Shown one piece after another: positions 1 to 64,000 of a stretch of 64,000 bases of DNA (the stretch's first letter is position 1; each line of letters begins with the position of its first letter). Location: NCBI RefSeq assembly GCF_003150835.1, contig NZ_CP029479.1, positions 372,001 through 436,000 of the forward strand, written 5' to 3'. A program made the translations under genes and the position numbers. Origin of the DNA: Phenylobacterium parvum. GTDB lineage: Bacteria; Pseudomonadota; Alphaproteobacteria; Caulobacterales; Caulobacteraceae. The notes beneath the pieces are model-generated. The model worked only from the letters and a program-made list of their open reading frames with translations. It ran no database searches and was not told the DNA's origin.

Positions 1-407
1 TGTACGACTTCACCTCGTCCACGGCCTTCAAGATCTCGGGCAAGAAGGCCTTTGAAGAGGCGGGCATCACCCACGCCGACGTCGATCACCTGATGATCTA
101 CGACGCCTTCGCCCACCTGCCGCTCTATGGTCTGGAGGACCTTGGGTTCTGCAAGCCTGGCGAGGCCAAGGACTTCATCCGCGAGCGCAACACCGCCATC
201 GGCGGCAAGCTGCCCCTCAACACAAATGGCGGCGGGCTCTCCTACATGCACTCGGGCATGTACGGCATGTACGCCCTCCAGGAGAGCGTGCGGCAGATGC
301 GCGGCACGGCGGCGGCACAGGTGAAGGACGCGAAGATCAGTATCGCCCATGGGGTCGGCGGCATGTTCGCCGCCTCGGGGACGATCGTCTTCACGAACGA
401 AAAATAG
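1..407 (+). CDS. Thiolase-family acetyl-CoA acetyltransferase, C-terminal part
   Basis: This is the last ~134 residues of a thiolase-fold protein whose start lies before the window; the reading frame is open from base 3 to the TAG at 405-407. It has the thiolase C-terminal half: an NTNGGG segment followed by an SIAHGVGG segment carrying the conserved active-site histidine region. The usual second catalytic cysteine of the CxG loop is replaced by glycine, as in the SCP-x / lipid-transfer group of thiolase-like proteins, so it may not be a standard degradative thiolase. Such proteins act in CoA-thioester metabolism, which fits the acyl-CoA dehydrogenase cluster further on. The exact substrate cannot be read from this fragment. 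Confidence 0.85.
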   Translation, partial: YDFTSSTAFKISGKKAFEEAGITHADVDHLMIYDAFAHLPLYGLEDLGFCKPGEAKDFIRERNTAIGGKLPLNTNGGGLSYMHSGMYGMYALQESVRQMRGTAAAQVKDAKISIAHGVGGMFAASGTIVFTNEK

Positions 408-432
408 AACCTGGAAAAGGACTTACCGCACT

Positions 433-472
433 CATGCTGCATCTTGTGCTGCAGGGCCCGGGGTGCAGCATG
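433..472 (+). promoter_or_regulatory. Inverted repeats masking the start of the PHP-domain gene
   Basis: CATGCTGCA (433-441) is an exact inverted repeat of TGCAGCATG (464-472), and an internal TGCTGCA (447-453) can also pair with TGCAGCA (464-470). The ATG at 470 lies inside the right arm, so either pairing would hide the start codon in RNA. The dyad is seen directly; a translational role is inference. Confidence 0.35.
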
Positions 473-1969
473 AACGGGCGGATCCTCGCCGCCCTTGCGG
501 CGGGGGTTCTCTTTCTGCTGGCGTTCGGACTTCCGGCGGAGGCCGCATCGCGGCCTCCGGACCTCGTGCTGGACGGCGCGGTTCGCCGGACGGATCACCA
601 GACCTTCCGCGAGATTCCCTTCCGGGTTCCACCGGGGGTCGATCGTCTGCGCGTGGAGCTCTCGCACGACGGCGCGACGAACAAGACCGTCCTCGACCTT
701 GGTGTCCGGGACCCCGAGCGGCTGCGTGGCTGGAGCGGCGGCGCACGGACGAGCTTCGAGATCGGCGAGTCGGGCGCCACGCCGGGCTATCTTGCCGGGC
801 CCCTGCCGCCGGGTCGGTGGAAGATCCTCCTCGGCGCGCCCAATGTCCGTCCGGACGCCACGGCGCTCTACACCGTCCGGATCTGGTTCGGGCGGTCTGC
901 GAAGGGACCGGATCCGGTGTTCAGCCCGCCCGTCCGGGAGGCCGCGGCCTGGTACCGGGGCGACCTGCACCTTCACACAGCCCATTCAGACGGCCGCTGC
1001 GCCTCGGTGACAGGGCGACCCGCCCCCTGTCCGGCCTTTCTCACCTTCCAGGCCGCCCGCGAAGCCGGCCTCGATTTCATCGCGCTCAGCGAGCACAACA
1101 CGACCTCCCAGGCGGCCGTGGTCCAGGAACTGTCCGCCTATTTCGATGATCTCCTGGTCATCCCCGCCCGCGAGGTGACGACCTTCGAGGGGCACGCCAA
1201 TGTCTATGGAACCTGGGCGCCGCTGGATTTCCGGATCGGACGGGGCGACGCCGCAGGCCTGAAGGCTCTGCTGGATGCGGCCGAAGCCGAGGGCGCCCTG
1301 GTGGCGCCCAACCATCCCGGCCTGCCCTCGGGTGAGATCTGCATGGGCTGCGGCTGGACCGCCGCGACCGACTGGTCGCGCATCCCGGCGCTTGAGGTCA
1401 TCAGTGGCGGCGCCCCCGCCCTGGGAATGGACGGAGCCTTCTCGGGTCTGGCCCTCTGGGACCGGCTGCTCAGCCAGGGACTTCGGGTGACAGGGATCGC
1501 CGGTTCCGACACCCACGATCCCCTCCGGACCGATCCGGCGGCTCCGCGTATCGGAAGGCCGGCGACGGTGGTGTTTTCTGATGGACTCTCGACGCCTGGC
1601 GTCCTGGCCGGGATCCGGGCGGGTCGGGTCTTCATCGATCTTGCAGGCGATGCCTCCGGGGTCCGTCTGGACTATGCCGCGACGACGGCGGAGGGCGGTC
1701 GCGCGGTCATGGGCGGGCTCCTGTCCGCCCCGCAGGATTCCATGCTCGACGTCGAGGTGACCCTTGTCGGGTCGCCTGCGGGCGGCCGGCTCAGGTCGGC
1801 GGGTGGCGTCACGCCCATCGACCTGCCTGTCGCCGGATCCGTTGTCCTGCCCAGGATCAAGGTCCTGCCCGGGGCCCGCTGGTTCCGGTTCGAACTTGTG
1901 GGCGCAGATGGCCGCAGGCGACTGATCGGCAATCCGATCTATCTCACGCCGGGAGCGCCCAACTCCTGA
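470..1969 (+). CDS. Secreted PHP-domain metallohydrolase (CehA/McbA-like)
   Basis: A 499-residue protein with a signal peptide of about 24 residues (positively charged start, hydrophobic core, A-E-A-A end) and a C-terminal PHP domain. Metal-binding motifs are visible: DLHLHTAHSDG near residue 165, SEHN near 208, HPG near 282 and GSDTHDP near 345. The first ~140 residues look like a beta-sandwich of the kind preceding PHP domains in CehA/McbA-type phosphoesterases. It should be a periplasmic or secreted metal-dependent phosphoesterase or esterase of unknown substrate. An in-frame ATG at 434 exists, but the ATG at 470 places the signal peptide at the true N-terminus and is preferred. It stands 62 bases after the thiolase gene and may be co-transcribed with it. 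Confidence 0.85.
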   Translation: MNGRILAALAAGVLFLLAFGLPAEAASRPPDLVLDGAVRRTDHQTFREIPFRVPPGVDRLRVELSHDGATNKTVLDLGVRDPERLRGWSGGARTSFEIGESGATPGYLAGPLPPGRWKILLGAPNVRPDATALYTVRIWFGRSAKGPDPVFSPPVREAAAWYRGDLHLHTAHSDGRCASVTGRPAPCPAFLTFQAAREAGLDFIALSEHNTTSQAAVVQELSAYFDDLLVIPAREVTTFEGHANVYGTWAPLDFRIGRGDAAGLKALLDAAEAEGALVAPNHPGLPSGEICMGCGWTAATDWSRIPALEVISGGAPALGMDGAFSGLALWDRLLSQGLRVTGIAGSDTHDPLRTDPAAPRIGRPATVVFSDGLSTPGVLAGIRAGRVFIDLAGDASGVRLDYAATTAEGGRAVMGGLLSAPQDSMLDVEVTLVGSPAGGRLRSAGGVTPIDLPVAGSVVLPRIKVLPGARWFRFELVGADGRRRLIGNPIYLTPGAPNS

Positions 1970-1974
1970 AGAAT

Positions 1975-1998
1975 TTGTTAATCTGGGCTTGCTAGCTC
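1975..1998 (+). promoter_or_regulatory. Candidate Caulobacter-type promoter for the receiver-domain gene
   Basis: TTGTTA (1975-1980), ten bases, then GCTAGCTC (1991-1998) resembles the Caulobacter housekeeping pattern TTGACGS-N10-14-GCTANAWC. It lies just after the PHP gene stop and 55 bases before the next start. Pattern match only. Confidence 0.35.
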
Positions 1999-2023
1999 CC
2001 AAGGCCGGGCCTACCGGCCTTGG
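1999..2023 (+). other. Perfect 10-bp hairpin in the 5' leader
   Basis: CCAAGGCCGG (1999-2008), loop GCCTA, then CCGGCCTTGG (2014-2023) form a perfect stem. No T-run follows, so it is not a standard intrinsic terminator. It lies between the candidate promoter and the receiver-domain gene and could be a leader element or a factor-dependent end of the PHP transcript. Confidence 0.45.
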
Positions 2024-2052
2024 GGATCCCGAGGGGGGGATTCGGAGCGGTC

Positions 2053-2586
2053 ATGGGATTTTCGTCGGACTCGCGCGCGCGTTTCAACCTGGAGCAGGTG
2101 TCCATCCTGCTCCTGGAGGAAACCCCGCTGGGCATGTCGGTGCTGGTCCAGATCATGAATGGGTTCGGCGGCCGCAAGCTTCATCGCTGCGACAGCGTCG
2201 AGAAGGCGCAGAAGATCGTCCGGGAAACCGAACTCGACCTTCTGATCGTTGACGCCATGGCGTCTGGCGGCGGCTATGATTTCGTCCACTGGCTCAGGAG
2301 CTCGGGGATCCGGCCGAACTGCTATGCGCCCGTCCTCCTGACAGCGGCGCACACGCCTGCAGCGGCGATCGTGAACGCTCGGGACTGTGGCGCACATATC
2401 GTCATGGCCAAGCCGCTCACGCCCAAGGCCGTGCTGGACCGCATCATCTGGGTCGCCCGTGCGGGGCGCAGGTTCGTTGAGAGCGACAAGTTTGTGGGAC
2501 CAGACCGGCGCTTCAAGGACGCCGGGGTTCCGAAAGGCGTTGGGGCAGGGCGGCGGCGAGAGGATTCCGCCCAGGGAAGAGACTAG
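2053..2586 (+). CDS. Single-domain response-regulator-like protein
   Basis: A 177-residue protein whose first ~135 residues form a CheY-like receiver domain: phosphoacceptor Asp67 in LLIVDAMA, T97 and K120 (IVMAKPLT). The acidic pocket is LEET rather than the usual paired aspartates, so phosphorylation chemistry may be altered. The last ~45 residues are basic and polar, without a recognisable output domain. ATG 2053 is preferred over an upstream in-frame TTG at 2020 because GGAGCGG lies just upstream. The next gene follows after 57 bases and is probably co-transcribed. Signalling or motility control is likely from the family; the partner kinase is unknown. Confidence 0.75.
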   Translation: MGFSSDSRARFNLEQVSILLLEETPLGMSVLVQIMNGFGGRKLHRCDSVEKAQKIVRETELDLLIVDAMASGGGYDFVHWLRSSGIRPNCYAPVLLTAAHTPAAAIVNARDCGAHIVMAKPLTPKAVLDRIIWVARAGRRFVESDKFVGPDRRFKDAGVPKGVGAGRRREDSAQGRD

Positions 2587-2643
2587 GGTTCTGTCCGAGA
2601 TCTTTTTCGGTGGGCCCCGGAGCGTACAGGAAGGCTGGTATTG

Positions 2644-3117
2644 ATGAGTGACTCCGCCAAGATTCATGTTCCGGACGTGCCCCTGGGGCGATTGATCCGA
2701 ATGCCGGGCGGCAAGACGGCGGGCCAGGCGATCGCTGATGCCGAGCAGGGTCTCGCCTCGCTGCAGGGCGAAAGCATGGCGGAACTCAACCGCGTCCTGG
2801 TCAAGGCGGAAGAGCTCAACGCGAGGGCCGATGGCAAGTTTAACGCCCTGGTCGTGAACGCCTTCTATGACCTGATCAATGGCGCCATCGGCCTGCCGAC
2901 CGCCGGAAAAGACCGGGCCATCGATACCATGCTGGTGAGCCTCGCCGACCTGCTGGACTATTATCGGACCTCCGGCGACTGGGACGACAAGTCCGTTCAG
3001 GTCCACCTTTCGACCTTCAAGCTCCTCCTGAGAACCGAAGGCATTCGCGACCCGGAAGGCACCGACATGATTCTCTCGGGCCTCAGGAAGGTTAGCCGGA
3101 AAGCCGCCAAGGGCTGA
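2644..3117 (+). CDS. Small helical protein, possibly CheE-like
   Basis: A 157-residue, predicted all-helical soluble protein with no signal peptide, membrane segment or obvious catalytic motif. It follows the receiver-domain gene on the same strand, and GGAAGG at 2630-2635 gives a good ribosome-binding site for ATG 2644. The pairing with a CheY-like protein recalls chemotaxis accessory proteins of Caulobacter such as CheE, but that resemblance is from memory of gene order and overall composition, not from a distinctive motif. A conservative label is conserved hypothetical protein acting with the preceding regulator. Confidence 0.55.
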   Translation: MSDSAKIHVPDVPLGRLIRMPGGKTAGQAIADAEQGLASLQGESMAELNRVLVKAEELNARADGKFNALVVNAFYDLINGAIGLPTAGKDRAIDTMLVSLADLLDYYRTSGDWDDKSVQVHLSTFKLLLRTEGIRDPEGTDMILSGLRKVSRKAAKG

Positions 3118-3180
3118 TCGCCGGGTGGACCCTTCAGACGCGGCCTGCCAAGATCAGGGTGGTGCTTCCGGAGGCCACAG

Positions 3181-4290
3181 ATGAAGACCCGCGCCGCCGT
3201 CGCCTTCGAGGCAAAACGCCCGCTCGAGATCGTCGAGGTCGACCTGGAAGGCCCGCGCGCCGGAGAGGTCCTGGTGGAGATCAGGGCGACCGGCGTCTGC
3301 CACACCGACGCCTACACCCTGGACGGGCTGGATTCCGAAGGCCTGTTCCCCTCCATCCTGGGCCATGAGGGCGCCGGGGTGGTGCTGGAGGTGGGCCCGG
3401 GTGTCACCAGTGTACGCCCCGGCGACCATGTCATCCCGCTCTACACGCCGGAATGCCGTCAGTGCAAAAGCTGCCTGTCGCGCAAGACCAACCTCTGCAC
3501 GGCCATCCGCGCGACCCAGGGCAGGGGGGTGATGCCCGACGGCGCCAGCCGCTTTTCCTACAAGGGCCAGGCCATCGCCCACTACATGGGCTGCTCGACC
3601 TTCGCCAATCACACGGTCCTTCCGGAAATCGCCGTCGCGAAGATCCGGCCCGACGCCCCCTTCGACAAGGCCTGCTACATCGGGTGCGGCGTCACGACGG
3701 GGGTCGGCGCCGTGGTGAACACCGCCGGCGTGGAAGCCGGAGCCAACGTCATCGTCTTCGGCCTGGGCGGGATCGGCCTCAACGTCATCCAGGGCGCGCG
3801 CCTTGTGGGGGCCGGAAGGATCATCGGGGTCGACATCAACCCCGCCCGGGAGGCCTGGGGCCAGCGCTTCGGCATGACCGACTTCGTCAATCCCCGCGAG
3901 GTGGAGGGCGACCTTGTCCAGCACCTGGTGGCCCTGACCGACGGCGGCGCGGACTACACCTTCGACTGCACCGGCAACACCGACGTCATGCGTCAGGCGC
4001 TGGAGGCCTGCCATCGCGGCTGGGGCGAGAGCATCATCATCGGCGTCGCCGAGGCGGGCCGGGAGATCGCCACCCGTCCCTTCCAGCTGGTCACCGGGCG
4101 GGTCTGGAAGGGCACGGCCTTCGGCGGCGCCCGGGGCCGGACCGATGTGCCGAAGATCGTGGACTGGTACATGGAGGGGAAGATCCAGATCGACCCCATG
4201 ATCACCCACGTCCTGCCGCTCGAGCGCATCAACGAGGCCTTCGACCTCATGCACGCCGGCGAAAGCATCCGCAGCGTCGTCGTTTTCTGA
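3181..4290 (+). CDS. adhC: S-(hydroxymethyl)glutathione / class III alcohol dehydrogenase
   Basis: A 369-residue zinc-dependent medium-chain dehydrogenase, full length for the class. Catalytic zinc ligands are Cys40, His62-Glu63 and Cys169; structural zinc cysteines are 92, 95, 98 and 106. The NAD-binding Rossmann motif GLGGIG is at 194-199. The class III enzyme oxidises the spontaneous adduct of formaldehyde and glutathione (S-hydroxymethylglutathione) in the cytoplasm and so detoxifies formaldehyde; it also reduces S-nitrosoglutathione. No formyl-glutathione hydrolase gene follows; instead a nitronate monooxygenase is 53 bases downstream, which suggests a shared detoxification role. A short-chain alcohol dehydrogenase activity cannot be excluded. 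Confidence 0.88.
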
Positions 4291-4343
4291 CCGACGGCCA
4301 GAATCCAGTTTGGGAGGACCAGGATCCTCCGGGGGGAACACTC

Positions 4344-5294
4344 ATGATCAAGACCCGCATCACCGACATGCTCGGCATCCAGTATCCCATCATCCAGGCG
4401 CCCATGGGATGGATCGCCCGCTCGGCCCTGGCCTCGGCCGTGTCCAACGCCGGCGGCATGGGGATCATCGAGACCTCGTCAGGCGACCTGCCCGCCGTCC
4501 GCGAGGAAATCCAGAAGATGAAGGGGCTCACGGACAAGCCCTTCGGCGTCAATATCGCCCAGGCCTATGTGCGCGACGCGGATATCGTCTCCTTCGTGGT
4601 CGACCAGGGTGTGAAGTTCGTGACCACCTCGGCCGGGGATCCCAACCGCTATTGCGCGGCCCTCAAGGAAGCGGGCCTGACCGTCTTCCACGTGGTCCCG
4701 TCCCTGGCGGCGGCGATCAAGGCCATCGAGGCGGGAGTGGACGGCCTGGTCGTCGAAGGCGGCGAGGGCGGCGGCTTCAAGAGCTCGCGCGAGGTCTCGA
4801 CCATGGTTCTCCTGCCCCTGGTCTGCTCCAGGCTGGATGTGCCCATCGTGGCAGCGGGCGGAATCTCGGACGGTCGCGGGATGGCGGCGGCCTTCGCCCT
4901 GGGCGCCGAAGGGGTCCAGATGGGAACCCGCATGGTGTCGGCCGCCGAGAGCCCCGTGCACCAGAACTGGAAGTCCGCCATCGTTGAGGCGAAGGAGACG
5001 GACACCGTCTTCCTGAACCGCTTCGGGCCGGGACCGGCCTGCCGGGCCCTGCGCACCGAGAAGACCACCCTCCTGGAGAAGGAGCCAGGCGAGAACGGCG
5101 TCGCGCCCGAGTTCCGGCGGTCGCAGGAACTCTACTTCGGCGGCGACATGGAGGCCTCCATCGCCCTTTCGGGCCAGGTGGCGGGCCGCATCGATTCGGT
5201 GAAGCCGGTCGCCGAGATCATCTCCGAGATGGTCGGGGAGTTCGAATCCATCATGGACGGCCTCTCGGCGCGCTACGCCCGCGCCCGGGCCTGA
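4344..5294 (+). CDS. Nitronate monooxygenase (2-nitropropane dioxygenase family)
   Basis: A 316-residue TIM-barrel flavoprotein. The N-terminus IQYPIIQAPMGW, the central VEGGEGGGF and AAGGISDGRG segments and the QMGTR phosphate-binding loop are typical of FMN-dependent nitronate monooxygenases, which oxidise alkyl nitronates (for example propionate-3-nitronate) to carbonyl compounds plus nitrite. ATG 4344 follows GGGGGGAA at 4331-4338, a clear ribosome-binding site; the open frame extends far upstream but only as a shadow of adhC. It may share the adhC transcript. Members of this fold in acyl-CoA-rich loci are sometimes annotated only as enoyl-reductase-like flavoproteins, so the substrate is uncertain. 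Confidence 0.85.
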   Translation: MIKTRITDMLGIQYPIIQAPMGWIARSALASAVSNAGGMGIIETSSGDLPAVREEIQKMKGLTDKPFGVNIAQAYVRDADIVSFVVDQGVKFVTTSAGDPNRYCAALKEAGLTVFHVVPSLAAAIKAIEAGVDGLVVEGGEGGGFKSSREVSTMVLLPLVCSRLDVPIVAAGGISDGRGMAAAFALGAEGVQMGTRMVSAAESPVHQNWKSAIVEAKETDTVFLNRFGPGPACRALRTEKTTLLEKEPGENGVAPEFRRSQELYFGGDMEASIALSGQVAGRIDSVKPVAEIISEMVGEFESIMDGLSARYARARA

Positions 5295-5319
5295 CCCCGG
5301 CCTGCCCCGGGGCGCCGGA

Positions 5320-5709
5320 TCAGGCGGCCAGGGCGGCCATGGACGTGCGGGGGTCGGCATAGCTGGCCTCGTCCCACAGGGCGTCCCATTCGGCCCAGCG
5401 GGCGGAGGCCTCGCGCAGGCGGGCGTCGTCGCGCACCAGGACGATCTCGCCATGGGCCTCGTCCCAGACGACGGTCAGGTCGCAGAGCCGGAGGTCGGGC
5501 GGGTCCAGCCGGCCCTGGCGAACCAGCTCCTGCGCCATGGCTTGCGACAGCCTGAGCCGCAGGCGGCCTCCGGCGAGGCGCTCGGCCCGGTCGGCGTGGC
5601 GGATCACCGCCTCGATCATCTCGGGGGTGGCGGGGTGAAGCGGCCGTCGCGCATCGAAACGGAAGAGGGCGTCGGGACGGGCGGGGCGGATCGACTGGAC
5701 ATTCTGCAT
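5320..5709 (-). CDS. Hypothetical protein divergent from WYL regulator
   Basis: A 129-residue soluble protein that I do not recognise. It has no signal peptide or membrane helix, is rich in Arg, Leu, Asp and Trp, and has mixed alpha/beta character with a possible strand pair around LTVVWDEAHGEIVLVRDD. It is transcribed away from the WYL-domain regulator, with a 109-base shared intergenic region that carries a perfect palindrome. That layout suggests the regulator controls it. It converges on the nitronate monooxygenase gene, with 25 bases between stops. Confidence 0.6.
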   Translation of the reverse strand: MQNVQSIRPARPDALFRFDARRPLHPATPEMIEAVIRHADRAERLAGGRLRLRLSQAMAQELVRQGRLDPPDLRLCDLTVVWDEAHGEIVLVRDDARLREASARWAEWDALWDEASYADPRTSMAALAA

Positions 5710-5758
5710 CTTGAGGACCTTTCCTGGGGCTCGCGCCTTGCGGTGAGGTCAGATTGCG

Positions 5759-5773
5759 CTGGCGCTGCGCCAG
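5759..5773. promoter_or_regulatory. Perfect 15-base palindrome in divergent promoter region
   Basis: CTGGCGC-T-GCGCCAG is perfectly symmetric and sits between the divergent hypothetical gene (start 5709) and the WYL regulator (start 5819). It is a candidate operator for that regulator. The symmetry is seen directly; binding is inference. Confidence 0.4.
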
Positions 5774-5818
5774 AAACGGTCGTAGGTTTTTGGTCTGTTC
5801 TCATTTTCGGGGCTGAGG

Positions 5819-6802
5819 ATGCGACACGAGAAGGCGGCGAGGCTGCTTGAACTCGCCCGGCGGCTGGCCGCGTCCGCCGAGGGCCTGACCCTCGACGAGA
5901 TGGCGGCGGCCATGCAGGTCTCGCGCCGGACGGTCGAGCGCATGCGCGACGCTGTCCGCGAGGCCTTTCCACAGATGGAGGATATCGCCGATCCGCCGAC
6001 CCTGCGGTTCCGCATTCCCTCCGGGCTCGACGGCATCTTCCAGGCCCCGACGGCCGAGGAGTTCGCCGCCCTCCGGGCGGCGGCGGATCACTTCCGCCAG
6101 TCGGGCGCCACCGCCCGCGCCGGCGCCCTGGGCGCCCTGGAGTCCAAGGTGCTCTCGGCCATCCGGTCGGGGGTGCGCCGGCGGCTGGCGCCGGACATGG
6201 AGGCGCTCCTCGAGGCTGAGACCATGGCGGTGCATCCCGGCCCCCGGCCCTTCGAGGACGAGGCGGTGCTGGGCGCCGTGCGTGAGGCCATTGTCTCCCT
6301 GCAGAGGCTGAGGTTCCTCTACGATGGCGGCTCGACGCCGGGCCGGGAGCGCGAGGTGACCCCCTACGGTCTCCTGTTCGGCCGCTCCAACTACCTTGTC
6401 GCCGCCGAGACGGGCTCGGATGAGCCGCGCAACTGGCGCCTGGACCGGGTGCGGGACATCCGGGTGGTTCCCCTGCCGGGCGGGCGGCCCGCCGACTTCT
6501 CCCTGGCCGCCTACGCCGCGCGAAGCTTCGGCATCTACCAGGACGCCCTCGAGGACGTGGTCCTGCACATCCTGCCGCACGGGGCGGAGGAGGCCCTGGG
6601 CTGGCGCTTCCACGCCACCCAGACCCTCGAGCGTCAGGCGGACGGCTCGGTCATCGCCCGCTTCCGCGCGGCGGGCATGCGCGAGCTGGCCTGGCACCTC
6701 TTCAGCTGGGGCGACAAGGTCCGGATCCTCGCCCCGGAGCGCCTTCGCGCCCAGATGGCCGAGGAACTGGCCGCCGCGGTCCGGGCGCATGGGACGCCCT
6801 GA
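5819..6802 (+). CDS. HTH and WYL-domain transcriptional regulator (YafY family)
   Basis: A 327-residue regulator of usual family length. Residues ~5-55 form a DeoR-like winged helix-turn-helix (LTLDEMAAAMQVSRRTVERM). Residues ~160-225 form the WYL domain, with the characteristic VTPYGLLFGRSNYLVA and WRLDRVRDI segments, and the remainder is the WYL C-terminal extension. WYL domains bind nucleic-acid or other ligands and control DNA-damage, defence or metabolic genes. It is divergent from an unknown gene and ends 9 bases before the stop of the molybdenum hydroxylase gene on the other strand. Autoregulation through the palindrome at 5759-5773 is plausible. Confidence 0.85.
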   Translation: MRHEKAARLLELARRLAASAEGLTLDEMAAAMQVSRRTVERMRDAVREAFPQMEDIADPPTLRFRIPSGLDGIFQAPTAEEFAALRAAADHFRQSGATARAGALGALESKVLSAIRSGVRRRLAPDMEALLEAETMAVHPGPRPFEDEAVLGAVREAIVSLQRLRFLYDGGSTPGREREVTPYGLLFGRSNYLVAAETGSDEPRNWRLDRVRDIRVVPLPGGRPADFSLAAYAARSFGIYQDALEDVVLHILPHGAEEALGWRFHATQTLERQADGSVIARFRAAGMRELAWHLFSWGDKVRILAPERLRAQMAEELAAAVRAHGTP

Positions 6803-6811
6803 GGCGGGGGA

Positions 6812-9082
6812 TCAGGCCTTCTTCAGCGCCGCCAGGACCGCCTCCGGACGGATCGGCAGGCGCCGCACCCTCGCCCCGACGGCGTTGAAGATGGCGTTGC
6901 CGATGGCCGGGCCCACGACGGTGGTCGCCGGTTCGCCCAGGCCCACGGGGACGTGGTCGCTGTCCACGAACTCGATCGAGAGATCGGGGACATCGCTCAT
7001 CCGCAGGGGGCTGTAGGCGCCCAGGTTGGTCTCCTGGATCCGGCCGTCCCTGAAGGTCGCACCCTCGTGCAGGGCCAGGCTGAGGCCCCACAGGGCGGCG
7101 CCCTCCATCTGGGCCAGGGCGCCGTCCGGGTGGATGATGGCGCCGGCGTCCACGGCCAGGTGCAGTTTCTCGACCTTGACCTCACCCGTCTTGCGGTCGA
7201 CCCGCACCCGGGCGGCGCAGGCCGTCCAGGTGGGCATGTCCCGCTCCTGGCCAAAGGAGGTGGCGAGGCCCAGGCCGACGCCGGCCGGAAGCTTGCCGCC
7301 CCAGCCTGCGGCCTTGGCGACCCGCGACAGGACGGCGGCCTGGCGCTTGGCTCCCCCCACGGAGTTGGGCGCAGAGCCCGCATTGCGCCCTGCGGCGTCC
7401 AGCATCTTCAGCCGGAAGGCGAGGGGGTCCTGGCCGGTGGCGTGCGCGGCCTCGTCCATGGCGCACTCGACCGCCCAGTTGGTCCAGCCCGGGCCCACCG
7501 AGCGCAGCCAGCCCGGTCGGAAGGCGCGGTTGGCCAGGTCGTTGGACAGGGCCCGCACCCGGTGGGCGCCGACGCTGTACCAGTGGTTGGCCCCATTGAT
7601 CGCGAAGGGGTCAAAGGGCCGGTCGTTGGCCCCCTTGGGCATGAAGAACGGCGCCATCACTTCGGTCGGCCAGCCGGCGGCGGCGGCGTGGTCCATGGCG
7701 GTCACGCGGCCGCCCTCGCCGAACGCCATTCGCACCCTTTGCACCGAGGGCGAGCGGAAGCTGTCGAAGAGGGTGTCGTCCTCACGGGTGAAGACCAGCT
7801 TGACCGGCTTGCCCAGGGCCTTGGCCGCCAGGGCCGCCGGCACGGCGTAGTCCCCGTTCAGGCGTCGGCCGAAACCGCCCCCGAGCAGGTAGGTCTTCAG
7901 CACGATGCTGGCCTCGGGCCGGCCCAGGGCCTTGGCCAGTGTGGGCAGGATCAGGGACTGCCACTGGTTGCCCGTGTGGATCTCGAAGACGCCGTTGCGC
8001 TCGAAGGCCAGGGCGTTCAGCGGCTCCATCTGGAAGTGCAGGGCCGCGTCGGTCGTGTACTCCGCCTCGAGCTTCGACCTGGCCGAGGCGAAGGCCGCGT
8101 CGACGCCCGGGTCGGCCACCACGAGGGAGCCGGCGGACTCATCGGCGATCAGGGCGCGGCCCCTCGCCTCGAGGTCGGCGTCGGAGACCTTGGCCGTGGG
8201 CCCGTTCTCCCAGGCGACCTTGAGGGCCCGGACGGCCCGGTCGGCGGCGACGAAGCTGTCACCCAGGGCCAGGACCCAGCCGGGGACGGTGCCTGACGGG
8301 TCGTCCAGCACCAGGTGGCCGCGATAGCCGGGAACCGCCCTTGCGGCCGACTCGTCCACCGAGGTCACCTTGGACTCGTTTCGCGTCGGCGGCAGGACCG
8401 GCCGGGCGTAGACCATGCCGGCGATCTTCGCGTCGAGGCCGAACACGGCCGAGCCGTTGGTCTTGGCGGGAATGTCCCGCGCCTGGAACTCGCCGCCGAT
8501 CAGGCGCCGCTCCGAGGTCGGCTTGATGGGCAGGGCGGCCAGCTCCTTGTCGGTGAAGCCCGCTCGCAGTCCTCCCTTCGCCACGATGTCGCCGTAGCTG
8601 ACCGAACGCCTGCCAGCGAAGACCGCGCCCTTGCGGGCGATGCAGGACGAGGCCGGGACGCCCAGGATCCGGGCGCCGCCTTCGATCAGGGCGATGCGGC
8701 CCGCCGCGCCCGCCTGGCTCAGCATGGGATAGCTCTGCCAGACCGACCAGGACCCGCCGGTGACCATCAGGCCCCACTTGGGATCAGTGTCCACGTGGAC
8801 GATGCGGACCTTGTCCCAGTCGGCCTCGAGCTCGTCGGCGACGATCCGGGCCAGGGCGGTGCCGACGTGCTGGCCCATCTCGGCCCGGACAACGTTCACT
8901 GTGACCATCCCCTGGGCGTCGATGGCGTACCAGAGGCTGGGCTCGAAGGCGGGGGCGCCTGAGTACGGGCCCAGGGAGACGGCGGCCTCGGCCGCCGCAG
9001 CGAAGCCGAAGGCCGCACCGGTTGCGCCGGCGGCGATCAGGAACCGGCGACGGCCGGGGTTCGGGAGCAGGGGGCGGTTCAT
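6812..9082 (-). CDS. Molybdopterin-binding subunit of xanthine dehydrogenase-family oxidoreductase (IorB-like)
   Basis: A 756-residue protein of the size of isoquinoline 1-oxidoreductase beta subunits and membrane-associated aldehyde dehydrogenases. It starts with a twin-arginine signal ([12 protein letters not shown], residues ~11-22), so the folded molybdenum enzyme is probably exported by Tat to the periplasm. The two-part molybdopterin region is visible, including [11 protein letters not shown] and a C-terminal [13 protein letters not shown] segment containing the base-catalyst glutamate. ATG 9082 overlaps the stop of the (2Fe-2S) subunit gene (ATGA), implying translational coupling. The pair oxidises aldehydes or N-heterocycles, passing electrons to a cytochrome; no cytochrome gene is adjacent. 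Substrate unknown. Confidence 0.88.
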
Positions 9083-9570
9083 GAGCGCACCTCCGCCTTG
9101 CGGGCCGCACCGCGTCCGGCGCCCTTGCGGGCGGCCAGCTTCACCGCCTTGCGGATGCGCACATAGGCCATGCACCGGCACAGGTTGCCGTTCATGGCGG
9201 TCTCGATCTCGGCGTCCGAGGGGTTGGGGTTGGCCGCCAGGAGGGCCGCCGCCTGCATGATCTGGCCGGACTGGCAGTAGCCGCACTGGGGCGCCTGGGC
9301 CTCGACCCAGGCCGCCTGCACAGGGTGGACCCCGCCGGCGCCAAGGCCCTCGATCGTCGTCACCGACAGGCCGTCGACGGCGCTGACTGGCGTAAGGCAG
9401 GCGCGGATGGCCTGGCCGTCCACGTGGACGGTGCAGGCGCCGCACTGGCCGACGCCGCAGCCGAACTTGGTCCCGGTCAGTCCCAGTTCATCGCGAAGCA
9501 CCCAAAGAAGGGGCGCGTCATCTGGCCCGGAGGCCTCCACCTGCCGACCATTGACCTTGAACTTCGCCAT
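9079..9570 (-). CDS. (2Fe-2S)-binding small subunit of molybdenum hydroxylase (IorA-like)
   Basis: A 163-residue two-domain ferredoxin-like subunit. The plant-type cluster cysteines are C38, C43, C46 and C58; the second, helical-domain cluster uses C96, C99, C131 and C133 (QCGYCQSGQ and CRC). This is the electron-transfer partner of the molybdopterin subunit encoded directly downstream with a 4-base overlap. ATG 9570 is preceded by an AGGAAAAGGGG ribosome-binding site. It has no Tat signal of its own, so it likely leaves the cytoplasm as a complex with the Tat-tagged large subunit. Its last ~20 residues are unusually Ala/Arg/Lys rich. Confidence 0.9.
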
Positions 9571-9687
9571 GGCGAGAGCCCCTTTTCCTGAAGTTTCCTT
9601 CCCCAAGGGCAGGCTGCGCCCGGGCCGGGCGTCTGTCCAGTCCCCGGAGAGGAGTCAGGCCCCTATCAGCGCCCGATCAGCCCCCGA

Positions 9688-10725
9688 TCAGCCCCTGAAC
9701 AGGCCGACCAGGTCCCCGACCCAGGCCTTGACCGCGTCCTTCTTTTCCGTCGACGTGCGGCCGTGGCGCACCGCCACCAGGTCGAGATCAGGCGCCACGA
9801 CGGTGAACTGGCCTTCGTGCCCGTTGGCCGAGAACGATCCGGGGCCTCCCAGGTCCAGCCACCAGTGCGCCCCGTACCGGCCATCGGTGACGCCCGCCTG
9901 CTGGAAGGTCGGGGTCCGGGCATAGTCCACCCAGCCCTCGGGCAGCAGGCGCCGGCCGTCCCAGACCCCGTCGCGCAGGTAGAGGAGACCAAAGCGGGCG
10001 AAGTCCCGCGCGCTTGCGAAGCAGAAGGACGAGCCGATGAAGGTCCCCGCAGGGTCGAACTTGGGGATCGGCGTCCTCATGCCCAGGGGCTCGAACAGCC
10101 TCTCCCGCATGAAGTCCCCGAAGTCGGCCCCCCGTCGCCCGAGGGCGTCCGAGAGGATCCGGCAGAGGATGTTGGTCGTGCCGGACGAATAGCTGAAGAA
10201 GGTCCCCGGGGGATGCGCCAGGGGCTGGCTGGCGGCATAGTGGGCCACGTTCGCTTTCCCCGATCCCCACATCATCTCGATTGTGTCCGAGGCCTTCCCG
10301 GGCTCGTAGACCTCGTCGAACTTCAGTCCGCTGGACATGCGCAGCAGCTGGTCGGTGTTGATGGCGCCCCGGGGATCGCCCGGCGTCCGCCATTCCGGAA
10401 CCGGGGCCGGCGCCTGGATGTCCAGGAGGCCGTCGCCCACGGCGATCCCGAACAGGGCGTGGGTGAGGCTCTTGGCCATGGACCAGGAAAGACAGGTGGC
10501 GTCGGGTCCATGCTCGGGCCCGTACCGCTCGACAAGCAGTCGGCCGCCCTGGACCACCACCACGGCATGGGTCTCGTCGAAGTCCTTGAGACCATGCGCC
10601 AGGTGGGCCTCCAGGCGGCTCCTGTCCACATGTCCGGGAAGGTCCCCCGACGTCCAGTCCGACGTCGGCCAGGGGGTCCCCGCCGGCTGGGCGGGAAGCG
10701 GGAGGAGTCCGGCCATGGCGCTCAC
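9688..10725 (-). CDS. Serine hydrolase, class C beta-lactamase / esterase fold
   Basis: A ~345-residue member of the beta-lactamase-related serine hydrolases. The nucleophile motif is SMAK (in LSWSMAKS, near residue 80), followed by the YSS-type motif in FFSYSSGTTN and a C-terminal HEGQ segment in place of KTG. There is no clear signal peptide, so it probably acts in the cytoplasm as an esterase or amidase rather than as a secreted beta-lactamase. The GTG at 10725 overlaps the stop of the aldo/keto reductase gene (GTGA); an ATG nine bases later (10716) is an equally possible start, as neither has a strong ribosome-binding site. It is likely co-transcribed with the reductase. Confidence 0.82.
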   Translation of the reverse strand: MSAMAGLLPLPAQPAGTPWPTSDWTSGDLPGHVDRSRLEAHLAHGLKDFDETHAVVVVQGGRLLVERYGPEHGPDATCLSWSMAKSLTHALFGIAVGDGLLDIQAPAPVPEWRTPGDPRGAINTDQLLRMSSGLKFDEVYEPGKASDTIEMMWGSGKANVAHYAASQPLAHPPGTFFSYSSGTTNILCRILSDALGRRGADFGDFMRERLFEPLGMRTPIPKFDPAGTFIGSSFCFASARDFARFGLLYLRDGVWDGRRLLPEGWVDYARTPTFQQAGVTDGRYGAHWWLDLGGPGSFSANGHEGQFTVVAPDLDLVAVRHGRTSTEKKDAVKAWVGDLVGLFRG

Positions 10726-11657
10726 GCGACCAGGGCCCGGACTTCCTCGACCTCCTCGGGGGTCAGGATCCATTCCGCGCAGCGGGCGTTGGCCTGCACC
10801 TGTTCAGGGCTGGTCGCCCCGGCGATCACCGAACTGACAGCCCCATGGCCCAGCAGCCAGGCAAAGGCCAGGTCAAGGATCCGGCGTCCCCGCTGCTCCG
10901 CCCAGTGCTCAAGGGCCTCGAGCCGGTCGAAGTTGCGGTCGTTCAGGGCCGCCTCGCCTCGCTTGCCCCAGGCGGCCAGGCGGGTGCCCTGCCGGGGCGG
11001 CTCGCCGCGATGGTACTTGCCGGTCAGGAAGCCGCTGGCGAGGGGGAAGTAGGGCAGTAGGCCCAGGCCGAACCCTTCGCAGGCGGGCAGGACCTCACGC
11101 TCCACGCCCCGTTCCAGAAGGCTGAAATTGTTCTGGGCCGAGACGAAGCGCTCCAGCCCGCCGGTCCGCGAGGTCCAGTCGGCGTCGGCGATCTGCCAGC
11201 CCGTGAAGTTGGAGTTGCCGATGTAGAGCACCTTGCCGGCGCGGACGAGGTCATCGAGGGCCCGGAGGGTCTCCTCGATGGGGGTGTCCGGGTCGGGTAC
11301 GTGCATCTGGTAGAGGTCGATGTGGTCGGTGTGCAGGCGCTTGAGGCTGTCCTCCACCGCCTTGACGATGTAGCGGCGGGCGCCGCCGCGCAAATAGGCG
11401 CCGTCGCCCATCGGGTTGGCGAACTTTGTGGCCAGGACCGCCCTCTCACGACGGCCCTTCAGCGCCTCTCCGAGGAAGACCTCGGACTTGGAGCCGCCGT
11501 AGATGTCGGCGGTGTCGAAGAAGTTGATGCCGGCGTCCAGGGCGGCGTCCACGACCATCCGCGTCTGGGCCTGGTCGATGCGCATGCCGAAGTTGTTGCA
11601 GCCCAGGCCGATGAGGCTGACCTTGAGCCCGCTGTTTCCAAGTCGTCTGAGCTGCAT
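10722..11657 (-). CDS. Aldo/keto reductase
   Basis: A 311-residue TIM-barrel NADPH-dependent oxidoreductase. The catalytic tetrad is complete: Asp48, Tyr53 (DTADIYGG), Lys78 (LATKFANP) and His119 (YQMHVPDPD). The family reduces aldehydes or ketones, and the sequence resembles the YajO/Tas-type bacterial subgroup. ATG 11657 has GGGAGGACGCC just upstream, a good ribosome-binding site. Its stop overlaps the start of the serine hydrolase gene. Substrate cannot be inferred. Confidence 0.9.
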   Translation of the reverse strand: MQLRRLGNSGLKVSLIGLGCNNFGMRIDQAQTRMVVDAALDAGINFFDTADIYGGSKSEVFLGEALKGRRERAVLATKFANPMGDGAYLRGGARRYIVKAVEDSLKRLHTDHIDLYQMHVPDPDTPIEETLRALDDLVRAGKVLYIGNSNFTGWQIADADWTSRTGGLERFVSAQNNFSLLERGVEREVLPACEGFGLGLLPYFPLASGFLTGKYHRGEPPRQGTRLAAWGKRGEAALNDRNFDRLEALEHWAEQRGRRILDLAFAWLLGHGAVSSVIAGATSPEQVQANARCAEWILTPEEVEEVRALVA

Positions 11658-11740
11658 GGCGTCCTCCCGAGACCGTCCGAAGGGCCAAGCCTAGGTCAGG
11701 CCCGGGGGCTGCGCCAGAGGGGCCAGGGACGGAAGGGAGA

Positions 11741-11899
11741 TCAGATCGCCCGCGCCAGCCTCAGGGTTTCGGCGTTCTCAGCGGCCGCCCGCCTGAGATT
11801 CACCGCCTCGAAATCGATGGCGGACTCGCGTTCAAACTCGCCGAAGGCGGGGGACTCTTCCTCGGTCTCGAGGGGAGCAAACCAGGGACGATAGTTCAT
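11741..11899 (-). CDS. Small 52-residue hypothetical protein
   Basis: A short acidic reading frame starting MNYRPWFAPL and ending RLARAI. The ATG at 11899 is preceded by GGGAGGTC at ideal spacing, one of the better ribosome-binding sites in the region, which is why I call it real. It is Glu/Ala rich, likely helical, with no membrane segment. It lies upstream of the aldo/keto reductase on the same strand (83 bases) but need not be in its operon. A TTAA-N6-TTAACC sequence (11932-11947) precedes it. I do not recognise a family. Confidence 0.5.
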   Translation of the reverse strand: MNYRPWFAPLETEEESPAFGEFERESAIDFEAVNLRRAAAENAETLRLARAI

Positions 11900-12167
11900 C
11901 ACGACCTCCCAATCCGGGTGCGGGACCCCAGTTAAGGGTCGTTAACCTTTTCCCGCCAAGGGGCCGCTGGGGACTCTCACGGACTCTTGAAGTCGGGGAC
12001 GCCCATCGACCCTCCCGGGAATTTCAGGGTGCAGCGGCAAGACGGCTGGCCTTGCCCGTGATCCGCCCCTAAGAATGGAGTGAACGCCCGATGCGGGGCG
12101 GCGAAGGACCGGGATCCACGCGAGACTCCGGCCCCGTCACGCCGGGCGACCTGGGAGGAAACGGGTC

Positions 12168-13958
12168 TTGCAGCCAACGCGTACCGAGGGTCCCGACTAC
12201 TATCACAAGGTGGTCGACTGCCAGTGGGCCTGCCCGGCCCACACGCCTGTACCGGAATACATCCGCCTGATCGCCGATGGCCGGTACGACGACGCCTACA
12301 TGATCAACTGGAAGTCGAACGTCTTCCCAGGCGTTCTCGGCCGTACCTGCGACCGTCCCTGCGAGCCCGCCTGCCGGCGCGGCCGGGTCGAGGAGGAGCC
12401 GGTGGCCATCTGCCGGCTGAAGCGCGTCGCCGCCGACAACAAGTCCGATGTCGGGCCCCTGATGCCGCCGGTCGCCGCCAAGCGGAACGGCAAGCGCGTG
12501 GCCCTGGTCGGCGCCGGCCCCGCCTCTCTCACAGTGGCGCGTGACCTCGCCCCCCTGGGCTACGAGCTGGTCCTGTTCGACGGCGAGCCGCGCTCGGGCG
12601 GCATGATCCGCAGCCAGATCCCGCGCTTCCGCCTGCCCGAGGAAGTGATCGACGAGGAGGTCGGCTACGTCACCCGCCTCGGCGGTGTCGAGCTTCGCCT
12701 TGGCCAGCGCATCGAGAGCCTCAAGGGCCTCTTGTCCGAGGGCTTCGACGCGGTGTTCGTCGGGTCTGGCGCACCCCGCGGCCGCGACCTCGATATCCCG
12801 GGCCGCAAGGAAGCCGCCGCTAACGTCCATGTCGGCATCGACTGGCTCTCCAGCGTCTCCTTCGGCCACATCGAGAAGATCGGCCGGCGGGTCATCGTCC
12901 TGGGCGGCGGCAATACCGCCATGGACTGCTGCCGCACCTCGCGCCGCCTCGGCGGCCAGGAGGTCAAGGTCGTCGTCCGCTCGGGCTTCGAGGAGATGAA
13001 GGCCAGCCCCTGGGAAAAGGAGGACGCGATCCACGAGGATATCCCGATCCTCAACTTCCGCGTCCCCAAGGCCTTCACCCACGAGAACGGCCGCCTGACC
13101 GGCGTGACCTTCGAGATCGTCCGGGCGGAATTCGACGACAAGGGTCGCCGCAGCCTCGTGCCTTCGGGCGAGCCTGACGAGCACCACGAGTGCGACGATG
13201 TCCTGGTCGCCGTCGGACAGGAAAACGCCTTCCCCTGGATCGAGCGGGACATCGGCCTGGAATTTGACCGCTGGGACATGCCGGAAGTGAATCCGGTGAC
13301 CTTCGAGTCCACCCGCAAGGGGGTCTTCTTCGGCGGCGACGCCGCCTTCGGGCCGAAGAACATCATCTGGGCCGTGGCGCATGGCCACGATGCGGCGGTC
13401 TCGATCCATCGCCACTGCATGGGCGAGGACGTCCATGACCGCCCGCCTCCGGGCTTCTCCCTTGTCTCCCAGAAGATGGGCATTCACGAGTGGAGCTACG
13501 ACAACGACATCTCTCTGGATCTCCGGCACCGGGTGCCCATGCTCGACAAGGCCGAGGCCCTGAAGAACGTGCGGGTCGAGGTCGAGCTCGGCTTCGATTC
13601 CCGGCTTGGCTTCGCCGAGGCCCAGAGGTGCCTGAACTGCGACGTCCAGACGGTCTTTGCGGACAACCTCTGCATCGAGTGCGACGCCTGCGTCGACATC
13701 TGTCCGGTGGACTGCATCACCTTCACCGAGGACGGCGAGGAGGCGGACCTGCGGGCCCGCCTGAAGGCGCCGGCCGTCAACCTCGACCAGGACCTGCTGG
13801 TGTCCGGGGCCCTGGCCACCGGACGGGTCATGGTCAAGGACGAGGACGTCTGCCTGCACTGCGGCCTCTGCGCGGAGCGCTGCCCCACCGGCGCCTGGGA
13901 CATGCAGAGGTTCACGCTTGAGATGACCCACGCCGACCAGATGGGAGGCGCCGCGTGA
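12168..13958 (+). CDS. FAD/NAD(P)-binding iron-sulfur oxidoreductase (GltD-like) of 2-oxoacid oxidoreductase operon
   Basis: A 596-residue electron-transfer protein. An N-terminal GltD/DPD-like iron-sulfur helical domain has cysteines 18, 22, 61, 65, 69 and 82; a FAD Rossmann fold follows (VGAGPASLTVARDL, ~111) and a NAD(P) Rossmann fold (VLGGGNTAMDCC, ~245). The C-terminus carries two 4Fe-4S ferredoxin motifs (CIECDACVDICP near 502 and CLHCGLCAERCP near 562). It probably links NAD(P)H with ferredoxin-level electrons for the oxidoreductase encoded by the next two genes. The start is TTG at 12168, supported by GGGAGGAAAC just upstream and by the MQPTRTEGPDYYHK start leading into the cysteine domain. 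The stop overlaps the next start (GTGA). Confidence 0.85.
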   Translation: MQPTRTEGPDYYHKVVDCQWACPAHTPVPEYIRLIADGRYDDAYMINWKSNVFPGVLGRTCDRPCEPACRRGRVEEEPVAICRLKRVAADNKSDVGPLMPPVAAKRNGKRVALVGAGPASLTVARDLAPLGYELVLFDGEPRSGGMIRSQIPRFRLPEEVIDEEVGYVTRLGGVELRLGQRIESLKGLLSEGFDAVFVGSGAPRGRDLDIPGRKEAAANVHVGIDWLSSVSFGHIEKIGRRVIVLGGGNTAMDCCRTSRRLGGQEVKVVVRSGFEEMKASPWEKEDAIHEDIPILNFRVPKAFTHENGRLTGVTFEIVRAEFDDKGRRSLVPSGEPDEHHECDDVLVAVGQENAFPWIERDIGLEFDRWDMPEVNPVTFESTRKGVFFGGDAAFGPKNIIWAVAHGHDAAVSIHRHCMGEDVHDRPPPGFSLVSQKMGIHEWSYDNDISLDLRHRVPMLDKAEALKNVRVEVELGFDSRLGFAEAQRCLNCDVQTVFADNLCIECDACVDICPVDCITFTEDGEEADLRARLKAPAVNLDQDLLVSGALATGRVMVKDEDVCLHCGLCAERCPTGAWDMQRFTLEMTHADQMGGAA

Positions 13959-15802
13959 CCGCCCCCCTCGCCGCCGTCAACGACTTCGTCGTCAAGTTCG
14001 CCAACGTCAACGGCTCCGGCTCGGCCAGCGCCAACTCCATGTTCGCCAAGGCCGTCCTGCGGATGGGCGTGCCGGTCGCCGTGCGCAACATCTTCCCGTC
14101 AAACATCCAGGGCCTGCCCACGTGGTTCGAGGTCCGGATAACCGAGGCCGGCCATCTCGGCCGCCGCGGCGGCGTCGACATGATGGTGGCCATGAATCCC
14201 CAGACCTGGGACCGGGACGTGGCCGAGATCGAGCCGGGCGGCTACCTGTTCTACGACTCGACCAAGCCCATGCCGCCGTCGAAATTCCGGCCGGACATCA
14301 ACGTCATCGGCGTGCCGCTGACCGCCATCTGCAACGCCGCATACACGGTCGCGCGCGAGCGGCAGCTGTTCAAGAACATCATCTACGTGGGCGCCCTCGC
14401 CACCCTGCTGGGCATCGAGATCGGCGTGGTCGAGACCCTGCTGGCCGAGCAGTTCGAGGGCCGCGAGCGGCTGATCAAGGCCAATGTCGACGCCCTGCAC
14501 ATGGGCCGCGACTGGGTGAGCGACAACATGGGCCCCCTGGGCCTGCAGGTCCGTCGGGCCGACGCCGTGGGCGACCGGATCTTCATCGAGGGCAACCAGG
14601 CCGCCGGCCTGGGCGCGGTGTACGGCGGCGCCACGGTGTGCGCCTGGTATCCCATCACCCCCTCGACCTCCCTGGCCGAGGCCTTCACCAGCTATTGCCA
14701 GGAGCTGCGGGTCGATCCCCAGAGCGGCCAGGCCAACTTCGCCATCGTCCAGGCCGAGGACGAGATCGCCTCCATCGGCATGGTGATCGGAGCCGGCTGG
14801 AACGGCGCCCGCGCCTTCACGGCCACCTCCGGGCCGGGCGTCTCCCTGATGACCGAGTTCATCGGCCTGTCCTACTTCGCCGAGATCCCCGCGGTGATCT
14901 TCGACGTCCAGCGGGGCGGCCCCTCCACCGGCATGCCGACCCGCACCCAGCAGGCGGACCTGATCGGCGCCGCCTACGCCAGCCACGGCGACACCAAGCA
15001 CCCCATGCTCCTGCCCATGGACCCGGGCGAGTGCTTCACCTTCGGAGCCCTGGCCTTCGACCTGGCCGACCGGCTCCAGACCACCGTCTTCGTCATGCTG
15101 GACCTCGACATGGGCATGAACGAGTGGCTGGTTGAACCCCTGAAGTGGGACGAGAGCCGCCGCATGGACCGCGGCAAGGTCATGACCTACGAGGAGCTGG
15201 AAGCTGGCCGCGACTTCGGCCGCTACCTTGACGTCGATGGCGACGGCATCCCCTTCCGCACCTATCCCGGCGTCCACCCGAACCGGGGCGGTTACTTCAC
15301 CCGCGGCACCTCGCGGAACCCCTACGCCCGATATTCGGAGGAGGGGTCGGTCTATGTCGACAACGTCCAGCGCCTGCTGCGCAAGTTCGAGACCGCCAAG
15401 ACCCTGATCCCTGCGCCGGTCCTGACCCGCGCCAGCCAGCCCACCCGCGACGGCGTGATCTATTACGGCTCCACCGGACCGGCCATGCACGAGGCTCTCG
15501 GGCTGTTCGAGGCCAAGGGCCGCCGGCTGGACGCCCTGCGCGTGCGTGGCTTCCCCTTCAACGCCGAGGTGGACGACTTCCTCGCCTCGCATGACCGAAT
15601 CTTCGTGGTCGAGCAGAACCGCGACGCCCAGCTGCGGACCCTGCTGATGGCCGAGAATGGCGGCGATCCGGACCGGCTGATCCCGGTCCTGCACTTCGAC
15701 GGCACGCCCATCACCGCCCGCTTCATAGTCTCCGCCATCTCCAGTCTCATGGACGCAACCCAGCCGCCGGGCTCGCGCCCGCTCCGGGAGGCCGCCGAAT
15801 GA
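13955..15802 (+). CDS. korA: 2-oxoacid:acceptor oxidoreductase, fused gamma-alpha subunit (KorA-like)
   Basis: A 615-residue subunit with the gamma domain fused in front of the alpha domain, as in 2-oxoglutarate:ferredoxin oxidoreductases. The gamma domain covers about residues 8-195 (NGSGSASANSMFAKAV); the alpha pyrimidine-binding domain begins near 210 with the diagnostic YPITPSTSLAEAF, followed by QAEDEIASIGMVIGAGWNG and TSGPGVSLM. It decarboxylates a 2-oxoacid with CoA to acyl-CoA, CO2 and reduced ferredoxin. Starts at GTG with GGGAGGCG upstream, overlapping the preceding stop, and overlaps the beta-subunit start (ATGA). 2-oxoglutarate is the likeliest substrate by family; pyruvate or branched 2-oxoacids remain possible. 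Confidence 0.87.
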   Translation: MTAPLAAVNDFVVKFANVNGSGSASANSMFAKAVLRMGVPVAVRNIFPSNIQGLPTWFEVRITEAGHLGRRGGVDMMVAMNPQTWDRDVAEIEPGGYLFYDSTKPMPPSKFRPDINVIGVPLTAICNAAYTVARERQLFKNIIYVGALATLLGIEIGVVETLLAEQFEGRERLIKANVDALHMGRDWVSDNMGPLGLQVRRADAVGDRIFIEGNQAAGLGAVYGGATVCAWYPITPSTSLAEAFTSYCQELRVDPQSGQANFAIVQAEDEIASIGMVIGAGWNGARAFTATSGPGVSLMTEFIGLSYFAEIPAVIFDVQRGGPSTGMPTRTQQADLIGAAYASHGDTKHPMLLPMDPGECFTFGALAFDLADRLQTTVFVMLDLDMGMNEWLVEPLKWDESRRMDRGKVMTYEELEAGRDFGRYLDVDGDGIPFRTYPGVHPNRGGYFTRGTSRNPYARYSEEGSVYVDNVQRLLRKFETAKTLIPAPVLTRASQPTRDGVIYYGSTGPAMHEALGLFEAKGRRLDALRVRGFPFNAEVDDFLASHDRIFVVEQNRDAQLRTLLMAENGGDPDRLIPVLHFDGTPITARFIVSAISSLMDATQPPGSRPLREAAE

Positions 15803-16854
15803 CCTACATCGCCAAGCCCAAACTGCATCACCCCGCCCTCACGCCGAACGGCCTGGGCTTCCTGCGGCGCGACTACGAGGGTTCGGTCTCGACCCTCTGC
15901 GCCGGGTGCGGCCACGACTCCATTTCCGCCGCCATCATCCAGGCGGCCTATGAGCTCGACCTACCCCCCCACCGGGTGGCGAAGCTCTCGGGGATCGGCT
16001 GCTCGTCGAAGACGCCGGACTACTTCCTCGGCAATTCACACGGCTTCAACACCGTGCACGGCCGGATGCCGTCGGTGCTGACCGGCGCCAACCTGGCCAA
16101 CCGGGAGCTGATCTACCTGGGGGTCTCCGGCGACGGCGACTCCGCCTCCATCGGCCTCGGCCAGTTCGCTCACGCCATCCGGCGCGGGGTGAACATGACC
16201 TACATCGTCGAGAACAATGGTGTGTACGGTCTCACCAAGGGCCAGTTCTCGGCCACCTCCGACCGCGGCTCCAAGTCCAAGAAGGGCGTGGTCAACCATG
16301 ACGCCGCCATCGACATGGTCAGCCTCGCCCTCCAGCTGGGCGCCACCTTTGTCGCCCGCTCCTTCTCCGGCGACAAGGCCCAGCTGGTGCCCCTGATCAA
16401 GGCCGCCATCCGTCATCCCGGGCCGGCCTTCATCGACACGCTGAGCCCCTGCGTCCAGTTCAACAACCACGCAGGGTCCACCAAGAGCTACGACTATGTC
16501 CGCGAGCACAACGAGGCCGTGAACCGCCTCGACGTGATCGCCGACCGCAAGCCCATCGAGGTCGACTACGAGCCCGGCACGACCATTTCCGTGACCCAGC
16601 ACGACGGTTCGGTCCTGTCCCTGCACAAGCTGGCCGACCATTATGACGCCACCGACCGGATCGCCGCCATGGCCTACCTGGCCGAACGGCAGGCCGCGGG
16701 TGAGATCGTCACGGGGCTTCTGTACCTGAACCCGGACCCCGGCGACCTGCACGGCGCCCTCGGCACGACGGAGCGTCCGCTGAACAGCCTCTCCGACGCC
16801 GATCTGGTGCCGGGGCAGGCGGCGCTCGACCGGATCAACGCCGGCCTGCGCTAG
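15799..16854 (+). CDS. korB: 2-oxoacid:ferredoxin oxidoreductase beta subunit (KorB-like)
   Basis: A 351-residue thiamine-pyrophosphate subunit. Iron-sulfur ligands are visible as C34, C37 (LCAGCGH), C68 (GIGCSSK) and C218 (SPCVQF); the TPP/Mg motif runs from GDGD (111-114) to ENNGVYG (139-145). Together with the fused alpha-gamma subunit it makes the complete catalytic core. Start and stop overlaps with korA show tight coupling. No conventional ferredoxin gene lies in the operon; the first gene, with its own ferredoxin domains, probably fills that role. Confidence 0.9.
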   Translation: MTYIAKPKLHHPALTPNGLGFLRRDYEGSVSTLCAGCGHDSISAAIIQAAYELDLPPHRVAKLSGIGCSSKTPDYFLGNSHGFNTVHGRMPSVLTGANLANRELIYLGVSGDGDSASIGLGQFAHAIRRGVNMTYIVENNGVYGLTKGQFSATSDRGSKSKKGVVNHDAAIDMVSLALQLGATFVARSFSGDKAQLVPLIKAAIRHPGPAFIDTLSPCVQFNNHAGSTKSYDYVREHNEAVNRLDVIADRKPIEVDYEPGTTISVTQHDGSVLSLHKLADHYDATDRIAAMAYLAERQAAGEIVTGLLYLNPDPGDLHGALGTTERPLNSLSDADLVPGQAALDRINAGLR

Positions 16855-16882
16855 GGTTGGCCACAGACGGGGAGGGACAGGC

Positions 16883-17764
16883 ATGCTCAGCTGGCGGATC
16901 GGCGAGGTGACGGTCACCCGCGTGGTCGAGATGGAAATGCCGGTCGTCCACAATCCCCTGCGGGCCTTCCTCGCCGAGGCGACGCCGGAGGCTCTGCGCG
17001 AAATCCCCTGGCTCTTTCCGCATTATGTGACGCCTGAGGGACACCTGCGCCTGTCCATCCACGCCCTGCTCGTCGAGGCGCCCGGCCTGCGGCTGGTGGT
17101 GGACACCTGCATCGGCAACGACCGTCCGCGGAGCCTTGTCGGCGGACAGGCCCTGTCCACGGACTTCCTGAAGTCCTTCGAGGCGACCGGCTGGACCCGC
17201 GACAGCGTCGACGCCGTCGTCTGCACCCACCTGCACGTGGACCATGTGGGCTGGAACACCATGAAGGAGGGCGACCGCTGGGTCCCGACCTTCCCGAAGG
17301 CCCGATACCTGATCGGGCGGCGGGAATACGACCACTGGAGCGCCGAGGGCGACGCCGAGCAGCAGGCGATCCTGTCGGACTCCATCCGTCCGGTCTTCGA
17401 CGCGGGGCTCGTCGACCTGGTGGAGATGGACCACGTCATCTCCCCGGAGATCCGGCTGGTCCCGACCCCCGGCCACACGCCCGGCCATGTCAGCGTCCGG
17501 ATCGAGTCCGGCGGCGAGGTGGGCCTGATCACCGGCGACATGGTCCACCATCCCTGCCAGATGGCCCACCCGGAGTGGTCGCCGCCCTTCGACAGTGATC
17601 CGGCGGCCTCCGCCGTGATGCGGCGTGAGGTCTTCGAGGGCGCCGCCGACCAGCCCATCCTGGTCATTGGCACCCACTTCGCCGCCCCCACTGCGGGGCA
17701 TGTGCGCCGGGACGGGGACGCCTATCGCTTTGACGGGGCGCCCTCCGCTTCGCCGGAGGCCTGA
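16883..17764 (+). CDS. MBL-fold metallo-hydrolase
   Basis: A 293-residue metallo-beta-lactamase-fold protein with the zinc motif THLHVDHVGW (~residues 114-123), further metal ligands in PGHTPGHVSV, the aspartate of GLITGDMVHH and the last histidine in VIGTHFAAPTAG. This layout resembles lactonases and related hydrolases of the AHL-lactonase/AttM-like branch. It has no signal peptide, so it is probably cytoplasmic. It begins 28 bases after korB with GGGGAGGGAC upstream of ATG 16883 and may be part of that transcript. The substrate is unknown; quorum-signal lactones are only one possibility. Confidence 0.85.
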   Translation: MLSWRIGEVTVTRVVEMEMPVVHNPLRAFLAEATPEALREIPWLFPHYVTPEGHLRLSIHALLVEAPGLRLVVDTCIGNDRPRSLVGGQALSTDFLKSFEATGWTRDSVDAVVCTHLHVDHVGWNTMKEGDRWVPTFPKARYLIGRREYDHWSAEGDAEQQAILSDSIRPVFDAGLVDLVEMDHVISPEIRLVPTPGHTPGHVSVRIESGGEVGLITGDMVHHPCQMAHPEWSPPFDSDPAASAVMRREVFEGAADQPILVIGTHFAAPTAGHVRRDGDAYRFDGAPSASPEA

Positions 17765-17795
17765 GCGTCTGGCCCCCAGGCGCGGGTGGTCCCAT

Positions 17796-17810
17796 ATTCG
17801 CGGGGCGAAT
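17796..17810. promoter_or_regulatory. Short dyad upstream of pseI-like gene
   Basis: ATTCGC-GGG-GCGAAT is a perfect 6-bp dyad 27 bases before the start at 17837, with a GANTC site (GAATC, 17807-17811) at its right edge. Possible operator or leader hairpin; no other support. Confidence 0.25.
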
Positions 17811-17836
17811 CGCGCGCAGGACGCGGGAGGCCTTCC

Positions 17837-18904
17837 ATGAGCCAGGCCCTGGCCCACATTGACGGCAGGCCCATCGGGCCCGGCCAACCGCCTTACGTGG
17901 TGGCCGAGATGTCCGGCAATCACAATGGTGAGCTCGGCCGCGCCCTCGACCTGATCTCGGCGGCGGCGGACGCCGGGGCGGACGCGGTCAAGATCCAGAC
18001 CTACACCGCCGACACCATCACCCTCGACCACGATGGCCCGGGCTTCCGGATCGAGGGCGGCCTCTGGGACGGCCGTCGCCTGCACGAGCTGTATGCCGAG
18101 GCGCACACCCCCTGGGACTGGCACGCGCCGATGTTCGAGCACGCCCGGAAGGCCGGGGTGACGCTCTTCTCCTCGCCCTTCGACTTCACCGCCGTGGACC
18201 TGCTGGAGAGCCTGGGCGCCCCCGCCTACAAGATCGCCTCCTTCGAGCTTGTGGACCTGCCCCTGATCCGGCGCTGCGCGGCGACGGGACGGCCCCTGGT
18301 CATGTCCACGGGCATGGCCTCGCCGGCGGAGATCGCAGAGGCGGTGGAGGCGGCGCGCGGGGCCGGGGCGAAGGACCTGATCGTCCTGCACTGCACCAGC
18401 GCCTATCCCGCCCCCATGTCCTCCATGAACCTCGCCACCCTGCCGGACATGGCCGCGCGGTTCGGGGTCCTGGCCGGCCTGTCCGACCACACCCTGGGCA
18501 CGGCCGCGTCCGTGGCCGCGGTGGCGCTCGGGGCCTGTTTCATCGAAAAGCACTTCACCCTCAGCCGGGCTGACGGGGGCGTGGACTCCGCCTTCTCCCT
18601 CGAGCCGGCCGAGCTCGCCGAACTGGTCTCCAGCTGCCGGGGCGCCTGGGAGGCCCTGGGCGGGGTGGCCTATGGTCCCGGCGAGGCCGAGGCGGGAAAC
18701 GCCGGCATGCGGCGCTCGCTCTATGTGAGCGCGTCCGTCCGCAAGGGCGAGGTCCTCACCGCCGCCAACATCCGGTCGGTCCGGCCGGGCCATGGCCTCG
18801 CGCCCCGGCATTACGACGCCGTCCTCGGCCGCCGGGCGACCCGCGACATTCCCTTCGGCGAGCCCCTCGACTGGTCGATGGTCGAAGGCGGCGAGGCCGG
18901 CTGA
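17837..18904 (+). CDS. pseI: Pseudaminic acid synthase-like NeuB-family enzyme
   Basis: A 355-residue NeuB-family synthase. The N-terminal TIM barrel (VVAEMSGNHNGELGRAL, DAVKIQTYTADT, FSSPFD, GLSDHTLG, EKHFTL) condenses phosphoenolpyruvate with a 6-carbon amino sugar to make a nonulosonic acid; the C-terminal ~60 residues are the antifreeze-like SAF domain (RRSLYV to GEPLDW). The MSGNHNG and TYTADTITL segments favour the pseudaminic-acid branch (PseI) over sialic acid. In Caulobacterales such sugars decorate flagellin. ATG 17837 has GGGAGG at 17825-17830. No other pse genes are in the window except the convergent nucleotidyltransferase-like gene. Confidence 0.85.
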   Translation: MSQALAHIDGRPIGPGQPPYVVAEMSGNHNGELGRALDLISAAADAGADAVKIQTYTADTITLDHDGPGFRIEGGLWDGRRLHELYAEAHTPWDWHAPMFEHARKAGVTLFSSPFDFTAVDLLESLGAPAYKIASFELVDLPLIRRCAATGRPLVMSTGMASPAEIAEAVEAARGAGAKDLIVLHCTSAYPAPMSSMNLATLPDMAARFGVLAGLSDHTLGTAASVAAVALGACFIEKHFTLSRADGGVDSAFSLEPAELAELVSSCRGAWEALGGVAYGPGEAEAGNAGMRRSLYVSASVRKGEVLTAANIRSVRPGHGLAPRHYDAVLGRRATRDIPFGEPLDWSMVEGGEAG

Positions 18905-18910
18905 GGCGGT

Positions 18911-19606
18911 TCAGGCGTCGGCTTCCCGCCGCGCGAAGGGCAGGGCCAGGATGTCCGCCGAGGTGAAGGCCGGGTTCCCGGGATAGAGGGCGGCGTAGAC
19001 CCGCTCCACGAAGGCGAAGTCCCCCGGCAGGTCCACCGTCCACCGGAACGCGCTGCGGTCCGGGGCCTGAACGAGGTCTCCCCGCCGGAAAGGCGCTTCA
19101 GGCCGGTAGAGCCAGGGCGTCACGTGCTCGCGGTCGTAGGCCGAGGCCGCCTCCGCCGCCGCCCGACGCAGGGCCTCCACCGTGAAGACCTCGACGTCCA
19201 GCCCGCGGGGGAAGGTCCGGACCTGGCCGTTGGAGGCATAGTCCAGGCCCCGCTCACGCCGCAGGGCGACGCAGGCGTCGATGACCGTGGGGTCCGCCAG
19301 GGGACAGTCGGCGGTCAGGCGCACCAGGTCGCCCTCAAGGCCGAGGACCTCCACCGCCTTCAGGAAACGGCCCAGGACGTCGTCCAGCGGGCCGCGGACG
19401 ACCTCCACCCCCGCCCCGGCCAGGGTTTCCGCCAGCACGTCGTCCGACGGATCCTCGCTGGTCGCCACGACGATCCGGTCGAGTTCCCGGCAACGGCGCA
19501 GGCGTTCGATCTGGCGCAGGATCATGGGCTGGCCCAGCAGGGGCTTCAGGACCTTGCCAGGCAACCGGCTGGAACTCATCCGCGCCTGCAGAATCGCCGT
19601 GGTCAC
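18911..19606 (-). CDS. SpsF/NeuA-like cytidylyltransferase-family protein
   Basis: A 231-residue nucleotide-sugar transferase fold with the diagnostic N-terminus LQARMSSSRLPGKVL (residues 6-20), an RLTADCPLADP segment that binds the metal-nucleotide, and a late DREHVTPW motif. These proteins activate acidic sugars as CMP derivatives or belong to polysaccharide pathways (spore-coat SpsF type). It is convergent with the pseI-like gene, six bases apart, so the two probably work in one surface-glycan or flagellin-glycan pathway without sharing a transcript. The start is GTG at 19606, with GGGAGGCGG upstream. It is too divergent for me to call it PseF firmly. Confidence 0.8.
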   Translation of the reverse strand: MTTAILQARMSSSRLPGKVLKPLLGQPMILRQIERLRRCRELDRIVVATSEDPSDDVLAETLAGAGVEVVRGPLDDVLGRFLKAVEVLGLEGDLVRLTADCPLADPTVIDACVALRRERGLDYASNGQVRTFPRGLDVEVFTVEALRRAAAEAASAYDREHVTPWLYRPEAPFRRGDLVQAPDRSAFRWTVDLPGDFAFVERVYAALYPGNPAFTSADILALPFARREADA

Positions 19607-19735
19607 GCCCGCCTCCCGTGGTGTCGGGGACCATCAATAGACCCGCGGGGGGCCGGCGCAAGTCGCCCTCCGGCCGCGCACCCACCGCGACCTCGACCGC
19701 GACTCGGGTCTAGACTGGCCCGGCGAGGGAAGGGG

Positions 19736-20410
19736 ATGGGACCCATGCTGGTGCTTCTGGGCGTGCTTCTGGTGGTGGCGGGCTTCGCCGTTGGCCTGAA
19801 CCCCCTGCTGGTCGTCCTGGCCTCGGCCCTGGCCACGGGGCTTGCGGCAGGTCTGTCGCCCCTCGAGGTGCTGGCCGCCTTCGGCAAGGCCTTCAACGAA
19901 AACCGCTATGTCAGCGCCGCCTGGCTGATCCTGCCGGTGATCGGCGTGCTGGAGCGGTCTGGCCTGCAGGAGGCGGCGCGGGGCCTGATCGGGCGGCTGA
20001 AGACCGTCACCTTCGCCCGTCTCATGCTGGCCTACCTGCTCTTTCGCCAGGGGACGGCGGCCCTGGGCCTGGTCTCCATCGCCGGCCAGACCCAGACCAT
20101 CCGCCCCATCATCGCCCCCATGGCCGAGGCGGCGCGGGCGACCGAGACGGGGGTCGAGGCCCTGTCCCCGGCCGAGACCCAGAGGGTCCGGGCCTTCGCG
20201 GCCGGCACGGACAACATCGGCCTCTTCTTCGGCGAGGACATCTTCCTGGCCATTGGCTCCATCCTGCTGATGGTCGGCTTCCTCGAGCAGAACGGGATCA
20301 CGGTGGAGCCCCTGCACCTCTCGGTCTGGGCCATTCCCACCGCCATCGCCGCCTTCCTCGTGCACGGCGCCCGAATCCTCGTGTTCGGCCGAAGGACGCC
20401 GCGGTCATGA
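19736..20410 (+). CDS. DUF969-family integral membrane protein
   Basis: A 224-residue protein with about five or six predicted membrane helices (an N-terminal hydrophobic block, then segments near WLILPVIGVLERSG, LMLAYLLFRQ and IFLAIGSILLMVGFL). DUF969 proteins are typically encoded next to DUF979 proteins and are presumed to be two halves of a transport or membrane complex. GAGGGAAGGGG immediately precedes the start; ATG 19736 is used, and an in-frame ATG at 19745 is equally possible. It heads a run of overlapping genes and its stop overlaps the DUF979 start (ATGA). Confidence 0.82.
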   Translation: MGPMLVLLGVLLVVAGFAVGLNPLLVVLASALATGLAAGLSPLEVLAAFGKAFNENRYVSAAWLILPVIGVLERSGLQEAARGLIGRLKTVTFARLMLAYLLFRQGTAALGLVSIAGQTQTIRPIIAPMAEAARATETGVEALSPAETQRVRAFAAGTDNIGLFFGEDIFLAIGSILLMVGFLEQNGITVEPLHLSVWAIPTAIAAFLVHGARILVFGRRTPRS

Positions 20411-21366
20411 TCGGTCTGACCCAGGTCTACGCCCTCGCGGGCCTCGTCTTCGCCGGCTTCGCCGTCCTCAGCCTGAGGGATGCGGCCAATCCTCGGCGGC
20501 TTCGCAACGCCCTGTTCTGGGGCCTCTTCGCCCTCTCCTTCCTAGCGGGAGACCGCCTGGGCGACCTGGGCAACGGCGTCCTCGTGCTGGTCATGGCCCT
20601 GACCGCCGCCCTGGGCCTCGGGCGCAGCGGGTCCGGGGCGGCGGATACCGAAGCCCGGGCGGCCTCGGCCCGGACCCATGGCCTGAGGCTCTTCTGGCCG
20701 GCCCTGCTGATCCCGGTCCTGGTCCTCGCGGGAAGCCTCGGCGTGCGCCATGGCGGGCCGGCCCTGGCCGCCCTGGTGGACCCGAAGCAGGCGACCCTCG
20801 TCTCGCTCAGTTTCGCGGCGGTGGTCGTTGCGGCCCTGTCGGTCCGCCTGTTCCGCCAGCCGGTCCTGTCGCCCCTTACCGAAGGTCTGCGCCTGGCCGA
20901 CACAGTGGGCTGGATGGCCCTCCTGCCCCAGATGCTGGCGGCCCTGGGCGCCGTCTTCGCCCTGGCCGGCGTTGGCGCCGTGGTGGGCGAGACCGTCACC
21001 CGGGTCTTCTCCATGGACACCCGCCTGGCCGCCGTCGCGGTGTACTGCCTGGGCATGGCCGGCTTCACCGTCCTGATGGGCAACGCCTTCGCCGCCTTCC
21101 CTGTGATGACTGCGGGCGTGGCCCTGCCGGTCCTGGTCAAGGTCTACGGGGGCGACCCGGCGGCCATCTGCGCCATCGGCATGCTGTCGGGTTTCTGCGG
21201 GACCCTGCTGACGCCGCTGGCCGCCAACTTCAACCTCGCCCCCGCCGCCCTCCTTGACCTGGACGACCGTTTCGCCGTCATCCGGGCCCAGGCGCCCACG
21301 GCGCTTGTCCTCCTCGCCGTCAACACGGTCCTTATGCATGTCCTCGCCTTCCCGGCTCACCCCTGA
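20407..21366 (+). CDS. DUF979-family integral membrane protein
   Basis: A 319-residue, very hydrophobic protein with roughly nine or ten predicted membrane helices. It is the usual genomic partner of DUF969, here with a 4-base overlap, so both are likely made in fixed ratio as one membrane complex. The segment MLSGFCGTLLTPLAANFN near residue 260 resembles helix-breaking, polar-lined motifs found in permeases. Its end overlaps the DUF2891 gene by 29 bases. Transport of a small organic solute is a reasonable guess from architecture, but no substrate evidence exists here. Confidence 0.82.
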   Translation: MIGLTQVYALAGLVFAGFAVLSLRDAANPRRLRNALFWGLFALSFLAGDRLGDLGNGVLVLVMALTAALGLGRSGSGAADTEARAASARTHGLRLFWPALLIPVLVLAGSLGVRHGGPALAALVDPKQATLVSLSFAAVVVAALSVRLFRQPVLSPLTEGLRLADTVGWMALLPQMLAALGAVFALAGVGAVVGETVTRVFSMDTRLAAVAVYCLGMAGFTVLMGNAFAAFPVMTAGVALPVLVKVYGGDPAAICAIGMLSGFCGTLLTPLAANFNLAPAALLDLDDRFAVIRAQAPTALVLLAVNTVLMHVLAFPAHP

Positions 21367-22354
21367 GATCGCCGCCGGCTTCGCCCGGATCGCCCTGGGC
21401 CATGTCACCCGGCCCTGGCCCTACAAGCTGGACCAGGTCCTGAGCTCCGAGGCGGACCTGGCGGAACCCCGCCGCCTCCATCCCATCTTCTTCGGCAGCT
21501 TCGACTGGCACTCCTGCGTGCACGGCTACTGGCTGCTGGCCGCCGTCCGTCGCCGCTTCCCGGACCATCCGGTCGCCGCCGAGATCGACGCACGCTTTGC
21601 AGAGGCCTTCACGGAGCCGAACGTGGAAGGCGAGCGGGCCTTCCTGCGGCGGCCCATGTCACGGGGCTTCGAGCGGCCCTATGGCTGGGCCTGGCTCCTG
21701 AAGCTGCAGGCGGAGCTGACGGGCGCACCCGGCCCCTGGGCCGGCCGGCTGGCCCCCCTGGCGGCTGACTTCGCAGACCGCTTCCGCGCCCACCTGCCCC
21801 TGGCGACCTATCCCGTCCGGACGGGTGTGCACTCCTCCACCGCCTTCGCCGTCGCCCTGGCCCTCGACTACGCCCGCGTCGCCGGGGACCGGGACCTGGA
21901 GGCCCTCCTGAAGTCCAAGGCCCTGTCCTGGTACGGCCAGGACCGGGACTGCCAGGCCTGGGAGCCCTCGGGCGAGGACTTCCTTTCGCCCGCCCTGATG
22001 GAGGCCGAATGCCTGCGCCGGGTGCTGCCGGCCGAGGACTTCCGCGCCTGGTTCGCCGGCTTCCTGCCCCGGGCCGCCGCAGGGGAACCCGCCAGCCTCT
22101 TCACTCCCGCCAGCGTCAGTGACCGCAGCGACGGCAAGATCGCCCACCTCGATGGCCTCAACCTCAGTCGGGCCTGGTGCTGGCTCAGCCTCGCGGGCGC
22201 CCTCGATCCGGCGGATCCCGCCGCCCCGGCGGCCCTCGGCGCCGCTGAGCGGCACCTCGACGCCAGCCTGCCGCACGTGGCTGGCGACTACATGGGCGAG
22301 CACTGGCTGGCCAGCTTCGCCCTCCTGGCCCTCACGGCGGGGGAGGGGCGGTGA
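21338..22354 (+). CDS. DUF2891-family protein
   Basis: A 338-residue soluble protein. Distinctive blocks include HPIFFGSFDWHSCVHGYW, RPYGWAWLLKL, GVHSSTAFA and HLDGLNLSRAWCW, spread over an all-alpha toroid-like pattern reminiscent of glycan-processing alpha/alpha barrels. Conserved His, Asp and Trp residues suggest an enzyme acting on a carbohydrate-like ligand, but no activity is known to me. The start at ATG 21338 lies inside the DUF979 gene; upstream in-frame codons give only low-complexity sequence. The stop overlaps the next start (GTGA). Co-occurrence of DUF2891 with DUF969 and DUF979 points to one pathway. Confidence 0.8.
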   Translation: MSSPSRLTPEIAAGFARIALGHVTRPWPYKLDQVLSSEADLAEPRRLHPIFFGSFDWHSCVHGYWLLAAVRRRFPDHPVAAEIDARFAEAFTEPNVEGERAFLRRPMSRGFERPYGWAWLLKLQAELTGAPGPWAGRLAPLAADFADRFRAHLPLATYPVRTGVHSSTAFAVALALDYARVAGDRDLEALLKSKALSWYGQDRDCQAWEPSGEDFLSPALMEAECLRRVLPAEDFRAWFAGFLPRAAAGEPASLFTPASVSDRSDGKIAHLDGLNLSRAWCWLSLAGALDPADPAAPAALGAAERHLDASLPHVAGDYMGEHWLASFALLALTAGEGR

Positions 22355-24384
22355 GCGAGGCCCCCCTCGAGACCGCCATCCGGCAGGGCATGGCCCTTCT
22401 GGCCGCCCGGCCAGACCTCGCCGAGGCCCAGGCCAATGAGATCCTGGCGGCCATCCCCGGGCACCCCGCAGGCCTGTTGATCCGCGCCTCGGCGCGCCGT
22501 CGGCTGGGTCGGGCCGCCGAGGCCCTGGCGGACCTGGAGCCCCTGGCCGCCGCCCAGGCGACCTGGCCCCCGGCCCACCTCGAGCTCGGCCTCGCCCGCG
22601 GCGAGACGGGGGATTCGAAGGGCGCCGTGGAAGCCCTTTCCCGCGCGGTCGCCCTGGACCCGGCTCTGGTCGAGGGCTGGACGGCCCTGGCGGTCCAGCA
22701 TCGCCTGCTGGGTCATGCCCAGGCCGCAGGTCGCGCCGAGGCCCGGGCCCTCAGCGCGGCGACCCGGGACCCGGTCCTGCTTGAGGCCGGGGCGGCCCTC
22801 AACGAGGGCAAGCTGGCGGTGGCTGAGCATCTTTTGCGCGATCGCCTCCGGGCCCGCCCGGACGATCCGCCCGCCCTGCGCATGCTGGCCGAGACCGCCA
22901 CGCGCCTGGGGCGTTACGAGGACGCAGAGGCCCTGCTCCGCCGTTGCCTCGAACTGACGCCGGGGTTCATTCCGGCCCGCCACAACCTGGCGGTGGCCCT
23001 CTACCGCCAGACCCGGGCGGCCGAGGCCCTGGCCGAGACTGAGGTCCTGCTGGAGGCGGATCCGCGCCACCCCGGCTATCGCAACCTGCAGGCCGCCGCC
23101 CTGGGCCAGCTGGGCGAGTACGACAGGGCCATCGCCGTCTTCGAAAACCTGCTCGCCGACTACCCGGTCCAGCCCAAGGGCTGGATGAGCTATGGCCACG
23201 CCCTCAAGACGGTGGGCCGGCAGGACGCCGCGGTCGCCGCCTACCGCCGGGCTCTCGCCCTGTCGCCCGGCCTGGGCGAGGCTTGGTGGAGCCTGGCCAA
23301 CCTCAAGACCTTCCGGTTTGCGCCGCAGGACCTGGACGCCATGCGCCAGGCCCTCGCCGGCGGGGACCTCTCGGACGAGGACCGGTTCCACCTGGACTTC
23401 GCCCTCGGCAAGGCCCTGGAGGACGCGGGCCATGACGAGGAATCCTTCTCGGCCTACAGCCGAGGCAACGCCCTGCGCCGGGCCAGCCTTGACTACGACG
23501 CCGACGAGACGCACCGGCACGTCCTGCGCTCCCGGGCCCTGTTCACGCCGGAATTCTGGGCCGCAAGGCAAGGGTGGGGCTGCCCTTCGCCGGACCCGGT
23601 CTTCATACTCGGCCTGCCCCGCGCCGGCTCAACCCTGGTGGAGCAGATCCTGGCCAGCCATCCGGAGGTGGAGGGCACCATGGAACTGCCCGACATGCCG
23701 GCCCTCGCCAAGCGGCTGGGCGGGCGCACCCGCCGCGACCAGGACTCCGCCTATCCCGACGCCCTTGCCGACCTCGATGCGGACGCCTGCCGCACCCTGG
23801 GCGAGGAATACCTGGCCCGCACCGCCCCCCAGAGAAAGACCGGCCGGCCCTTCTTCATCGACAAGATGCCCAACAACTTCGCCCATGTGGGGCTGATCCG
23901 GCTGATCCTGCCGAACGCGAAGATCATCGACGCCCGGCGCCATCCGCTGGGCTGCTGCTTCTCGGGGTTCAAGCAGCACTTCGCCCGGGGGCAGGCCTTT
24001 ACCTATGACCTGACGGACCTGGGCCGCTACTACGCCGACTATGTCGACCTGATGGCCCATTTCGACCAGGTCCTGCCCGGCGCCGTCCACCGGGTGATCT
24101 ACGAGCGCATGGTGGCCGAGCCCGAAGCTGAGGTGCGGGCCCTGCTGGACTCTTGCGGCCTGGAATTCGACCCGGCCTGCCTGAGGTTCTACGAGAATGA
24201 CCGCGCCGTTCGCACCGCCAGCTCCGAACAGGTCCGCCGGCCCATCTTTACCGAGGGCCTCGACCAGTGGCGGCGCTTCGAGCCCTGGCTCGGGCCGCTG
24301 AAGTCTGCACTCGGGTCCGTCCTGAACGCCTATCCTGAGGCGCCTGCGCCACAGGAAAGACCCTACGATCATTCGGGAGATTGA
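22351..24384 (+). CDS. Tetratricopeptide-repeat sulfotransferase-family protein
   Basis: A 677-residue, two-part protein. Residues ~10-330 hold about eight TPR helical-hairpin units (for example AAEALADLEPLAA and YDRAIAVFENLLADYP); residues ~415-660 are a PAPS-dependent sulfotransferase-like domain with the 5'-phosphosulfate loop GLPRAGSTLVEQIL near 420 and the later DKMPNNFAHVGLI and DARRHPLGCCFS segments. Such TPR-sulfotransferase proteins are common in Caulobacterales and sphingomonads and often stand directly before a TonB-dependent receptor, as here (71 bases). The acceptor is unknown. The start is GTG 22351 overlapping the DUF2891 stop. Confidence 0.85.
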   Translation: MSEAPLETAIRQGMALLAARPDLAEAQANEILAAIPGHPAGLLIRASARRRLGRAAEALADLEPLAAAQATWPPAHLELGLARGETGDSKGAVEALSRAVALDPALVEGWTALAVQHRLLGHAQAAGRAEARALSAATRDPVLLEAGAALNEGKLAVAEHLLRDRLRARPDDPPALRMLAETATRLGRYEDAEALLRRCLELTPGFIPARHNLAVALYRQTRAAEALAETEVLLEADPRHPGYRNLQAAALGQLGEYDRAIAVFENLLADYPVQPKGWMSYGHALKTVGRQDAAVAAYRRALALSPGLGEAWWSLANLKTFRFAPQDLDAMRQALAGGDLSDEDRFHLDFALGKALEDAGHDEESFSAYSRGNALRRASLDYDADETHRHVLRSRALFTPEFWAARQGWGCPSPDPVFILGLPRAGSTLVEQILASHPEVEGTMELPDMPALAKRLGGRTRRDQDSAYPDALADLDADACRTLGEEYLARTAPQRKTGRPFFIDKMPNNFAHVGLIRLILPNAKIIDARRHPLGCCFSGFKQHFARGQAFTYDLTDLGRYYADYVDLMAHFDQVLPGAVHRVIYERMVAEPEAEVRALLDSCGLEFDPACLRFYENDRAVRTASSEQVRRPIFTEGLDQWRRFEPWLGPLKSALGSVLNAYPEAPAPQERPYDHSGD

Positions 24385-24455
24385 CAGCCCGGGGCCTGCG
24401 GACGGTTAGTGCGGGTGACGATTCGTGACTGTCTGACAACAGGATCCGTACTTCC

Positions 24456-26801
24456 ATGACCCGTGCGACGCCTCCCGCCCGCCTGACGGCCCTCCTCCTG
24501 GCCTCAACCATGCTGGCGGGCGCGCCCTCGGCCTTCGCGGCGGAGGACGAGGCCGCCTCCGTCGAGGAGCTCGTCGTCACCGCCCAGAAGCGGGCCGAGA
24601 ACATCCAGGACGTCCCGGTGGCGGTGACGGCCCTGTCCACCCGCAAGCTCCAGGAGCTCCACGTCGAGAGCTTCGACGACTACGTGAAGTTCCTGCCCAG
24701 CGTCGCCTACCAAAGCTCGGCCCCGGGCTTCTCGACCGTCTACATGCGCGGCGTGGCCTCGGGTGGCGATGGCAACCACTCCGGCTCCATGCCCAGCGTC
24801 GGAACCTACCTCGACGAGCAGCCCATCACCTCCATCGGCGGAGCCCTGGACCTGCACGTCTACGACGTGGCCCGGGTCGAGGCCCTGGCCGGCCCTCAGG
24901 GAACCCTCTACGGCGCCAGCTCCCAGGCCGGCACCATCAAGATCGTCACCAACGCCGCCGATCCCACGGGCTTCGCCGCCGCCTACGACGTCGGGGCCAA
25001 TACGGTCAGCGATGGCGGGCCCGGCTATTCCCTGGAGGGCATGGTCAACATTCCCCTCAACGACCGCATGGCCGTCCGCCTCGTCGCCTGGAACACCCAT
25101 GACGGCGGCTATATCGACAATGTGAAGGGGACCCGGACCTATCCGACGTCCGGCGTCACGATCAACAACAACGCCCGCGCCAGGGACGACTACAACGAGG
25201 TCGACACCTGGGGGGTGCGCATCGCCGGCCTGGTGGACCTGAACGAGAACTGGACGATCCGGCCCACCTTCATGAGCCAGGACACCCGCTCCGACGGCAT
25301 CTTCGCCTACGACCGGACCCAGGGGCCGATGAAGGTGACCCACTACCTGCCGGAGTCCGGCCACGACCGCTGGCACCAGGCGGCCCTGGCGGTCGAGGGG
25401 CGGATCGCCGACTTCGACCTTGTCGTCTCCTCGGCCTACATGGATCGCCGGATCGACTCCCAGTCGGACTACACCGACTACTCGTTCTTCTACGACACCC
25501 TCTTCGGCTCGGGCGCCTACATCACGGACGCGACGGGCAGGGTGATCGATCCGACCCAGCGGATCACCGGCCGGGACCACTTCACCCGGGTCTCCAACGA
25601 GATCCGGCTGTCTTCGCCGCAGGACCAGAGGGTCCGCTTCGTGGTGGGCGCCTTCCAGCAGCGCCAGACCCACTTCATCGAGCAGAACTACCAGATCACC
25701 GGCATCGGCCCGGACATCACGGTCACCGGCTGGCCCGACACCCTGTGGCTCACCGAGCAGCAGCGGATCGACCGCGACTACGCCGCATTCGGCGAGGCCT
25801 ACGTCGACCTGACCGAGAAGCTGACCCTGACCCTGGGGATGCGGGCGTTCAAGACCGACAACTCCCTCGAAGGCTTCTTCGGCTTCAGTGATGGCTACTC
25901 GTCCCGCACCGGCGAAGCCGCCTGCTTCGCCCCTGGCAAGGTCGGCCGTGCGCCGTGCACCAACCTGGACAAGCGGGTCAAGGAGACCGGCCAGATCTAC
26001 AAGATCAACCTCAACTACAAGTTGAGCGACGACAAGCTGGTCTACGCCACCTACTCCCAGGGCTTCCGGCCGGGCGGCATCAACCGGCGCGCGACGCTTG
26101 CGCCCTACGAGGCCGACTATCTCTACAACTACGAGCTGGGCTGGAAGACGGAGTGGGCGGACAATTCCATCCGCTGGAACGGCGCAGTCTTCTTCGAGAC
26201 CTGGAAGGACTTCCAGTTCTCCTACCTGGGCGCCAACTCCTTCACCCAGATCCTCAACGCTGGCCAGGCCGAGATCAAGGGCGCGGAGACCGAGGTCAGC
26301 TGGGCGGCGCCCGTCCAGGGCCTCACGGTCACCGGAGGCGCCTCCTACACGGACGCCTACCTGACCGAGGCCTACTGCGGCACGACGGACGCCCAGGGCA
26401 AGCCGATCAAGACCTGCGCCGATCCCCAGGCGCCTTCGGGAACCGCCTTGCCGGTGACGCCCAAGCTCAAGGCCAACGCCCGGGTGCGGTACGAGTTCGA
26501 CCTGTCGGGCTTCGAGGCCCACGTGCAGGCGGTCGGCCTCTACCAGAGCGAGGCTTGGCCGGACCTGCGGCTCGAGGAGCGCGGGATCCTGGGCCAGCAG
26601 GACGCCTTCGGGTCGGTGGATGTCGCGGCGGGCCTCGCCCGGGGCAACTGGCGGGCTGAACTGATCATCAGCAACCTCTTCGATGAGGTCGGCGACAAGT
26701 ACCGCTACGCCCAGTGCACCCCCACGGTCTGTGGCGGACGGACCTACTCCGTCCCGATCCGTCCCAGGACGATCGGCCTGAGCTTCGGCCAGAAGTTCTA
26801 G
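24456..26801 (+). CDS. TonB-dependent outer-membrane receptor
   Basis: A 781-residue receptor: signal peptide of ~29 residues ending in AFA, a TonB box-like EELVVTAQKR, a plug domain to about residue 165 (RVEALAGPQGTLYGASSQAG) and a 22-strand barrel ending in aromatic phenylalanine (LSFGQKF). It takes up a scarce ligand across the outer membrane with energy from TonB. It resembles the FecA-like group common in Caulobacteraceae rather than a known siderophore receptor. The ligand may be linked to the TPR-sulfotransferase and DUF969/979 genes before it. The stop is followed after one base by the sua5 start. Confidence 0.93.
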   Translation: MTRATPPARLTALLLASTMLAGAPSAFAAEDEAASVEELVVTAQKRAENIQDVPVAVTALSTRKLQELHVESFDDYVKFLPSVAYQSSAPGFSTVYMRGVASGGDGNHSGSMPSVGTYLDEQPITSIGGALDLHVYDVARVEALAGPQGTLYGASSQAGTIKIVTNAADPTGFAAAYDVGANTVSDGGPGYSLEGMVNIPLNDRMAVRLVAWNTHDGGYIDNVKGTRTYPTSGVTINNNARARDDYNEVDTWGVRIAGLVDLNENWTIRPTFMSQDTRSDGIFAYDRTQGPMKVTHYLPESGHDRWHQAALAVEGRIADFDLVVSSAYMDRRIDSQSDYTDYSFFYDTLFGSGAYITDATGRVIDPTQRITGRDHFTRVSNEIRLSSPQDQRVRFVVGAFQQRQTHFIEQNYQITGIGPDITVTGWPDTLWLTEQQRIDRDYAAFGEAYVDLTEKLTLTLGMRAFKTDNSLEGFFGFSDGYSSRTGEAACFAPGKVGRAPCTNLDKRVKETGQIYKINLNYKLSDDKLVYATYSQGFRPGGINRRATLAPYEADYLYNYELGWKTEWADNSIRWNGAVFFETWKDFQFSYLGANSFTQILNAGQAEIKGAETEVSWAAPVQGLTVTGGASYTDAYLTEAYCGTTDAQGKPIKTCADPQAPSGTALPVTPKLKANARVRYEFDLSGFEAHVQAVGLYQSEAWPDLRLEERGILGQQDAFGSVDVAAGLARGNWRAELIISNLFDEVGDKYRYAQCTPTVCGGRTYSVPIRPRTIGLSFGQKF

Positions 26802-26802
26802 G

Positions 26803-27729
26803 GTGTCGCCGGCGGGATCGCCGGCCGCGGCGGCTGCGGCCCTGCGGGAGGGACGGCTGGTCATTCTTCCGACCGAGACCGTCTATGGCCTGGCGGCGGA
26901 TGCCGGGAACCCGCGCGCCGTGGCGGCCGTCTACGCGGCCAAGGGCCGCCCGGCCTTCAACCCGCTGATCGCCCATGTCGCCAGCGTGGAGGCCGCACGG
27001 GAGATCGCGGTCCTCAGCCCCGACGCGGAGATCCTGGCCGCCGCCTTCTGGCCGGGTCCCCTGACCCTGGTCCTGCCGGTCCAGCCGGGCGGGCGTGTCT
27101 GCGACCTGGCGCGGGCAGGGCTCGACACGGTCGCCGTGCGGGTTCCCGCCCACCCGCTCGCGCGGGCCGTTCTCGAAGCCTTCGGCGGACCGGTGGCGGC
27201 GCCCTCGGCCAACCGGTCAGGCCGGCCCAGCCCCACCACCCTCGCCGCGGCGATGGCCGAGACGGGGGATGAGGCGGCCATCGCCCTGGATGGCGGTCCC
27301 TGCGAGGTCGGGCTGGAGTCCACGGTCGTGTCCCTGCTGGACCAGCCCCGCCTTCTGCGACCCGGCCGGGTGACGCGGGGCGAGATCGAGACCCTCGTCG
27401 GGCCCCTGGCCGAGGCCGAGGCCGATGCGCGCCGCTCGCCGGGCCGGCTGACCCGCCATTACGCGCCGGAAGCCCCTGTCCGGCTGGAAGCTGACGGGCC
27501 TCGGCCCGGCGAGGCCTTCCTGGCCTTTGGGCCGGCCCCGGCTGGCGGCGAGGTGCTGAATCTCAGCCCGACGGGCGACCTCGTGGAAGCGGCGGCCAAC
27601 CTCTTCAGCTTCCTGCGGGAGGCCGACCGGCGCGGCCCTTCGGGCATCGCCGTCGCGCCCATCCCCGAGGCCGGCCTGGGCGAGGCCATCAATGACCGTC
27701 TCCGCCGCGCGGCGGGCGCCATCGGCTGA
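26803..27729 (+). CDS. tsaC: L-threonylcarbamoyladenylate synthase, Sua5 type
   Basis: A 308-residue Sua5/YciO/YrdC-fold enzyme that makes threonylcarbamoyl-AMP for the t6A37 modification of ANN-decoding tRNAs. The YrdC domain (residues ~8-200) shows LPTETVYGLAADA, AKGRPAFNPLIAHV, PSANRSGRPSP and the LRPG end; a linker SPGRLTRHYAP leads into the smaller C-terminal Sua5 domain. It is therefore the long Sua5 form, not short TsaC. GTG 26803 is one base after the TonB receptor stop, with AAGTTCTAGG as a weak ribosome-binding site, so translation may depend on the upstream gene. Confidence 0.92.
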   Translation: MSPAGSPAAAAAALREGRLVILPTETVYGLAADAGNPRAVAAVYAAKGRPAFNPLIAHVASVEAAREIAVLSPDAEILAAAFWPGPLTLVLPVQPGGRVCDLARAGLDTVAVRVPAHPLARAVLEAFGGPVAAPSANRSGRPSPTTLAAAMAETGDEAAIALDGGPCEVGLESTVVSLLDQPRLLRPGRVTRGEIETLVGPLAEAEADARRSPGRLTRHYAPEAPVRLEADGPRPGEAFLAFGPAPAGGEVLNLSPTGDLVEAAANLFSFLREADRRGPSGIAVAPIPEAGLGEAINDRLRRAAGAIG

Positions 27730-27776
27730 GCGTGTCGCTCTGGCCTCGGCGGCGCCGAGCGCCTACCTTGCCGGGC

Positions 27777-29186
27777 ATGACCACCAACCCTTCCGACGCC
27801 CTGCTGAGCCGGCTCAAGGCCCTTGTCGGGCCCGACGGCTGGACGGATGACCCGGACATCCTGGCGCCCCGCCTGGTGGAGTGGCGCGACCGATGGAGCG
27901 GGCGCACGCCCCTGATGCTGTCCCCGGCCACCCCGGAAGAGACCGCCGCCATTGTCAGCCTCTGCGCCGCCGAGGGCGCGCCCCTGACCCTCCAGGGCGG
28001 CAATACGGGCCTGGTGGGCGGCCAGATCCCGCAGGGCGAGATCCTGCTGTCCACTCGGCGGCTGCGCGCCATCCGCGACGTGGACCCGGTGGACGACGTC
28101 CTTGTGGCCGAGGCGGGCGTGACCCTGGCCGAGGTGCAGGCCGCCGCCGCCGCGGCGGGGCGGCGGTTCCCCCTGAGCCTGGCCTCCGAGGGGACTGCGA
28201 CCCTGGGCGGCGTGATCTCCACCAATGCCGGCGGCGTCGCCGTGCTCCGCTTCGGGACCGCCCGCGACCTGGTGCTTGGCCTGGAAGCCGTGCTGCCGAA
28301 CGGGGAGATCTGGCGCGGGCTGCGGCGGCTGCGCAAGGACAACACCGGCTACGACCTCAAGGGTCTGCTATCCGGGGCCGAAGGCACCCTGGGCGTGATC
28401 ACGGCGGCCAGCGTCAAGCTCTTCCCCCAACCCGCCGGCCGGGCCGTGGCCATGGTCGGCCTCGACAGCCCCCAGGCGGCCCTGGACCTGCTCACCCGCG
28501 CCCGCCGGGCTGTCGACGCGGGCCTGGAGGCCTTCGAGCTCATGGCGCGCCAGGGCGTCGTCTTCGCCCTCAGGAACATCCCGGGCCAGAGGGACCCCCT
28601 GACGACAGACCCGCCCTGGCGGGTCCTGCTGGAAATCGCCTCTCCCGATCCCGAAGAGGCTGGACGGCGGATGGAGTCCCTGCTGGCCGAGGCCTGCGAA
28701 CACGGCGTCGCCGGCGAGGCGGTGATCGCCGCCAGCGAGGCCCAGGCGGCGGACTTCTGGTCCCTGCGCGAGAACCAGTCCGCCGCCCAGAAGCCCGAGG
28801 GGGCGACCTGGAAGCACGACATCTCGGTGCCGGTCAGCCAGGTCCCGCGCTTCATCCACGAGGCCTCCGAGGCCATGGCCGCCTTCGCGCCGGGCTGCCG
28901 GATCAGCGCCTTCGGCCACGTGGGCGACGGCAACATCCACTTCGACGTCCTGCGCCCCGAGGGGGGTGACGATGCGCCCCACCGGGTCCGACGCGCCGAA
29001 GGACAGGCCCGCGTCCACGATATCGCCATCGCCCTGGGCGGTTCGGTCTCGGCCGAGCACGGCCTGGGCGTCATGAAGGCGGACGAGGCCCGTCGCCAGA
29101 AGGACCCCGCCGAGATCGCCCTGTTGTCCGCCATCCGGGTCGCCCTGGATCCGGGCCGCATCCTCAACCCGCGCGTGCTATTCTGA
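27777..29186 (+). CDS. FAD-binding oxidoreductase of the glycolate oxidase GlcD / D-2-hydroxyacid family
   Basis: A 469-residue VAO/PCMH-fold flavoenzyme. The FAD-binding domain (residues ~40-220) has LQGGNTGLVGGQIP and the SLASEGTATLGGVISTNAGG segment; the C-terminal cap ends with FGHVGDGNIHFDV and SAEHGLGVMKADEA, both hallmarks of GlcD and D-2-hydroxyglutarate or D-lactate dehydrogenases. It likely oxidises a D-2-hydroxy acid using a quinone or electron-transfer flavoprotein. ATG 27777 is used; no ribosome-binding site is strong, and an upstream in-frame start at 27732 would add a basic, low-complexity leader. The yaaA gene follows after 10 bases. Confidence 0.88.
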   Translation: MTTNPSDALLSRLKALVGPDGWTDDPDILAPRLVEWRDRWSGRTPLMLSPATPEETAAIVSLCAAEGAPLTLQGGNTGLVGGQIPQGEILLSTRRLRAIRDVDPVDDVLVAEAGVTLAEVQAAAAAAGRRFPLSLASEGTATLGGVISTNAGGVAVLRFGTARDLVLGLEAVLPNGEIWRGLRRLRKDNTGYDLKGLLSGAEGTLGVITAASVKLFPQPAGRAVAMVGLDSPQAALDLLTRARRAVDAGLEAFELMARQGVVFALRNIPGQRDPLTTDPPWRVLLEIASPDPEEAGRRMESLLAEACEHGVAGEAVIAASEAQAADFWSLRENQSAAQKPEGATWKHDISVPVSQVPRFIHEASEAMAAFAPGCRISAFGHVGDGNIHFDVLRPEGGDDAPHRVRRAEGQARVHDIAIALGGSVSAEHGLGVMKADEARRQKDPAEIALLSAIRVALDPGRILNPRVLF

Positions 29187-29196
29187 GAGTCGCACC

Positions 29197-29988
29197 ATGC
29201 TGATCCTGCTTTCCCCCGCCAAGGCGATGGACTTCACGCCGCCCCCCGTACCGGCGCCCATGACCCGCCCGGTCCTGGAGGCCGAGACCGCCCGGCTGGC
29301 GGAATCCACGCGCCGTCTCTCCGTGGCCCAGCTCCGGGCCCTGATGGACCTGTCCGAAAAGCTGGCCGTGCTGAACCGCGAGCGCTTCCAGGCCTTCGAT
29401 CCCCACGCCGAGGGCGCCCTGCAGGCGGCGTTCGCCTTCAACGGCGACGTCTATGCCGGCCTGAAGGCCCGCGAGCTGGAGCCGGAGGCCCTGGCCTGGG
29501 CCCAGGACCATGTCCGCATCCTCTCGGGCCTCTATGGCGTGCTGAAGCCCCTCGACGGCATCCAGCCCTACCGGCTGGAGATGGGTTCGCCCCTGCAGAC
29601 CCGCCGCGGCAAGTCCCTCTACGCCTTTTGGGGCGACCGGCTTGGCCGGGCCCTGGCGGCGGAACTGGAAGGGCGCGCCGACCCCGTCGTCGTCAACGCC
29701 GCCTCGCAGGAATACGCCTCGGCCGTCGACCGCAAGGCCCTCCGGGCCCGGGTGGTGGAGGTCCGCTTCCTCGAGGAGAAGGACGGCCGCGCGAAGATCA
29801 TCAGCTTCTTCGCCAAGCGCGCCCGGGGCGCCCTGGCCCGCTTCGCGATCGACAACCGCATCGAGCGCGCCGACGACCTGAGGGCCTTCGACCGCGACGG
29901 CTACCGTTTCCAGGCCGGGGACTCCTCGGCCGATCTCTGGGTCTTTTCCCGGCCCCAACCCGCGCCAGTCGGCGCCGACAAGGAGTAG
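29197..29988 (+). CDS. yaaA: Peroxide stress protein YaaA (DUF328)
   Basis: A 263-residue protein of standard YaaA length with the conserved start MLILLSPAKAMDF, the core LSGLYGVLKPLDGIQPYRLEM segment, NAASQEYASAV and a lysine/arginine-rich RAKIISFFAKRARG stretch. YaaA lowers free iron and protects DNA and proteins during peroxide stress in Escherichia coli; it has a helix-hairpin-helix-like DNA-binding fold. It is packed between the GlcD-type gene (10 bases) and the hydroxybutyrate dehydrogenase gene (4 bases), so it is co-transcribed with metabolic genes. Confidence 0.92.
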   Translation: MLILLSPAKAMDFTPPPVPAPMTRPVLEAETARLAESTRRLSVAQLRALMDLSEKLAVLNRERFQAFDPHAEGALQAAFAFNGDVYAGLKARELEPEALAWAQDHVRILSGLYGVLKPLDGIQPYRLEMGSPLQTRRGKSLYAFWGDRLGRALAAELEGRADPVVVNAASQEYASAVDRKALRARVVEVRFLEEKDGRAKIISFFAKRARGALARFAIDNRIERADDLRAFDRDGYRFQAGDSSADLWVFSRPQPAPVGADKE

Positions 29989-29992
29989 GCCC

Positions 29993-30790
29993 ATGGCCGT
30001 CGACTACAAGCTGGAAGGCCACGTGGCGGTCATCACCGGCTCCACTAGCGGCATCGGCCAGGCCCTCGCCTCGGCCCTGGCCGAGCAGGGGGTCAATGTG
30101 GTCCTCAATGGCCTCGGCGACCCGGCAAAGATCGAGGCGGATCGGCAGGCCCTCCAGGCCCGCACCAACGCCGCCGTCCGCTACCACCCCGCCGACATGA
30201 CCCGCCCGGAGGAGATCAAGGACCTGATCGCCTACGCCGTGCGCGAGTTCGGGCGGCTGGACATCCTGGTCAACAACGCCGGCATCCAGCACGTGGCGGC
30301 GGTGGACGAGTTTCCCGAGGAAAAGTGGGACGCCCTGATCGCGGTGATCCTGACCTCCACCTTCCACGCCAGCCGGGCGGCCATTCCCATCATGAAGGCC
30401 CAGGGCCGGGGGCGGATCATCAACATCGCCTCGGCCCATGGCCTCGTGGCCTCGCCCTTCAAGGCGCCCTACGTGGCGGCCAAGTTCGGGGTGGTGGGCT
30501 TCACCAAGGGCCTGGCCGTGGAACTGGCCCGGACCGGAATCACCGCCAACGCCATCTGCCCGGGCTATGTGAAGACCCCCCTGATCGAGGCCCAGATCGT
30601 CGACCAGGCCAAGACGCGCGGCATTCCCGAGGACCGGGTGATGGAAGACGTCATCCTGGCCGCCCAGCCCACCAAGAAGTTCGTCGAGTACGAGCACCTG
30701 GCCGGCATGCTGCTCTATCTCGCCTCCGACGTCGGCGCCTCCGCGACGGGCGCGGCCCTGTCGGTGGATGGAGGCTGGACCGCAACCTGA
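29993..30790 (+). CDS. bdhA: 3-hydroxybutyrate dehydrogenase (SDR family)
   Basis: A 265-residue classical short-chain dehydrogenase. Cofactor motif TGSTSGIG is at 15-22 and NNAG at 94-97; catalytic Ser148, Tyr160 and Lys164 (YVAAK) are present. The NNAGIQHV, ASAHGLVASPFKAPYVAAK and VDGGWTA segments match bacterial D-3-hydroxybutyrate dehydrogenase closely. It oxidises D-3-hydroxybutyrate to acetoacetate with NAD in polyhydroxybutyrate breakdown. It ends the plus-strand run that begins at 19736; the padR operator begins six bases after its stop. Confidence 0.88.
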   Translation: MAVDYKLEGHVAVITGSTSGIGQALASALAEQGVNVVLNGLGDPAKIEADRQALQARTNAAVRYHPADMTRPEEIKDLIAYAVREFGRLDILVNNAGIQHVAAVDEFPEEKWDALIAVILTSTFHASRAAIPIMKAQGRGRIINIASAHGLVASPFKAPYVAAKFGVVGFTKGLAVELARTGITANAICPGYVKTPLIEAQIVDQAKTRGIPEDRVMEDVILAAQPTKKFVEYEHLAGMLLYLASDVGASATGAALSVDGGWTAT

Positions 30791-30795
30791 CGACG

Positions 30796-30841
30796 CAAGG
30801 TATCTTTTTAAAAAAGGTACCTTGTCACGACAGATACCTTG
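30796..30841. promoter_or_regulatory. PadR-type operator cluster
   Basis: A 29-base near-perfect palindrome (30796-30824, arms CAAGGTATCTTTTT and AAAAAGGTACCTTG, one mismatched pair at 30803/30817) contains the perfect palindrome AAGGTACCTT (30814-30823). A third half-site, GATACCTTG (30833-30841), is the exact inverse of CAAGGTATC (30796-30804). The cluster overlaps the expected promoter of padR and is probably the autoregulatory operator. Confidence 0.65.
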
Positions 30842-30877
30842 CGATAGACACCTCTTCATCAGAAGGAGGCATCTGTC

Positions 30878-31203
30878 TTGCCCGAAGCCGTACAGGTTCA
30901 GCTGAAGAGGGGGGTCCTGGAGCTTTGCGTCCTGGCCCTTCTCTCCCGCGCCGACGCCTACGCCTATGATATCGCCGCCCGCCTCGCGGTCGCGATCGAC
31001 ATGGGCGAAGGCACGATCTACCCCCTTATGCGCCGGATGCAGTCCGAAGGACTGGTCGACACCTACCTGGTCGAAAGCCCCTCCGGCCCCCCCGCAAATA
31101 CTACCGGCTGACCCCCGCGGGTCGGACCAGCCTCGCCGCCCAAAAGGCCGAGTGGCTGTCCTTCTCCGCCTCCGTCGGCGAAATCCTTGGAGACGAAAAA
31201 TGA
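30878..31203 (+). pseudogene. PadR-family transcriptional regulator, one-base frameshift
   Basis: The start is TTG 30878, with AGAAGGAGG at 30861-30869. The first ~72 residues are a normal PadR winged helix (VLELCVLALLSRADAYAYDI, MGEGTIYPLMRRMQSEGLV). At a run of seven C residues (31087-31093) the frame goes off and stops at 31111. Adding one C would restore RKYYRLTPAGRTSLAAQKAE and a stop at 31201-31203 that overlaps the next ATG (ATGA), giving a normal 108-residue regulator. This is either a true frameshift, a slippage site, or a homopolymer sequencing error. The intact reading past the break and the coupling to the next gene favour a recent event or an error. It should repress the DUF1700/DUF2807 operon. 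Confidence 0.8.
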
Positions 31204-31775
31204 GCCGTGAGCTCTTCCTGGGCCGGTTGAGGACCGGACTCGCCGGCCTGCCGCCGGAAACCATCGAGGACTATGTGGCCGACTACGCCGCCCACTTCGA
31301 CGAGGGCGTCGCCGCCGGTCGCAGCGAGGCGAACGTCGCAGCCGGCCTCGGCGACCCCGCCCGCCTGGCGCGGGAGCTGAAGGCCGAGGTCGGCCTGAAG
31401 CGCTGGGAGGCGGAGCGGAACCCCTCCGCCGCCGCGACCGCGATCTTCGGCCTCCTGGGCCTGGGGGCGATCGACGTCCTGATCCTCCTGCCCATTCTCC
31501 TGCCGATCCTCGGCGTCCTGCTTGGCTTCGCCATCACCTCGGTGGTGGGCTTCGGGGCCGGAGCCTTCGTCTTCGTCAGCGGGGCCTTCTTCGACGCCGT
31601 CCGTGAGATCGCTGCTGTCATGTTCGCGGGTCTCGGGGTCATGGCCGGAGCCGTCTCGCTCGGCGCCCTAACGGCCCTGGTCACCGTGGGCCTGGTCAAC
31701 GCCCTGGTCTGGTATGGCCGCCTGCACCTGAAGCTCCTGAAGCCGGCCCTCGAAGCTGGGGAGGCCCGCACGTGA
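31200..31775 (+). CDS. DUF1700 (HAAS domain) membrane protein
   Basis: A 191-residue protein. The first ~70 residues are the soluble helical HAAS-like domain typical of DUF1700 (FLGRLRTGLAGLPPETIEDYV, DYAAHF, GLGDPARLAREL); residues ~80-175 contain three or four membrane helices. DUF1700 genes are usually preceded by a padR gene and followed by a DUF2807-type gene, as here. Such sets act in cell-envelope stress in other bacteria. Start ATG 31200 overlaps the reconstructed padR stop; the stop overlaps the next start (GTGA). Confidence 0.85.
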   Translation: MSRELFLGRLRTGLAGLPPETIEDYVADYAAHFDEGVAAGRSEANVAAGLGDPARLARELKAEVGLKRWEAERNPSAAATAIFGLLGLGAIDVLILLPILLPILGVLLGFAITSVVGFGAGAFVFVSGAFFDAVREIAAVMFAGLGVMAGAVSLGALTALVTVGLVNALVWYGRLHLKLLKPALEAGEART

Positions 31776-32524
31776 TCCGCACCCTCGCCATCATCGCCGC
31801 CGCCGGGTTCGTCCTCTGCCTCGGGGCCCTCTCGGCCGCTGTCGGCCTCGCCGGCGGCTCCAAGGGCCTGCACGACAAGATCACCCAGTTCGCCAAGGAA
31901 ATGGATATCCAGATCGAGACCGAGGCGGGCGACGAGATCATCCTCGGCGTCGCCGAGGGGCCCAGCGTCACCCGCAAGCTGGCCTGGGACGGGACCGACA
32001 CCCTGGAGATCGACGCCTTCGCCGACGTCACCTATGTCCAGGGCCCGGCCCGGACCGTCAGCCTGGAAGGTCCCGCCGCCCTCCTCGACAAGATCACGAT
32101 CAAGGACGGCAGGATCGACTTTGAAGGCGGTCGCTGGAAGGGCGGCGCCCTGAAGGTGGTGATCGAGGCGCCTGGGGTCAGCCATTTCGACATGGGCGGC
32201 GTCCAGGACCTGAAGATCACCGGCTACGACCAGGATACGCTCGAGGTCAATCTCAGCGGCGCCGGTCGTGTCACGGCCACCGGCAAGACCCGCAAGGCGA
32301 GCCTGGCGATCTCCGGGACCGGCGCGGCCAACCTCGCCGCCCTGGAGATGGACGAGGCCGAGGTCGACCTCTCCGGCGCGGGCAAGGCCACCCTGGGCCC
32401 GAAGCAGTCCGCGAAGATCGACGTGTCCGGCATCGGCGAGGTCGAGCTCACCCGCCGGCCCGCCCAGCTGGAGCAGAATATCTCTGGCGCCGGTCGGGTC
32501 AGCCAGCCGGGTCTGCCCGGCTAG
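31772..32524 (+). CDS. DUF2807 (GIN-domain) envelope protein
   Basis: A 250-residue exported protein: an N-terminal hydrophobic segment (residues ~5-28) that is a signal peptide or anchor, then a right-handed beta-helix-like repeat domain of DUF2807 type, with repeated blocks such as LEVNLSGAGRVTATG, LAISGTGAANLAALE and EVDLSGAGKATLG. GIN domains are thought to bind or sense surface or envelope components, though the function is not settled. The start is GTG 31772 overlapping the DUF1700 stop, so the padR-DUF1700-DUF2807 set is a single translationally coupled operon. Confidence 0.83.
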   Translation: MIRTLAIIAAAGFVLCLGALSAAVGLAGGSKGLHDKITQFAKEMDIQIETEAGDEIILGVAEGPSVTRKLAWDGTDTLEIDAFADVTYVQGPARTVSLEGPAALLDKITIKDGRIDFEGGRWKGGALKVVIEAPGVSHFDMGGVQDLKITGYDQDTLEVNLSGAGRVTATGKTRKASLAISGTGAANLAALEMDEAEVDLSGAGKATLGPKQSAKIDVSGIGEVELTRRPAQLEQNISGAGRVSQPGLPG

Positions 32525-32541
32525 CGGACGAGACGATCCTT

Positions 32542-32591
32542 GGGGTGGAAGGGGGATCTGCATCAACCCTTCCGCCCCTCTGGTCGCCAGA
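32542..32591 (+). terminator. Tandem hairpins after the padR operon
   Basis: GGGGTGGAAGGG (32542-32553) pairs with CCCTTCCGCCCC (32567-32578) over 12 base pairs with one T-G pair, and a second small hairpin, TCTGG-TCG-CCAGA (32579-32591), follows at once. There is no T-run, so this may be a rho-dependent or antitermination-type end rather than a standard intrinsic terminator. Confidence 0.45.
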
Positions 32592-32702
32592 TCCCGTGCG
32601 GCCCTCCCGACACCTTCGCGCCCCACCGACCCCGGACTGGCTGCGAGCCCCCGGCGGTGACCTCATCCAGCTCGAATTTCCCGCGCTGTACTGCTGATCC
32701 GG

Positions 32703-32709
32703 CTTGACG
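32703..32709 (+). promoter_or_regulatory. Possible -35 element for the SDR gene
   Basis: TTGACGC matches the Caulobacter -35 consensus TTGACGS in the 240-base gap before the SDR gene. I see no convincing -10 partner. Apart from this and the tandem hairpins at 32542-32591 I see nothing else in the gap. Confidence 0.25.
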
Positions 32710-32764
32710 CCCGACGCCGCCTTGCGGTCCTTCATTCCCGACACAACACAAGGGAGGATGACCC

Positions 32765-33550
32765 ATGGCCTATCGGCCTTTTGATCTGACGGGAAAGGTG
32801 GCCCTGGTCACCGGCGGCAACGGCGGCATCGGCTTCGGCATGGTGGAGGCCCTGGCCCAGGCCGGGGCGGACGTGGTCATCTGGGGCTCCAACGGCAAGA
32901 AGAACGCCGCCGCCGCCGAGGCGCTGAAGGACGTAGGCGTGCGGGTGCTGACCCAGGTGGTGGACGTGGCCGACGAGAACGCCGTACGCGAGGGCATGGC
33001 CGAGGCGGTGCGCCAGATGGGCCGGATCGACACCGTAGTGGCCAACGCCGGCATCGGCGGCGGCGCCTCCTCCTTCGCCGATTTCCCCACCGAGACCTAC
33101 CGGCGCGTGCTGGCGGTCAACCTGGACGGCGTCTTCTTCACCTTCCGCGAGGCCTGCAAGCACATGGTCGAGCGGGCCGACGGCGGCGACAAGGCGGGCG
33201 GGTCCCTGGTGGTGATCTCGTCCCTCTCGGCCTACGACGGCGCCCCGCGCAACGAGGCCTACGCCGCCACCAAGGGAGCGGTGATCTCCATGATCCGCGC
33301 CATCGCCGTGGAGCACGCCCGCTACGGCGTCCGCGCCAACGCCGTCCTGCCGGGCTGGATCGCCACCGACATGACCGCCGGGGCCCAGGGCAACGACAAG
33401 TTCAACGACGCGGTGATCCGCCGCGTGCCTGCGCGCCGCTGGGGCCAGCCCGCCGACTTCGGCGGCATCGCCGTCTACCTGTCCTCGGACGCCTCGGCCT
33501 TCCACACCGGCGACAGCTTCCTGATCGACGGCGGCTACGGGATCTTCTGA
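32765..33550 (+). CDS. Short-chain dehydrogenase/reductase
   Basis: A 261-residue classical SDR. TGGNGGIG cofactor motif at 16-23, NAG near 94-96, Ser153, Tyr166 and Lys170 (YAATK) form the catalytic set. The C-terminus has the usual SFLIDGGYGIF. The overall pattern resembles 3-oxoacyl-ACP reductase or gluconate dehydrogenase-like SDRs, but substrate assignment is not possible. ATG 32765 follows GGGAGGAT. It is convergent with metZ, with only 11 bases between the two stops. Confidence 0.88.
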   Translation: MAYRPFDLTGKVALVTGGNGGIGFGMVEALAQAGADVVIWGSNGKKNAAAAEALKDVGVRVLTQVVDVADENAVREGMAEAVRQMGRIDTVVANAGIGGGASSFADFPTETYRRVLAVNLDGVFFTFREACKHMVERADGGDKAGGSLVVISSLSAYDGAPRNEAYAATKGAVISMIRAIAVEHARYGVRANAVLPGWIATDMTAGAQGNDKFNDAVIRRVPARRWGQPADFGGIAVYLSSDASAFHTGDSFLIDGGYGIF

Positions 33551-33561
33551 CCCGGCGCCCG

Positions 33562-34746
33562 TCAGACCTTGTCGAGGGCCTGGAGGACGTCCTCCGCCAG
33601 GTCCTCGGCGTCTTCCAGGCCGACGCTCATCCGCACCCAGCCCTCGGTGAGGCCGATCTCCAGCCGCTCTGACTCCGACATGGAACGGTGGGTCGTGGTG
33701 CTGGGATGGGTGGCCATCGACTTGGCGTCGCCCAGGTTGTTCGAGATGTCGACGATGCCCAGGGCGTCGAGGAAGGCCCAGGCGCGCTCGCGGGTCCCGA
33801 GGTCGAAGGCCACGACGTTGCCGGGACCCGTCATCTGGCGGGCGATGAGGTTGGCCTGGGGATGGTCCGGCCGCCCCGGGAAGACCGTCCTGCGAACGGC
33901 AGTGTGACTGCATAACGCTTCGGTCACCCTCACGGCGTTGTCCGCCTGCCGGCGGACACGCAGGTCGAGGGTCTCCAGCCCCTTCAGCAGCACCCAGGAA
34001 TTGAAGGGCGACAGGGCCGGGCCCGTGTGCCGCAGGATGTCGCGGTAGGCCTCGCCCATCAGCTCCGCCCCGCCGAGGATGGCGCCGCCCAGCACCCGGC
34101 CCTGACCGTCAATGTGCTTTGTGGCCGAGTAGACGACGATGTCCGCCCCCAGCTCCAGGGGCTTCTGGAAGACCGGGGTGGCGAAGACGTTGTCCACCAC
34201 CAGCCGGGCGCCGGCCTGCCGGGCAAGGGCGGCCACCTCGGCGATGGGCGTCACCTCCAGCAGGGGATTGGCCGGGCTCTCCACCAGGAAGGCGCGGGTG
34301 TTGGGCCGGATGGCGTCGGCCCAGGCGGCGGGGTCCGTGGCGTCGACGAAGGTCACGTCGACCCCGAAACGCGGCATCCACTGGGAGAGGATCCACCGGC
34401 AGGAGCCGAACAGGGCGCGGCCTGCAACCACGTGGTCCCCGGCCCGGACGAGCCCCTGCAGGGCCACGTGTACGGCCGACATGCCCGAGGCCGTCGCCCG
34501 GCACATCTCCGCCCCCTCCAGCAGGGCGAGGCGGTCCTCGAACATCTGCGTCGTGGGGTTTCCGAAGCGCTGGTAGATGAAGCCGGGGTCCTCGCCGGAG
34601 AAGCGCCGGTCCGCCGCCGCGGCGCTGTCGTAGGCGAAGCTCTGGGTCAGGTAGAGGGCCTCGGAGATCTCGCCATAGGGCGAGCGCGCCATACCGCCGC
34701 GCACCATCCGGGTCTGGGGGCGCCAGTCCTTGGGGTCTTGGGTCAT
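33562..34746 (-). CDS. metZ: O-succinylhomoserine sulfhydrylase
   Basis: A 394-residue PLP enzyme of the Cys/Met-metabolism family. The Schiff-base lysine is Lys210 in YSATKHIDG, with Asp185 (VVDNVFATP) against the pyridine nitrogen; YQRFGNPT and SPANPLLE are also family motifs. Length and sequence fit MetZ, which makes homocysteine from O-succinylhomoserine and sulfide in methionine synthesis. It is divergent from the dcd gene, with a 107-base shared region. I do not see a convincing S-adenosylmethionine riboswitch in that leader. Confidence 0.9.
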   Translation of the reverse strand: MTQDPKDWRPQTRMVRGGMARSPYGEISEALYLTQSFAYDSAAAADRRFSGEDPGFIYQRFGNPTTQMFEDRLALLEGAEMCRATASGMSAVHVALQGLVRAGDHVVAGRALFGSCRWILSQWMPRFGVDVTFVDATDPAAWADAIRPNTRAFLVESPANPLLEVTPIAEVAALARQAGARLVVDNVFATPVFQKPLELGADIVVYSATKHIDGQGRVLGGAILGGAELMGEAYRDILRHTGPALSPFNSWVLLKGLETLDLRVRRQADNAVRVTEALCSHTAVRRTVFPGRPDHPQANLIARQMTGPGNVVAFDLGTRERAWAFLDALGIVDISNNLGDAKSMATHPSTTTHRSMSESERLEIGLTEGWVRMSVGLEDAEDLAEDVLQALDKV

Positions 34747-34770
34747 GGGCGGTCTCCGTGTCAGGAGCCC

Positions 34771-34800
34771 GCTTCAACCGCGACGGGCGCCGCAGGTCAA
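34771..34800 (-). promoter_or_regulatory. Possible metZ promoter
   Basis: On the minus strand TTGACC (34795-34800), 17 bases, then TTGAAG (34772-34777) resembles a sigma-70 promoter with a poor -10 element; a small GGCTCC/GGAGACC hairpin could form in the short leader. Weak evidence. Confidence 0.25.
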
Positions 34801-34853
34801 GCGGCGCGCCGGTTGGCCTTGCCATTCCCCGGCCGTGCGGCGAGTGTCCCCCC

Positions 34854-35876
34854 ATGTCCGAGACGTCCGGCGCGGGGATTCTGCCCTGCCAGTCCCTTGA
34901 AGCCCTGATCGCCAGCGAGGCCATCGCCGCCGACCGGCCCTTCGATCCTGACCAGGTCCAGCCGGCCAGCCTGGACCTGCGCCTGGGCGTCCGGGCCTGG
35001 CGGGTGCGCGCCTCCTTCCTGCCGCGTCCCGGCCGCACCGTGGCCGACCGGCTGGCGGACGTGATGATGCACGAGATCGACCTGTCGGCCGGCGCCGTGC
35101 TGGAGCGGGGCTGCGTCTACATCGCCGAGCTGCAGGAGCGCCTGGCCCTGCCCAAGGGGGTCTCCGCCCGCGCCAACCCGAAGAGCTCCACCGGACGGGT
35201 CGACGTCTTCGTGCGCCTGCTCACCGATCACCAGCCGGCCTTTGACGACGTGGCCGACGGCTACCGGGGCCCGGCCTTCGTCGAGATCGCCCCCCAGACC
35301 TTCCCGGTCCTTGTCCGCGCCGGAACCCGCCTCAACCAGCTGCGCCTGAAGCGGGGGGACCCGCCGCGCCTGGCCACCCTCAGCGTGGGCGTCGACTTGG
35401 AGAGCGAGGCCGTCGCCGGTTTCCGCGCCCGCCGCCACGCCGGCGTGGTCGACATGGACCGGGTCGGCGGCCATGACCCCCGGGACTTCTGGGAGCCCCT
35501 GACGCCCCGCCGCGGCGAACTGCTGCTCGATCCCGGCGAGTTCTACATCCTGGCGTCCCGCGAGGCGGTGGAGATTCCCGTCCTGCAGGCGGCGGAAATG
35601 ACCCCCATCGACCCTTCGGTGGGCGAGTTCCGGGTGCACTACGCCGGCTTCTTCGATCCGGGCTTCGGCGCCGCCGAGGCCGGGGCGACGGGCTCCCGGG
35701 GCGTGCTGGAGGTGCGCAGCCACGAGACGCCCTTCCTGCTGGAGCACGGCCAGACCGTGGCGCGCCTGGTCTTCGAGCCCCTGACCGAGAGGCCCTCGCG
35801 CCTGTATGGCGAGGGCGGAAGCCACTACCAGAGGCAGGGTCTCAAGCTCTCCAAGCACTTCCGGCCCTGGAGCTAG
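34854..35876 (+). CDS. dcd: 2'-deoxycytidine 5'-triphosphate deaminase, long alphaproteobacterial form
   Basis: A 340-residue protein, about twice the length of Escherichia coli Dcd, matching the long form found in alphaproteobacteria. The first half carries the dCTP deaminase core: DQVQPASLDLRLGVRAWRV, the SARANPKSSTGRVDVF loop (residues ~100-116) and the FVEIAPQTFPV strand; the second half is a diverged copy (GELLLDPGEFYIL, FRVHYAGFFDPGFG). It converts dCTP to dUTP for thymidylate synthesis. ATG 34854 is chosen; an upstream in-frame start at 34758 would run through the metZ promoter region. Confidence 0.87.
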   Translation: MSETSGAGILPCQSLEALIASEAIAADRPFDPDQVQPASLDLRLGVRAWRVRASFLPRPGRTVADRLADVMMHEIDLSAGAVLERGCVYIAELQERLALPKGVSARANPKSSTGRVDVFVRLLTDHQPAFDDVADGYRGPAFVEIAPQTFPVLVRAGTRLNQLRLKRGDPPRLATLSVGVDLESEAVAGFRARRHAGVVDMDRVGGHDPRDFWEPLTPRRGELLLDPGEFYILASREAVEIPVLQAAEMTPIDPSVGEFRVHYAGFFDPGFGAAEAGATGSRGVLEVRSHETPFLLEHGQTVARLVFEPLTERPSRLYGEGGSHYQRQGLKLSKHFRPWS

Positions 35877-35889
35877 CCCCCCGGGCGTC

Positions 35890-36753
35890 TCAGAGCCGGT
35901 CCCGCACCGGCAGCTTCATGGTCGAGAACCGGTCGTCCAGGTGCTCGATCTCGAGGAAGCCCGAAGAGGCGCCAAAGGGCTTGTAGATCGAGAAGGTCTT
36001 GGCGATCCCCAGGGTGGCGGCGCTCTCCAGGGGCGAGACGAAGCTGCAGTCGCGGTCCAGCCAGTGGGGCTGGCTCATCCAGTAGGACAGCTGGTCGCGG
36101 GTGAGGGCGTAGAAGCCCGAGTGCGGGTTGCGCGCCCGCTGGAAAACGCCCTCCCGGCCGAAGGGCGAGCCGTACAGGGTCTCCTCATCCGTCACGTGGC
36201 GCTTCATGTCGGCGGCCAGGGCCGGCGCCAGGTCGCCGTCGATGTAGGTCTTCGGGGCGTGGCCCGCGGGGTTCAGCTCGACCCGGTTGGGCATGAGCAC
36301 GCGACGGGGGCCGAAGGTGCGGTTGAACCAGACGATCTTGTCGACAAAGGCCGGGTCGTTGATCTTCAGGTCGTCCTCGCTGAAGACGAACAGGTCGTAG
36401 AGGTTGCGCCAGGCCGCGAAGAGGCCCTGGGCGGTGAAGCCCAGCATGCGCGGCTGGTCGAGGGTGTGCTTGGCCACCCGCACCCCCATGGCCGTGCAGA
36501 ACTCCGGCGTCATCAGGTGTTTTTCGTTCGCCGTGGTCACGACGATATCCACGGTGTCCTCGGACCGTGGGCCCATGTGGAAGGACCGCGAGCCCACGTC
36601 CAGCATGGCGCTGGGGCCGAAGTGCGCCCGCCAGCTGCGGATCGCCGCCTCGACCGCCGCCTTGCGGTCCGCCTCGCGGCTGCCATCGGTGGAGGCGTGC
36701 CGGGGCTTGGCCTCGGCGGCGAAGTAGTGAGCCAGGATGACCAGGATGCGCAT
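35890..36753 (-). CDS. Uncharacterised glycosyltransferase-like protein
   Basis: A 287-residue soluble protein, not firmly recognised. The N-terminus MRILVILAHYFAAEAKP and the later VFSEDDLKINDPAFVDKI segment resemble GT-A-type glycosyltransferases, where an acidic DxD-like cluster binds a metal-nucleotide sugar; the NPHSGFYALTRDQLSYW segment near residue 215 could line an acceptor site. No signal peptide or membrane helix is seen. It is convergent with dcd, 13 bases apart, and divergent from tRNA-Gly. A surface-glycan role is a guess. Confidence 0.5.
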   Translation of the reverse strand: MRILVILAHYFAAEAKPRHASTDGSREADRKAAVEAAIRSWRAHFGPSAMLDVGSRSFHMGPRSEDTVDIVVTTANEKHLMTPEFCTAMGVRVAKHTLDQPRMLGFTAQGLFAAWRNLYDLFVFSEDDLKINDPAFVDKIVWFNRTFGPRRVLMPNRVELNPAGHAPKTYIDGDLAPALAADMKRHVTDEETLYGSPFGREGVFQRARNPHSGFYALTRDQLSYWMSQPHWLDRDCSFVSPLESAATLGIAKTFSIYKPFGASSGFLEIEHLDDRFSTMKLPVRDRL

Positions 36754-36817
36754 GGGACCCGCCGTATGAAGTCCCCTGTTACCTACAGGCCCCCGCGCCC
36801 GGGGGAAAGCCGCGGCC

Positions 36818-36844
36818 TTGAGCCCGGCCGCCGCCGGCTGTAAG
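36818..36844 (+). promoter_or_regulatory. Candidate tRNA-Gly promoter
   Basis: TTGAGC (36818-36823) and GCTGTAAG (36837-36844) are placed as in Caulobacter-type promoters, ending 12 bases before the tRNA. A GC hairpin (CCCCCG-CGCC-CGGGGG, 36790-36805) lies just upstream. Pattern match only. Confidence 0.4.
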
Positions 36845-36856
36845 GAGACGAGGCGC

Positions 36857-36931
36857 GCGGGCGTAGTTCAGAGGTAGAACGCAAGCTTCCCAAGCTTGAT
36901 GTCGGGGGTTCGATTCCCCCCGCCCGCTCCA
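36857..36931 (+). tRNA. tRNA-Gly(CCC)
   Basis: A complete cloverleaf: acceptor arms GCGGGCG and CGCCCGC, D-arm GTTC-AGAGGTA-GAAC, anticodon stem CAAGC/GCTTG with loop TTCCCAA (anticodon CCC), T-arm GGGGG-TTCGATT-CCCCC, discriminator T and encoded CCA at 36929-36931. It reads glycine codon GGG, which is useful in a high-GC genome. Confidence 0.97.
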
Positions 36932-36962
36932 GTCCTCCCCACCGTTCGGAGCCAAGGTCGGC

Positions 36963-37262
36963 ATGCCGATCGAACTGCCCCTCGCCGGCGTATCCACCTT
37001 CCTCGCCTTCCTGGATGCGGCCATCACCCATTTCGGGCTCAAGGGAGGGCGGGTCGAGGAATCGAACCCCGCCGTCCTCTGGGTCTACCAGCGGCTTCCA
37101 CCGGCGCTGTTCATCGCCCTCTTCGCCCTGACCCACGGAGCGCTCTCCCTGGTCGGCTTCCACCTCTTCGGTCCTCCCGCCCAGTGGGGCTTGGCCGCGG
37201 CAGGCCTTGCCCCGGTGATCTGGAATATCTGGCTGCTCTTTCTGACCCGTAAGGCGGGCTAA
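36963..37262 (+). CDS. Small membrane protein, DUF5658-like
   Basis: A 99-residue protein with three predicted membrane helices (residues ~8-25, 47-67 and 74-94). The loop FLDAAITHFGLKGGRVEESNP resembles the D-x3-T-x5-GG-x2-E-x2-NP pattern of DUF5658 proteins, which is the only family clue. ATG 36963 lies 31 bases after the tRNA, with GGAGCCAAGG upstream, so it may be made from read-through of the tRNA transcript. Function unknown. Confidence 0.65.
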   Translation: MPIELPLAGVSTFLAFLDAAITHFGLKGGRVEESNPAVLWVYQRLPPALFIALFALTHGALSLVGFHLFGPPAQWGLAAAGLAPVIWNIWLLFLTRKAG

Positions 37263-37276
37263 CCCGACCTGCCGGA

Positions 37277-38311
37277 TCAGGGAGTGGGCGTCCGAACGGC
37301 CCTGAGGATCTCCGCCCAGGAGGCCAGCTTGAAGTTCTGGGCGTTGGGGGCGTTATCGCCGTCCTGGGCGATGAAGAGGCCGTCTGGATAGGCGCGGCTG
37401 AAGCGGCCCAGGGCCAGGGCTATGCCGTCGGTCTCCTCGGTGGAGCCCAGCTCGCCGCCGGAAATCCGGAAACGTCCTGCGGGCGTGAGCTCGGGCAGGC
37501 GATATAGGGCGTAGGCGTTGTCGCCCTGGCTGGAGACCACCAGCCAGCCCCCCGTGCGGCCTTCGGCCGCCAGGGCCAGGCCCTCGACATCCGGGACCAG
37601 CTGGACCCCGTCGGCGCGGATCGCCAGGCGACCCTCCGCTGGGGCGCCGGGCCGGGCGTCGAACACCCAGACCCCGGCCCTCTCCTCGCCGACGTATAGG
37701 GTGCGGGTGCGGTTATCGACCACGCAGCCCTCGGCCTGGGACGGAACCCCCAGCTTCCGGACGACTGTGCCGGATACCTTGTCGCGTCCCAGGTCCAGGC
37801 GGACCTGGACGACCTGCCCGTCCTTGAGCACCGAGAATGCGTGCACCTGTCGGTCGATCACGGCAAGGCAGACGCCATAGGCCTCACCCGCACCGCCCTC
37901 GGCCTGTCCCAGGGGCAGGAGGGCGCCGGTGCGGGTGTCCAGCCGGTAGACCTTCAGGAGGGCCCGGGCCGGATCATTGCGGTCGGAAGCCACGACCACC
38001 ACGCCCCGTGCGCCCAGGTCGACAAGGTCGACATTGTTCACGCGGCCGGCCGGGTTGAAGTGAACGCTTTCCCCCGACAGGCGATAGACGTGCAGGCCCG
38101 CCTTCTTGTCGGTTCCGACGACCAGGCTCTTCTCCGGGTTCCTGGGATCCCGCCAGATAGCGGGATCGTCGGCGGCGTCGTCTGCCACGGTGCCGACCGG
38201 TACGGTCTGGCCCCGGGCCGGGACGCTGGCCGTCTGGGCCTGTACGCCCCCGGCGACGAGACCCGTCGCCAGAACGCCCAGAACCAGCCCCTTCAGCCGC
38301 GCCGTCATCAT
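37277..38311 (-). CDS. Beta-propeller phytase
   Basis: A 344-residue exported enzyme with a signal peptide (hydrophobic core, end GGVQAQ). The six-bladed propeller carries all the landmark blocks of Bacillus-type phytase: DDPAIWRDPRNPEKSLVVGT near residue 47, KAGLHVYRL, EAYGVCLAV, QAEGCVVDNRTRTLYVGEE and DVEGLAL, with many acidic residues for calcium. It removes phosphate from calcium-phytate in the periplasm or outside the cell. ATG 38311 overlaps the stop of the upstream TonB receptor gene by one base (TGATG), so the two are coupled, the common phytate-use layout in Caulobacterales. Confidence 0.93.
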   Translation of the reverse strand: MMTARLKGLVLGVLATGLVAGGVQAQTASVPARGQTVPVGTVADDAADDPAIWRDPRNPEKSLVVGTDKKAGLHVYRLSGESVHFNPAGRVNNVDLVDLGARGVVVVASDRNDPARALLKVYRLDTRTGALLPLGQAEGGAGEAYGVCLAVIDRQVHAFSVLKDGQVVQVRLDLGRDKVSGTVVRKLGVPSQAEGCVVDNRTRTLYVGEERAGVWVFDARPGAPAEGRLAIRADGVQLVPDVEGLALAAEGRTGGWLVVSSQGDNAYALYRLPELTPAGRFRISGGELGSTEETDGIALALGRFSRAYPDGLFIAQDGDNAPNAQNFKLASWAEILRAVRTPTP

Positions 38312-41082
38312 CAGAACGAGACCCGAACGCCGCCGGCATAGCGCCGCCCAAACCGCTCCCACTCGATGGTGTAGCTGTCGGTGAAGCCCGTTGGGATGCC
38401 GGTCGCCGTCAGGAGGTTGCCGGGCTCGGCGAAGCGCCGGCCGGGGTTGTTCAGGAGGTTGGTGGCGTCGAAGTAGAGCTCGACGTTCTTGTTCACCTCG
38501 TACCGGGCGGAGAAGTCCAGCTCGTCATCCTCGGCCCAGTAGGTGTCGCCGGCGTCCGCCAGGTCATCGGCGTAGCCGTCCAGCCATTCGGAGCGCTTCT
38601 GGTAGCTGAGGCGCAGGGATACCCCATACTTCTCGTAGTAGCCGCTGACGTTGTAGACTTGGTCAGAGGTCCCCGGCAGGCGCAGCTTGCGGGCCGGGAT
38701 GGCGCCGATGGCGGGCTTGAGCACCTTGCTGTTGTTGAAGGTGGCGTTGGCGCTGAAGCCGAAGCCTCCCATCCATTCCGGAACGCCAAGGCCGTCCACC
38801 CAGGGGTCCAGCTGGAACTGGGCGGCCAGTTCCAGGCCCGCCAGGCTACCGTCGCCGCCGTTGGTGATGCCCGAGTAGAGATAGCCAGAGCGATCGATCC
38901 CATTGCTGTTCAGGGCGTCGGAGCCGAAGGTGCGGGTCTGGCGGTAGAGCACGTCCTCCACGCGCTTGAAGAAGACGCCGGCCATCAGGTAGCCCTGCGG
39001 CTCGACATACCACTCGAGGTAGGCGTCGAAGCCGTGGGCCAGCTCGGGCCGGACCGCCGGGTTGCCGCCCGAGATGCTCTGGTTGGCGTCGTTCACCGTC
39101 ACGTTGGGACGCAGCTGGTCGTAGTCGGCCCGGGCCGCGCCGCTGTTGTAGGACAGGCGCAGCTTCTTGGTCTCGTCCAGGTTCACATTCACGTGGAGGC
39201 TGGGGAAGACCAGGGTGCGGTCGGATTCGGCCGTGATCGGGCCGGTCACACCGGCCACGGTCGCGACGGCGGTCCCCCGATTTTTCAGGTTCTCGACCCG
39301 AACGCCGCCGATGGCCGAGCCCCAGTCCCACTTCACCGTACCCATGGCGTAGCCGGCGTAGACCTGCTCGCGCACGTCGTAGATGTTCCCGGTCACCGGG
39401 TTGAAGGTGTAGGCCTTGCGCGCTGCGCCCGCCGCCGTGCGCATCTTGTCAGCGTCGAAGTAGCGGAAGGTGTAGTCCATCGGGATCTTGCCGAGGAAGG
39501 CCTGGTCCAGGGAAAAGGCGTTGTAGTCGGTGGGAATGCCGATGGCGGTGAACTGGGCGGCCTGGTTCAGGACCAGGTTCTTCTCGTCGACGACCTTGGT
39601 GCGCTGGTCAAACTGGAAGCCAACCCGGAAGGTGGCCTCGCCACCGAGGAACTCGGCCTCCTTGGCCACCGAGATCCGGCCCGTGTAGGCGGTGGTGGTG
39701 TCGACGGCGTCCAGGAGGGTCAGCGAGGTGAGGGGCTTGGTGAAGGTGTCGATGTTCGTCACCGGCGTTCCCGCCTGGTACCGCGTGGGGCTGGACAGCT
39801 GCAGGGTCGTCGACAGCAGCAGGCGCGACCGGTCGGGGTCAGAGAAGTCGTAGGCCACGGTCGGGCGCAGGGTGCGGGTGCTGGGGCTGTCCCAGGTCGT
39901 CTCGCCGACCACCGAGCGGTCGTCCTTGGACTCGGTGTAGTTGGCCAGCCAGTTCAGCGACCAGCCGTCTCCGAAGCCGTGATCCCCTTCCAGGGTGTTG
40001 GTGAAGATCGACTGCTCGAAGGCCCGCAGGGTCGAGCGCTGGCGAATGTCGATGCCGTAGACGGTCCCCTTCATCGGGGTGTTCCCGATGCAGATGTCGG
40101 CATAGCCCGTATTGGTCGGGGTCGGGTTGGGGGCGGTGGCGCAGGCATCGGTCAGGGGCTGCAGGTCCGACTGACGGTCGTCGAGGTCAAAGCGGTAGTT
40201 GTCCCGCATCTCGTCGTCGGTGAAGGTCGTGTAAATGGACCTCAGGGAGATGTGGTGGTCGCCCTGGCGCCAGTCCCCGCGGCCGGAGACCGACCAGTTC
40301 TTGCGGGTCAGGCGGTAGAGCTTGTTCTCGGCTTCATGCGCCCAGAAGCGGGTCAGGTTGCCGGGCCGCTGGTCCTGGGAGACCCGCTCGTAGTCGGTCT
40401 CGAAGTTGTCGGTCACCATGTCCCGCTGGAAGTATGAGGCGGAGACGACAAAGCCGACCTCGCCGTCGCCGAGGTCATAGCGGTTGGAGGCGACGCCGTA
40501 GGCTTCGTACTGGGGCTTGTCCCCCAGTTCGGCGATCCCATACCCCGCCTTGGCCCCGAGCTTCAGGCCGGGATAGTCGAAGGGCGAGCGGGTGATGATG
40601 TTGACATTGCCCGACACGGTCTCGCCCGGCATGTCCGGCGTCACGGCCTTGGACACGATGATCTGGGAGGCGATGGCCGACGGCACGGCGTCGAACCGGG
40701 CGTCGCGGCCTTCGGGACTGACGACGTTGATCCCGTCGAAGCTCAGGGTCGTCCAGTAGTTGGGCGCGCCGCGGAGGCTGACATAGCGGGCCTGGCCCTG
40801 GTCGCGCTCCACCGCCACGCCGGGCAGGCGGCTGGCGGCCTGGGCGATGTTCTGGTCCGGCAGGCGACCGACGCTGTCCGAGGCGGCGACCGCCACCAGG
40901 GAGTCCGAGGCCTTCTGGGTGCGCAGGGCCGCAGCTTCGGATTCCGCGATCGGCCGGGAGGCGGTGACGATGACCTCGCTGACGGCGCCGGCGTCCTGGG
41001 CCCGGGCGGCGAGGGGAGAGAGAAGGGCGGTGGTGCAGACCAGCGCAAGACGAAGCGCCGCCGGGCGGGAGATGAAGGTCAT
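38311..41082 (-). CDS. TonB-dependent receptor of the phytase locus
   Basis: A 923-residue receptor: signal peptide ending in ARA (~residue 28), TonB box-like VSEVIVTASR, a plug of the oar/CirA style (GRLPDQNIAQAASRLPGVAVERDQ) and a long barrel ending in GVRVSF. Its downstream, coupled gene is a phytase, so the ligand is probably phytate or an inositol phosphate product, or a calcium/iron complex of it. ATG 41082 is preceded by GACAGGA; an in-frame ATG at 41091 is also possible. The plug segment and the DALNSNG loops are typical of large receptors (~900 residues) in this family. Confidence 0.92.
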   Translation of the reverse strand: MTFISRPAALRLALVCTTALLSPLAARAQDAGAVSEVIVTASRPIAESEAAALRTQKASDSLVAVAASDSVGRLPDQNIAQAASRLPGVAVERDQGQARYVSLRGAPNYWTTLSFDGINVVSPEGRDARFDAVPSAIASQIIVSKAVTPDMPGETVSGNVNIITRSPFDYPGLKLGAKAGYGIAELGDKPQYEAYGVASNRYDLGDGEVGFVVSASYFQRDMVTDNFETDYERVSQDQRPGNLTRFWAHEAENKLYRLTRKNWSVSGRGDWRQGDHHISLRSIYTTFTDDEMRDNYRFDLDDRQSDLQPLTDACATAPNPTPTNTGYADICIGNTPMKGTVYGIDIRQRSTLRAFEQSIFTNTLEGDHGFGDGWSLNWLANYTESKDDRSVVGETTWDSPSTRTLRPTVAYDFSDPDRSRLLLSTTLQLSSPTRYQAGTPVTNIDTFTKPLTSLTLLDAVDTTTAYTGRISVAKEAEFLGGEATFRVGFQFDQRTKVVDEKNLVLNQAAQFTAIGIPTDYNAFSLDQAFLGKIPMDYTFRYFDADKMRTAAGAARKAYTFNPVTGNIYDVREQVYAGYAMGTVKWDWGSAIGGVRVENLKNRGTAVATVAGVTGPITAESDRTLVFPSLHVNVNLDETKKLRLSYNSGAARADYDQLRPNVTVNDANQSISGGNPAVRPELAHGFDAYLEWYVEPQGYLMAGVFFKRVEDVLYRQTRTFGSDALNSNGIDRSGYLYSGITNGGDGSLAGLELAAQFQLDPWVDGLGVPEWMGGFGFSANATFNNSKVLKPAIGAIPARKLRLPGTSDQVYNVSGYYEKYGVSLRLSYQKRSEWLDGYADDLADAGDTYWAEDDELDFSARYEVNKNVELYFDATNLLNNPGRRFAEPGNLLTATGIPTGFTDSYTIEWERFGRRYAGGVRVSF

Positions 41083-41208
41083 CGCAAGCATCCTGTCGGG
41101 TGGGGGGCGCTCTACGGCGCCATTCGTCCCCCGGATGCCCAAGCTTCTTGACGCCTGCGCGACAGATCCTTGACGGTTTGACTACAGCGGGTCTTGCGGC
41201 GAATCCGC

Positions 41209-41631
41209 CTACCCCATCGCCGCCTTCGACCCTGCCTCCACCTTGGCGCGCGGGATCAGGCGGATGGTGGAGGTGGCCTTGGCCAGGACCTCGCCGGCGG
41301 CGTTCAGGAGGCGGCCCTCGGCGAAGCAGGTCGACTTGCCGGCGCGCTCGATCCAGGCCTCGGCCAGGACGAGGCCCGGCCGGGCGGGTGCAAAGAAGCT
41401 GACCTTGAGCTCCAGGGACATGGGGGTCATGTCGCCGCCGCCCGCCATGGCGGCGTGGGCCATGGCCGCGTCGATCCAGCCGCAGATGAAGCCGCCCTGC
41501 ACGACGCCGCCCGAATGGCACATGTGGACGCCGGCCAGGTACTCGATCGCCGCCCGGCCGGGCTCGAAGGTGACCAGCCGCTGCTGTCCGAGCGTCTTCT
41601 GGAGGTCCTGTAGGGGCGGGGCTTCGGGCAT
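41209..41631 (-). CDS. PaaI-family hot-dog thioesterase
   Basis: A 140-residue single hot-dog domain. The motif HSGGVVQGGFICGWIDAAMA (residues ~39-58) is the PaaI-type active-site block (HGG...D), and SLELKVSFFAPARPG is the central strand pair. Such enzymes hydrolyse acyl- or aryl-CoA thioesters in the cytoplasm. It is on the same strand as the TonB receptor and phytase genes but 126 bases away. Its acyl-CoA substrate could relate to the dehydrogenase cluster downstream, although this is only proximity. Confidence 0.87.
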   Translation of the reverse strand: MPEAPPLQDLQKTLGQQRLVTFEPGRAAIEYLAGVHMCHSGGVVQGGFICGWIDAAMAHAAMAGGGDMTPMSLELKVSFFAPARPGLVLAEAWIERAGKSTCFAEGRLLNAAGEVLAKATSTIRLIPRAKVEAGSKAAMG

Positions 41632-41772
41632 GGCGTTTCCCTCCGGATCATGCGTCAGGCCGACTTAATGCAGGACGCGGGGCGGGCCGTCGAGGGGGAG
41701 GCCCTGCGGCGTAACCTTCTCGCAACCTGGGGACGCTAGGCAGGAAGGCACGAAGCGAAATCCGGGCCGCGA

Positions 41773-42246
41773 ATGGTTCCTCTCAGCCGCGAACTTGTTG
41801 TTCTGGTCATCGACGACAATGTCGGCATGCGCAGCATCATGACGGCTGTGCTCCGCGCCCTGGGCTTTTCGGAAATCCGGCTGGCCGACGACGCGATCGA
41901 GGCCCAGAAGATCATTCCCCACGTCAAGCCGGACCTGATCATCACCGACCTGAAGATGCCGATCCTCGACGGCGTGACCTTTGTCCGCAACCTACGCGCC
42001 GACGAGTCCAATCCCTTCAGCGAGGTCCCGATCATCGTCGCGACGGGCCATACCGAAGAAAAACACGTCAAGGCCTGCATCGCGGCCGGCGTGGACCAGT
42101 TCCTGGCCAAGCCCATCACCGGCCGGGCCCTGGCCGAGCGGATCACCCGGGCCCTGTCTCCGGACCGGCAGTTTGTCAGGGTCGGCGACTACAATGGCCC
42201 GCACCGCCCCATGGGGCGCAACTACCCATCCGCCGACGTCGAATAG
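41773..42246 (+). CDS. Single-domain response regulator (CheY-like)
   Basis: A 157-residue receiver domain without an output domain. All phosphorylation residues are present: Asp14-Asp15 pocket, phosphoacceptor Asp59 (LIITDLKMP), Thr91 (IVATGH) and Lys113 (FLAKPIT). The last ~30 residues are a polar tail. It is the only plus-strand gene in a minus-strand neighbourhood, so it is an isolated unit; the partner kinase is elsewhere. ATG 41773 lacks a strong ribosome-binding site. Confidence 0.87.
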   Translation: MVPLSRELVVLVIDDNVGMRSIMTAVLRALGFSEIRLADDAIEAQKIIPHVKPDLIITDLKMPILDGVTFVRNLRADESNPFSEVPIIVATGHTEEKHVKACIAAGVDQFLAKPITGRALAERITRALSPDRQFVRVGDYNGPHRPMGRNYPSADVE

Positions 42247-42258
42247 TCGCCTCCGGTC

Positions 42259-43143
42259 TCAGGGCGTCGGCGCTTCGGGCATCAGGCCCTCGGACTTCAG
42301 CTGATCGTAGGCGGCCTTCTGCAGGCCCCTGGCCTGGGTGGGGGAGAGCCCCAGTTCGTAGGCCGCGACCTCCCGTTCGCCAAAGGTCCTGGGGTCCATG
42401 CCCGTGACGGCGCCGAAGATCACGAGGGCGCTGAGGTAATAGCCGGCCGCGCTGGCGTGGTACTGGTCCCATCCCCACAGGTCGACCTTGCCGAAGGCGA
42501 CCCCATCGTAGGGGTTGGGGTCGGCGACGCCCGTCTCCATGGCCCGGTTCCAGGCCTCGCCCACGGGAAGCACCCCGCGGACAGACTTCGAGGCCGCCCG
42601 GGCCCGGTCGTAGCCCGCCCGGACGTCCCGGGCCATGGCGGCGATGGGCTTGCCCTTCCAGGGGCTGGGCTTGAGGTAGGTAAGGTCCGCCCGGGACCAG
42701 GTGGCCTGGTAATAGATCCTCGCGGAGGGATTCTTCTGGGCCAGGATGTCCGAGAGCTGGCGTCCGGACTCGATCAGCCGGGTCGGGTCCCCCGGGCGTT
42801 CAAGGTCCAGGGTGGACTGGCCCTGGAGGATGACCACGTCCCAGGGCCGGTCGATCAGGGGCATGCGGTTGGCGAGGTGCCAGTCGAAGTTCTTGCCGGG
42901 CGAGGTCTCGAGGCTGACCTTGTAGTCCAGCCGGGCCTGGGTGGTGAGCACCTTGAAGATGGCCGGAACGCCGCCGATGCCTTCCCGGTTCAGGTCGGTC
43001 ACCTGTTCGGGACGGTAGCGGAGCACCGGGGAGGTCGCCCCGAAGGTGAAGCTGTTGCCGACGAAGAGGATGCTCTCGGCCCAGGCTGCGGTCGCGGCCA
43101 GGCTTAGGGCGAGGGCGGCGAGGACAGGGCGAACGGCGCGCAT
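42259..43143 (-). CDS. Secreted SGNH/GDSL-type hydrolase
   Basis: A 294-residue exported protein with a signal peptide of ~22 residues (AAWA end). The block I motif is ILFVGNSFTFG with the nucleophile at Ser31; the block V Asp-x-x-His pair is in WGWDQYHASAAGYY near residue 228. A VVILQGQSTLD strand lies between. This is a periplasmic or extracellular esterase or acetyl-esterase; substrate unknown. It is on the same strand as, and 65 bases after, the terminator of the acyl-CoA dehydrogenase array, so it has its own promoter. Confidence 0.8.
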   Translation of the reverse strand: MRAVRPVLAALALSLAATAAWAESILFVGNSFTFGATSPVLRYRPEQVTDLNREGIGGVPAIFKVLTTQARLDYKVSLETSPGKNFDWHLANRMPLIDRPWDVVILQGQSTLDLERPGDPTRLIESGRQLSDILAQKNPSARIYYQATWSRADLTYLKPSPWKGKPIAAMARDVRAGYDRARAASKSVRGVLPVGEAWNRAMETGVADPNPYDGVAFGKVDLWGWDQYHASAAGYYLSALVIFGAVTGMDPRTFGEREVAAYELGLSPTQARGLQKAAYDQLKSEGLMPEAPTP

Positions 43144-43208
43144 GGGGGTCTCCGGGATTGACGCTCCAAGAGACCATGTCCCCCGCCCTGCGGCAATTCG
43201 CCCGGCGC

Positions 43209-43247
43209 CAAAGAAAAAGGCCCCCCGGCGAGGTCGCCGGAGGGGCC
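43209..43247 (-). terminator. Intrinsic terminator of the acyl-CoA dehydrogenase array
   Basis: Read on the minus strand, a strong GC stem (GGCCCC and CCGGCGA arms paired with TCGCCGG-A-GGGGCC, one bulged base, 43219-43247) is followed by TTTTTCTT (43211-43218 as A-rich on the plus strand). It lies 27 bases after the stop of the last dehydrogenase gene: a standard rho-independent terminator. Confidence 0.88.
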
Positions 43248-43273
43248 CTGGAAGTCGGACCTGAGGTCCGGGA

Positions 43274-44410
43274 TCAGTAGCCGTTGATCCGGGCGTAGCG
43301 GTCGCGGTGGTAGCTCTGGCTGCCGAAGGCCGCCTCGGCCGCGCGGGCGCGCTTCAGGTAGAAGCCCGAGTCATGGGCATCGGTCATGCCGATGCCGCCA
43401 TGCATCTGGACCATCTCGTTGGACACCAGGTGGAAGACGTCGCCCATCTTGGCCTTGGACAGGGACACCAGCTCGGCGACGTCCGGGCTGTCGGCGTCGA
43501 TGGCCTGGAGGGCCGCCTCGACGGCGCTGCGGGCCAGCTCGAGATCGGTGAACATCTTGGCGGCGCGGTGCTGCAGGGCCTGGAAGGAGCCGATCACCTG
43601 GCCGAACTGCACACGGACCTTGAGGTAGTCGAGGGTGGTCTCGAAGGCCTGGTTGGCCGAGCCGAGCATCTCGGCGGCCAGGGCCGCGCGCACGCGGTCC
43701 AGGGTCTTTTCCAGGACGTCCCAGCCCTTGTCGGCGGCGCCGAGGACGGCGTCGGCGCCCACTTCGACCTTGTCGAAGGTGATGTTGGCCGCGCCGCGGT
43801 TGTCAGCGAGGGCCAGGCGCTTGCGGCTCACGCCCTTGGCGTCGGCGGGGACCAGGAACAGGGTGATCCCGTCCTTGTCGCCCGGCTTGCCGGAGGTGCG
43901 GGCGGAGACCACCAGCAGGCTAGCGGCCAGGCCTTCGATCACGAAGGTCTTGGTCCCGCTCAGGCTGTAGCCGGCGCCGGACTTGGTCGCGGCCAGGGCG
44001 ACCTTTTCCGGGGCGTGGTGGGGGCCTTCGTCCACCGCCAGGGCGCCGACGACCGTGCCTTCGGCGATCTTCGGCAGCCACTCGGACTTCTGGGCGTCAG
44101 AGCCGCCGAGGACCAGGGCCGAGGCGGCGCCCACGCCAGAGGCGATGAGCGGAGAGGCGGTCAGGGTCCGGCCCAGTTCCTCGAGGATGAGGCCCATGGA
44201 CAGGTAGCCGAAGGCCGAGCCGCCGTACTCTTCCGGGATGATGACCCCGGCCCAGCCCATCTCGGCCATCTCGTTCCAGGCGTTTGCGTCGTATCCGATC
44301 TCGACGCCGGAATCGCGCATCTTGCGGAAGGCGGTGACCGGGCTCTTTTCCTGGGTCCAGCTCTTCGCGGCGTCGCGGAGCATGCTCTGTTCTTCGTTCA
44401 GAACGGCCAT
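43274..44410 (-). CDS. Acyl-CoA dehydrogenase-family protein, possibly non-catalytic partner
   Basis: A 378-residue member of the acyl-CoA dehydrogenase fold, shorter than its four neighbours. N-terminal helical domain to ~120, beta domain to ~230 (SLSGTKTFVIEGL), C-terminal helices with RVQFGQVIGSFQALQ and MHGGIGMTDAHDSG. Two usual positions for the catalytic glutamate look empty: the LLQxER region reads TLDRVRAA, and the YEGT-type C-terminal segment is absent. In heteromeric dehydrogenases such as mycobacterial ChsE complexes, one subunit lacks the base. The last gene before the terminator; 36 bases after the preceding stop. Confidence 0.85.
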   Translation of the reverse strand: MAVLNEEQSMLRDAAKSWTQEKSPVTAFRKMRDSGVEIGYDANAWNEMAEMGWAGVIIPEEYGGSAFGYLSMGLILEELGRTLTASPLIASGVGAASALVLGGSDAQKSEWLPKIAEGTVVGALAVDEGPHHAPEKVALAATKSGAGYSLSGTKTFVIEGLAASLLVVSARTSGKPGDKDGITLFLVPADAKGVSRKRLALADNRGAANITFDKVEVGADAVLGAADKGWDVLEKTLDRVRAALAAEMLGSANQAFETTLDYLKVRVQFGQVIGSFQALQHRAAKMFTDLELARSAVEAALQAIDADSPDVAELVSLSKAKMGDVFHLVSNEMVQMHGGIGMTDAHDSGFYLKRARAAEAAFGSQSYHRDRYARINGY

Positions 44411-44446
44411 TTCAGATAATCCTTAATCTCGTCGTGTCGGTGGATG

Positions 44447-45652
44447 TCAGTTGTGCTGGGTAAGGTCGGGCAGGCCGAGGATGCGCTTGGAGATGATGTT
44501 GCTCTGCACCTCCTGGCTGCCGCCGTAGATCGTGAAGGCCTTGCCGCCCAGCCAGCCGCGGACGGCGCCGAGCTCCTCGGCCTTGAAGGCGTCGCCTTCC
44601 CAGCCGAGGCCCTGGTGGCCCATGATCTCGAGCGTGAGCTCGTGGCGCATCTGCATCCAGCTCGTGCCGGCGTTCTTCATGATCGAAGTCGCCGCGCTGG
44701 GGCCGGAATTGCCCTTGCTCTCCAGCATGGCGCGCACGGCGGTCTGCTGGAAGGAACGGCCCTCGATCTCGTGCTGGACGACGCGGGTGCGAAGGTCGGG
44801 GTCGGAGATCCGGCCCTGCTCGTCCACGCCGACATACTCGCGGGCCAGGTCCACCAGGGACCGTCCGCCCATGCCGCCGCCGCCGCCGGCGCCGGACAGG
44901 CCGCCGCGCTCGTGCTGGAGAAGGCGCTTGGCGATGGTCCAGCCGCCGTTCAGCGGCCCGACCAGGTTCTTCTTCTCGGCGCGGGCGTCGGTGAAGAAGG
45001 TCTCGCAGAAGGGCGAGTTGCCGGCGATCAGCTTGATCGGACGCACTTCGACGCCCGGCTGGTGCATGCTGAAGAGGACGAAGGAGATGCCTTCATGCTT
45101 CTTGGTGGTGTCGGTGCGCACCAGGCAGAAGCACCAGTCGGCGTACTGGGCGCCTGACGTCCAGATCTTCTGGCCGTTGATCAGGAAGTGGTCGCCCTTG
45201 TCCTCGGCCCGGGTCTGCAGGGCCGCGAGGTCCGAACCGGCGCCCGGCTCGGAGAAGCCCTGGCACCACTGGACGTCGCCGCGGCAGATCAGCGGGATGT
45301 GCTCCAGCTTCTGGTCCTCGGTGCCGTACTCGAGCAGGGTCGGGCCGAACATCATCACGCCCATGCCGCCGATCGGGTTGTAGGCCCCGGCGCGGCCGAA
45401 CTCCTGCTGGATCACCCGGGCCTCAGCGGCCGAGAGTCCGCCGCCGCCGTATTGGGCCGGCCAGGTGGGGGTGCCCCAGCCCTTGGACCCGACCGCCTTG
45501 CGCCAGGCTTCCTGGGCCTCGGTCGGCTTGGAGCGCTCCTCGCGCATCATCGGGTTGGGCCGGCCCTTCAGCTCGGCGGGGAAATTGGCCTCGACCCACT
45601 CGCGAACTTCCTTGCGGAAGGCCTCGGGATCGCCGCCTCCAAAATCAGCCAT
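44447..45652 (-). CDS. Acyl-CoA dehydrogenase (array member 4 in transcription order)
   Basis: A 401-residue FadE-like flavoenzyme. The FAD/substrate segment FSEPGAGSDLAALQTRAED (~130-148) and NGQKIWTSGAQYADW are intact, and LLQHERGG holds the probable catalytic Glu. The C-terminus is IYGGSQEVQSNIISKRILG. It introduces a trans-2 double bond in an acyl-CoA and passes electrons to electron-transfer flavoprotein. Closest relative here is the next gene upstream. It starts MADFGGGDPEAF with GGAGACTTTTC upstream of ATG 45652. Confidence 0.92.
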   Translation of the reverse strand: MADFGGGDPEAFRKEVREWVEANFPAELKGRPNPMMREERSKPTEAQEAWRKAVGSKGWGTPTWPAQYGGGGLSAAEARVIQQEFGRAGAYNPIGGMGVMMFGPTLLEYGTEDQKLEHIPLICRGDVQWCQGFSEPGAGSDLAALQTRAEDKGDHFLINGQKIWTSGAQYADWCFCLVRTDTTKKHEGISFVLFSMHQPGVEVRPIKLIAGNSPFCETFFTDARAEKKNLVGPLNGGWTIAKRLLQHERGGLSGAGGGGGMGGRSLVDLAREYVGVDEQGRISDPDLRTRVVQHEIEGRSFQQTAVRAMLESKGNSGPSAATSIMKNAGTSWMQMRHELTLEIMGHQGLGWEGDAFKAEELGAVRGWLGGKAFTIYGGSQEVQSNIISKRILGLPDLTQHN

Positions 45653-45677
45653 GAAAAGTCTCCTTCAGAAATCGGGC

Positions 45678-46886
45678 TCAGCGCGACTGGGTCAGGTCGG
45701 GCAGGCCGAGGATGCGCTTGGAAATGATGTTGTTCTGGACCTCGTTGGAGCCGCCGTAGATCGAGCCGGCCTTGCCGGAAAGCCAGCCGCGGACCGCCGA
45801 GAGCTCGGCCGCCGCGAAGTCCTGGCCCTCCCAGCCGAGGCCCTGGTGACCCATGAATTCCAGGGTCAGCTCGGCCCGGTCCTGGGCGATCTTCATGTTG
45901 GCGTTCTTCATGATCGAGGTCGTGGCGCTGGGGCCGGAGTTGCCCTTGGCCTCCTGCGCCGCGCGGCGGACCGTGGCCTGCAAGGCGGCCTGGTCCATCT
46001 CGTTCATGACAATGCGGGTGCGCAGGTCCGGGTCGGCCAGGCGGCCCTGGTCGTCCTCGCCCACATACCTCTTGGCGACCTGGCCCAGGATGACCTTCTG
46101 GGCGGGACCGCGGCGGGCGCCGTCCATGCCGCTGCGCTCATGCTGGAGCAGGCGCTTGGCCACCGACCAGCCGCCGTTGAGCGGGCCGATCAGGTCGTCC
46201 TTGGGCACCTTCACGTCGGTGATGAAGGTTTCGCAGAAGGGCGAGTTGCCGGCGATCAGGCGGATCGGGCGGGCCTCGACGCCGGGCTGGCGCATGGAGA
46301 AGACCACGAAGGAGATGCCTTCATGCTTCTTGGTGGTGTCGGTGCGCACCAGGCAGAAGATCATGTCGGCCCACTGGGCGCCTGACGTCCAGATCTTCTG
46401 GCCGTTGACCAGGAAGTGGTCGCCCTTGTCCTCGGCCCGGGTCTGGAGCGAGGCCAGGTCCGATCCCGCGCCGGGCTCGGAGAAGCCCTGGCACCAGCGA
46501 ATACGGCCGTGGACGATGTCGGGGATGTACTTCTGCTTCTGGGCCTCGGTGCCGTACTCCAGCAGGGTCGGGCCAAACATGCTGACGCCCATGCCGACGA
46601 TGGGGTTCACGGCGCCGATGGCCGCCATCTCCTGCTGCAGCACCCGGGCCTGTTCGCGGGAAAGCCCGCCGCCGCCGTACTGGGCCGGCCAGGTCGGGAC
46701 GCCCCAACCCTTGGCGCCCATGCGCTCCTTCCAGAGGGCGAAATCGCCCTTCGGCGGCTCGGGGGACATGACCATCGCCTCGAGCGCGGCGAGATCTTTG
46801 CGGAGGGAGGCGGGGAAATTCGCCTCAAGCCAGTCGCGGGCCTCGGCCCGGAAGGCGTCGAGTCCACTGTCGCCAAAATCGGCCAT
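45678..46886 (-). CDS. Acyl-CoA dehydrogenase (array member 3)
   Basis: A 402-residue paralogue with FSEPGAGSDLASLQTRAED, NGQKIWTSGAQWADM, LLQHERSG (catalytic Glu) and SIYGGSNEVQNNIISKRILG. It shares the MADFG start with the other members and is clearly a tandem duplicate. The 69-base spacer before it (46887-46955) has an AT-richer stretch with several TAT and TTA words and may hold a weak internal promoter. The substrate may differ from that of its neighbours; the array suggests a branched or ring-containing acyl chain, which is inference. Confidence 0.92.
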   Translation of the reverse strand: MADFGDSGLDAFRAEARDWLEANFPASLRKDLAALEAMVMSPEPPKGDFALWKERMGAKGWGVPTWPAQYGGGGLSREQARVLQQEMAAIGAVNPIVGMGVSMFGPTLLEYGTEAQKQKYIPDIVHGRIRWCQGFSEPGAGSDLASLQTRAEDKGDHFLVNGQKIWTSGAQWADMIFCLVRTDTTKKHEGISFVVFSMRQPGVEARPIRLIAGNSPFCETFITDVKVPKDDLIGPLNGGWSVAKRLLQHERSGMDGARRGPAQKVILGQVAKRYVGEDDQGRLADPDLRTRIVMNEMDQAALQATVRRAAQEAKGNSGPSATTSIMKNANMKIAQDRAELTLEFMGHQGLGWEGQDFAAAELSAVRGWLSGKAGSIYGGSNEVQNNIISKRILGLPDLTQSR

Positions 46887-46955
46887 CAGAAATACTCCCT
46901 AAAATTCAATATCTTATCCCCAATCATACCATGCAGGCGCGGTTTCGCGAGTCGA

Positions 46956-48167
46956 TTATTTCGGATCGGGCAGGCCCAGGACCCGCTTGGAGACCACGTT
47001 GAGGTTGATTTCCGATGTCCCGCCCTCGATCGAGTTCGCCTTGGCCCGCAGCCAGGTGCGGACGGCGGCCAGCTCGGGGGCGGAGTAGCCCTCGCCTTCC
47101 CATCCGAGGCCGGCCGTCCCGAGAGACTCGACGATCAGCTCGTTCCGCTCCTGGGCGATCTTGGCCCCGGCGTACTTCATGATCGAGGTGACCGCCGACG
47201 GGCCCTGGTTGGACTTGGACTCATCGGCCGCCCGGCGGACGGTCTGCTGGAAGGCCTGGGTCTCCATCAGGTGGTCGATGATCCGCCGGCGCAGGTCGGG
47301 ATCGGCCAGGCGGCCGTCCTCATCGAGGCCGACATAGTCCAGGGCCGCCTCGCGGACGGTCAGGGCCGAGACCGGTGCGCCGATGGAGCCGCCGCCCAGG
47401 CCCGCGGAGATGTTGTCGCGCTCGAACTGGAGCAGGCGCTTGGCCACCGTCCAGCCGCCGTTGAGGGGGCCGAACAGCTGGTCCTTGGGGACCTTCACGT
47501 CGGTGAAGAAGGTCTCGCAGAAGGGCGAGGTGCCATTGATCAGCTTGATCGGGCGGACCTCCACCCCGGGGGTGCGCATGTCGATCAGGACGAAGGAGAT
47601 GCCCTCGTGCTTCTTGGAGGTGTCGGTGCGCACCAGGCAGAAGCACCAGTCGGCGATGTTGGCGCCCGAGGTCCAGATCTTCTGGCCGTTCACCAGCCAG
47701 TGGTCGCCCTTGTCCTCGCAGCGGGTCTGAAGGGAGGCGAGGTCCGAGCCCGAACCCGGCTCTGAATAGCCCTGGCACCAGCGTACGGATCCGGTGACGA
47801 TTCCCGGCATGTGCTGGCGCTTCAGGGTCTCGGTCCCGTACTCCAGGAGGGTGGGCCCGAACATCATCACGCCCATGCCGCCGATGGGGTTGCGGGCCCC
47901 GATCCGCGCCATCTCCTCGGCCAGGACCCGAGCCTTGGCGCGGGACAGGCCGCCGCCGCCATAAGCCGCCGGCCAGGTGGACACGCCCCACCCCTTGGCG
48001 CCGATGCGTTCGCGCCAGAGCCGGGCGTCATCGCTCTCCTTGCCGCCGCCCATGGCCGCCATCTGGGCCGCAGGGTCCGCCGCAAGGGCCTTGGGAAAGT
48101 TCTCGTCCAGCCAGGCCTTCGCCTCCGTCCGGAAGCCCTCGAGGTCTTCGCCGCCGAAATCCGCCAT
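46956..48167 (-). CDS. Acyl-CoA dehydrogenase (array member 2)
   Basis: A 403-residue paralogue. YSEPGSGSDLASLQTRCED, NGQKIWTSGANIADW, LLQFERDN (catalytic Glu) and SIEGGTSEINLNVVSKRVLG are present. The IEGG form at the C-terminus is shared with member 1 and separates these two from members 3 and 4, so the array holds two sub-pairs. Its insert MGGGKESDDARLW near residue 40 is the main length difference. Starts MADFGGEDLEGF, 40 bases after the stop of member 1. Confidence 0.92.
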   Translation of the reverse strand: MADFGGEDLEGFRTEAKAWLDENFPKALAADPAAQMAAMGGGKESDDARLWRERIGAKGWGVSTWPAAYGGGGLSRAKARVLAEEMARIGARNPIGGMGVMMFGPTLLEYGTETLKRQHMPGIVTGSVRWCQGYSEPGSGSDLASLQTRCEDKGDHWLVNGQKIWTSGANIADWCFCLVRTDTSKKHEGISFVLIDMRTPGVEVRPIKLINGTSPFCETFFTDVKVPKDQLFGPLNGGWTVAKRLLQFERDNISAGLGGGSIGAPVSALTVREAALDYVGLDEDGRLADPDLRRRIIDHLMETQAFQQTVRRAADESKSNQGPSAVTSIMKYAGAKIAQERNELIVESLGTAGLGWEGEGYSAPELAAVRTWLRAKANSIEGGTSEINLNVVSKRVLGLPDPK

Positions 48168-48207
48168 CTGTCCCGCCTTTCCTGAAAAACCGCGCGTCCG
48201 CCGACCC

Positions 48208-49431
48208 CTAGGCGGGGTCGGGAAGCCCGAGCACCCGCTTGGAGATCACGTTGAGGTTGACCTCGGAGCTGCCGCCCTCGATCGAGTTCGCCTTGGCTCG
48301 CAGCCAGCCGCGCACCGCACCGATTTCCTGGGGCGCATAGTCTTCGCCGGTCCAGCCCAGGCCCTGGCTGCCCATCATCTCGACCACCAGTTCCGAGCGC
48401 TCCTGGGCGAAGCTGGCCACTGCATACTTGATGATCGAGGTCGCCGCCGAGGGGCCGTTGGAGGCCTTAGCCTCCGCCTCGATGCGCCGGATCGTCTTGT
48501 AGAAGCAGTCGAAGTCCATCTTGTTCCGGGTGATCCGGGTGCGCAGGTCCGGATCGGAGAGGGCCCCGGTCTCGTCGGTCCCGACATAGTTGCGCGCCAT
48601 GACGCCGAGGTCGCTGGCGGTCCCGCCCGCGCTTTCGCCCGGGCCAAAGCCGCCCGAGATGTTCTGGCGCTCGTACTGCAGGAGGCGCTTGGCGATCTGC
48701 CAGCCGCCGTTGACCTGGCCCACCAGGTTTTCCTTGGGGATCTTCACGTCGGTGAAGAAGGTCTCGCAGAAGGGGCTTTCGCCAGAGATCAGCTGGATGG
48801 GCCGGGTCTCGACCCCCGGCGACTTCATGTCGATGAGCACGAAGGAGATGCCCTCATGCTTCCTGGAGGTGTCGGTGCGCACCAGGCAGAAGCACCAGTC
48901 GGCCTTGTTGGCGTAGCTGGTCCAGATCTTCTGGCCGTTGATCAGCCAGTGGTCGCCCTTGTCCTCGCAGCGGGTCTGGAGGGAGGCCAGGTCCGAACCC
49001 GCGCCGGGCTCGGAATAGCCCTGGCACCAGCGGGCCTCGCCACGGATAATCCGCGGCAGGTGCTCCAGCTTCTGGGCCTCGTTGGCGTATTCCAGGAGGA
49101 CCGGCCCCAGCATCCACAGGCCAAAGGAGGAAAGGGGGGTGCGATAGCGGCCGCGGGCCAGTTCCTGCTCGACGACCCGGGCCTCCTCGGGGGAAAGGCC
49201 GCCGCCACCGTAGGCCGCCGGCCAGGTCGGTGCGGTCCAGCCCCTCTCGGCGACCCGCCGCATCCAGACGATCTGGGGGTCCTCAGAGCCCAGGAAGGCG
49301 CGACCGCCCCAGATGGCTTCGGGGTCGGTCCGGGCGTCGGCTTTCCGCAGTTCGGCGGGATAGTTGGCCTCCAGCCAGTCGCGGACCTCTGTCCGGAAGG
49401 CCTCAAGGGTCTCGCCGCCGAAATCCGCCAT
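48208..49431 (-). CDS. Acyl-CoA dehydrogenase (array member 1, first transcribed)
   Basis: A 407-residue paralogue with YSEPGAGSDLASLQTRCED, NGQKIWTSYANKADW, LLQYERQN (catalytic Glu) and SIEGGSSEVNLNVISKRVLG. ATG 49431 gives the MADFGGETLEAF start seen in all long members; an in-frame start at 49464 is less likely. GGAGGATTTCCC just upstream is a good ribosome-binding site. It heads the minus-strand array that ends at the terminator 43209-43247, and the upstream 155-base gap (49432-49586) should carry the array promoter and that of the divergent MprF-like gene. Confidence 0.92.
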   Translation of the reverse strand: MADFGGETLEAFRTEVRDWLEANYPAELRKADARTDPEAIWGGRAFLGSEDPQIVWMRRVAERGWTAPTWPAAYGGGGLSPEEARVVEQELARGRYRTPLSSFGLWMLGPVLLEYANEAQKLEHLPRIIRGEARWCQGYSEPGAGSDLASLQTRCEDKGDHWLINGQKIWTSYANKADWCFCLVRTDTSRKHEGISFVLIDMKSPGVETRPIQLISGESPFCETFFTDVKIPKENLVGQVNGGWQIAKRLLQYERQNISGGFGPGESAGGTASDLGVMARNYVGTDETGALSDPDLRTRITRNKMDFDCFYKTIRRIEAEAKASNGPSAATSIIKYAVASFAQERSELVVEMMGSQGLGWTGEDYAPQEIGAVRGWLRAKANSIEGGSSEVNLNVISKRVLGLPDPA

Positions 49432-49586
49432 GGGAAATCCTCCGCTCTCAACCGAAGCCCGCACCGGGCGCGCGACACATTAGCGGTCGGCCCGCCGGGA
49501 GCAAGACATTCGCGGGCTGGGTTTGATACGTCGGAGGTTGGAACCCATCTCTTAACCTTGGCAGACTAAATCACGGGTCCTGTTCC

Positions 49587-51338
49587 ATGCTTCACAGGTT
49601 CGAGATGGCGTTGAGACGCGAGTTCAAGCCCGCCCTCCTTGCGGCCGCCCCCCTGGCGGGCGCCCTGCTGGTCATGGCGGCGGGGGCCATGCTCATCGCC
49701 TCCGGCGCCACGCCGTCGTCTCCGGAACGCTTCATGCGCCTGTCCCTGGCGCTTCCTTCGCCGGTGATCGAGATCAGCCACTTTGCTTCGAGCGTCCTCG
49801 GCCTTGTCCTGGTCATGCTTGCCTTCGGTCTCAGGGCGCGCCTGGACGCCGCCTGGGCGGCCAGCATCGCCGTCCTCTTCCTCACGGCGATCCTGTCCCT
49901 CTCCAAGGGCCTGATCTGGGAGGAGGGGCTGATCCTTGCGGCGATCGGGACCTTCCTGGCGCCCCTCCGCGCCGCCTTCCCCCGCAAGGCGGCCCTGTCG
50001 CAGATGGAGGTCTCGCCCGGCTGGCTCCTGTCGGCGGGCGCCGCCGTGGCGGGGGCGGGCCTGCTGGGCCTCTGGTTCTTCCGGCATGTCAGCTACGAGG
50101 ACCAGCCCTTCTGGAGCACCATGGTCGACGGCGACGTCGCCCGGTCCATCCGGGCCTGGGCCGGTGCGGCCCTGGCCTTCCTCGGATTCGGCGTCTGGCG
50201 GCTTGTCGCCACCGCGGCGACCCCGAGGGTGATCGGCGAGGACGACCCCGACTTCGAGCGCGTGCGCGCCATCCTGGCGGCCTCCGAATCGGCTGAACCC
50301 CTGTCCAACCTGGCCCTGTTCGGGGACAAGCGGTTCCTGTTCTCGGAGTCCGGGCGCAGCTTCATGATGTTCGGCGTCCGGGGCCGATCCTGGATCGCCC
50401 TGGGCGGCCCCGTCGGCCAGCGCGACGAGCGCCTGGAACTCCTCTGGCGCTTCCGGGAGATGGCCGACGCCCACGCCGCCCGGCCGGGCCTGTATGGGAT
50501 CGGGCCGGACGACCTGCAAGACGTCGTGGAGCTGGGCTTCTCCATCCAGAAGATCGGCGAATGTGCTCGCCTGCCGATCCAGGACTTCGCCTTCGAGGGA
50601 CAGACCCGGGCCAAGATCCGCCGGGCCTGGCGCCAGGTGCGCGATGGCGGCGCCGAGTTCGAGGTCATCCCCCCGGGCGGCATAGACGCTATCCTGCCGG
50701 AACTCGCCGCCATCTCCGAGGAGTGGCTGGCCCGCCAGTCCGGCGGCGACAAGTCCTTCGCCCTGGGCGGCTTCAATCCAAGTTACCTGAGGGAGTTCCC
50801 GGTGGCGGTCGCCCGTTGGGAAGGCCGCATCGTCGCCTTCGCCAACCTCTGGCCCACCGCCAGTCGCGACGCCTTCTCCATTGACCTGATGCGCTACAAC
50901 TGGGCGGCGCCCAAGCGCATCATGGACTTCCTCTTTGTCGAGCTGATCGGCTGGGGCCGGGAGCAGGGCTACGCCTATCTCGACTTCGGCAACGCCCCCC
51001 TGGCGGGGCTGGAGGACCGGCCGCTTGCGCCGGTCATGACCCGCGTCGGCCGCCTCATGTTCGACCTTGGCGAGGACGTCTACAACTTCCAGGGCGTGCG
51101 GAGCTACAAGGACAAGTTCCACCCTAACTGGGAGCCCCGCTACGCCGCCGCACCGGCCAAGTGGGCGATCGCCGTCCTCCTTGCAGACGTCAGTCTCCTG
51201 TCGTCTGGCGGGTTCGCCGGGCTCACGCGCCGCCCGAAGAAGTCCGAGGTTCCGGCGCCGAAGAAGGCCGAGCCCCCTGTCGAGCCCCTTGTGGCGGAGG
51301 CCCTAGCCGCCAGGGACCCCGCCCCTCGCACCGCCTGA
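49587..51338 (+). CDS. MprF-like phosphatidylglycerol aminoacyltransferase (DUF2156)
   Basis: A 583-residue membrane protein: about six N-terminal helices (to residue ~205) and a C-terminal DUF2156 / GNAT-like double acyltransferase domain (residues ~225-545) with LFGDKRFLFSESGRSFMMF, RSWIALGGPVG, DLMRYNWAAPKRIMDFLF, YLDFGNAPLAGL and YNFQGVRSYKDKF. It should transfer lysine or alanine from charged tRNA to phosphatidylglycerol, lowering the negative surface charge. It is shorter than full MprF (~850), lacking most of the flippase helices. A positively charged proline-rich tail (residues ~550-583) ends it. Upstream neighbours are divergent. Confidence 0.85.
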   Translation: MLHRFEMALRREFKPALLAAAPLAGALLVMAAGAMLIASGATPSSPERFMRLSLALPSPVIEISHFASSVLGLVLVMLAFGLRARLDAAWAASIAVLFLTAILSLSKGLIWEEGLILAAIGTFLAPLRAAFPRKAALSQMEVSPGWLLSAGAAVAGAGLLGLWFFRHVSYEDQPFWSTMVDGDVARSIRAWAGAALAFLGFGVWRLVATAATPRVIGEDDPDFERVRAILAASESAEPLSNLALFGDKRFLFSESGRSFMMFGVRGRSWIALGGPVGQRDERLELLWRFREMADAHAARPGLYGIGPDDLQDVVELGFSIQKIGECARLPIQDFAFEGQTRAKIRRAWRQVRDGGAEFEVIPPGGIDAILPELAAISEEWLARQSGGDKSFALGGFNPSYLREFPVAVARWEGRIVAFANLWPTASRDAFSIDLMRYNWAAPKRIMDFLFVELIGWGREQGYAYLDFGNAPLAGLEDRPLAPVMTRVGRLMFDLGEDVYNFQGVRSYKDKFHPNWEPRYAAAPAKWAIAVLLADVSLLSSGGFAGLTRRPKKSEVPAPKKAEPPVEPLVAEALAARDPAPRTA

Positions 51339-51551
51339 TCAGCGCCCCGGCGGTCCGGTGGTGACGCCGAAAAGATTCACCAGGTGGACCAGAAGGATCA
51401 GTGACGCCGTCGCCGCAGCGGCCATGAGCGGCCGCCAGGGGATCATCCGCGGTCCCTTCAGGAAGTCCGGAGGGCGGGCGCCGCGCCAGCCTGCAAACAC
51501 CGTGAGGCCGAGACTCGCCGCCAGGGCCGCCAGGGTGGTCGGTAGGTCCAT
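51339..51551 (-). CDS. Small two-helix membrane protein
   Basis: A 70-residue protein with two predicted membrane helices (residues ~5-20 and ~41-58) joined by a basic loop (RGARPPDFLKGPRMIPW). It seems to be a conserved Caulobacteraceae hypothetical, but I know no function. The ATG at 51551 follows GGAGATTC at good spacing; longer in-frame starts exist at 51596. It is convergent with the MprF-like gene (adjacent stops) and divergent from podJ, whose control region it shares. Confidence 0.6.
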   Translation of the reverse strand: MDLPTTLAALAASLGLTVFAGWRGARPPDFLKGPRMIPWRPLMAAAATASLILLVHLVNLFGVTTGPPGR

Positions 51552-51556
51552 TTGCC

Positions 51557-51693
51557 GAATCTCCAGGCCGCGGCAGGCGCCGCGACAACTATCCACAAGG
51601 TGTCGAGCGACGGGGCGCCCAACGCGTTAACCCCGCGTTTACACCCGAAAGCCGGCTCGGTAGACCAGACCGTGGCGATTGGGAGAGCGATTC
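51557..51693 (+). promoter_or_regulatory. podJ cell-cycle control region
   Basis: Between the small membrane gene and podJ lie: GANTC at 51557-51561 (GAATC) and 51689-51693 (GATTC), a DnaA-box-like CTATCCACA at 51589-51597 (one mismatch from TTATCCACA), and a CtrA-like TTAA-N7-TTTAC at 51627-51642 (one mismatch from TTAA-N7-TTAAC). In Caulobacter crescentus podJ is controlled by DnaA and GcrA and depends on GANTC methylation state, so this arrangement is probably functional. Confidence 0.6.
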
Positions 51694-51695
51694 GC

Positions 51696-54176
51696 ATGAC
51701 GGCAGGGGCGCCATGGAGCGTCAAGGGTATCGACCCCAGGGCCCGCGAAGTCGCCAAGGAGCTTGCCGCCAGGGCGGGCATGACCCTCGGCGAGTGGCTC
51801 AACCGGTCGATCCTTGAGGGCGAGGCGCCGCCGCCGGCCGCGGGTCCCGCGCCGCGCCGCCCGGCCGTGCCCGACCCCCGCGACCCGTTTGACCGGCCCG
51901 AGGACGAACTGCGCCGTCTGGCCATGGTGCTTGACCGACTGGCCGACCGCCTTGACGGCTCAGAGGCCCGCACGGGCGCAGCGATCTCCAGCCTGGAATC
52001 CACCGTCCGCGCCACCCTGGGCCGCCTCGAGCAGGCCGTCGCCGCGCCCCCGCGCCCCGAGCCTCGCCCCGAGTCTCGTCCCGAGCCCCGCCAGGAATCC
52101 AGGACTGACCGGTACGAAGGCGTGCTTCGGGCGCTGGAGGGAGCCCTCGGGCGCCTGGCCTCGCAGATGCAGGAGGGAGAGGCGCGCACACGCGACACCC
52201 TCCAGGATTTCCGTCTCCGCCTCGAGCGCGCGGAATCCCGCCCGGCGCCCCCGCCCTCCGGCGTCGACCAGATCGCCTTCCGGGTGGGCGAGATCCAGGA
52301 TCGCACCGCGGCGGCCATGAACACCCTTCGCGAGGCCTTTGACGGCCTCGACCAGCGGCTGGCCCATCTTGAGGCGTCGGCGGGCGAGGGGATCGAGGGT
52401 CGGCTGCGCGAGATGTCCTTCCGCCTGGGCGAGCGCCTCGACGCCGCCCGCGAGGAAATGTCCCGCGAGCTGTCCGAGACCTCGGGCCGGCGGATGTCCG
52501 AACTGGAACGGGCGCTCTCTGACCTTTCGGGCAAGGTGGCGAGGCTGGAGAGAGAGGCGTCGGGCCGCGCGCCCTCCTTGGCGCAGGCCCCGGCGCAGGA
52601 CGCCGACCGTCGCCCCGCCGAAGAGGCGGAACGCATCAGCGAGATCCTTCGCAGCCGGCTCTCCCGGGCCGATCCGGACCAGGCGGCCTCGATCGCCCGG
52701 CTCGGGGACGAGATCACACGGATCGGCGACCGGCTGGGTGTCCGCCCTGAACCCGTGGCCGCCTCGCCGGAAACGGGGGAACCGGGCCTTTCGGGCGCCG
52801 AGGGGATCGCCCTTCGGATCCGCCAGAGCGAAGACCGGACGGCCCGCCTCCTCGAAGAGGCCCGCCAGAGGCTCGACGCCCATTTCCCTCCGCTCACCGC
52901 GTCCGTGGCCCCGGCGGATGGGGATCGGGCGACGGCGGACGCGCGTCTCCTGTCCCTGTTTGACGACGAGGATGAACCGGCCTCGACAGCCGGTCCTGCG
53001 GAAGGGGCCCGCGACCCTGAGCCCAGGCGTTCTGACCTGGATGGCCGCGGCGAGGACTGGCCCCTGGATCTCCTGGCCGAAGCCCGGGCGGCCAACGCCC
53101 GCAGCGCCGCTAGTGGGCAGGATCGTGCCGACGAGGCGACGGATGAGCCTGAGGCGCCTTCCCTTCCGGGGTTTGACCTGTCCTCGTCCCGACCTGCGCC
53201 GCGACCCGCCCTGCGACCCCGTCGCTTCGCCGGCCGGGACGGCCTCACCTCCCTGGCCGTTCTCTGCATTTCCGTCTCTCTGGTGGGCTACGGCGTCCTG
53301 AGTCTCTTCGAGGGAACGCCGGGCGAGGCCCCTCCCGCGGGGACCTCCCCAGCAGCATCCGCCCGCACCCAGCCGGGCGTCCTGGCGGCGACGCCGGCCC
53401 CAGCCGTACGCGCCGCGGTGGTCCTTGCGCCGGCGCCCGCCTCGGCGGCTCCGCCCCCGGGAACGCCAGCCGCGTCGACGGCGGCGTCGCGGGCTGCGCC
53501 GGCGGGGCTCGAGTCCCGGTTCCGCCGGGCAAGCGACGACCTCAAGGCTGGCCGGCCCGGCGCCGCCGCCGAAATCCGCGCCCTGGCCGAGGGAGGATAC
53601 GCCCCGGCCATGCGGGTTCTTGCCGGCCTGGTCGAGCGGGGCGAGGCCGGCCAGGCCCGCGACCCTGGCCTTGCGCGATCCTGGCTTCGCCGCGCCGCCG
53701 AGTCCGGCGACCGGGTGTCCATGCACGCCTATAGCTACGACCTCATGAACGGAACCAACGGCCCCCGTGATCCTTCGGCCGCCGTGGGCTGGCTCCGCCG
53801 CGCGGCCGAGGCCGGCTTGGTGGACAGCCAGTTCAATCTCGGCGCCGTCTACGAGCGCGGCATGGGCGTGCCCCAGGACCTGCGCCAGGCCTTCATCTGG
53901 TACTCGCGCGCCGCGGATGGCGGGGATGGCGAGGCCCTTCGCCAGGTCGAGCGGCTGCGCCCCGTCCTCACGGCCTCGGCGTCGCGCTCGGTGGATGACG
54001 TGCGGATGGCCCAGAAAGCCCTGGGCCGGCTGGGATACTGGTCGGGACCGGTCGACGGGGACCTGACCCCCCAACTCCGGTCCGCCATCGAGGCCTACCA
54101 GAAGGACCAGAAGGCGCCCGCCACCGGTTTCCTTGACGACGCCACGCTCAAGCGCCTGGCCATGCTCGGCCGCTAG
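51696..54176 (+). CDS. podJ: Polar organelle development protein PodJ
   Basis: An 826-residue protein with the PodJ N-terminal signature WSVKGIDPRAREVAKELAA and MTLGEWLNRSI. Order: cytoplasmic N-terminal helix and long coiled coil (residues ~60-430), Pro/Asp/Glu-rich stretch (~430-510), one membrane helix (~517-538), a Pro/Ala-rich periplasmic linker, Sel1/TPR repeats (~622-765) and a C-terminal peptidoglycan-binding domain (~767-825). PodJ localises to the new cell pole and recruits factors for pili, holdfast and asymmetric division. It is shorter than the C. crescentus protein (~974), mainly in the coiled coil. ATG 51696 has GGGAGAGCG upstream. Confidence 0.9.
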   Translation: MTAGAPWSVKGIDPRAREVAKELAARAGMTLGEWLNRSILEGEAPPPAAGPAPRRPAVPDPRDPFDRPEDELRRLAMVLDRLADRLDGSEARTGAAISSLESTVRATLGRLEQAVAAPPRPEPRPESRPEPRQESRTDRYEGVLRALEGALGRLASQMQEGEARTRDTLQDFRLRLERAESRPAPPPSGVDQIAFRVGEIQDRTAAAMNTLREAFDGLDQRLAHLEASAGEGIEGRLREMSFRLGERLDAAREEMSRELSETSGRRMSELERALSDLSGKVARLEREASGRAPSLAQAPAQDADRRPAEEAERISEILRSRLSRADPDQAASIARLGDEITRIGDRLGVRPEPVAASPETGEPGLSGAEGIALRIRQSEDRTARLLEEARQRLDAHFPPLTASVAPADGDRATADARLLSLFDDEDEPASTAGPAEGARDPEPRRSDLDGRGEDWPLDLLAEARAANARSAASGQDRADEATDEPEAPSLPGFDLSSSRPAPRPALRPRRFAGRDGLTSLAVLCISVSLVGYGVLSLFEGTPGEAPPAGTSPAASARTQPGVLAATPAPAVRAAVVLAPAPASAAPPPGTPAASTAASRAAPAGLESRFRRASDDLKAGRPGAAAEIRALAEGGYAPAMRVLAGLVERGEAGQARDPGLARSWLRRAAESGDRVSMHAYSYDLMNGTNGPRDPSAAVGWLRRAAEAGLVDSQFNLGAVYERGMGVPQDLRQAFIWYSRAADGGDGEALRQVERLRPVLTASASRSVDDVRMAQKALGRLGYWSGPVDGDLTPQLRSAIEAYQKDQKAPATGFLDDATLKRLAMLGR

Positions 54177-54199
54177 GGCCACCGCGGAGGACGGGGACG

Positions 54200-55120
54200 C
54201 TGGACGTCTATCTCCCCATCGCCGAAGTCTCAGTCAACGCTCCCCTCCTGGTCGCCGCGGGCGCCCTCGTGGGTTTCATCTCGGGCATGTTCGGCATCGG
54301 GGGCGGCTTCCTGATGACCCCCCTTCTGGTCTTCCTCGGCGTGCCCGCCCCTGTCGCGGTCGCCAGCATGGCGGGACATGTGGCGGCTTCCTCGACCTCC
54401 AGCGTCCTGGCCTATTCCGCCAGCCGGGGAGTCGACTTCCGGATGGGCGCCGTCCTGGCCGCCGGCGGGGCGGTCGGGTCCCTGGCCGGGGTCGAGGTCT
54501 TCCGCTGGCTCCGCCTGGCCGGACAGGCCGACCTCGCCGTCGCCCTGGCCTATCTCGTTTTCCTGGGCGTGATCGGGACCCTGATGCTGTGGGAGTCCGT
54601 GGGCGCCCTGGCCCGCCGGCGACGGGGCGATGCCGACCCTGCGCCGGCCCAGAAGCGTCCGGCCCTGCTCTACGGACTGCCCCTGAAGATGCGGTTCCCG
54701 CGCTCGCGCCTCTACATCAGCGTGCTGCCGCCCCTCGCCCTTGGCGCCTTCGTGGGCCTGCTGTCGGCTGTGATGGGCGTCGGCGGCGGCTTCATCCTCG
54801 TCCCGGCCATGATCTACCTGCTGCGCATGCCTGCAGGCGTGGTGGTGGGGACCAGCCTGTTCCAGATCATCCTGACCACCTCCCTGACCACCCTGCTCCA
54901 GGCGGGGCGCAACCAGACCGTGGACATCGTGCTGACCTGCCTCCTCGTCCTCGGCGGCGTCATCGGCGCCCAGCTGGGCGCCCGGGCCTCGGCGCGCTTC
55001 CGGCCTGAGGCCCTCCGGGTCCTGCTGGCCCTGATCATCCTGGCCATAGGCCTCTCCATGGGCCTGCGCCTGGTGCTGACCCCGGCCGATCCCTTTGTCC
55101 TCCTTTCGGCGGAGGGCTGA
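54200..55120 (+). CDS. TauE/SafE-family anion exporter, probable CTG start
   Basis: A ~306-residue membrane protein of the sulfite exporter TauE/SafE family with about eight helices. The family repeats FISGMFGIGGGFLMTPLL (~25) and LLSAVMGVGGGFILVPAM (~175) are both present. The only canonical in-frame start (GTG 54269) would cut into the first helix and remove the conserved lead-in; CTG 54200 restores LDVYLPIAEVSVN plus a full first helix and sits nine bases after GGAGG (54186-54190). I therefore annotate the CTG start. It moves sulfite, taurine-derived or related anions. TIGR02186 and DUF3429 genes follow. Confidence 0.82.
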   Translation: MDVYLPIAEVSVNAPLLVAAGALVGFISGMFGIGGGFLMTPLLVFLGVPAPVAVASMAGHVAASSTSSVLAYSASRGVDFRMGAVLAAGGAVGSLAGVEVFRWLRLAGQADLAVALAYLVFLGVIGTLMLWESVGALARRRRGDADPAPAQKRPALLYGLPLKMRFPRSRLYISVLPPLALGAFVGLLSAVMGVGGGFILVPAMIYLLRMPAGVVVGTSLFQIILTTSLTTLLQAGRNQTVDIVLTCLLVLGGVIGAQLGARASARFRPEALRVLLALIILAIGLSMGLRLVLTPADPFVLLSAEG

Positions 55121-55122
55121 CC

Positions 55123-55809
55123 ATGGCCGACCTGCCGCCCGTCCAGCTCGCCGCCGACCTGACCAACGCGAACATCGAGGTCAACGCCGGCTATTCCGGC
55201 GCCAGCATCTCGGTCTTCGGCGCGGTCTTCGGGGCCTCAGGTACGCCTTCCGACGTCGTGGTCGTGGTCCGCGGGCCCGATCAACCCCTGTCCATCGCCC
55301 GGCGGGAACGGCGCGCCGGTCTCTGGCTCAATGGCGGCCCCCAGAAGGTCGAGGGCGCGCCGGGCTTCCATCTCACCGCCTCAAACCGGGACCTGGAGCG
55401 CATCGCAGGCCCCGGCGTCCTGCGGGCGGCGGGCGCCGGCCTCGGCAGCCTGCCGGTCTCCACGCCGGGCGGTGGGGATTTCACCCGCGCCGTCGTCCGC
55501 CTGAAGCAGGGAGAAGGCCTCTATGCCGAGGACCCTGCCGGGGTCGACTTCGTCGACCGGGGCCTCTTCCGCGCCCGCATCGAACTCCCCGTCTCGGCGC
55601 CGGTCGGACGCTACCGGGTCGACGTCATCCTGTTCCAGGGCGGCCAGGCCGTGACCCGCCGCAGCCGGGAGCTGACCATCGAGAAGGTTGGTATCGAGCG
55701 GCTCATCTCCGGTTTTGCCCACCAGCGTCCCTGGGCTTATGGTATGGTCTGCGTACTGATTGCGCTCGCCGCCGGCTGGGCGGCCTCCGCGGCCTTCAGG
55801 AGGGTGTGA
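55123..55809 (+). CDS. TIGR02186-family membrane-anchored protein
   Basis: A 228-residue protein matching TIGR02186: a beta-rich region (LTNANIEVNAGYSGASISVFG, VVVVVRGPDQ, GLWLNG) and one C-terminal membrane helix (residues ~205-225). Members usually start with a signal peptide and stand right after a TauE-type gene, as here (2 bases). This copy begins MADLPPVQLAADL with no hydrophobic leader, and the upstream stop leaves little room for one. Either export is unusual or the start is misplaced inside the preceding gene. Role unknown, but the linkage suggests it works with the transporter. Confidence 0.78.
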   Translation: MADLPPVQLAADLTNANIEVNAGYSGASISVFGAVFGASGTPSDVVVVVRGPDQPLSIARRERRAGLWLNGGPQKVEGAPGFHLTASNRDLERIAGPGVLRAAGAGLGSLPVSTPGGGDFTRAVVRLKQGEGLYAEDPAGVDFVDRGLFRARIELPVSAPVGRYRVDVILFQGGQAVTRRSRELTIEKVGIERLISGFAHQRPWAYGMVCVLIALAAGWAASAAFRRV

Positions 55810-56246
55810 TGCCCGTGGCCCCTGCACCGGTCTTGATCCTGGCCCTCTTCGGCCTGGCTGGCTTTCCGCTGGCGGCGGGTACCTACGCCTTCGGGCCGGC
55901 TGACCTGCGATTCATGGCCATCCACATTCTCCTGACCTGGTCCGCCGTGGTCCTGGGGTTCCTGGGGGGCATCCGCTGGAGCCAGGAGTCCACGCGGGAT
56001 CCGCCACGCTTCCTCAGGCTCGCCGGCGCCATGCTGCCGCCCCTGGCGGGCGGCGGGCTGCTGCTGGCGCGGGACTACCTGGCCGCCGACTGGATCATCG
56101 GCGGCTTCATCGCCGCCTACCTCGCCGCCTGGCTGTTCGACCGGGCGCCGGAGACCCTGTCGCGCTATCCCGCCCTGATGACCCTCCTGACCTTCTCCGC
56201 CTGCGTCTCCCTGGCCCTGGCCCTCGAGAAGGCCCTGCGCATCTAG
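55809..56246 (+). CDS. DUF3429-family integral membrane protein
   Basis: A 145-residue protein with about four or five membrane helices and the DUF3429 pattern (LGFLGGIRWSQE, residues ~47-58). ATG 55809 overlaps the TIGR02186 stop (TGATG). It completes a co-transcribed trio with the TauE-like exporter. The stop at 56246 overlaps the 3' end of the convergent pdeM gene by four bases. No function is known to me. Confidence 0.8.
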   Translation: MPVAPAPVLILALFGLAGFPLAAGTYAFGPADLRFMAIHILLTWSAVVLGFLGGIRWSQESTRDPPRFLRLAGAMLPPLAGGGLLLARDYLAADWIIGGFIAAYLAAWLFDRAPETLSRYPALMTLLTFSACVSLALALEKALRI

Positions 56247-56968
56247 CTCCGGTCCGGCCGCAGCGACCGGGCGCCGGCCGCGTGGACCCGGCTATCCCCC
56301 AGGGCCGCCACGATGGGCGGCCGAGCAAACAGGCCCGCAAAGGCGGGGTCCAGGACGTTCAGGCCTCCGGTGAAGGCCCCGTAGGCGGGCAGGACGGCCC
56401 GCTCGCCATCCGTCACCAAGCAACGGCGCCGGACCGCGCCCCTGAGCGTGGCGATGCGGGCGCAGGGGTGCAGGTGCCCCGCAATCTCGCCGGGCGCCGT
56501 TCCCGGGTGCGGCTCATGACGCAGGACCAGGTCGCCAAGGCGGACCTCGTCCGCCGCCTCGCCGGGAAGGTCTGCGTCGGGCTCCGGATCGTGATTGCCC
56601 GTGATCCAGACCAGGCTGGCGGACTGCGCCAGGGCCTCAAGCGCATCGCGGTCGGGGTCGGACATCCGCCGCGACGCCTCCCGGTCGTGGAAGGCGTCGC
56701 CCAGGAACAGGATCTGGCGCGGCGACTCCGCCAGCACGTCGAGGGCCAGGCGGCGCAGGGTCTCGCGGGTGTCGAGGGGCGGCAGGAGCTGGCCCCGACG
56801 GGCGAAGGCCGAGCCCTTCTCCAGGTGCAGGTCGGCGACGACCAGGACGGCGCGCGCAGTCAGCAACAGGGCGCCGGAGGGCAGGAGGCGCGTCGCCTCG
56901 CCCGCCAGGGTCAGGTCCATGGCCCCGCCTTCGGCCGCCCGCAGGCCCAGGATCTGTGCCGGGCTCAT
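56243..56968 (-). CDS. pdeM: Ligase-associated DNA damage response endonuclease PdeM
   Basis: A 241-residue metallophosphoesterase. All metal motifs are present: VVADLHLEKGSAF (~43-55), LGDAFHD (~89-95), WITGNHDP (~120-127) and GHLHP (~163-167). In the ligase-associated repair set it acts with a DNA ligase, an exonuclease and a DEXH helicase. Here only the helicase partner is present; the start ATG 56968 overlaps its stop (ATGA). An internal ATG at 56920 would also keep the catalytic domain. Confidence 0.88.
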   Translation of the reverse strand: MSPAQILGLRAAEGGAMDLTLAGEATRLLPSGALLLTARAVLVVADLHLEKGSAFARRGQLLPPLDTRETLRRLALDVLAESPRQILFLGDAFHDREASRRMSDPDRDALEALAQSASLVWITGNHDPEPDADLPGEAADEVRLGDLVLRHEPHPGTAPGEIAGHLHPCARIATLRGAVRRRCLVTDGERAVLPAYGAFTGGLNVLDPAFAGLFARPPIVAALGDSRVHAAGARSLRPDRS

Positions 56969-59421
56969 GGCAGGGCCTCGGCGATGAGCTCGCTTTCGGC
57001 CTCGGCCAGGATGGCGTCGCCCGCCTGGCCCGGCGAGCGCTCCTTGCCGATCTCCATCAGCATGGGCACGGCGAAGGGCGACAGGCGGTCCAGGGCCACA
57101 TGGCGAATCCGTCCGGCCACCCGCGCCAGGAGGTCCCCCAGCCGGGCGGCGTCGATCATGCCGGCGGCGGCTTCCTCCCGGGCGCAGCGCAGGAGCAGGT
57201 GGTCCGGCTGGTGGCGTCGCAGGACGTCGTAGATCAGGTCGGTGGAGAAGGTGACCTGCCGTCCGGTCTTCCGGGGCTCGCCCGGGAACCGCCGCTCGAT
57301 CAGGCCGGCGATGATGGCGCAGCCCTTGAAGGCCCGCTTCATCATGAAGCTCTCGGCCAGCCAGTCCTCAAGGTCGTCGCCCAGCATGTCCTGGGCGAAC
57401 AGGTTGTCCATGTCGAGGCCGTCCAGGGGCTTCAGCGACCAGACGGCAAGGGCGTAGTCATTGCAGACAAAGCCCAGGGGCTGTGCCCCCGCCCGCTCCA
57501 GGCGACGGGTCAGCAGCATGGCCAGGGTGGTGTGGGCCAGTCGCCCCTCGAAGGGATAGGCCACCAGGAAGTGCCGGCGGCCCCGGGGAAAGGTCTCCAC
57601 CAGCATCTCGTCCTCGGCGACGATCCGCGAGCGGCGGCGCTGGAGGTCGAGCCATTCGCGCACGTCCGGCGGCAGCCGGGCCCAGGCCGTCTCGTCGGAC
57701 ATCATCCGGCGGACCCGGGCGGCGAGGTAGCTGGACAGGGCGAACTTCGAGCCGCCCCATGAGGGCATGTTCGGATCCTCCGACCGCGCCGGCCGGACCA
57801 GGACGTCCATGCCGGTGATGGCCGCCAGGCTCCATACCTGCCCGGCGAAGACGAAGGTGTCGCCCGGGTCGAGCATCTCGAAATAGCCTTCCTCGATCTC
57901 CCCGATCTTGCGCCCGCCCACCAGCCGGGCGCCCTGGACCACACGCACCGAAAGGACGTCCGGCGACAGGATGGCCCCCAGGTTCAGCCGGTGCCGCCGG
58001 GCGGTCTCGGCGTTGCGCACCCGCCAGAGGCCGTCGGGTCCCTGCACCATCCGACGGAACCGGTCGTAGGACGACAGGGCGTAGCCGCCGGTCGCAGTCA
58101 GGTCGAGGGTGCGCGCGAAGTCCTCCGGCGACAGGTCGCGGTAGGGGCCGGCCCGCCGGACCTCGTCGAACAGGTCCGCCTCCGGGACCGGCTCGGCGCA
58201 GGCGCAACCCAACAGGTGCTGGGCCAGGACGTCGAGGGCGCCGGTGCGGGCCGGATCGCCGTCCAGCCGGTTCTCGGCGATGGCCTCCCGGGCGGCCTGG
58301 CACTCCAGGGTCTCGAACCGGTTGGCGGGCACGAAGAGGGCGCGGCTGGGCTCATCCAGGCGGTGGTTGGCCCGGCCGATCCTCTGCACCATCCGGCTGG
58401 CGCCCTTGGGCGAGGCCAGCTGGATCACCAGGTCCACGTCGCCCCAGTCTATGCCAAGGTCCAGGGTCGAGGTGCAGACCACCGCCTTCAGCTCGCCCCG
58501 GGCCATGGCGGCCTCGACCTTGCGCCTCTGCTCGGCGGCCAGGCTGCCGTGGTGCAGGGCGATGGGCAGGTTGTCCTCGTTCAGCTTCCAGAGCTCCTGG
58601 AAGGCGAATTCGGCCTGGAAACGGGTGTTGACGAAGACCAGGGCCGTCCGGGCCTCGCGGATAGCCTGGTAGACCTCGGCCATCGCGTGCTGGGCGGTGT
58701 GGCCCGCCCAGGGCGTCCGGCCCCCGGACAGGAGCAGATCCACCTGCGGGGCCGCGCCCGCTGGCCCGCGCACCAGGTCCACGGGGCGGTCGCCGTGCCC
58801 CAGCCAGCGCCGGATGACGTCCGGGTCGTCCACCGTGGCCGACAGGCCCACCCGCCGCGCCCGGGGCGCCAGGGCCGACAGCCGGGCCAGGCCCAGGGCC
58901 AGGAGGTCTCCCCGCTTGGAGGCGTGCAGGGCGTGGATCTCGTCGACGATGACGCAGGCCAGGTCCTCGAAATAGAGGCGCGAGCCTTCCCAGGCGCAGA
59001 ACAGGGCCAGCTGCTCGGGCGTGGTGAGCAGGATGTCGGGGGGCCGCACCTTCTGCCTCTGGCGCCGGGCGATCCCGGTGTCGCCGGTCCGGCTCTCGGC
59101 GATGACGTCCAGCCCCATCTCGCGGATCGGCCGGGCGAGGTTGCGCTCGACGTCCACAGCCAGGGCCTTGAGCGGCGAGATGTAGAGGGTGTGGACCCCG
59201 CGCCGCGCCTCCCGCGGCCGCCCGGCCAGCTCCACCAGGGTGGGAAGGAAGCCGGCCAGGGTCTTTCCGCCCCCTGTCGGGGCGATCAGCAGGGCGTCAC
59301 GGCCCGCCTGCGCCTGGGCGACCATCTCCAGCTGGTGGGCGCGCGGCGACCAGCCCTGGGCCGCGAACCAGTCGGCGAAACGGGAGGGCAGGCGAGGGGA
59401 ATCCGCGGCGGCGTCGGCCAT
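56965..59421 (-). CDS. Ligase-associated DNA damage response DEXH-box helicase (Lhr-like)
   Basis: An 818-residue superfamily 2 helicase of Lhr type. Walker A APTGGGKTLAGF (residues ~46-57), Ia SPLKALAVD, motif II VDEIHAL, motif III LSATVDD, motif IV/V in STLDLGIDWGDVD and motif VI QRIGRANHRLD are present; the C-terminal half is the winged-helix and DUF4135-like extension of this group. It is the motor of the ligase-associated repair set. ATG 59421 lies at the edge of the low-GC island; the usual upstream exonuclease and ligase genes are missing. Confidence 0.9.
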   Translation of the reverse strand: MADAAADSPRLPSRFADWFAAQGWSPRAHQLEMVAQAQAGRDALLIAPTGGGKTLAGFLPTLVELAGRPREARRGVHTLYISPLKALAVDVERNLARPIREMGLDVIAESRTGDTGIARRQRQKVRPPDILLTTPEQLALFCAWEGSRLYFEDLACVIVDEIHALHASKRGDLLALGLARLSALAPRARRVGLSATVDDPDVIRRWLGHGDRPVDLVRGPAGAAPQVDLLLSGGRTPWAGHTAQHAMAEVYQAIREARTALVFVNTRFQAEFAFQELWKLNEDNLPIALHHGSLAAEQRRKVEAAMARGELKAVVCTSTLDLGIDWGDVDLVIQLASPKGASRMVQRIGRANHRLDEPSRALFVPANRFETLECQAAREAIAENRLDGDPARTGALDVLAQHLLGCACAEPVPEADLFDEVRRAGPYRDLSPEDFARTLDLTATGGYALSSYDRFRRMVQGPDGLWRVRNAETARRHRLNLGAILSPDVLSVRVVQGARLVGGRKIGEIEEGYFEMLDPGDTFVFAGQVWSLAAITGMDVLVRPARSEDPNMPSWGGSKFALSSYLAARVRRMMSDETAWARLPPDVREWLDLQRRRSRIVAEDEMLVETFPRGRRHFLVAYPFEGRLAHTTLAMLLTRRLERAGAQPLGFVCNDYALAVWSLKPLDGLDMDNLFAQDMLGDDLEDWLAESFMMKRAFKGCAIIAGLIERRFPGEPRKTGRQVTFSTDLIYDVLRRHQPDHLLLRCAREEAAAGMIDAARLGDLLARVAGRIRHVALDRLSPFAVPMLMEIGKERSPGQAGDAILAEAESELIAEALP

Positions 59422-59515
59422 GCCGCGGTTCTAGCATGTTCCCCTTCCGTTTCGAGGGGCAAATACTGTCCTAGACAGGACACCCTAACCGGCGGACTAG
59501 GACAAAAGTGGAATT

Positions 59516-59540
59516 TGACTCACTCGCATAAGTCGAGTCA
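59516..59540 (+). promoter_or_regulatory. Dyad with two GANTC sites before winged-helix gene
   Basis: TGACTC (59516-59521) and GAGTCA (59535-59540) are inverted repeats that each contain a GANTC methylation site; an inner ACTCG/CGAGT pair (59522-59526, 59534-59538) adds symmetry. It precedes the start at 59569 by about 30 bases. Candidate operator or methylation-sensitive promoter. Confidence 0.4.
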
Positions 59541-59568
59541 GGATGGTCTCATAGGCTAGGAGGAAGCA

Positions 59569-59835
59569 ATGGCCGACGAGAACGATATCGCGCGTGGTAT
59601 TGAGCAGATAGCGATAGCCAATGGCGGCCTCTGCACATATAAGCGGGCGTACAAAGAGATACCGAATTACGTGAATCTCAACGCGACGAACACTGCAGCA
59701 TCAGCGACGCGCCCAGGTGAACAGATGTGGCATCAGCTCGTTCGCAACATCAAATCCCACGATACGACGCCCGGAAACTTCATCTACGCAGGGCGGCTTG
59801 TACACATCCCTAAAGTAGGCTTCCGTATTCCATGA
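59569..59835 (+). CDS. Small predicted winged-helix protein
   Basis: An 88-residue protein, not assigned to a family. An N-terminal helical hairpin (DIARGIEQIAIANGGLCTY) is followed by WHQLVRNIKSHD and a strand-turn-strand FIYAGRLVHIPKVGFRIP, which resembles the winged-helix ends of restriction-enzyme or Mrr-type proteins. It could be a DNA-binding accessory, regulator or partner of the methyltransferase encoded convergently four bases away. AGGAGG (59558-59563) is a strong ribosome-binding site. Its composition is unlike the genome around it. Confidence 0.55.
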   Translation: MADENDIARGIEQIAIANGGLCTYKRAYKEIPNYVNLNATNTAASATRPGEQMWHQLVRNIKSHDTTPGNFIYAGRLVHIPKVGFRIP

Positions 59836-59839
59836 CACA

Positions 59840-60445
59840 CTAACTGAACCGGTGCTTGTAGCCGGGTTTGAACCACTTCAGTTCCGTCCCGCTGGGTGCA
59901 TCCTTGTCCCAGACGAACCAAGCGTATGCAGTGGTCCCGCTTCCTGCCTGGACAGCGCCTACCGGATAGAACGTGATCCGTTCCGAGAACACCCACACGC
60001 GACTCGGCGGCGTCTCCGAGAAGATGGTATTGGCGCGATTACTGCCTTCAAGGAAGGCTAACCGCAGCAAGAGCGCGAACTTGCGACGCGCCAGTCGAAC
60101 ACCGCTGCGCACGAATGCCTCGGCGGCATTGTAAGGCGGATTGGTTACGATGTTATCGGCGCACCAATCGGCTTTGATGAAATCTACGCCAGCCTCGCCA
60201 TAGCCACGGTCATACAGATCGGAGCTATGAACCGAGCGCGCTGTCGTCTCCAGAACCTTCGACATTGCCCCGTTGCCGCAGGCGCTCTCCCAGATATCGC
60301 CGTCAAAACGCTCATTGTCGATCAAGGCGTGCGTAGCCCACGCTGGCGTTGGGAAAAAGTCAGGTCCGTCCAGATCGGCAAACCGCTTCATGGTCGGCTT
60401 GAATCCGCCGTTCAGGTTGTAAGTGGCGTCCGTCACGGCGAGCAT
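59840..60445 (-). CDS. Phage-type class I SAM-dependent DNA methyltransferase
   Basis: A ~201-residue methyltransferase, smaller than typical restriction-system enzymes. SAM-binding motif I is WESACGNGAMSKVL (~50-63), the acidic motif II region SSDLYDRGYG follows, and the catalytic NPPY (IVTNPPYNAAEAF, ~100-112) is the amino-methyltransferase type (N6-adenine or N4-cytosine). The N-terminal FFPTPAWATHAL and the LEGSNRANTIF segments match orphan phage methyltransferases as I recall them. No separate target-recognition domain is evident. ATG 60445 is used; TTG 60451 and GTG 60436 (better ribosome-binding distance) are alternatives. No nuclease is next to it, so it may be solitary. Confidence 0.75.
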   Translation of the reverse strand: MLAVTDATYNLNGGFKPTMKRFADLDGPDFFPTPAWATHALIDNERFDGDIWESACGNGAMSKVLETTARSVHSSDLYDRGYGEAGVDFIKADWCADNIVTNPPYNAAEAFVRSGVRLARRKFALLLRLAFLEGSNRANTIFSETPPSRVWVFSERITFYPVGAVQAGSGTTAYAWFVWDKDAPSGTELKWFKPGYKHRFS

Positions 60446-60471
60446 CCTCAATCAAGTGGAAAAGGATAACA

Positions 60472-60497
60472 GAATCATAAACTTATAAAATGGTTAA
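60472..60497 (-). promoter_or_regulatory. Putative methyltransferase promoter with CtrA half-site and GANTC
   Basis: On the minus strand TTAACCAT (60490-60497) matches the reported CtrA half-site, and GATTC (60472-60476) is a GANTC methylation site. They lie 27-52 bases upstream of the methyltransferase start in an A/T-rich stretch. Pattern match only. Confidence 0.35.
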
Positions 60498-60569
60498 TAG
60501 GGAGCTATCATTGACCCACCCTCTGGCGAACCTAGCGCGTTAGCCCGGAAAGTAGGGCAATGCCGCCCC

Positions 60570-61502
60570 TCAGGCGTCCGCCAGGTTCTCGATCCGGGTC
60601 GCCCAGTAGTCGGCGTCATAGTCCGGGTCGCCGGTCAGGTAGCGCCAGAACCGGACCCGGTTCAGCAGCTCCAGCCGGCCCGTATCGTTCTCGTACCAGG
60701 GCTCCTGGGTCATGAGGATCTGCTCGACCGAGGGCGGCAGGGGGCCCTTGAGGTAGAAGATCGGGCGCTGGGCGTCCTGGGGCTTCAGGGTCGAGACGTC
60801 GAACTGGCGGACCTGGGAGCGCGAGGGATTGATGCGCACCTTGAACATGGTCCGGGTGCGGTCCGAGACGTTCACTCCGCCGCCATGCCAGATGCCCGAA
60901 TGCAGGAAGAGCAGGGTCCCCCCCTCGCAGACCATGTGCTGCTGGCCGCGGATGTTCTGGTAGCGGGCGATGGCCGCTTCGCTGACCTTGCGCAGGTGGC
61001 TGCCGGGCAGGAAGCGCGTGCCGCCCATCTCCCGGGTCACGGCGTGCGGGTAGTACATGATCTGGATGTCGAAGGCCCGCCGGGGGTCGATGGTGGAGTC
61101 CTGGTGGTAGTGCTGGGACACGTTCTCGCCGCCGCTGGCCTCGTGGTAGGCGGGCGGGAAGGTCACGTGCAGGAAGTGGTGGTCGAAGACCGGGTCCTCG
61201 CCCACCAGGCTTCGGATGGCGCCGGCCACCCGGGGCAGGTCGAGGAGGCGCTTCAGGGCCGAGCCGTCGGGATAGGCCTGCGCCAGGGGCACGCCCGCCG
61301 GGGTCTGCGGCACGCCGGCCCGCGCCAGCATCTCGCCGTAGGTGCGCCTCATCTTCTGGCCGGGGCGGGGCGGATCGATGTCGCCCATCTCCTCCAGGAA
61401 CTGGCGGTTGATCTCTTCCGGCACGACGCCGTCGAAGCGAAGGAACCCGCGGGCGGCGAAGCTGGCCATGGCCTCGGCGGGCAGCAGGGGCAGGTTGTTC
61501 AT
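60570..61502 (-). CDS. Phytanoyl-CoA dioxygenase-family Fe(II)/2-oxoglutarate enzyme
   Basis: A 310-residue PhyH-type dioxygenase. The iron ligands are His133-x-Asp135 (HYHQD) and a distal His206 (HSGIWHGGG), and Arg217 or Arg223 (SDRTRTMFKVR) can bind 2-oxoglutarate. It hydroxylates a still unknown small molecule or acyl-CoA. ATG 61502 overlaps the upstream stop (ATGA), so it is coupled to the small gene before it. The long open frame upstream of that start is a shadow of the neighbour. Confidence 0.87.
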   Translation of the reverse strand: MNNLPLLPAEAMASFAARGFLRFDGVVPEEINRQFLEEMGDIDPPRPGQKMRRTYGEMLARAGVPQTPAGVPLAQAYPDGSALKRLLDLPRVAGAIRSLVGEDPVFDHHFLHVTFPPAYHEASGGENVSQHYHQDSTIDPRRAFDIQIMYYPHAVTREMGGTRFLPGSHLRKVSEAAIARYQNIRGQQHMVCEGGTLLFLHSGIWHGGGVNVSDRTRTMFKVRINPSRSQVRQFDVSTLKPQDAQRPIFYLKGPLPPSVEQILMTQEPWYENDTGRLELLNRVRFWRYLTGDPDYDADYWATRIENLADA

Positions 61503-61774
61503 GCGCCGGTCTCCACGATCTGTTCGAACAGGAACTCGTACTTGAGGTAGGCGAGGTCGAACTCCTCGCCCTTGGCGTGGGGCAGCAGGGGCGAGACCTG
61601 GATCAGCCGCCAGCCATCGCGCAGGGCGTGCAGGCCGGTCGGATAGGGCGGGGCGTCCTCGTCGCCGGCCATGCGGCGGGTCTCTCCCGTCCCGTCCCAC
61701 AGGGACCAGCCGACCACGACCGAATCCAGGGCCGAATTGGCCAGGTAAAGCGCCAGCACCTTCTGTCGCAGCAT
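61499..61774 (-). CDS. Small hypothetical protein coupled to the dioxygenase gene
   Basis: A 91-residue soluble protein of unknown family: VVVGWSLWDGTGETR, a GLHALRDGWRLIQVSPLLP core with a likely strand pair, then a helix ending YEFLFEQIVETG. No cysteines, membrane helix or catalytic motif stand out. It overlaps the dioxygenase start by four bases and may be a partner or small regulator of that enzyme. ATG 61774 has GGGAGGACGC upstream. Confidence 0.6.
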   Translation of the reverse strand: MLRQKVLALYLANSALDSVVVGWSLWDGTGETRRMAGDEDAPPYPTGLHALRDGWRLIQVSPLLPHAKGEEFDLAYLKYEFLFEQIVETGA

Positions 61775-61828
61775 GCGTCCTCCCGCGTGGCGGCCAGCAT
61801 GGTCAGGCCCGCGGCGCGAGTCCAGCCT

Positions 61829-64000
61829 TCAGCCCTCGCCGAGGAAGTCGCGGGTGGCCTCCAGGGCCTCCACCAGGGTGACGCGCTGCAGGACCACGCC
61901 CTCCGGCAGGGCGCCGAACAATCGGGTGGGGGTGGCGGAGTCCAGCATGACGAAGACCCCGCGATCGTCGGCCCGGCGGATCAGGCGGCCGAAGGCCTGG
62001 GCGATCCGGCCCCGGGCGATGGCGTCGTCCCAGCCGCTCCCGAAGCGGGCCCGGCGCGCCTTGTGCAGCAGGTCCGGCCGCGGCCAGGGCGCGCGGTCGA
62101 AGACCAGCAGGCGCAGGCTGCGGCCGGGCACGTCCACCCCGTCGCGCACCGCGTCCGTGCCGAGGAGGCAGGAATCGAGCTCGGCCCTGAAGATGTCCAC
62201 CAGGGCGCCGACCTCCAGGGGGTCGACGTGCTGGGCGTAGAGGGACAGGCCCCGGTCACCCAGGGCGGCGGCGATCTGCTCATGGACGGCGCGGAGCCGG
62301 CGGATCGCGGTGAACAGGCCCAGCCCGCCGCCGCCCGCCGCCAGGAACAGCTCCCGCAGGGCGGCCCCGACCTGGCGGGCGTCGTTCTTGTTCACGTCCG
62401 TGACCACGAAGGCCCGGGCGCAGGCGGCGTAGTCGAAGGGTGAGGCGAGGCGCAGGTGGGCCGGCGGCGAGGCCAGCCGGCGGCCGCCCGATCTCAGCTC
62501 GGCCAGGTCGAAGGGATCCTCTGCGGCGCTGTCCGTCAGGGTGGCGGAGGTCACGAGCACCCCGTGCGCCGGCTCCAGCACGGTGCGGACCAGGGGCTCG
62601 GTGGGATCCACCCAGTGACGGCGGAAGGCGGCGTCGGCCAGCCGGCCGTTGATCACCACCCCCTCGAACCAGTCGACGAAGTCCGGATCCTCGCCCGCCA
62701 CCTCGGCGTCCAGGGTGGACAGCATGCCGCGCCAGGCGGGCAGGGTCATTCGCGCCCGGCGGTCCAGGCCCCGCAGCACGCCCTCGATCCGGCCCCGTTC
62801 GGCGCCGGTAAGGGTCTCGGCGCCCTGGTCCAGCAGGTCCTCCAGCGTCCGCGTCAGGGCCAGCAGGGGGGCCTCGATGTCCGCCAGGGCCGAGGCGACC
62901 GCCCGTGCGGCGGCGATGGCCTCCGGAAGGGCCGGGCGAGCGGCGCAGGCGGGCGCCAGGTCGGTGGGCTCGGCGCGGGCCCGAAGCTGGACCGCCATGG
63001 CCGCCAGGAAGGCCTCGACGGGTCCCTGCGGCGCCTCGGGGTCTCCCGAGGACAGCCGGCCGCTCCAGCCTTCGGACGGCAGGCGGCCTGCGGCGTGGAC
63101 CACGTCGTTCAGCGCCTGCCGGGCGGGACCGTCGGCGCCCACCAGGTCGGCCAGCCGCGCTTCCAGCCCGCGGCCCCGGCGGCCGCGCCGCTCGGAGCCC
63201 CGGATCCAGCGCCTCAGCTCGACCGTCTCCTGGCCCGACAGGGCCGTGGAGAAGGCCGCGTCGGCGGCGTCGAACAGGTGATGGCCCTCGTCGAACACCA
63301 CCCGGCGAAGGCGGGTGGTCTCCGGATCGTCGGGCGCGCCGCGACCCGCCCGCGCGCCGTCGAAGGCCGCCTGGGACATGACCAGGGCGTGGTTGGCGAT
63401 GACGATGTCAGCCCGGCGTGAGGCGCGGATGGCCTTCTCGACGAAACAGGTCCGGTAGTGCGCACAGCCGGCGTGGATGCACTCTCCCCGCCGGTCGACC
63501 AGGTTGCCCGCCGCCGCCTGCCCGGCGGGCGGGACGGCGAACAGGCCCGGCAGCCAGGCGGGGAAGTCGCCTCCGGTCATGTCCCCGTCCCGGCTGGTGC
63601 GGATCCAGCGCGCGGTGAGCCCCAGGCCGATCAGGTCCGCCGCGCCCAGCTGGGCGGTGTTCACCAGGTCCTGGAAGTTCAGGAGGCAGAGATAGTTCTC
63701 GCGGCCCTTGCGCACGACGGCCCGGCGCGCCCGCTCGGCCGGGTCGGGAAAGAGGACGGCGCTCTCGCGTTCGATCTGCCGCTGCAGGGCCCGGGTGTAG
63801 GTGGAGATCCACACCGAGGGGCCGTTCGCCTCGGCCCAGAGGGAGGCGGGGGCGAGGTAGCCCAGGGTCTTGCCGATCCCGGTTCCCGCCTCGGCGAGCA
63901 GCATGTTGGGTTCGTTCTCGCGGTCGCGCGGCCGAAAGACGAAGGCGGCCTCGCGGGCGTACTCGGCCTGGGCCGTACGGGCCTCGTCGAGGCCGGCTCG
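61829..64000 (-). CDS. DinG/YoaA-type ATP-dependent DNA helicase, N-terminal end off-window
   Basis: About 723 residues are visible; the frame continues past base 64000, so the true start is outside. Walker A is AEAGTGIGKTLGYL, the DEAH-type box is DEGHHLFDAAD, and the iron-sulfur cysteines lie in NYLCLLNFQDL and CIHAGCAHYRTCF. The C-terminal RecA domain contains ARFGSGWDDAIARGRIAQAF and ends with GRLIRRADDRGVF. This is an XPD/Rad3-like superfamily 2 helicase that unwinds damaged or RNA-containing DNA structures. The internal ATG at 63904 is inside the helicase core and is not the start. Confidence 0.92.
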   Translation of the reverse strand, partial: RAGLDEARTAQAEYAREAAFVFRPRDRENEPNMLLAEAGTGIGKTLGYLAPASLWAEANGPSVWISTYTRALQRQIERESAVLFPDPAERARRAVVRKGRENYLCLLNFQDLVNTAQLGAADLIGLGLTARWIRTSRDGDMTGGDFPAWLPGLFAVPPAGQAAAGNLVDRRGECIHAGCAHYRTCFVEKAIRASRRADIVIANHALVMSQAAFDGARAGRGAPDDPETTRLRRVVFDEGHHLFDAADAAFSTALSGQETVELRRWIRGSERRGRRGRGLEARLADLVGADGPARQALNDVVHAAGRLPSEGWSGRLSSGDPEAPQGPVEAFLAAMAVQLRARAEPTDLAPACAARPALPEAIAAARAVASALADIEAPLLALTRTLEDLLDQGAETLTGAERGRIEGVLRGLDRRARMTLPAWRGMLSTLDAEVAGEDPDFVDWFEGVVINGRLADAAFRRHWVDPTEPLVRTVLEPAHGVLVTSATLTDSAAEDPFDLAELRSGGRRLASPPAHLRLASPFDYAACARAFVVTDVNKNDARQVGAALRELFLAAGGGGLGLFTAIRRLRAVHEQIAAALGDRGLSLYAQHVDPLEVGALVDIFRAELDSCLLGTDAVRDGVDVPGRSLRLLVFDRAPWPRPDLLHKARRARFGSGWDDAIARGRIAQAFGRLIRRADDRGVFVMLDSATPTRLFGALPEGVVLQRVTLVEALEATRDFLGEG

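Follow-up and report, generated by a model that had tools for sequence, protein, structure and literature searches.

A mobile two-gene cassette of Phenylobacterium parvum pairs a small phage-type DNA methyltransferase with a stand-alone winged-helix protein and may imitate the host CcrM system

The stretch of the Phenylobacterium parvum genome analysed here (64,000 nucleotides, positions 372,001 to 436,000 of contig NZ_CP029479.1; hereafter, the window) contains a mobile insert with two genes (Table 1). In a congeneric relative (G079), whose flanks are 89.5% and 94.0% identical to those of the window, the bases corresponding to 59459 and 60570 are joined with 2 bp between them, and this empty site sets the edges of the insert at 59460 and 60569. 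An earlier note, made from the letters of the window, had placed an island at 59440-60560; the island is indeed present, with its edges shifted to the positions given by the empty site. The same note had remarked on the unusual composition and the convergent arrangement of the genes, and both observations hold: the GC content is 55.2% within the island compared with 72.7% in the flanks (55001-59459 and 60570-64000), and the stop ends of the two open reading frames lie tail to tail, separated by 4 bp. Terminal inverted repeats were sought at the island ends, where the repeats are weak and no claim is made for them. No restriction endonuclease adjoins the methyltransferase in the window, its neighbours being the 88-aa winged-helix protein, the helicase and the PhyH gene.

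Table 1. Positions of the island, its genes, its GANTC sites and the flanking genes in the window
Feature	Position	Strand	Length or basis
Left flank: Lhr-type helicase, chromosomal	56965..59421	-	Pfam DEAD_assoc, WH_Lhr
Inserted two-gene island	59460..60569	.	1110 bp; empty site in relative G079
GANTC upstream of the winged-helix gene (TTTGACTCAC)	59517..59521	.	sequence motif
Second GANTC upstream of the winged-helix gene	59535..59539	.	sequence motif
Stand-alone winged-helix protein, 88 aa, Mrr_N-type, with RN..SH recognition helix	59569..59835	+	AF2 pLDDT 95; family alignment
Small DNA methyltransferase, probably m6A	59840..60451	-	phrog_799 1e-58; ACGNG and NPPY motifs; M.TaqI among best fold matches
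GANTC (TGATTCT on the - strand) directly before the extended -10-like TGTTATCCT of the methyltransferase gene	60472..60476	.	predicted promoter
Right flank: phytanoyl-CoA dioxygenase family gene, chromosomal	60570..61496	-	Pfam PhyH 1.2e-16

The junction between the helicase and PhyH genes (window 59459-60570; loci L210-L217) is an insertion hot spot within the genus. Relatives carry varied cargo there (an AIPR gene; a D12 methyltransferase with a 431-aa protein; other genes), and some have next to nothing. In L215 an insert with the AIPR gene lies beside the two-gene island and is bounded by a repeat, about 30 bp long, of the 3' end of PhyH, as though integration had rebuilt the end of that gene.

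The methyltransferase (METHYLTRANSFERASE) comprises 203 aa if translated from TTG at 60451, or 198 aa from GTG at 60436; the latter is the likelier start, since homologous relatives start near SDATYNL. Its match to phrog_799 (Table 1) is strong, while the match to Pfam Dam is weak (E 0.013, below the cut-off). The relatives aligned (81 sequences) are 64-95% identical to the window copy, and C58, G59, G61 and NPP are invariant in all 81, so that motifs I and IV are intact; the fourth residue of the latter is tyrosine in 65 sequences (NPPY) and phenylalanine in 16 (NPPF). The structural model has a pLDDT of 79.8, with residues 1-28 below 50, and resembles M.TaqI and other SAM methyltransferases in a fold search. 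The enzyme is 36-37% identical to phiLM21_p027, the alignment at 36% spanning residues 21-199. Excerpts of a published study describe GANTC-specific methylation by phiLM21_p027, like that by CcrM, and state that the two enzymes share no sequence similarity (PMC5537653). The phage-type character proposed earlier for the methyltransferase is upheld, and its specificity is very probably GANTC, the site of the host CcrM, with m6A as the probable product.

The pair of genes recurs as a conserved tail-to-tail module on chromosomes, plasmids and viral contigs. The 104 loci with a close methyltransferase comprise 80 genome contigs (the best 80 of 93), 21 viral contigs (those of the best 80 of 261 at 64% identity or more, plus L126 at 49%), two plasmids and G172, and include near duplicates, such as L108 and L109. 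A hidden Markov model (HMM) of the winged-helix partner detected it tail to tail with the methyltransferase in 92 of them: 73/80 genome contigs, 16/21 viral contigs and 3/3 others. The gap between the stop codons, approximate since it is taken from BLAST match ends, runs from about -20 to +67 with a median of about -4 nt. The earlier suggestion that the two genes form one unit is therefore sustained, and a failure to co-occur elsewhere, named in advance as evidence against it, did not occur. Three of the 12 partnerless loci (L102, L107 and L122) lie at a contig edge, and in nine (L049, L078, L086, L092, L094, L119, L124, L126 and L182) the room available is 501 nt or more; the methyltransferase of L182 looks frameshifted.

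The partner does not accompany the more distant methyltransferases. It was found in none of 59 viral loci with 41-50% identity, 56 of which have 400 nt or more downstream, and beside none of 16 distant loci of the family (L012-L027, 14 with room). Among 199 genomes of the family the small protein occurs in three, including that of the window, and the same three hold an adjacent close methyltransferase. In 385 genomes of the class, searched with scoring of part of the candidates so that misses are possible, a close methyltransferase (E below 1e-100) occurs in six, again including the window genome, with an adjacent partner in 6/6; the 22 genomes with a distant methyltransferase only gave no partner match, and three stray matches were found (G340, G303 and G454, the last being an Mrr protein). 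The genome loci are annotated as Alphaproteobacteria or unspecified Proteobacteria in 78 of 80 cases, and the other two, a Phycisphaerae metagenome-assembled genome (L051) and a Frankia (L060), may reflect mis-binning. No third conserved gene is general among the top 28 neighbour clusters listed. As judged by eye, the recurrent ones among these are transposase-like, terminase-like or lineage-specific, and the largest consists of shadow ORFs of the methyltransferase region.

Three loci are of separate interest. A 20-kb Acetobacteraceae plasmid (L002, CP039461.1) carries the module twice along with duplicated mobilization genes, and in the 5.8-kb Paracoccus plasmid pHAE2 (L003) a DndB-family gene directly adjoins the module. 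The first part of a gene closely matching that of the 88-aa protein (86% identity over residues 1-35) lies at the edge of an IMG/VR contig (L005), and terminase- and portal-like genes lie nearby, as judged by eye.

In four viral contigs (L229, L241, L242 and L243) the partner is likewise tail to tail with a methyltransferase, here one of another clade. The L241 enzyme is 57% identical to phiLM21_p027 and shares 78-81% identity with those of the remaining contigs, so that this pairing provides a second tie of the partner to GANTC-type enzymes. Partners are rare in the second clade, being present in three of the best 80 of 337 viral relatives, a search in which the query alignment contained paired sequences and L243 fell outside the best 80. 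No partner match was found within 5.6 kb around phiLM21_p027 itself.

The gene of the 88-aa protein has AGGAGG ahead of its ATG. The protein is a winged helix throughout, modelled together with 77 relatives at a pLDDT of 95.2, with helices at residues 4-17, 24-34 and 53-63 and strands at 78-80 and 84-86. Winged helices head the fold ranking of the model (VIA-align, Z 5-7), with the H1 globular domain at 7.0 and DpnI, tied with others, at 5.9. DpnI does not stand out, many winged helices lying within 2 Z units. Mrr is absent from the best 50 VIA-align matches listed, and Foldseek gave no match below E 0.1. By sequence, the window copy alone has no Pfam match up to E 1, and hence none to PF07750 (GcrA); its PHROG match is weak (E 0.17) and a PDB sequence search was empty, while a PDB profile search reached no better than E 0.06, the matches being to MHC chains and other unrelated proteins. 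At the level of the family, an Mrr_N match with an E of 0.5 or lower was obtained for 48 of 81 members, the best being 4.4e-11. This match and the confident model bear out the restriction-enzyme-like winged helix recognised in that note. The nuclease domain Mrr_cat is absent from the 88-aa protein, and no nuclease family was found for the 81 members within the 25 of 36 Pfam families listed.

Selection of the first partner set relied on a pattern that demanded RN..[SAC]H together with Q or S; that R48, Q56, R59, N60 and H64 do not vary in any of the 81 rows of its alignment is therefore partly by construction. Among the 92 partners found with the HMM, which was trained on that set, N60 and H64 are present in 92, Q56 and R48 in 91 (one gap each) and R59 in 88, with glycine in the remaining four (L032, L067, L113 and L127). 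The segment Q56-H64 lies in or just past the third predicted helix. The retention of these recognition residues while identity to the window copy falls as low as 13% fits a fixed DNA target, as an argument rather than a test. The partners of L032 and L113 have an extra N-terminal domain, and in one locus of 92 (L087) the partner frame continues from an XRE-type helix-turn-helix (HTH_3, 4.9e-9). Partner and methyltransferase distances are correlated (Mantel 0.335, a value reached by 0 of 999 permutations), which may stem from host phylogeny alone.

The same winged helix occurs in larger proteins. It forms the N-terminus of 250-262-aa HNH proteins in phages, including one of Monoglobales phage CHVD 5762 (HNH 3.4e-5, McrA-type PDB match 2.8e-4) that is encoded one gene from a D12 methyltransferase. 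The corresponding protein of L236 adjoins a D12 methyltransferase and that of L234 an AlwI-type enzyme. In L231 a 267-aa winged-helix protein is tail to tail with a D12 methyltransferase, and its C-terminus, judged by eye, looks like a PD-(D/E)XK nuclease (Pfam XisH 0.018). A partner-like domain also lies at the N-terminus of the Mrr protein of G454 (Mrr_cat 2.7e-32, Mrr_N 3.9e-28). Together, the Mrr_N matches and the HNH fusions identify the module protein, by homology, as the part of a restriction enzyme that reads DNA, with the nuclease missing.

As an observation in its own right, the proteins of L231, L234, L236 and L223 are apparent phage restriction enzymes with the module-type winged helix at the N-terminus and, L231 excepted, HNH at the C-terminus. 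The same winged helix is also the C-terminus of BRO-N proteins of DinD-like type, encoded on Zymomonas plasmids and on viral contigs (L004, L238 and L239).

The region upstream of the methyltransferase is rich in GANTC. In the 150 bp upstream of the gene in 105 regions (the 104 loci and the window, with and without partner), there are 248 sites against 57.5 expected (maximum 75 in 200 shuffles); at least one occurs in 92 regions and at least two in 77. These counts retain L094, whose upstream region is partly inside its methyltransferase gene and whose zero is uninformative. The stretches upstream of the remaining ORFs of these loci have 0.34 sites each (n=1104), and those of distant methyltransferases have 0.25 in viral loci (n=57) and 0 in the family (n=16). 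After dereplication (n=98) the rate is 2.28 per 150 bp, compared with 0.52 in controls below 60% GC (n=369) and 0.54 in shuffles. The excess over shuffle is 4.2-fold, and the next of 16 gapped palindromes reaches 1.6-fold. Regions upstream of the partner gene are more mildly enriched, with 1.0 site per 150 bp and at least one in 53 of 88. In the second clade, 24 upstream regions contain 14 sites in general; as for the four pairs with the partner, there is one in L241, one in L243 provided that a later ATG is used, and none in L229 and L242.

The sites are placed in a regular manner. The consensus at 55 proximal sites, TTG.CTAA.c...TGATTCTGtTAt..TTT, looks like an extended -10 element with GATTC in the spacer. 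Of 98 regions, 51 have a GANTC against a -10-like pattern, which was composed after the data had been viewed (controls 3.8%, shuffles 5.4%), and 37 have a GANTC pair with a spacing of 8-11 nt (controls 1.6%, shuffles 0.6%); such a pair often lies farther upstream than the site at the -10-like box. By eye, several loci of Rhodobacterales type show the operator form AGATTCACA, and others have the pair plus TGATTCTG; the idea that the partner subfamily dictates the operator type was rejected, partners of the FSQ type being found with both forms. In the window there is one GANTC before the methyltransferase, with no distal pair, and two before the partner gene. Upstream GANTC persists in six of the nine loci that lack a partner despite room, which indicates that it tracks the methyltransferase clade and not strictly the partner. 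According to excerpts of a study on Brevundimonas subvibrioides, YGAKTCK is the consensus of GcrA-activated promoters (PMC7987155). The proximal TGATTCT fits it, so that transcription of the methyltransferase should depend on GANTC methylation. The YGAKTCK form occurs 0.89 times per methyltransferase upstream region and 0.18 times in controls, and GANTCAC is likewise enriched (0.65 versus 0.08).

In Alphaproteobacteria, methylation by CcrM at GANTC helps time the cell cycle and transcription. The genome of the window encodes GcrA elsewhere and has a RAMA match, used as a proxy for CcrM only, in a frame of 360 aa, about the size of CcrM. Among the eight module-bearing genomes, GcrA is present in seven and the RAMA match in six, from which it follows that the module usually adds to the host marking and does not replace it. 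In the two without a RAMA match (G294 and G466, the latter 86% complete) the module might supply GANTC methylation. The excerpts of the B. subvibrioides study include the suggestion that further methylation-dependent regulators may exist (PMC7987155).

The evidence points to GANTC methylation as mimicry of CcrM, from a promoter bearing the same site. The best explanation of the whole, to which we assign a probability of roughly one half, is that the island acts as a mobile cassette of two genes in imitation of the host CcrM epigenetic system. The methyltransferase would write m6A at GANTC, as CcrM does, and its transcription would be methylation-sensitive and read at least by the host GcrA; to judge from the promoter motif, the chances for and against GcrA-dependent transcription are about equal. 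The partner, a reading domain without nuclease, would bind GANTC, methylated or not. This is the weakest step of the scheme, GANTC being proposed as the target since it is the sole DNA element found common to the loci, and we rate such binding at slightly less than an even chance. The partner would also set the expression of the methyltransferase, probably as a repressor at distal GANTC sites, a role that we propose more tentatively still. Such a unit of writer and reader, portable and self-tuning, would increase GANTC methylation, or shift its timing, on behalf of the element.

In its fullest form, which we consider somewhat unlikely, this would be a portable epigenetic circuit in which the freed reader domain senses GANTC methylation at a CcrM-mimic promoter and sets expression accordingly, as a GcrA-like switch on mobile elements. 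If so, such elements could retune the cell-cycle methylation of the host through a switch of their own. A cassette that wrote the GANTC mark from a GANTC-bearing promoter would let mobile DNA disturb the host cycle, or shelter within it. The partner would be a candidate GANTC reader independent of GcrA, and is in any case a reading domain of restriction-enzyme type kept alone next to a methyltransferase. CcrM-mimic phage methyltransferases are known already; no description of the conserved winged-helix partner and the GANTC promoter was found in the open-licence portion of the PMC literature.

Unlikely, but the strongest of the alternatives, is a CcrM mimic whose promoter is read by the host GcrA only, the winged helix serving otherwise, for instance by shielding the DNA of the element or by competing with GcrA or CcrM at host sites. 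The partnerless loci that keep their GANTC sites, the fit of the proximal site to the GcrA consensus, and the pairs of the second clade, which have the partner yet few or no upstream sites, all agree with it. The tight pairing of the genes and the XRE fusion, seen in a single locus, suggest local control instead.

A role in defence or anti-restriction, as the earlier note had proposed for the island, appears quite improbable. The GANTC methylation would then shield the element from HinfI-like restriction, or the partner would guide a host nuclease to unmethylated GANTC. The resemblance to the N-domain of Mrr, the HNH proteins that begin with the same winged helix near D12-class methyltransferases or an AlwI-type enzyme, and the AIPR gene and D12 methyltransferase among the cargo at the same insertion site speak in its favour. 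No direct sign of it was found, however: all 88 residues belong to the winged helix, no nuclease is among the 25 of 36 Pfam families listed for the 81 members, and PADLOC families match at most two of the 81 members, the best (E 0.0024) being a type IV restriction model. The RAMA-type match in most carriers further suggests that their own DNA is probably marked at GANTC.

That the partner is a trans-acting target-recognition subunit is very unlikely. The size of the enzyme (about 200 aa), in which a recognition domain of its own is not evident, and the tight pairing would accord with such a subunit, but nine close loci lack the partner despite room, none was found in the 5.6 kb around phiLM21_p027, and, according to published excerpts, DNA was protected in Escherichia coli that expressed other phage GANTC enzymes from a pET plasmid (PMC5537653). 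A decaying restriction-modification remnant with no present function, to which the nuclease-free reader domain and the fast divergence of the partner (mean identity 34% versus 72% for the methyltransferase) might be attributed, is scarcely credible given the conserved promoter, a partner dN/dS below 0.2 in six of seven scored pairs (0.50 in the seventh, several dS saturated), and a methyltransferase with dN/dS of 0.016-0.101 (seven scored of nine pairs, several dS above 1 and saturated) that is open over at least 171 of 196 profile positions in 101 of 104 loci, L102 and L107 being cut by contig ends and L182 broken. The degradation of the methyltransferase in relatives that the earlier note had raised as a counter-indication did not, therefore, materialise.

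The proposed CcrM-like cassette can be compared with several known systems. Controller (C) proteins are small DNA-binding regulators in restriction-modification systems, and here too a small predicted DNA-binding protein adjoins a methyltransferase. The module differs in having no restriction enzyme and in its winged helix, which is not of the XRE type except for the L087 fusion; promoter binding in the manner of C proteins is a conjecture from the GANTC enrichment. Mrr and the HNH proteins with an Mrr_N-type winged helix have a related reader domain and, in the L231 example, the same tail-to-tail arrangement with a D12 methyltransferase, but they carry a nuclease domain that the module protein lacks. 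The phage CcrM-mimic methyltransferases, namely phiLM21_p027 and the 179-aa enzymes of Paracoccus aminophilus, are like the module enzyme small NPPY/F/W proteins of alphaproteobacterial mobile elements; the identity of 36-37% was measured to phiLM21_p027, and the Paracoccus enzymes are grouped with them by their description in excerpts of PMC5537653. No winged-helix partner was found in the 5.6 kb around phiLM21_p027 and the excerpts mention none, whereas the module has a conserved one together with a GANTC-rich promoter. With the CcrM/GcrA circuit the module would share the GANTC mark, predicted from homology, and it has a promoter site that fits YGAKTCK, as given in the excerpts of PMC7987155. 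It differs from that circuit in that the candidate for its reader, a winged helix, does not match GcrA, its methyltransferase is another enzyme, and the whole is portable.
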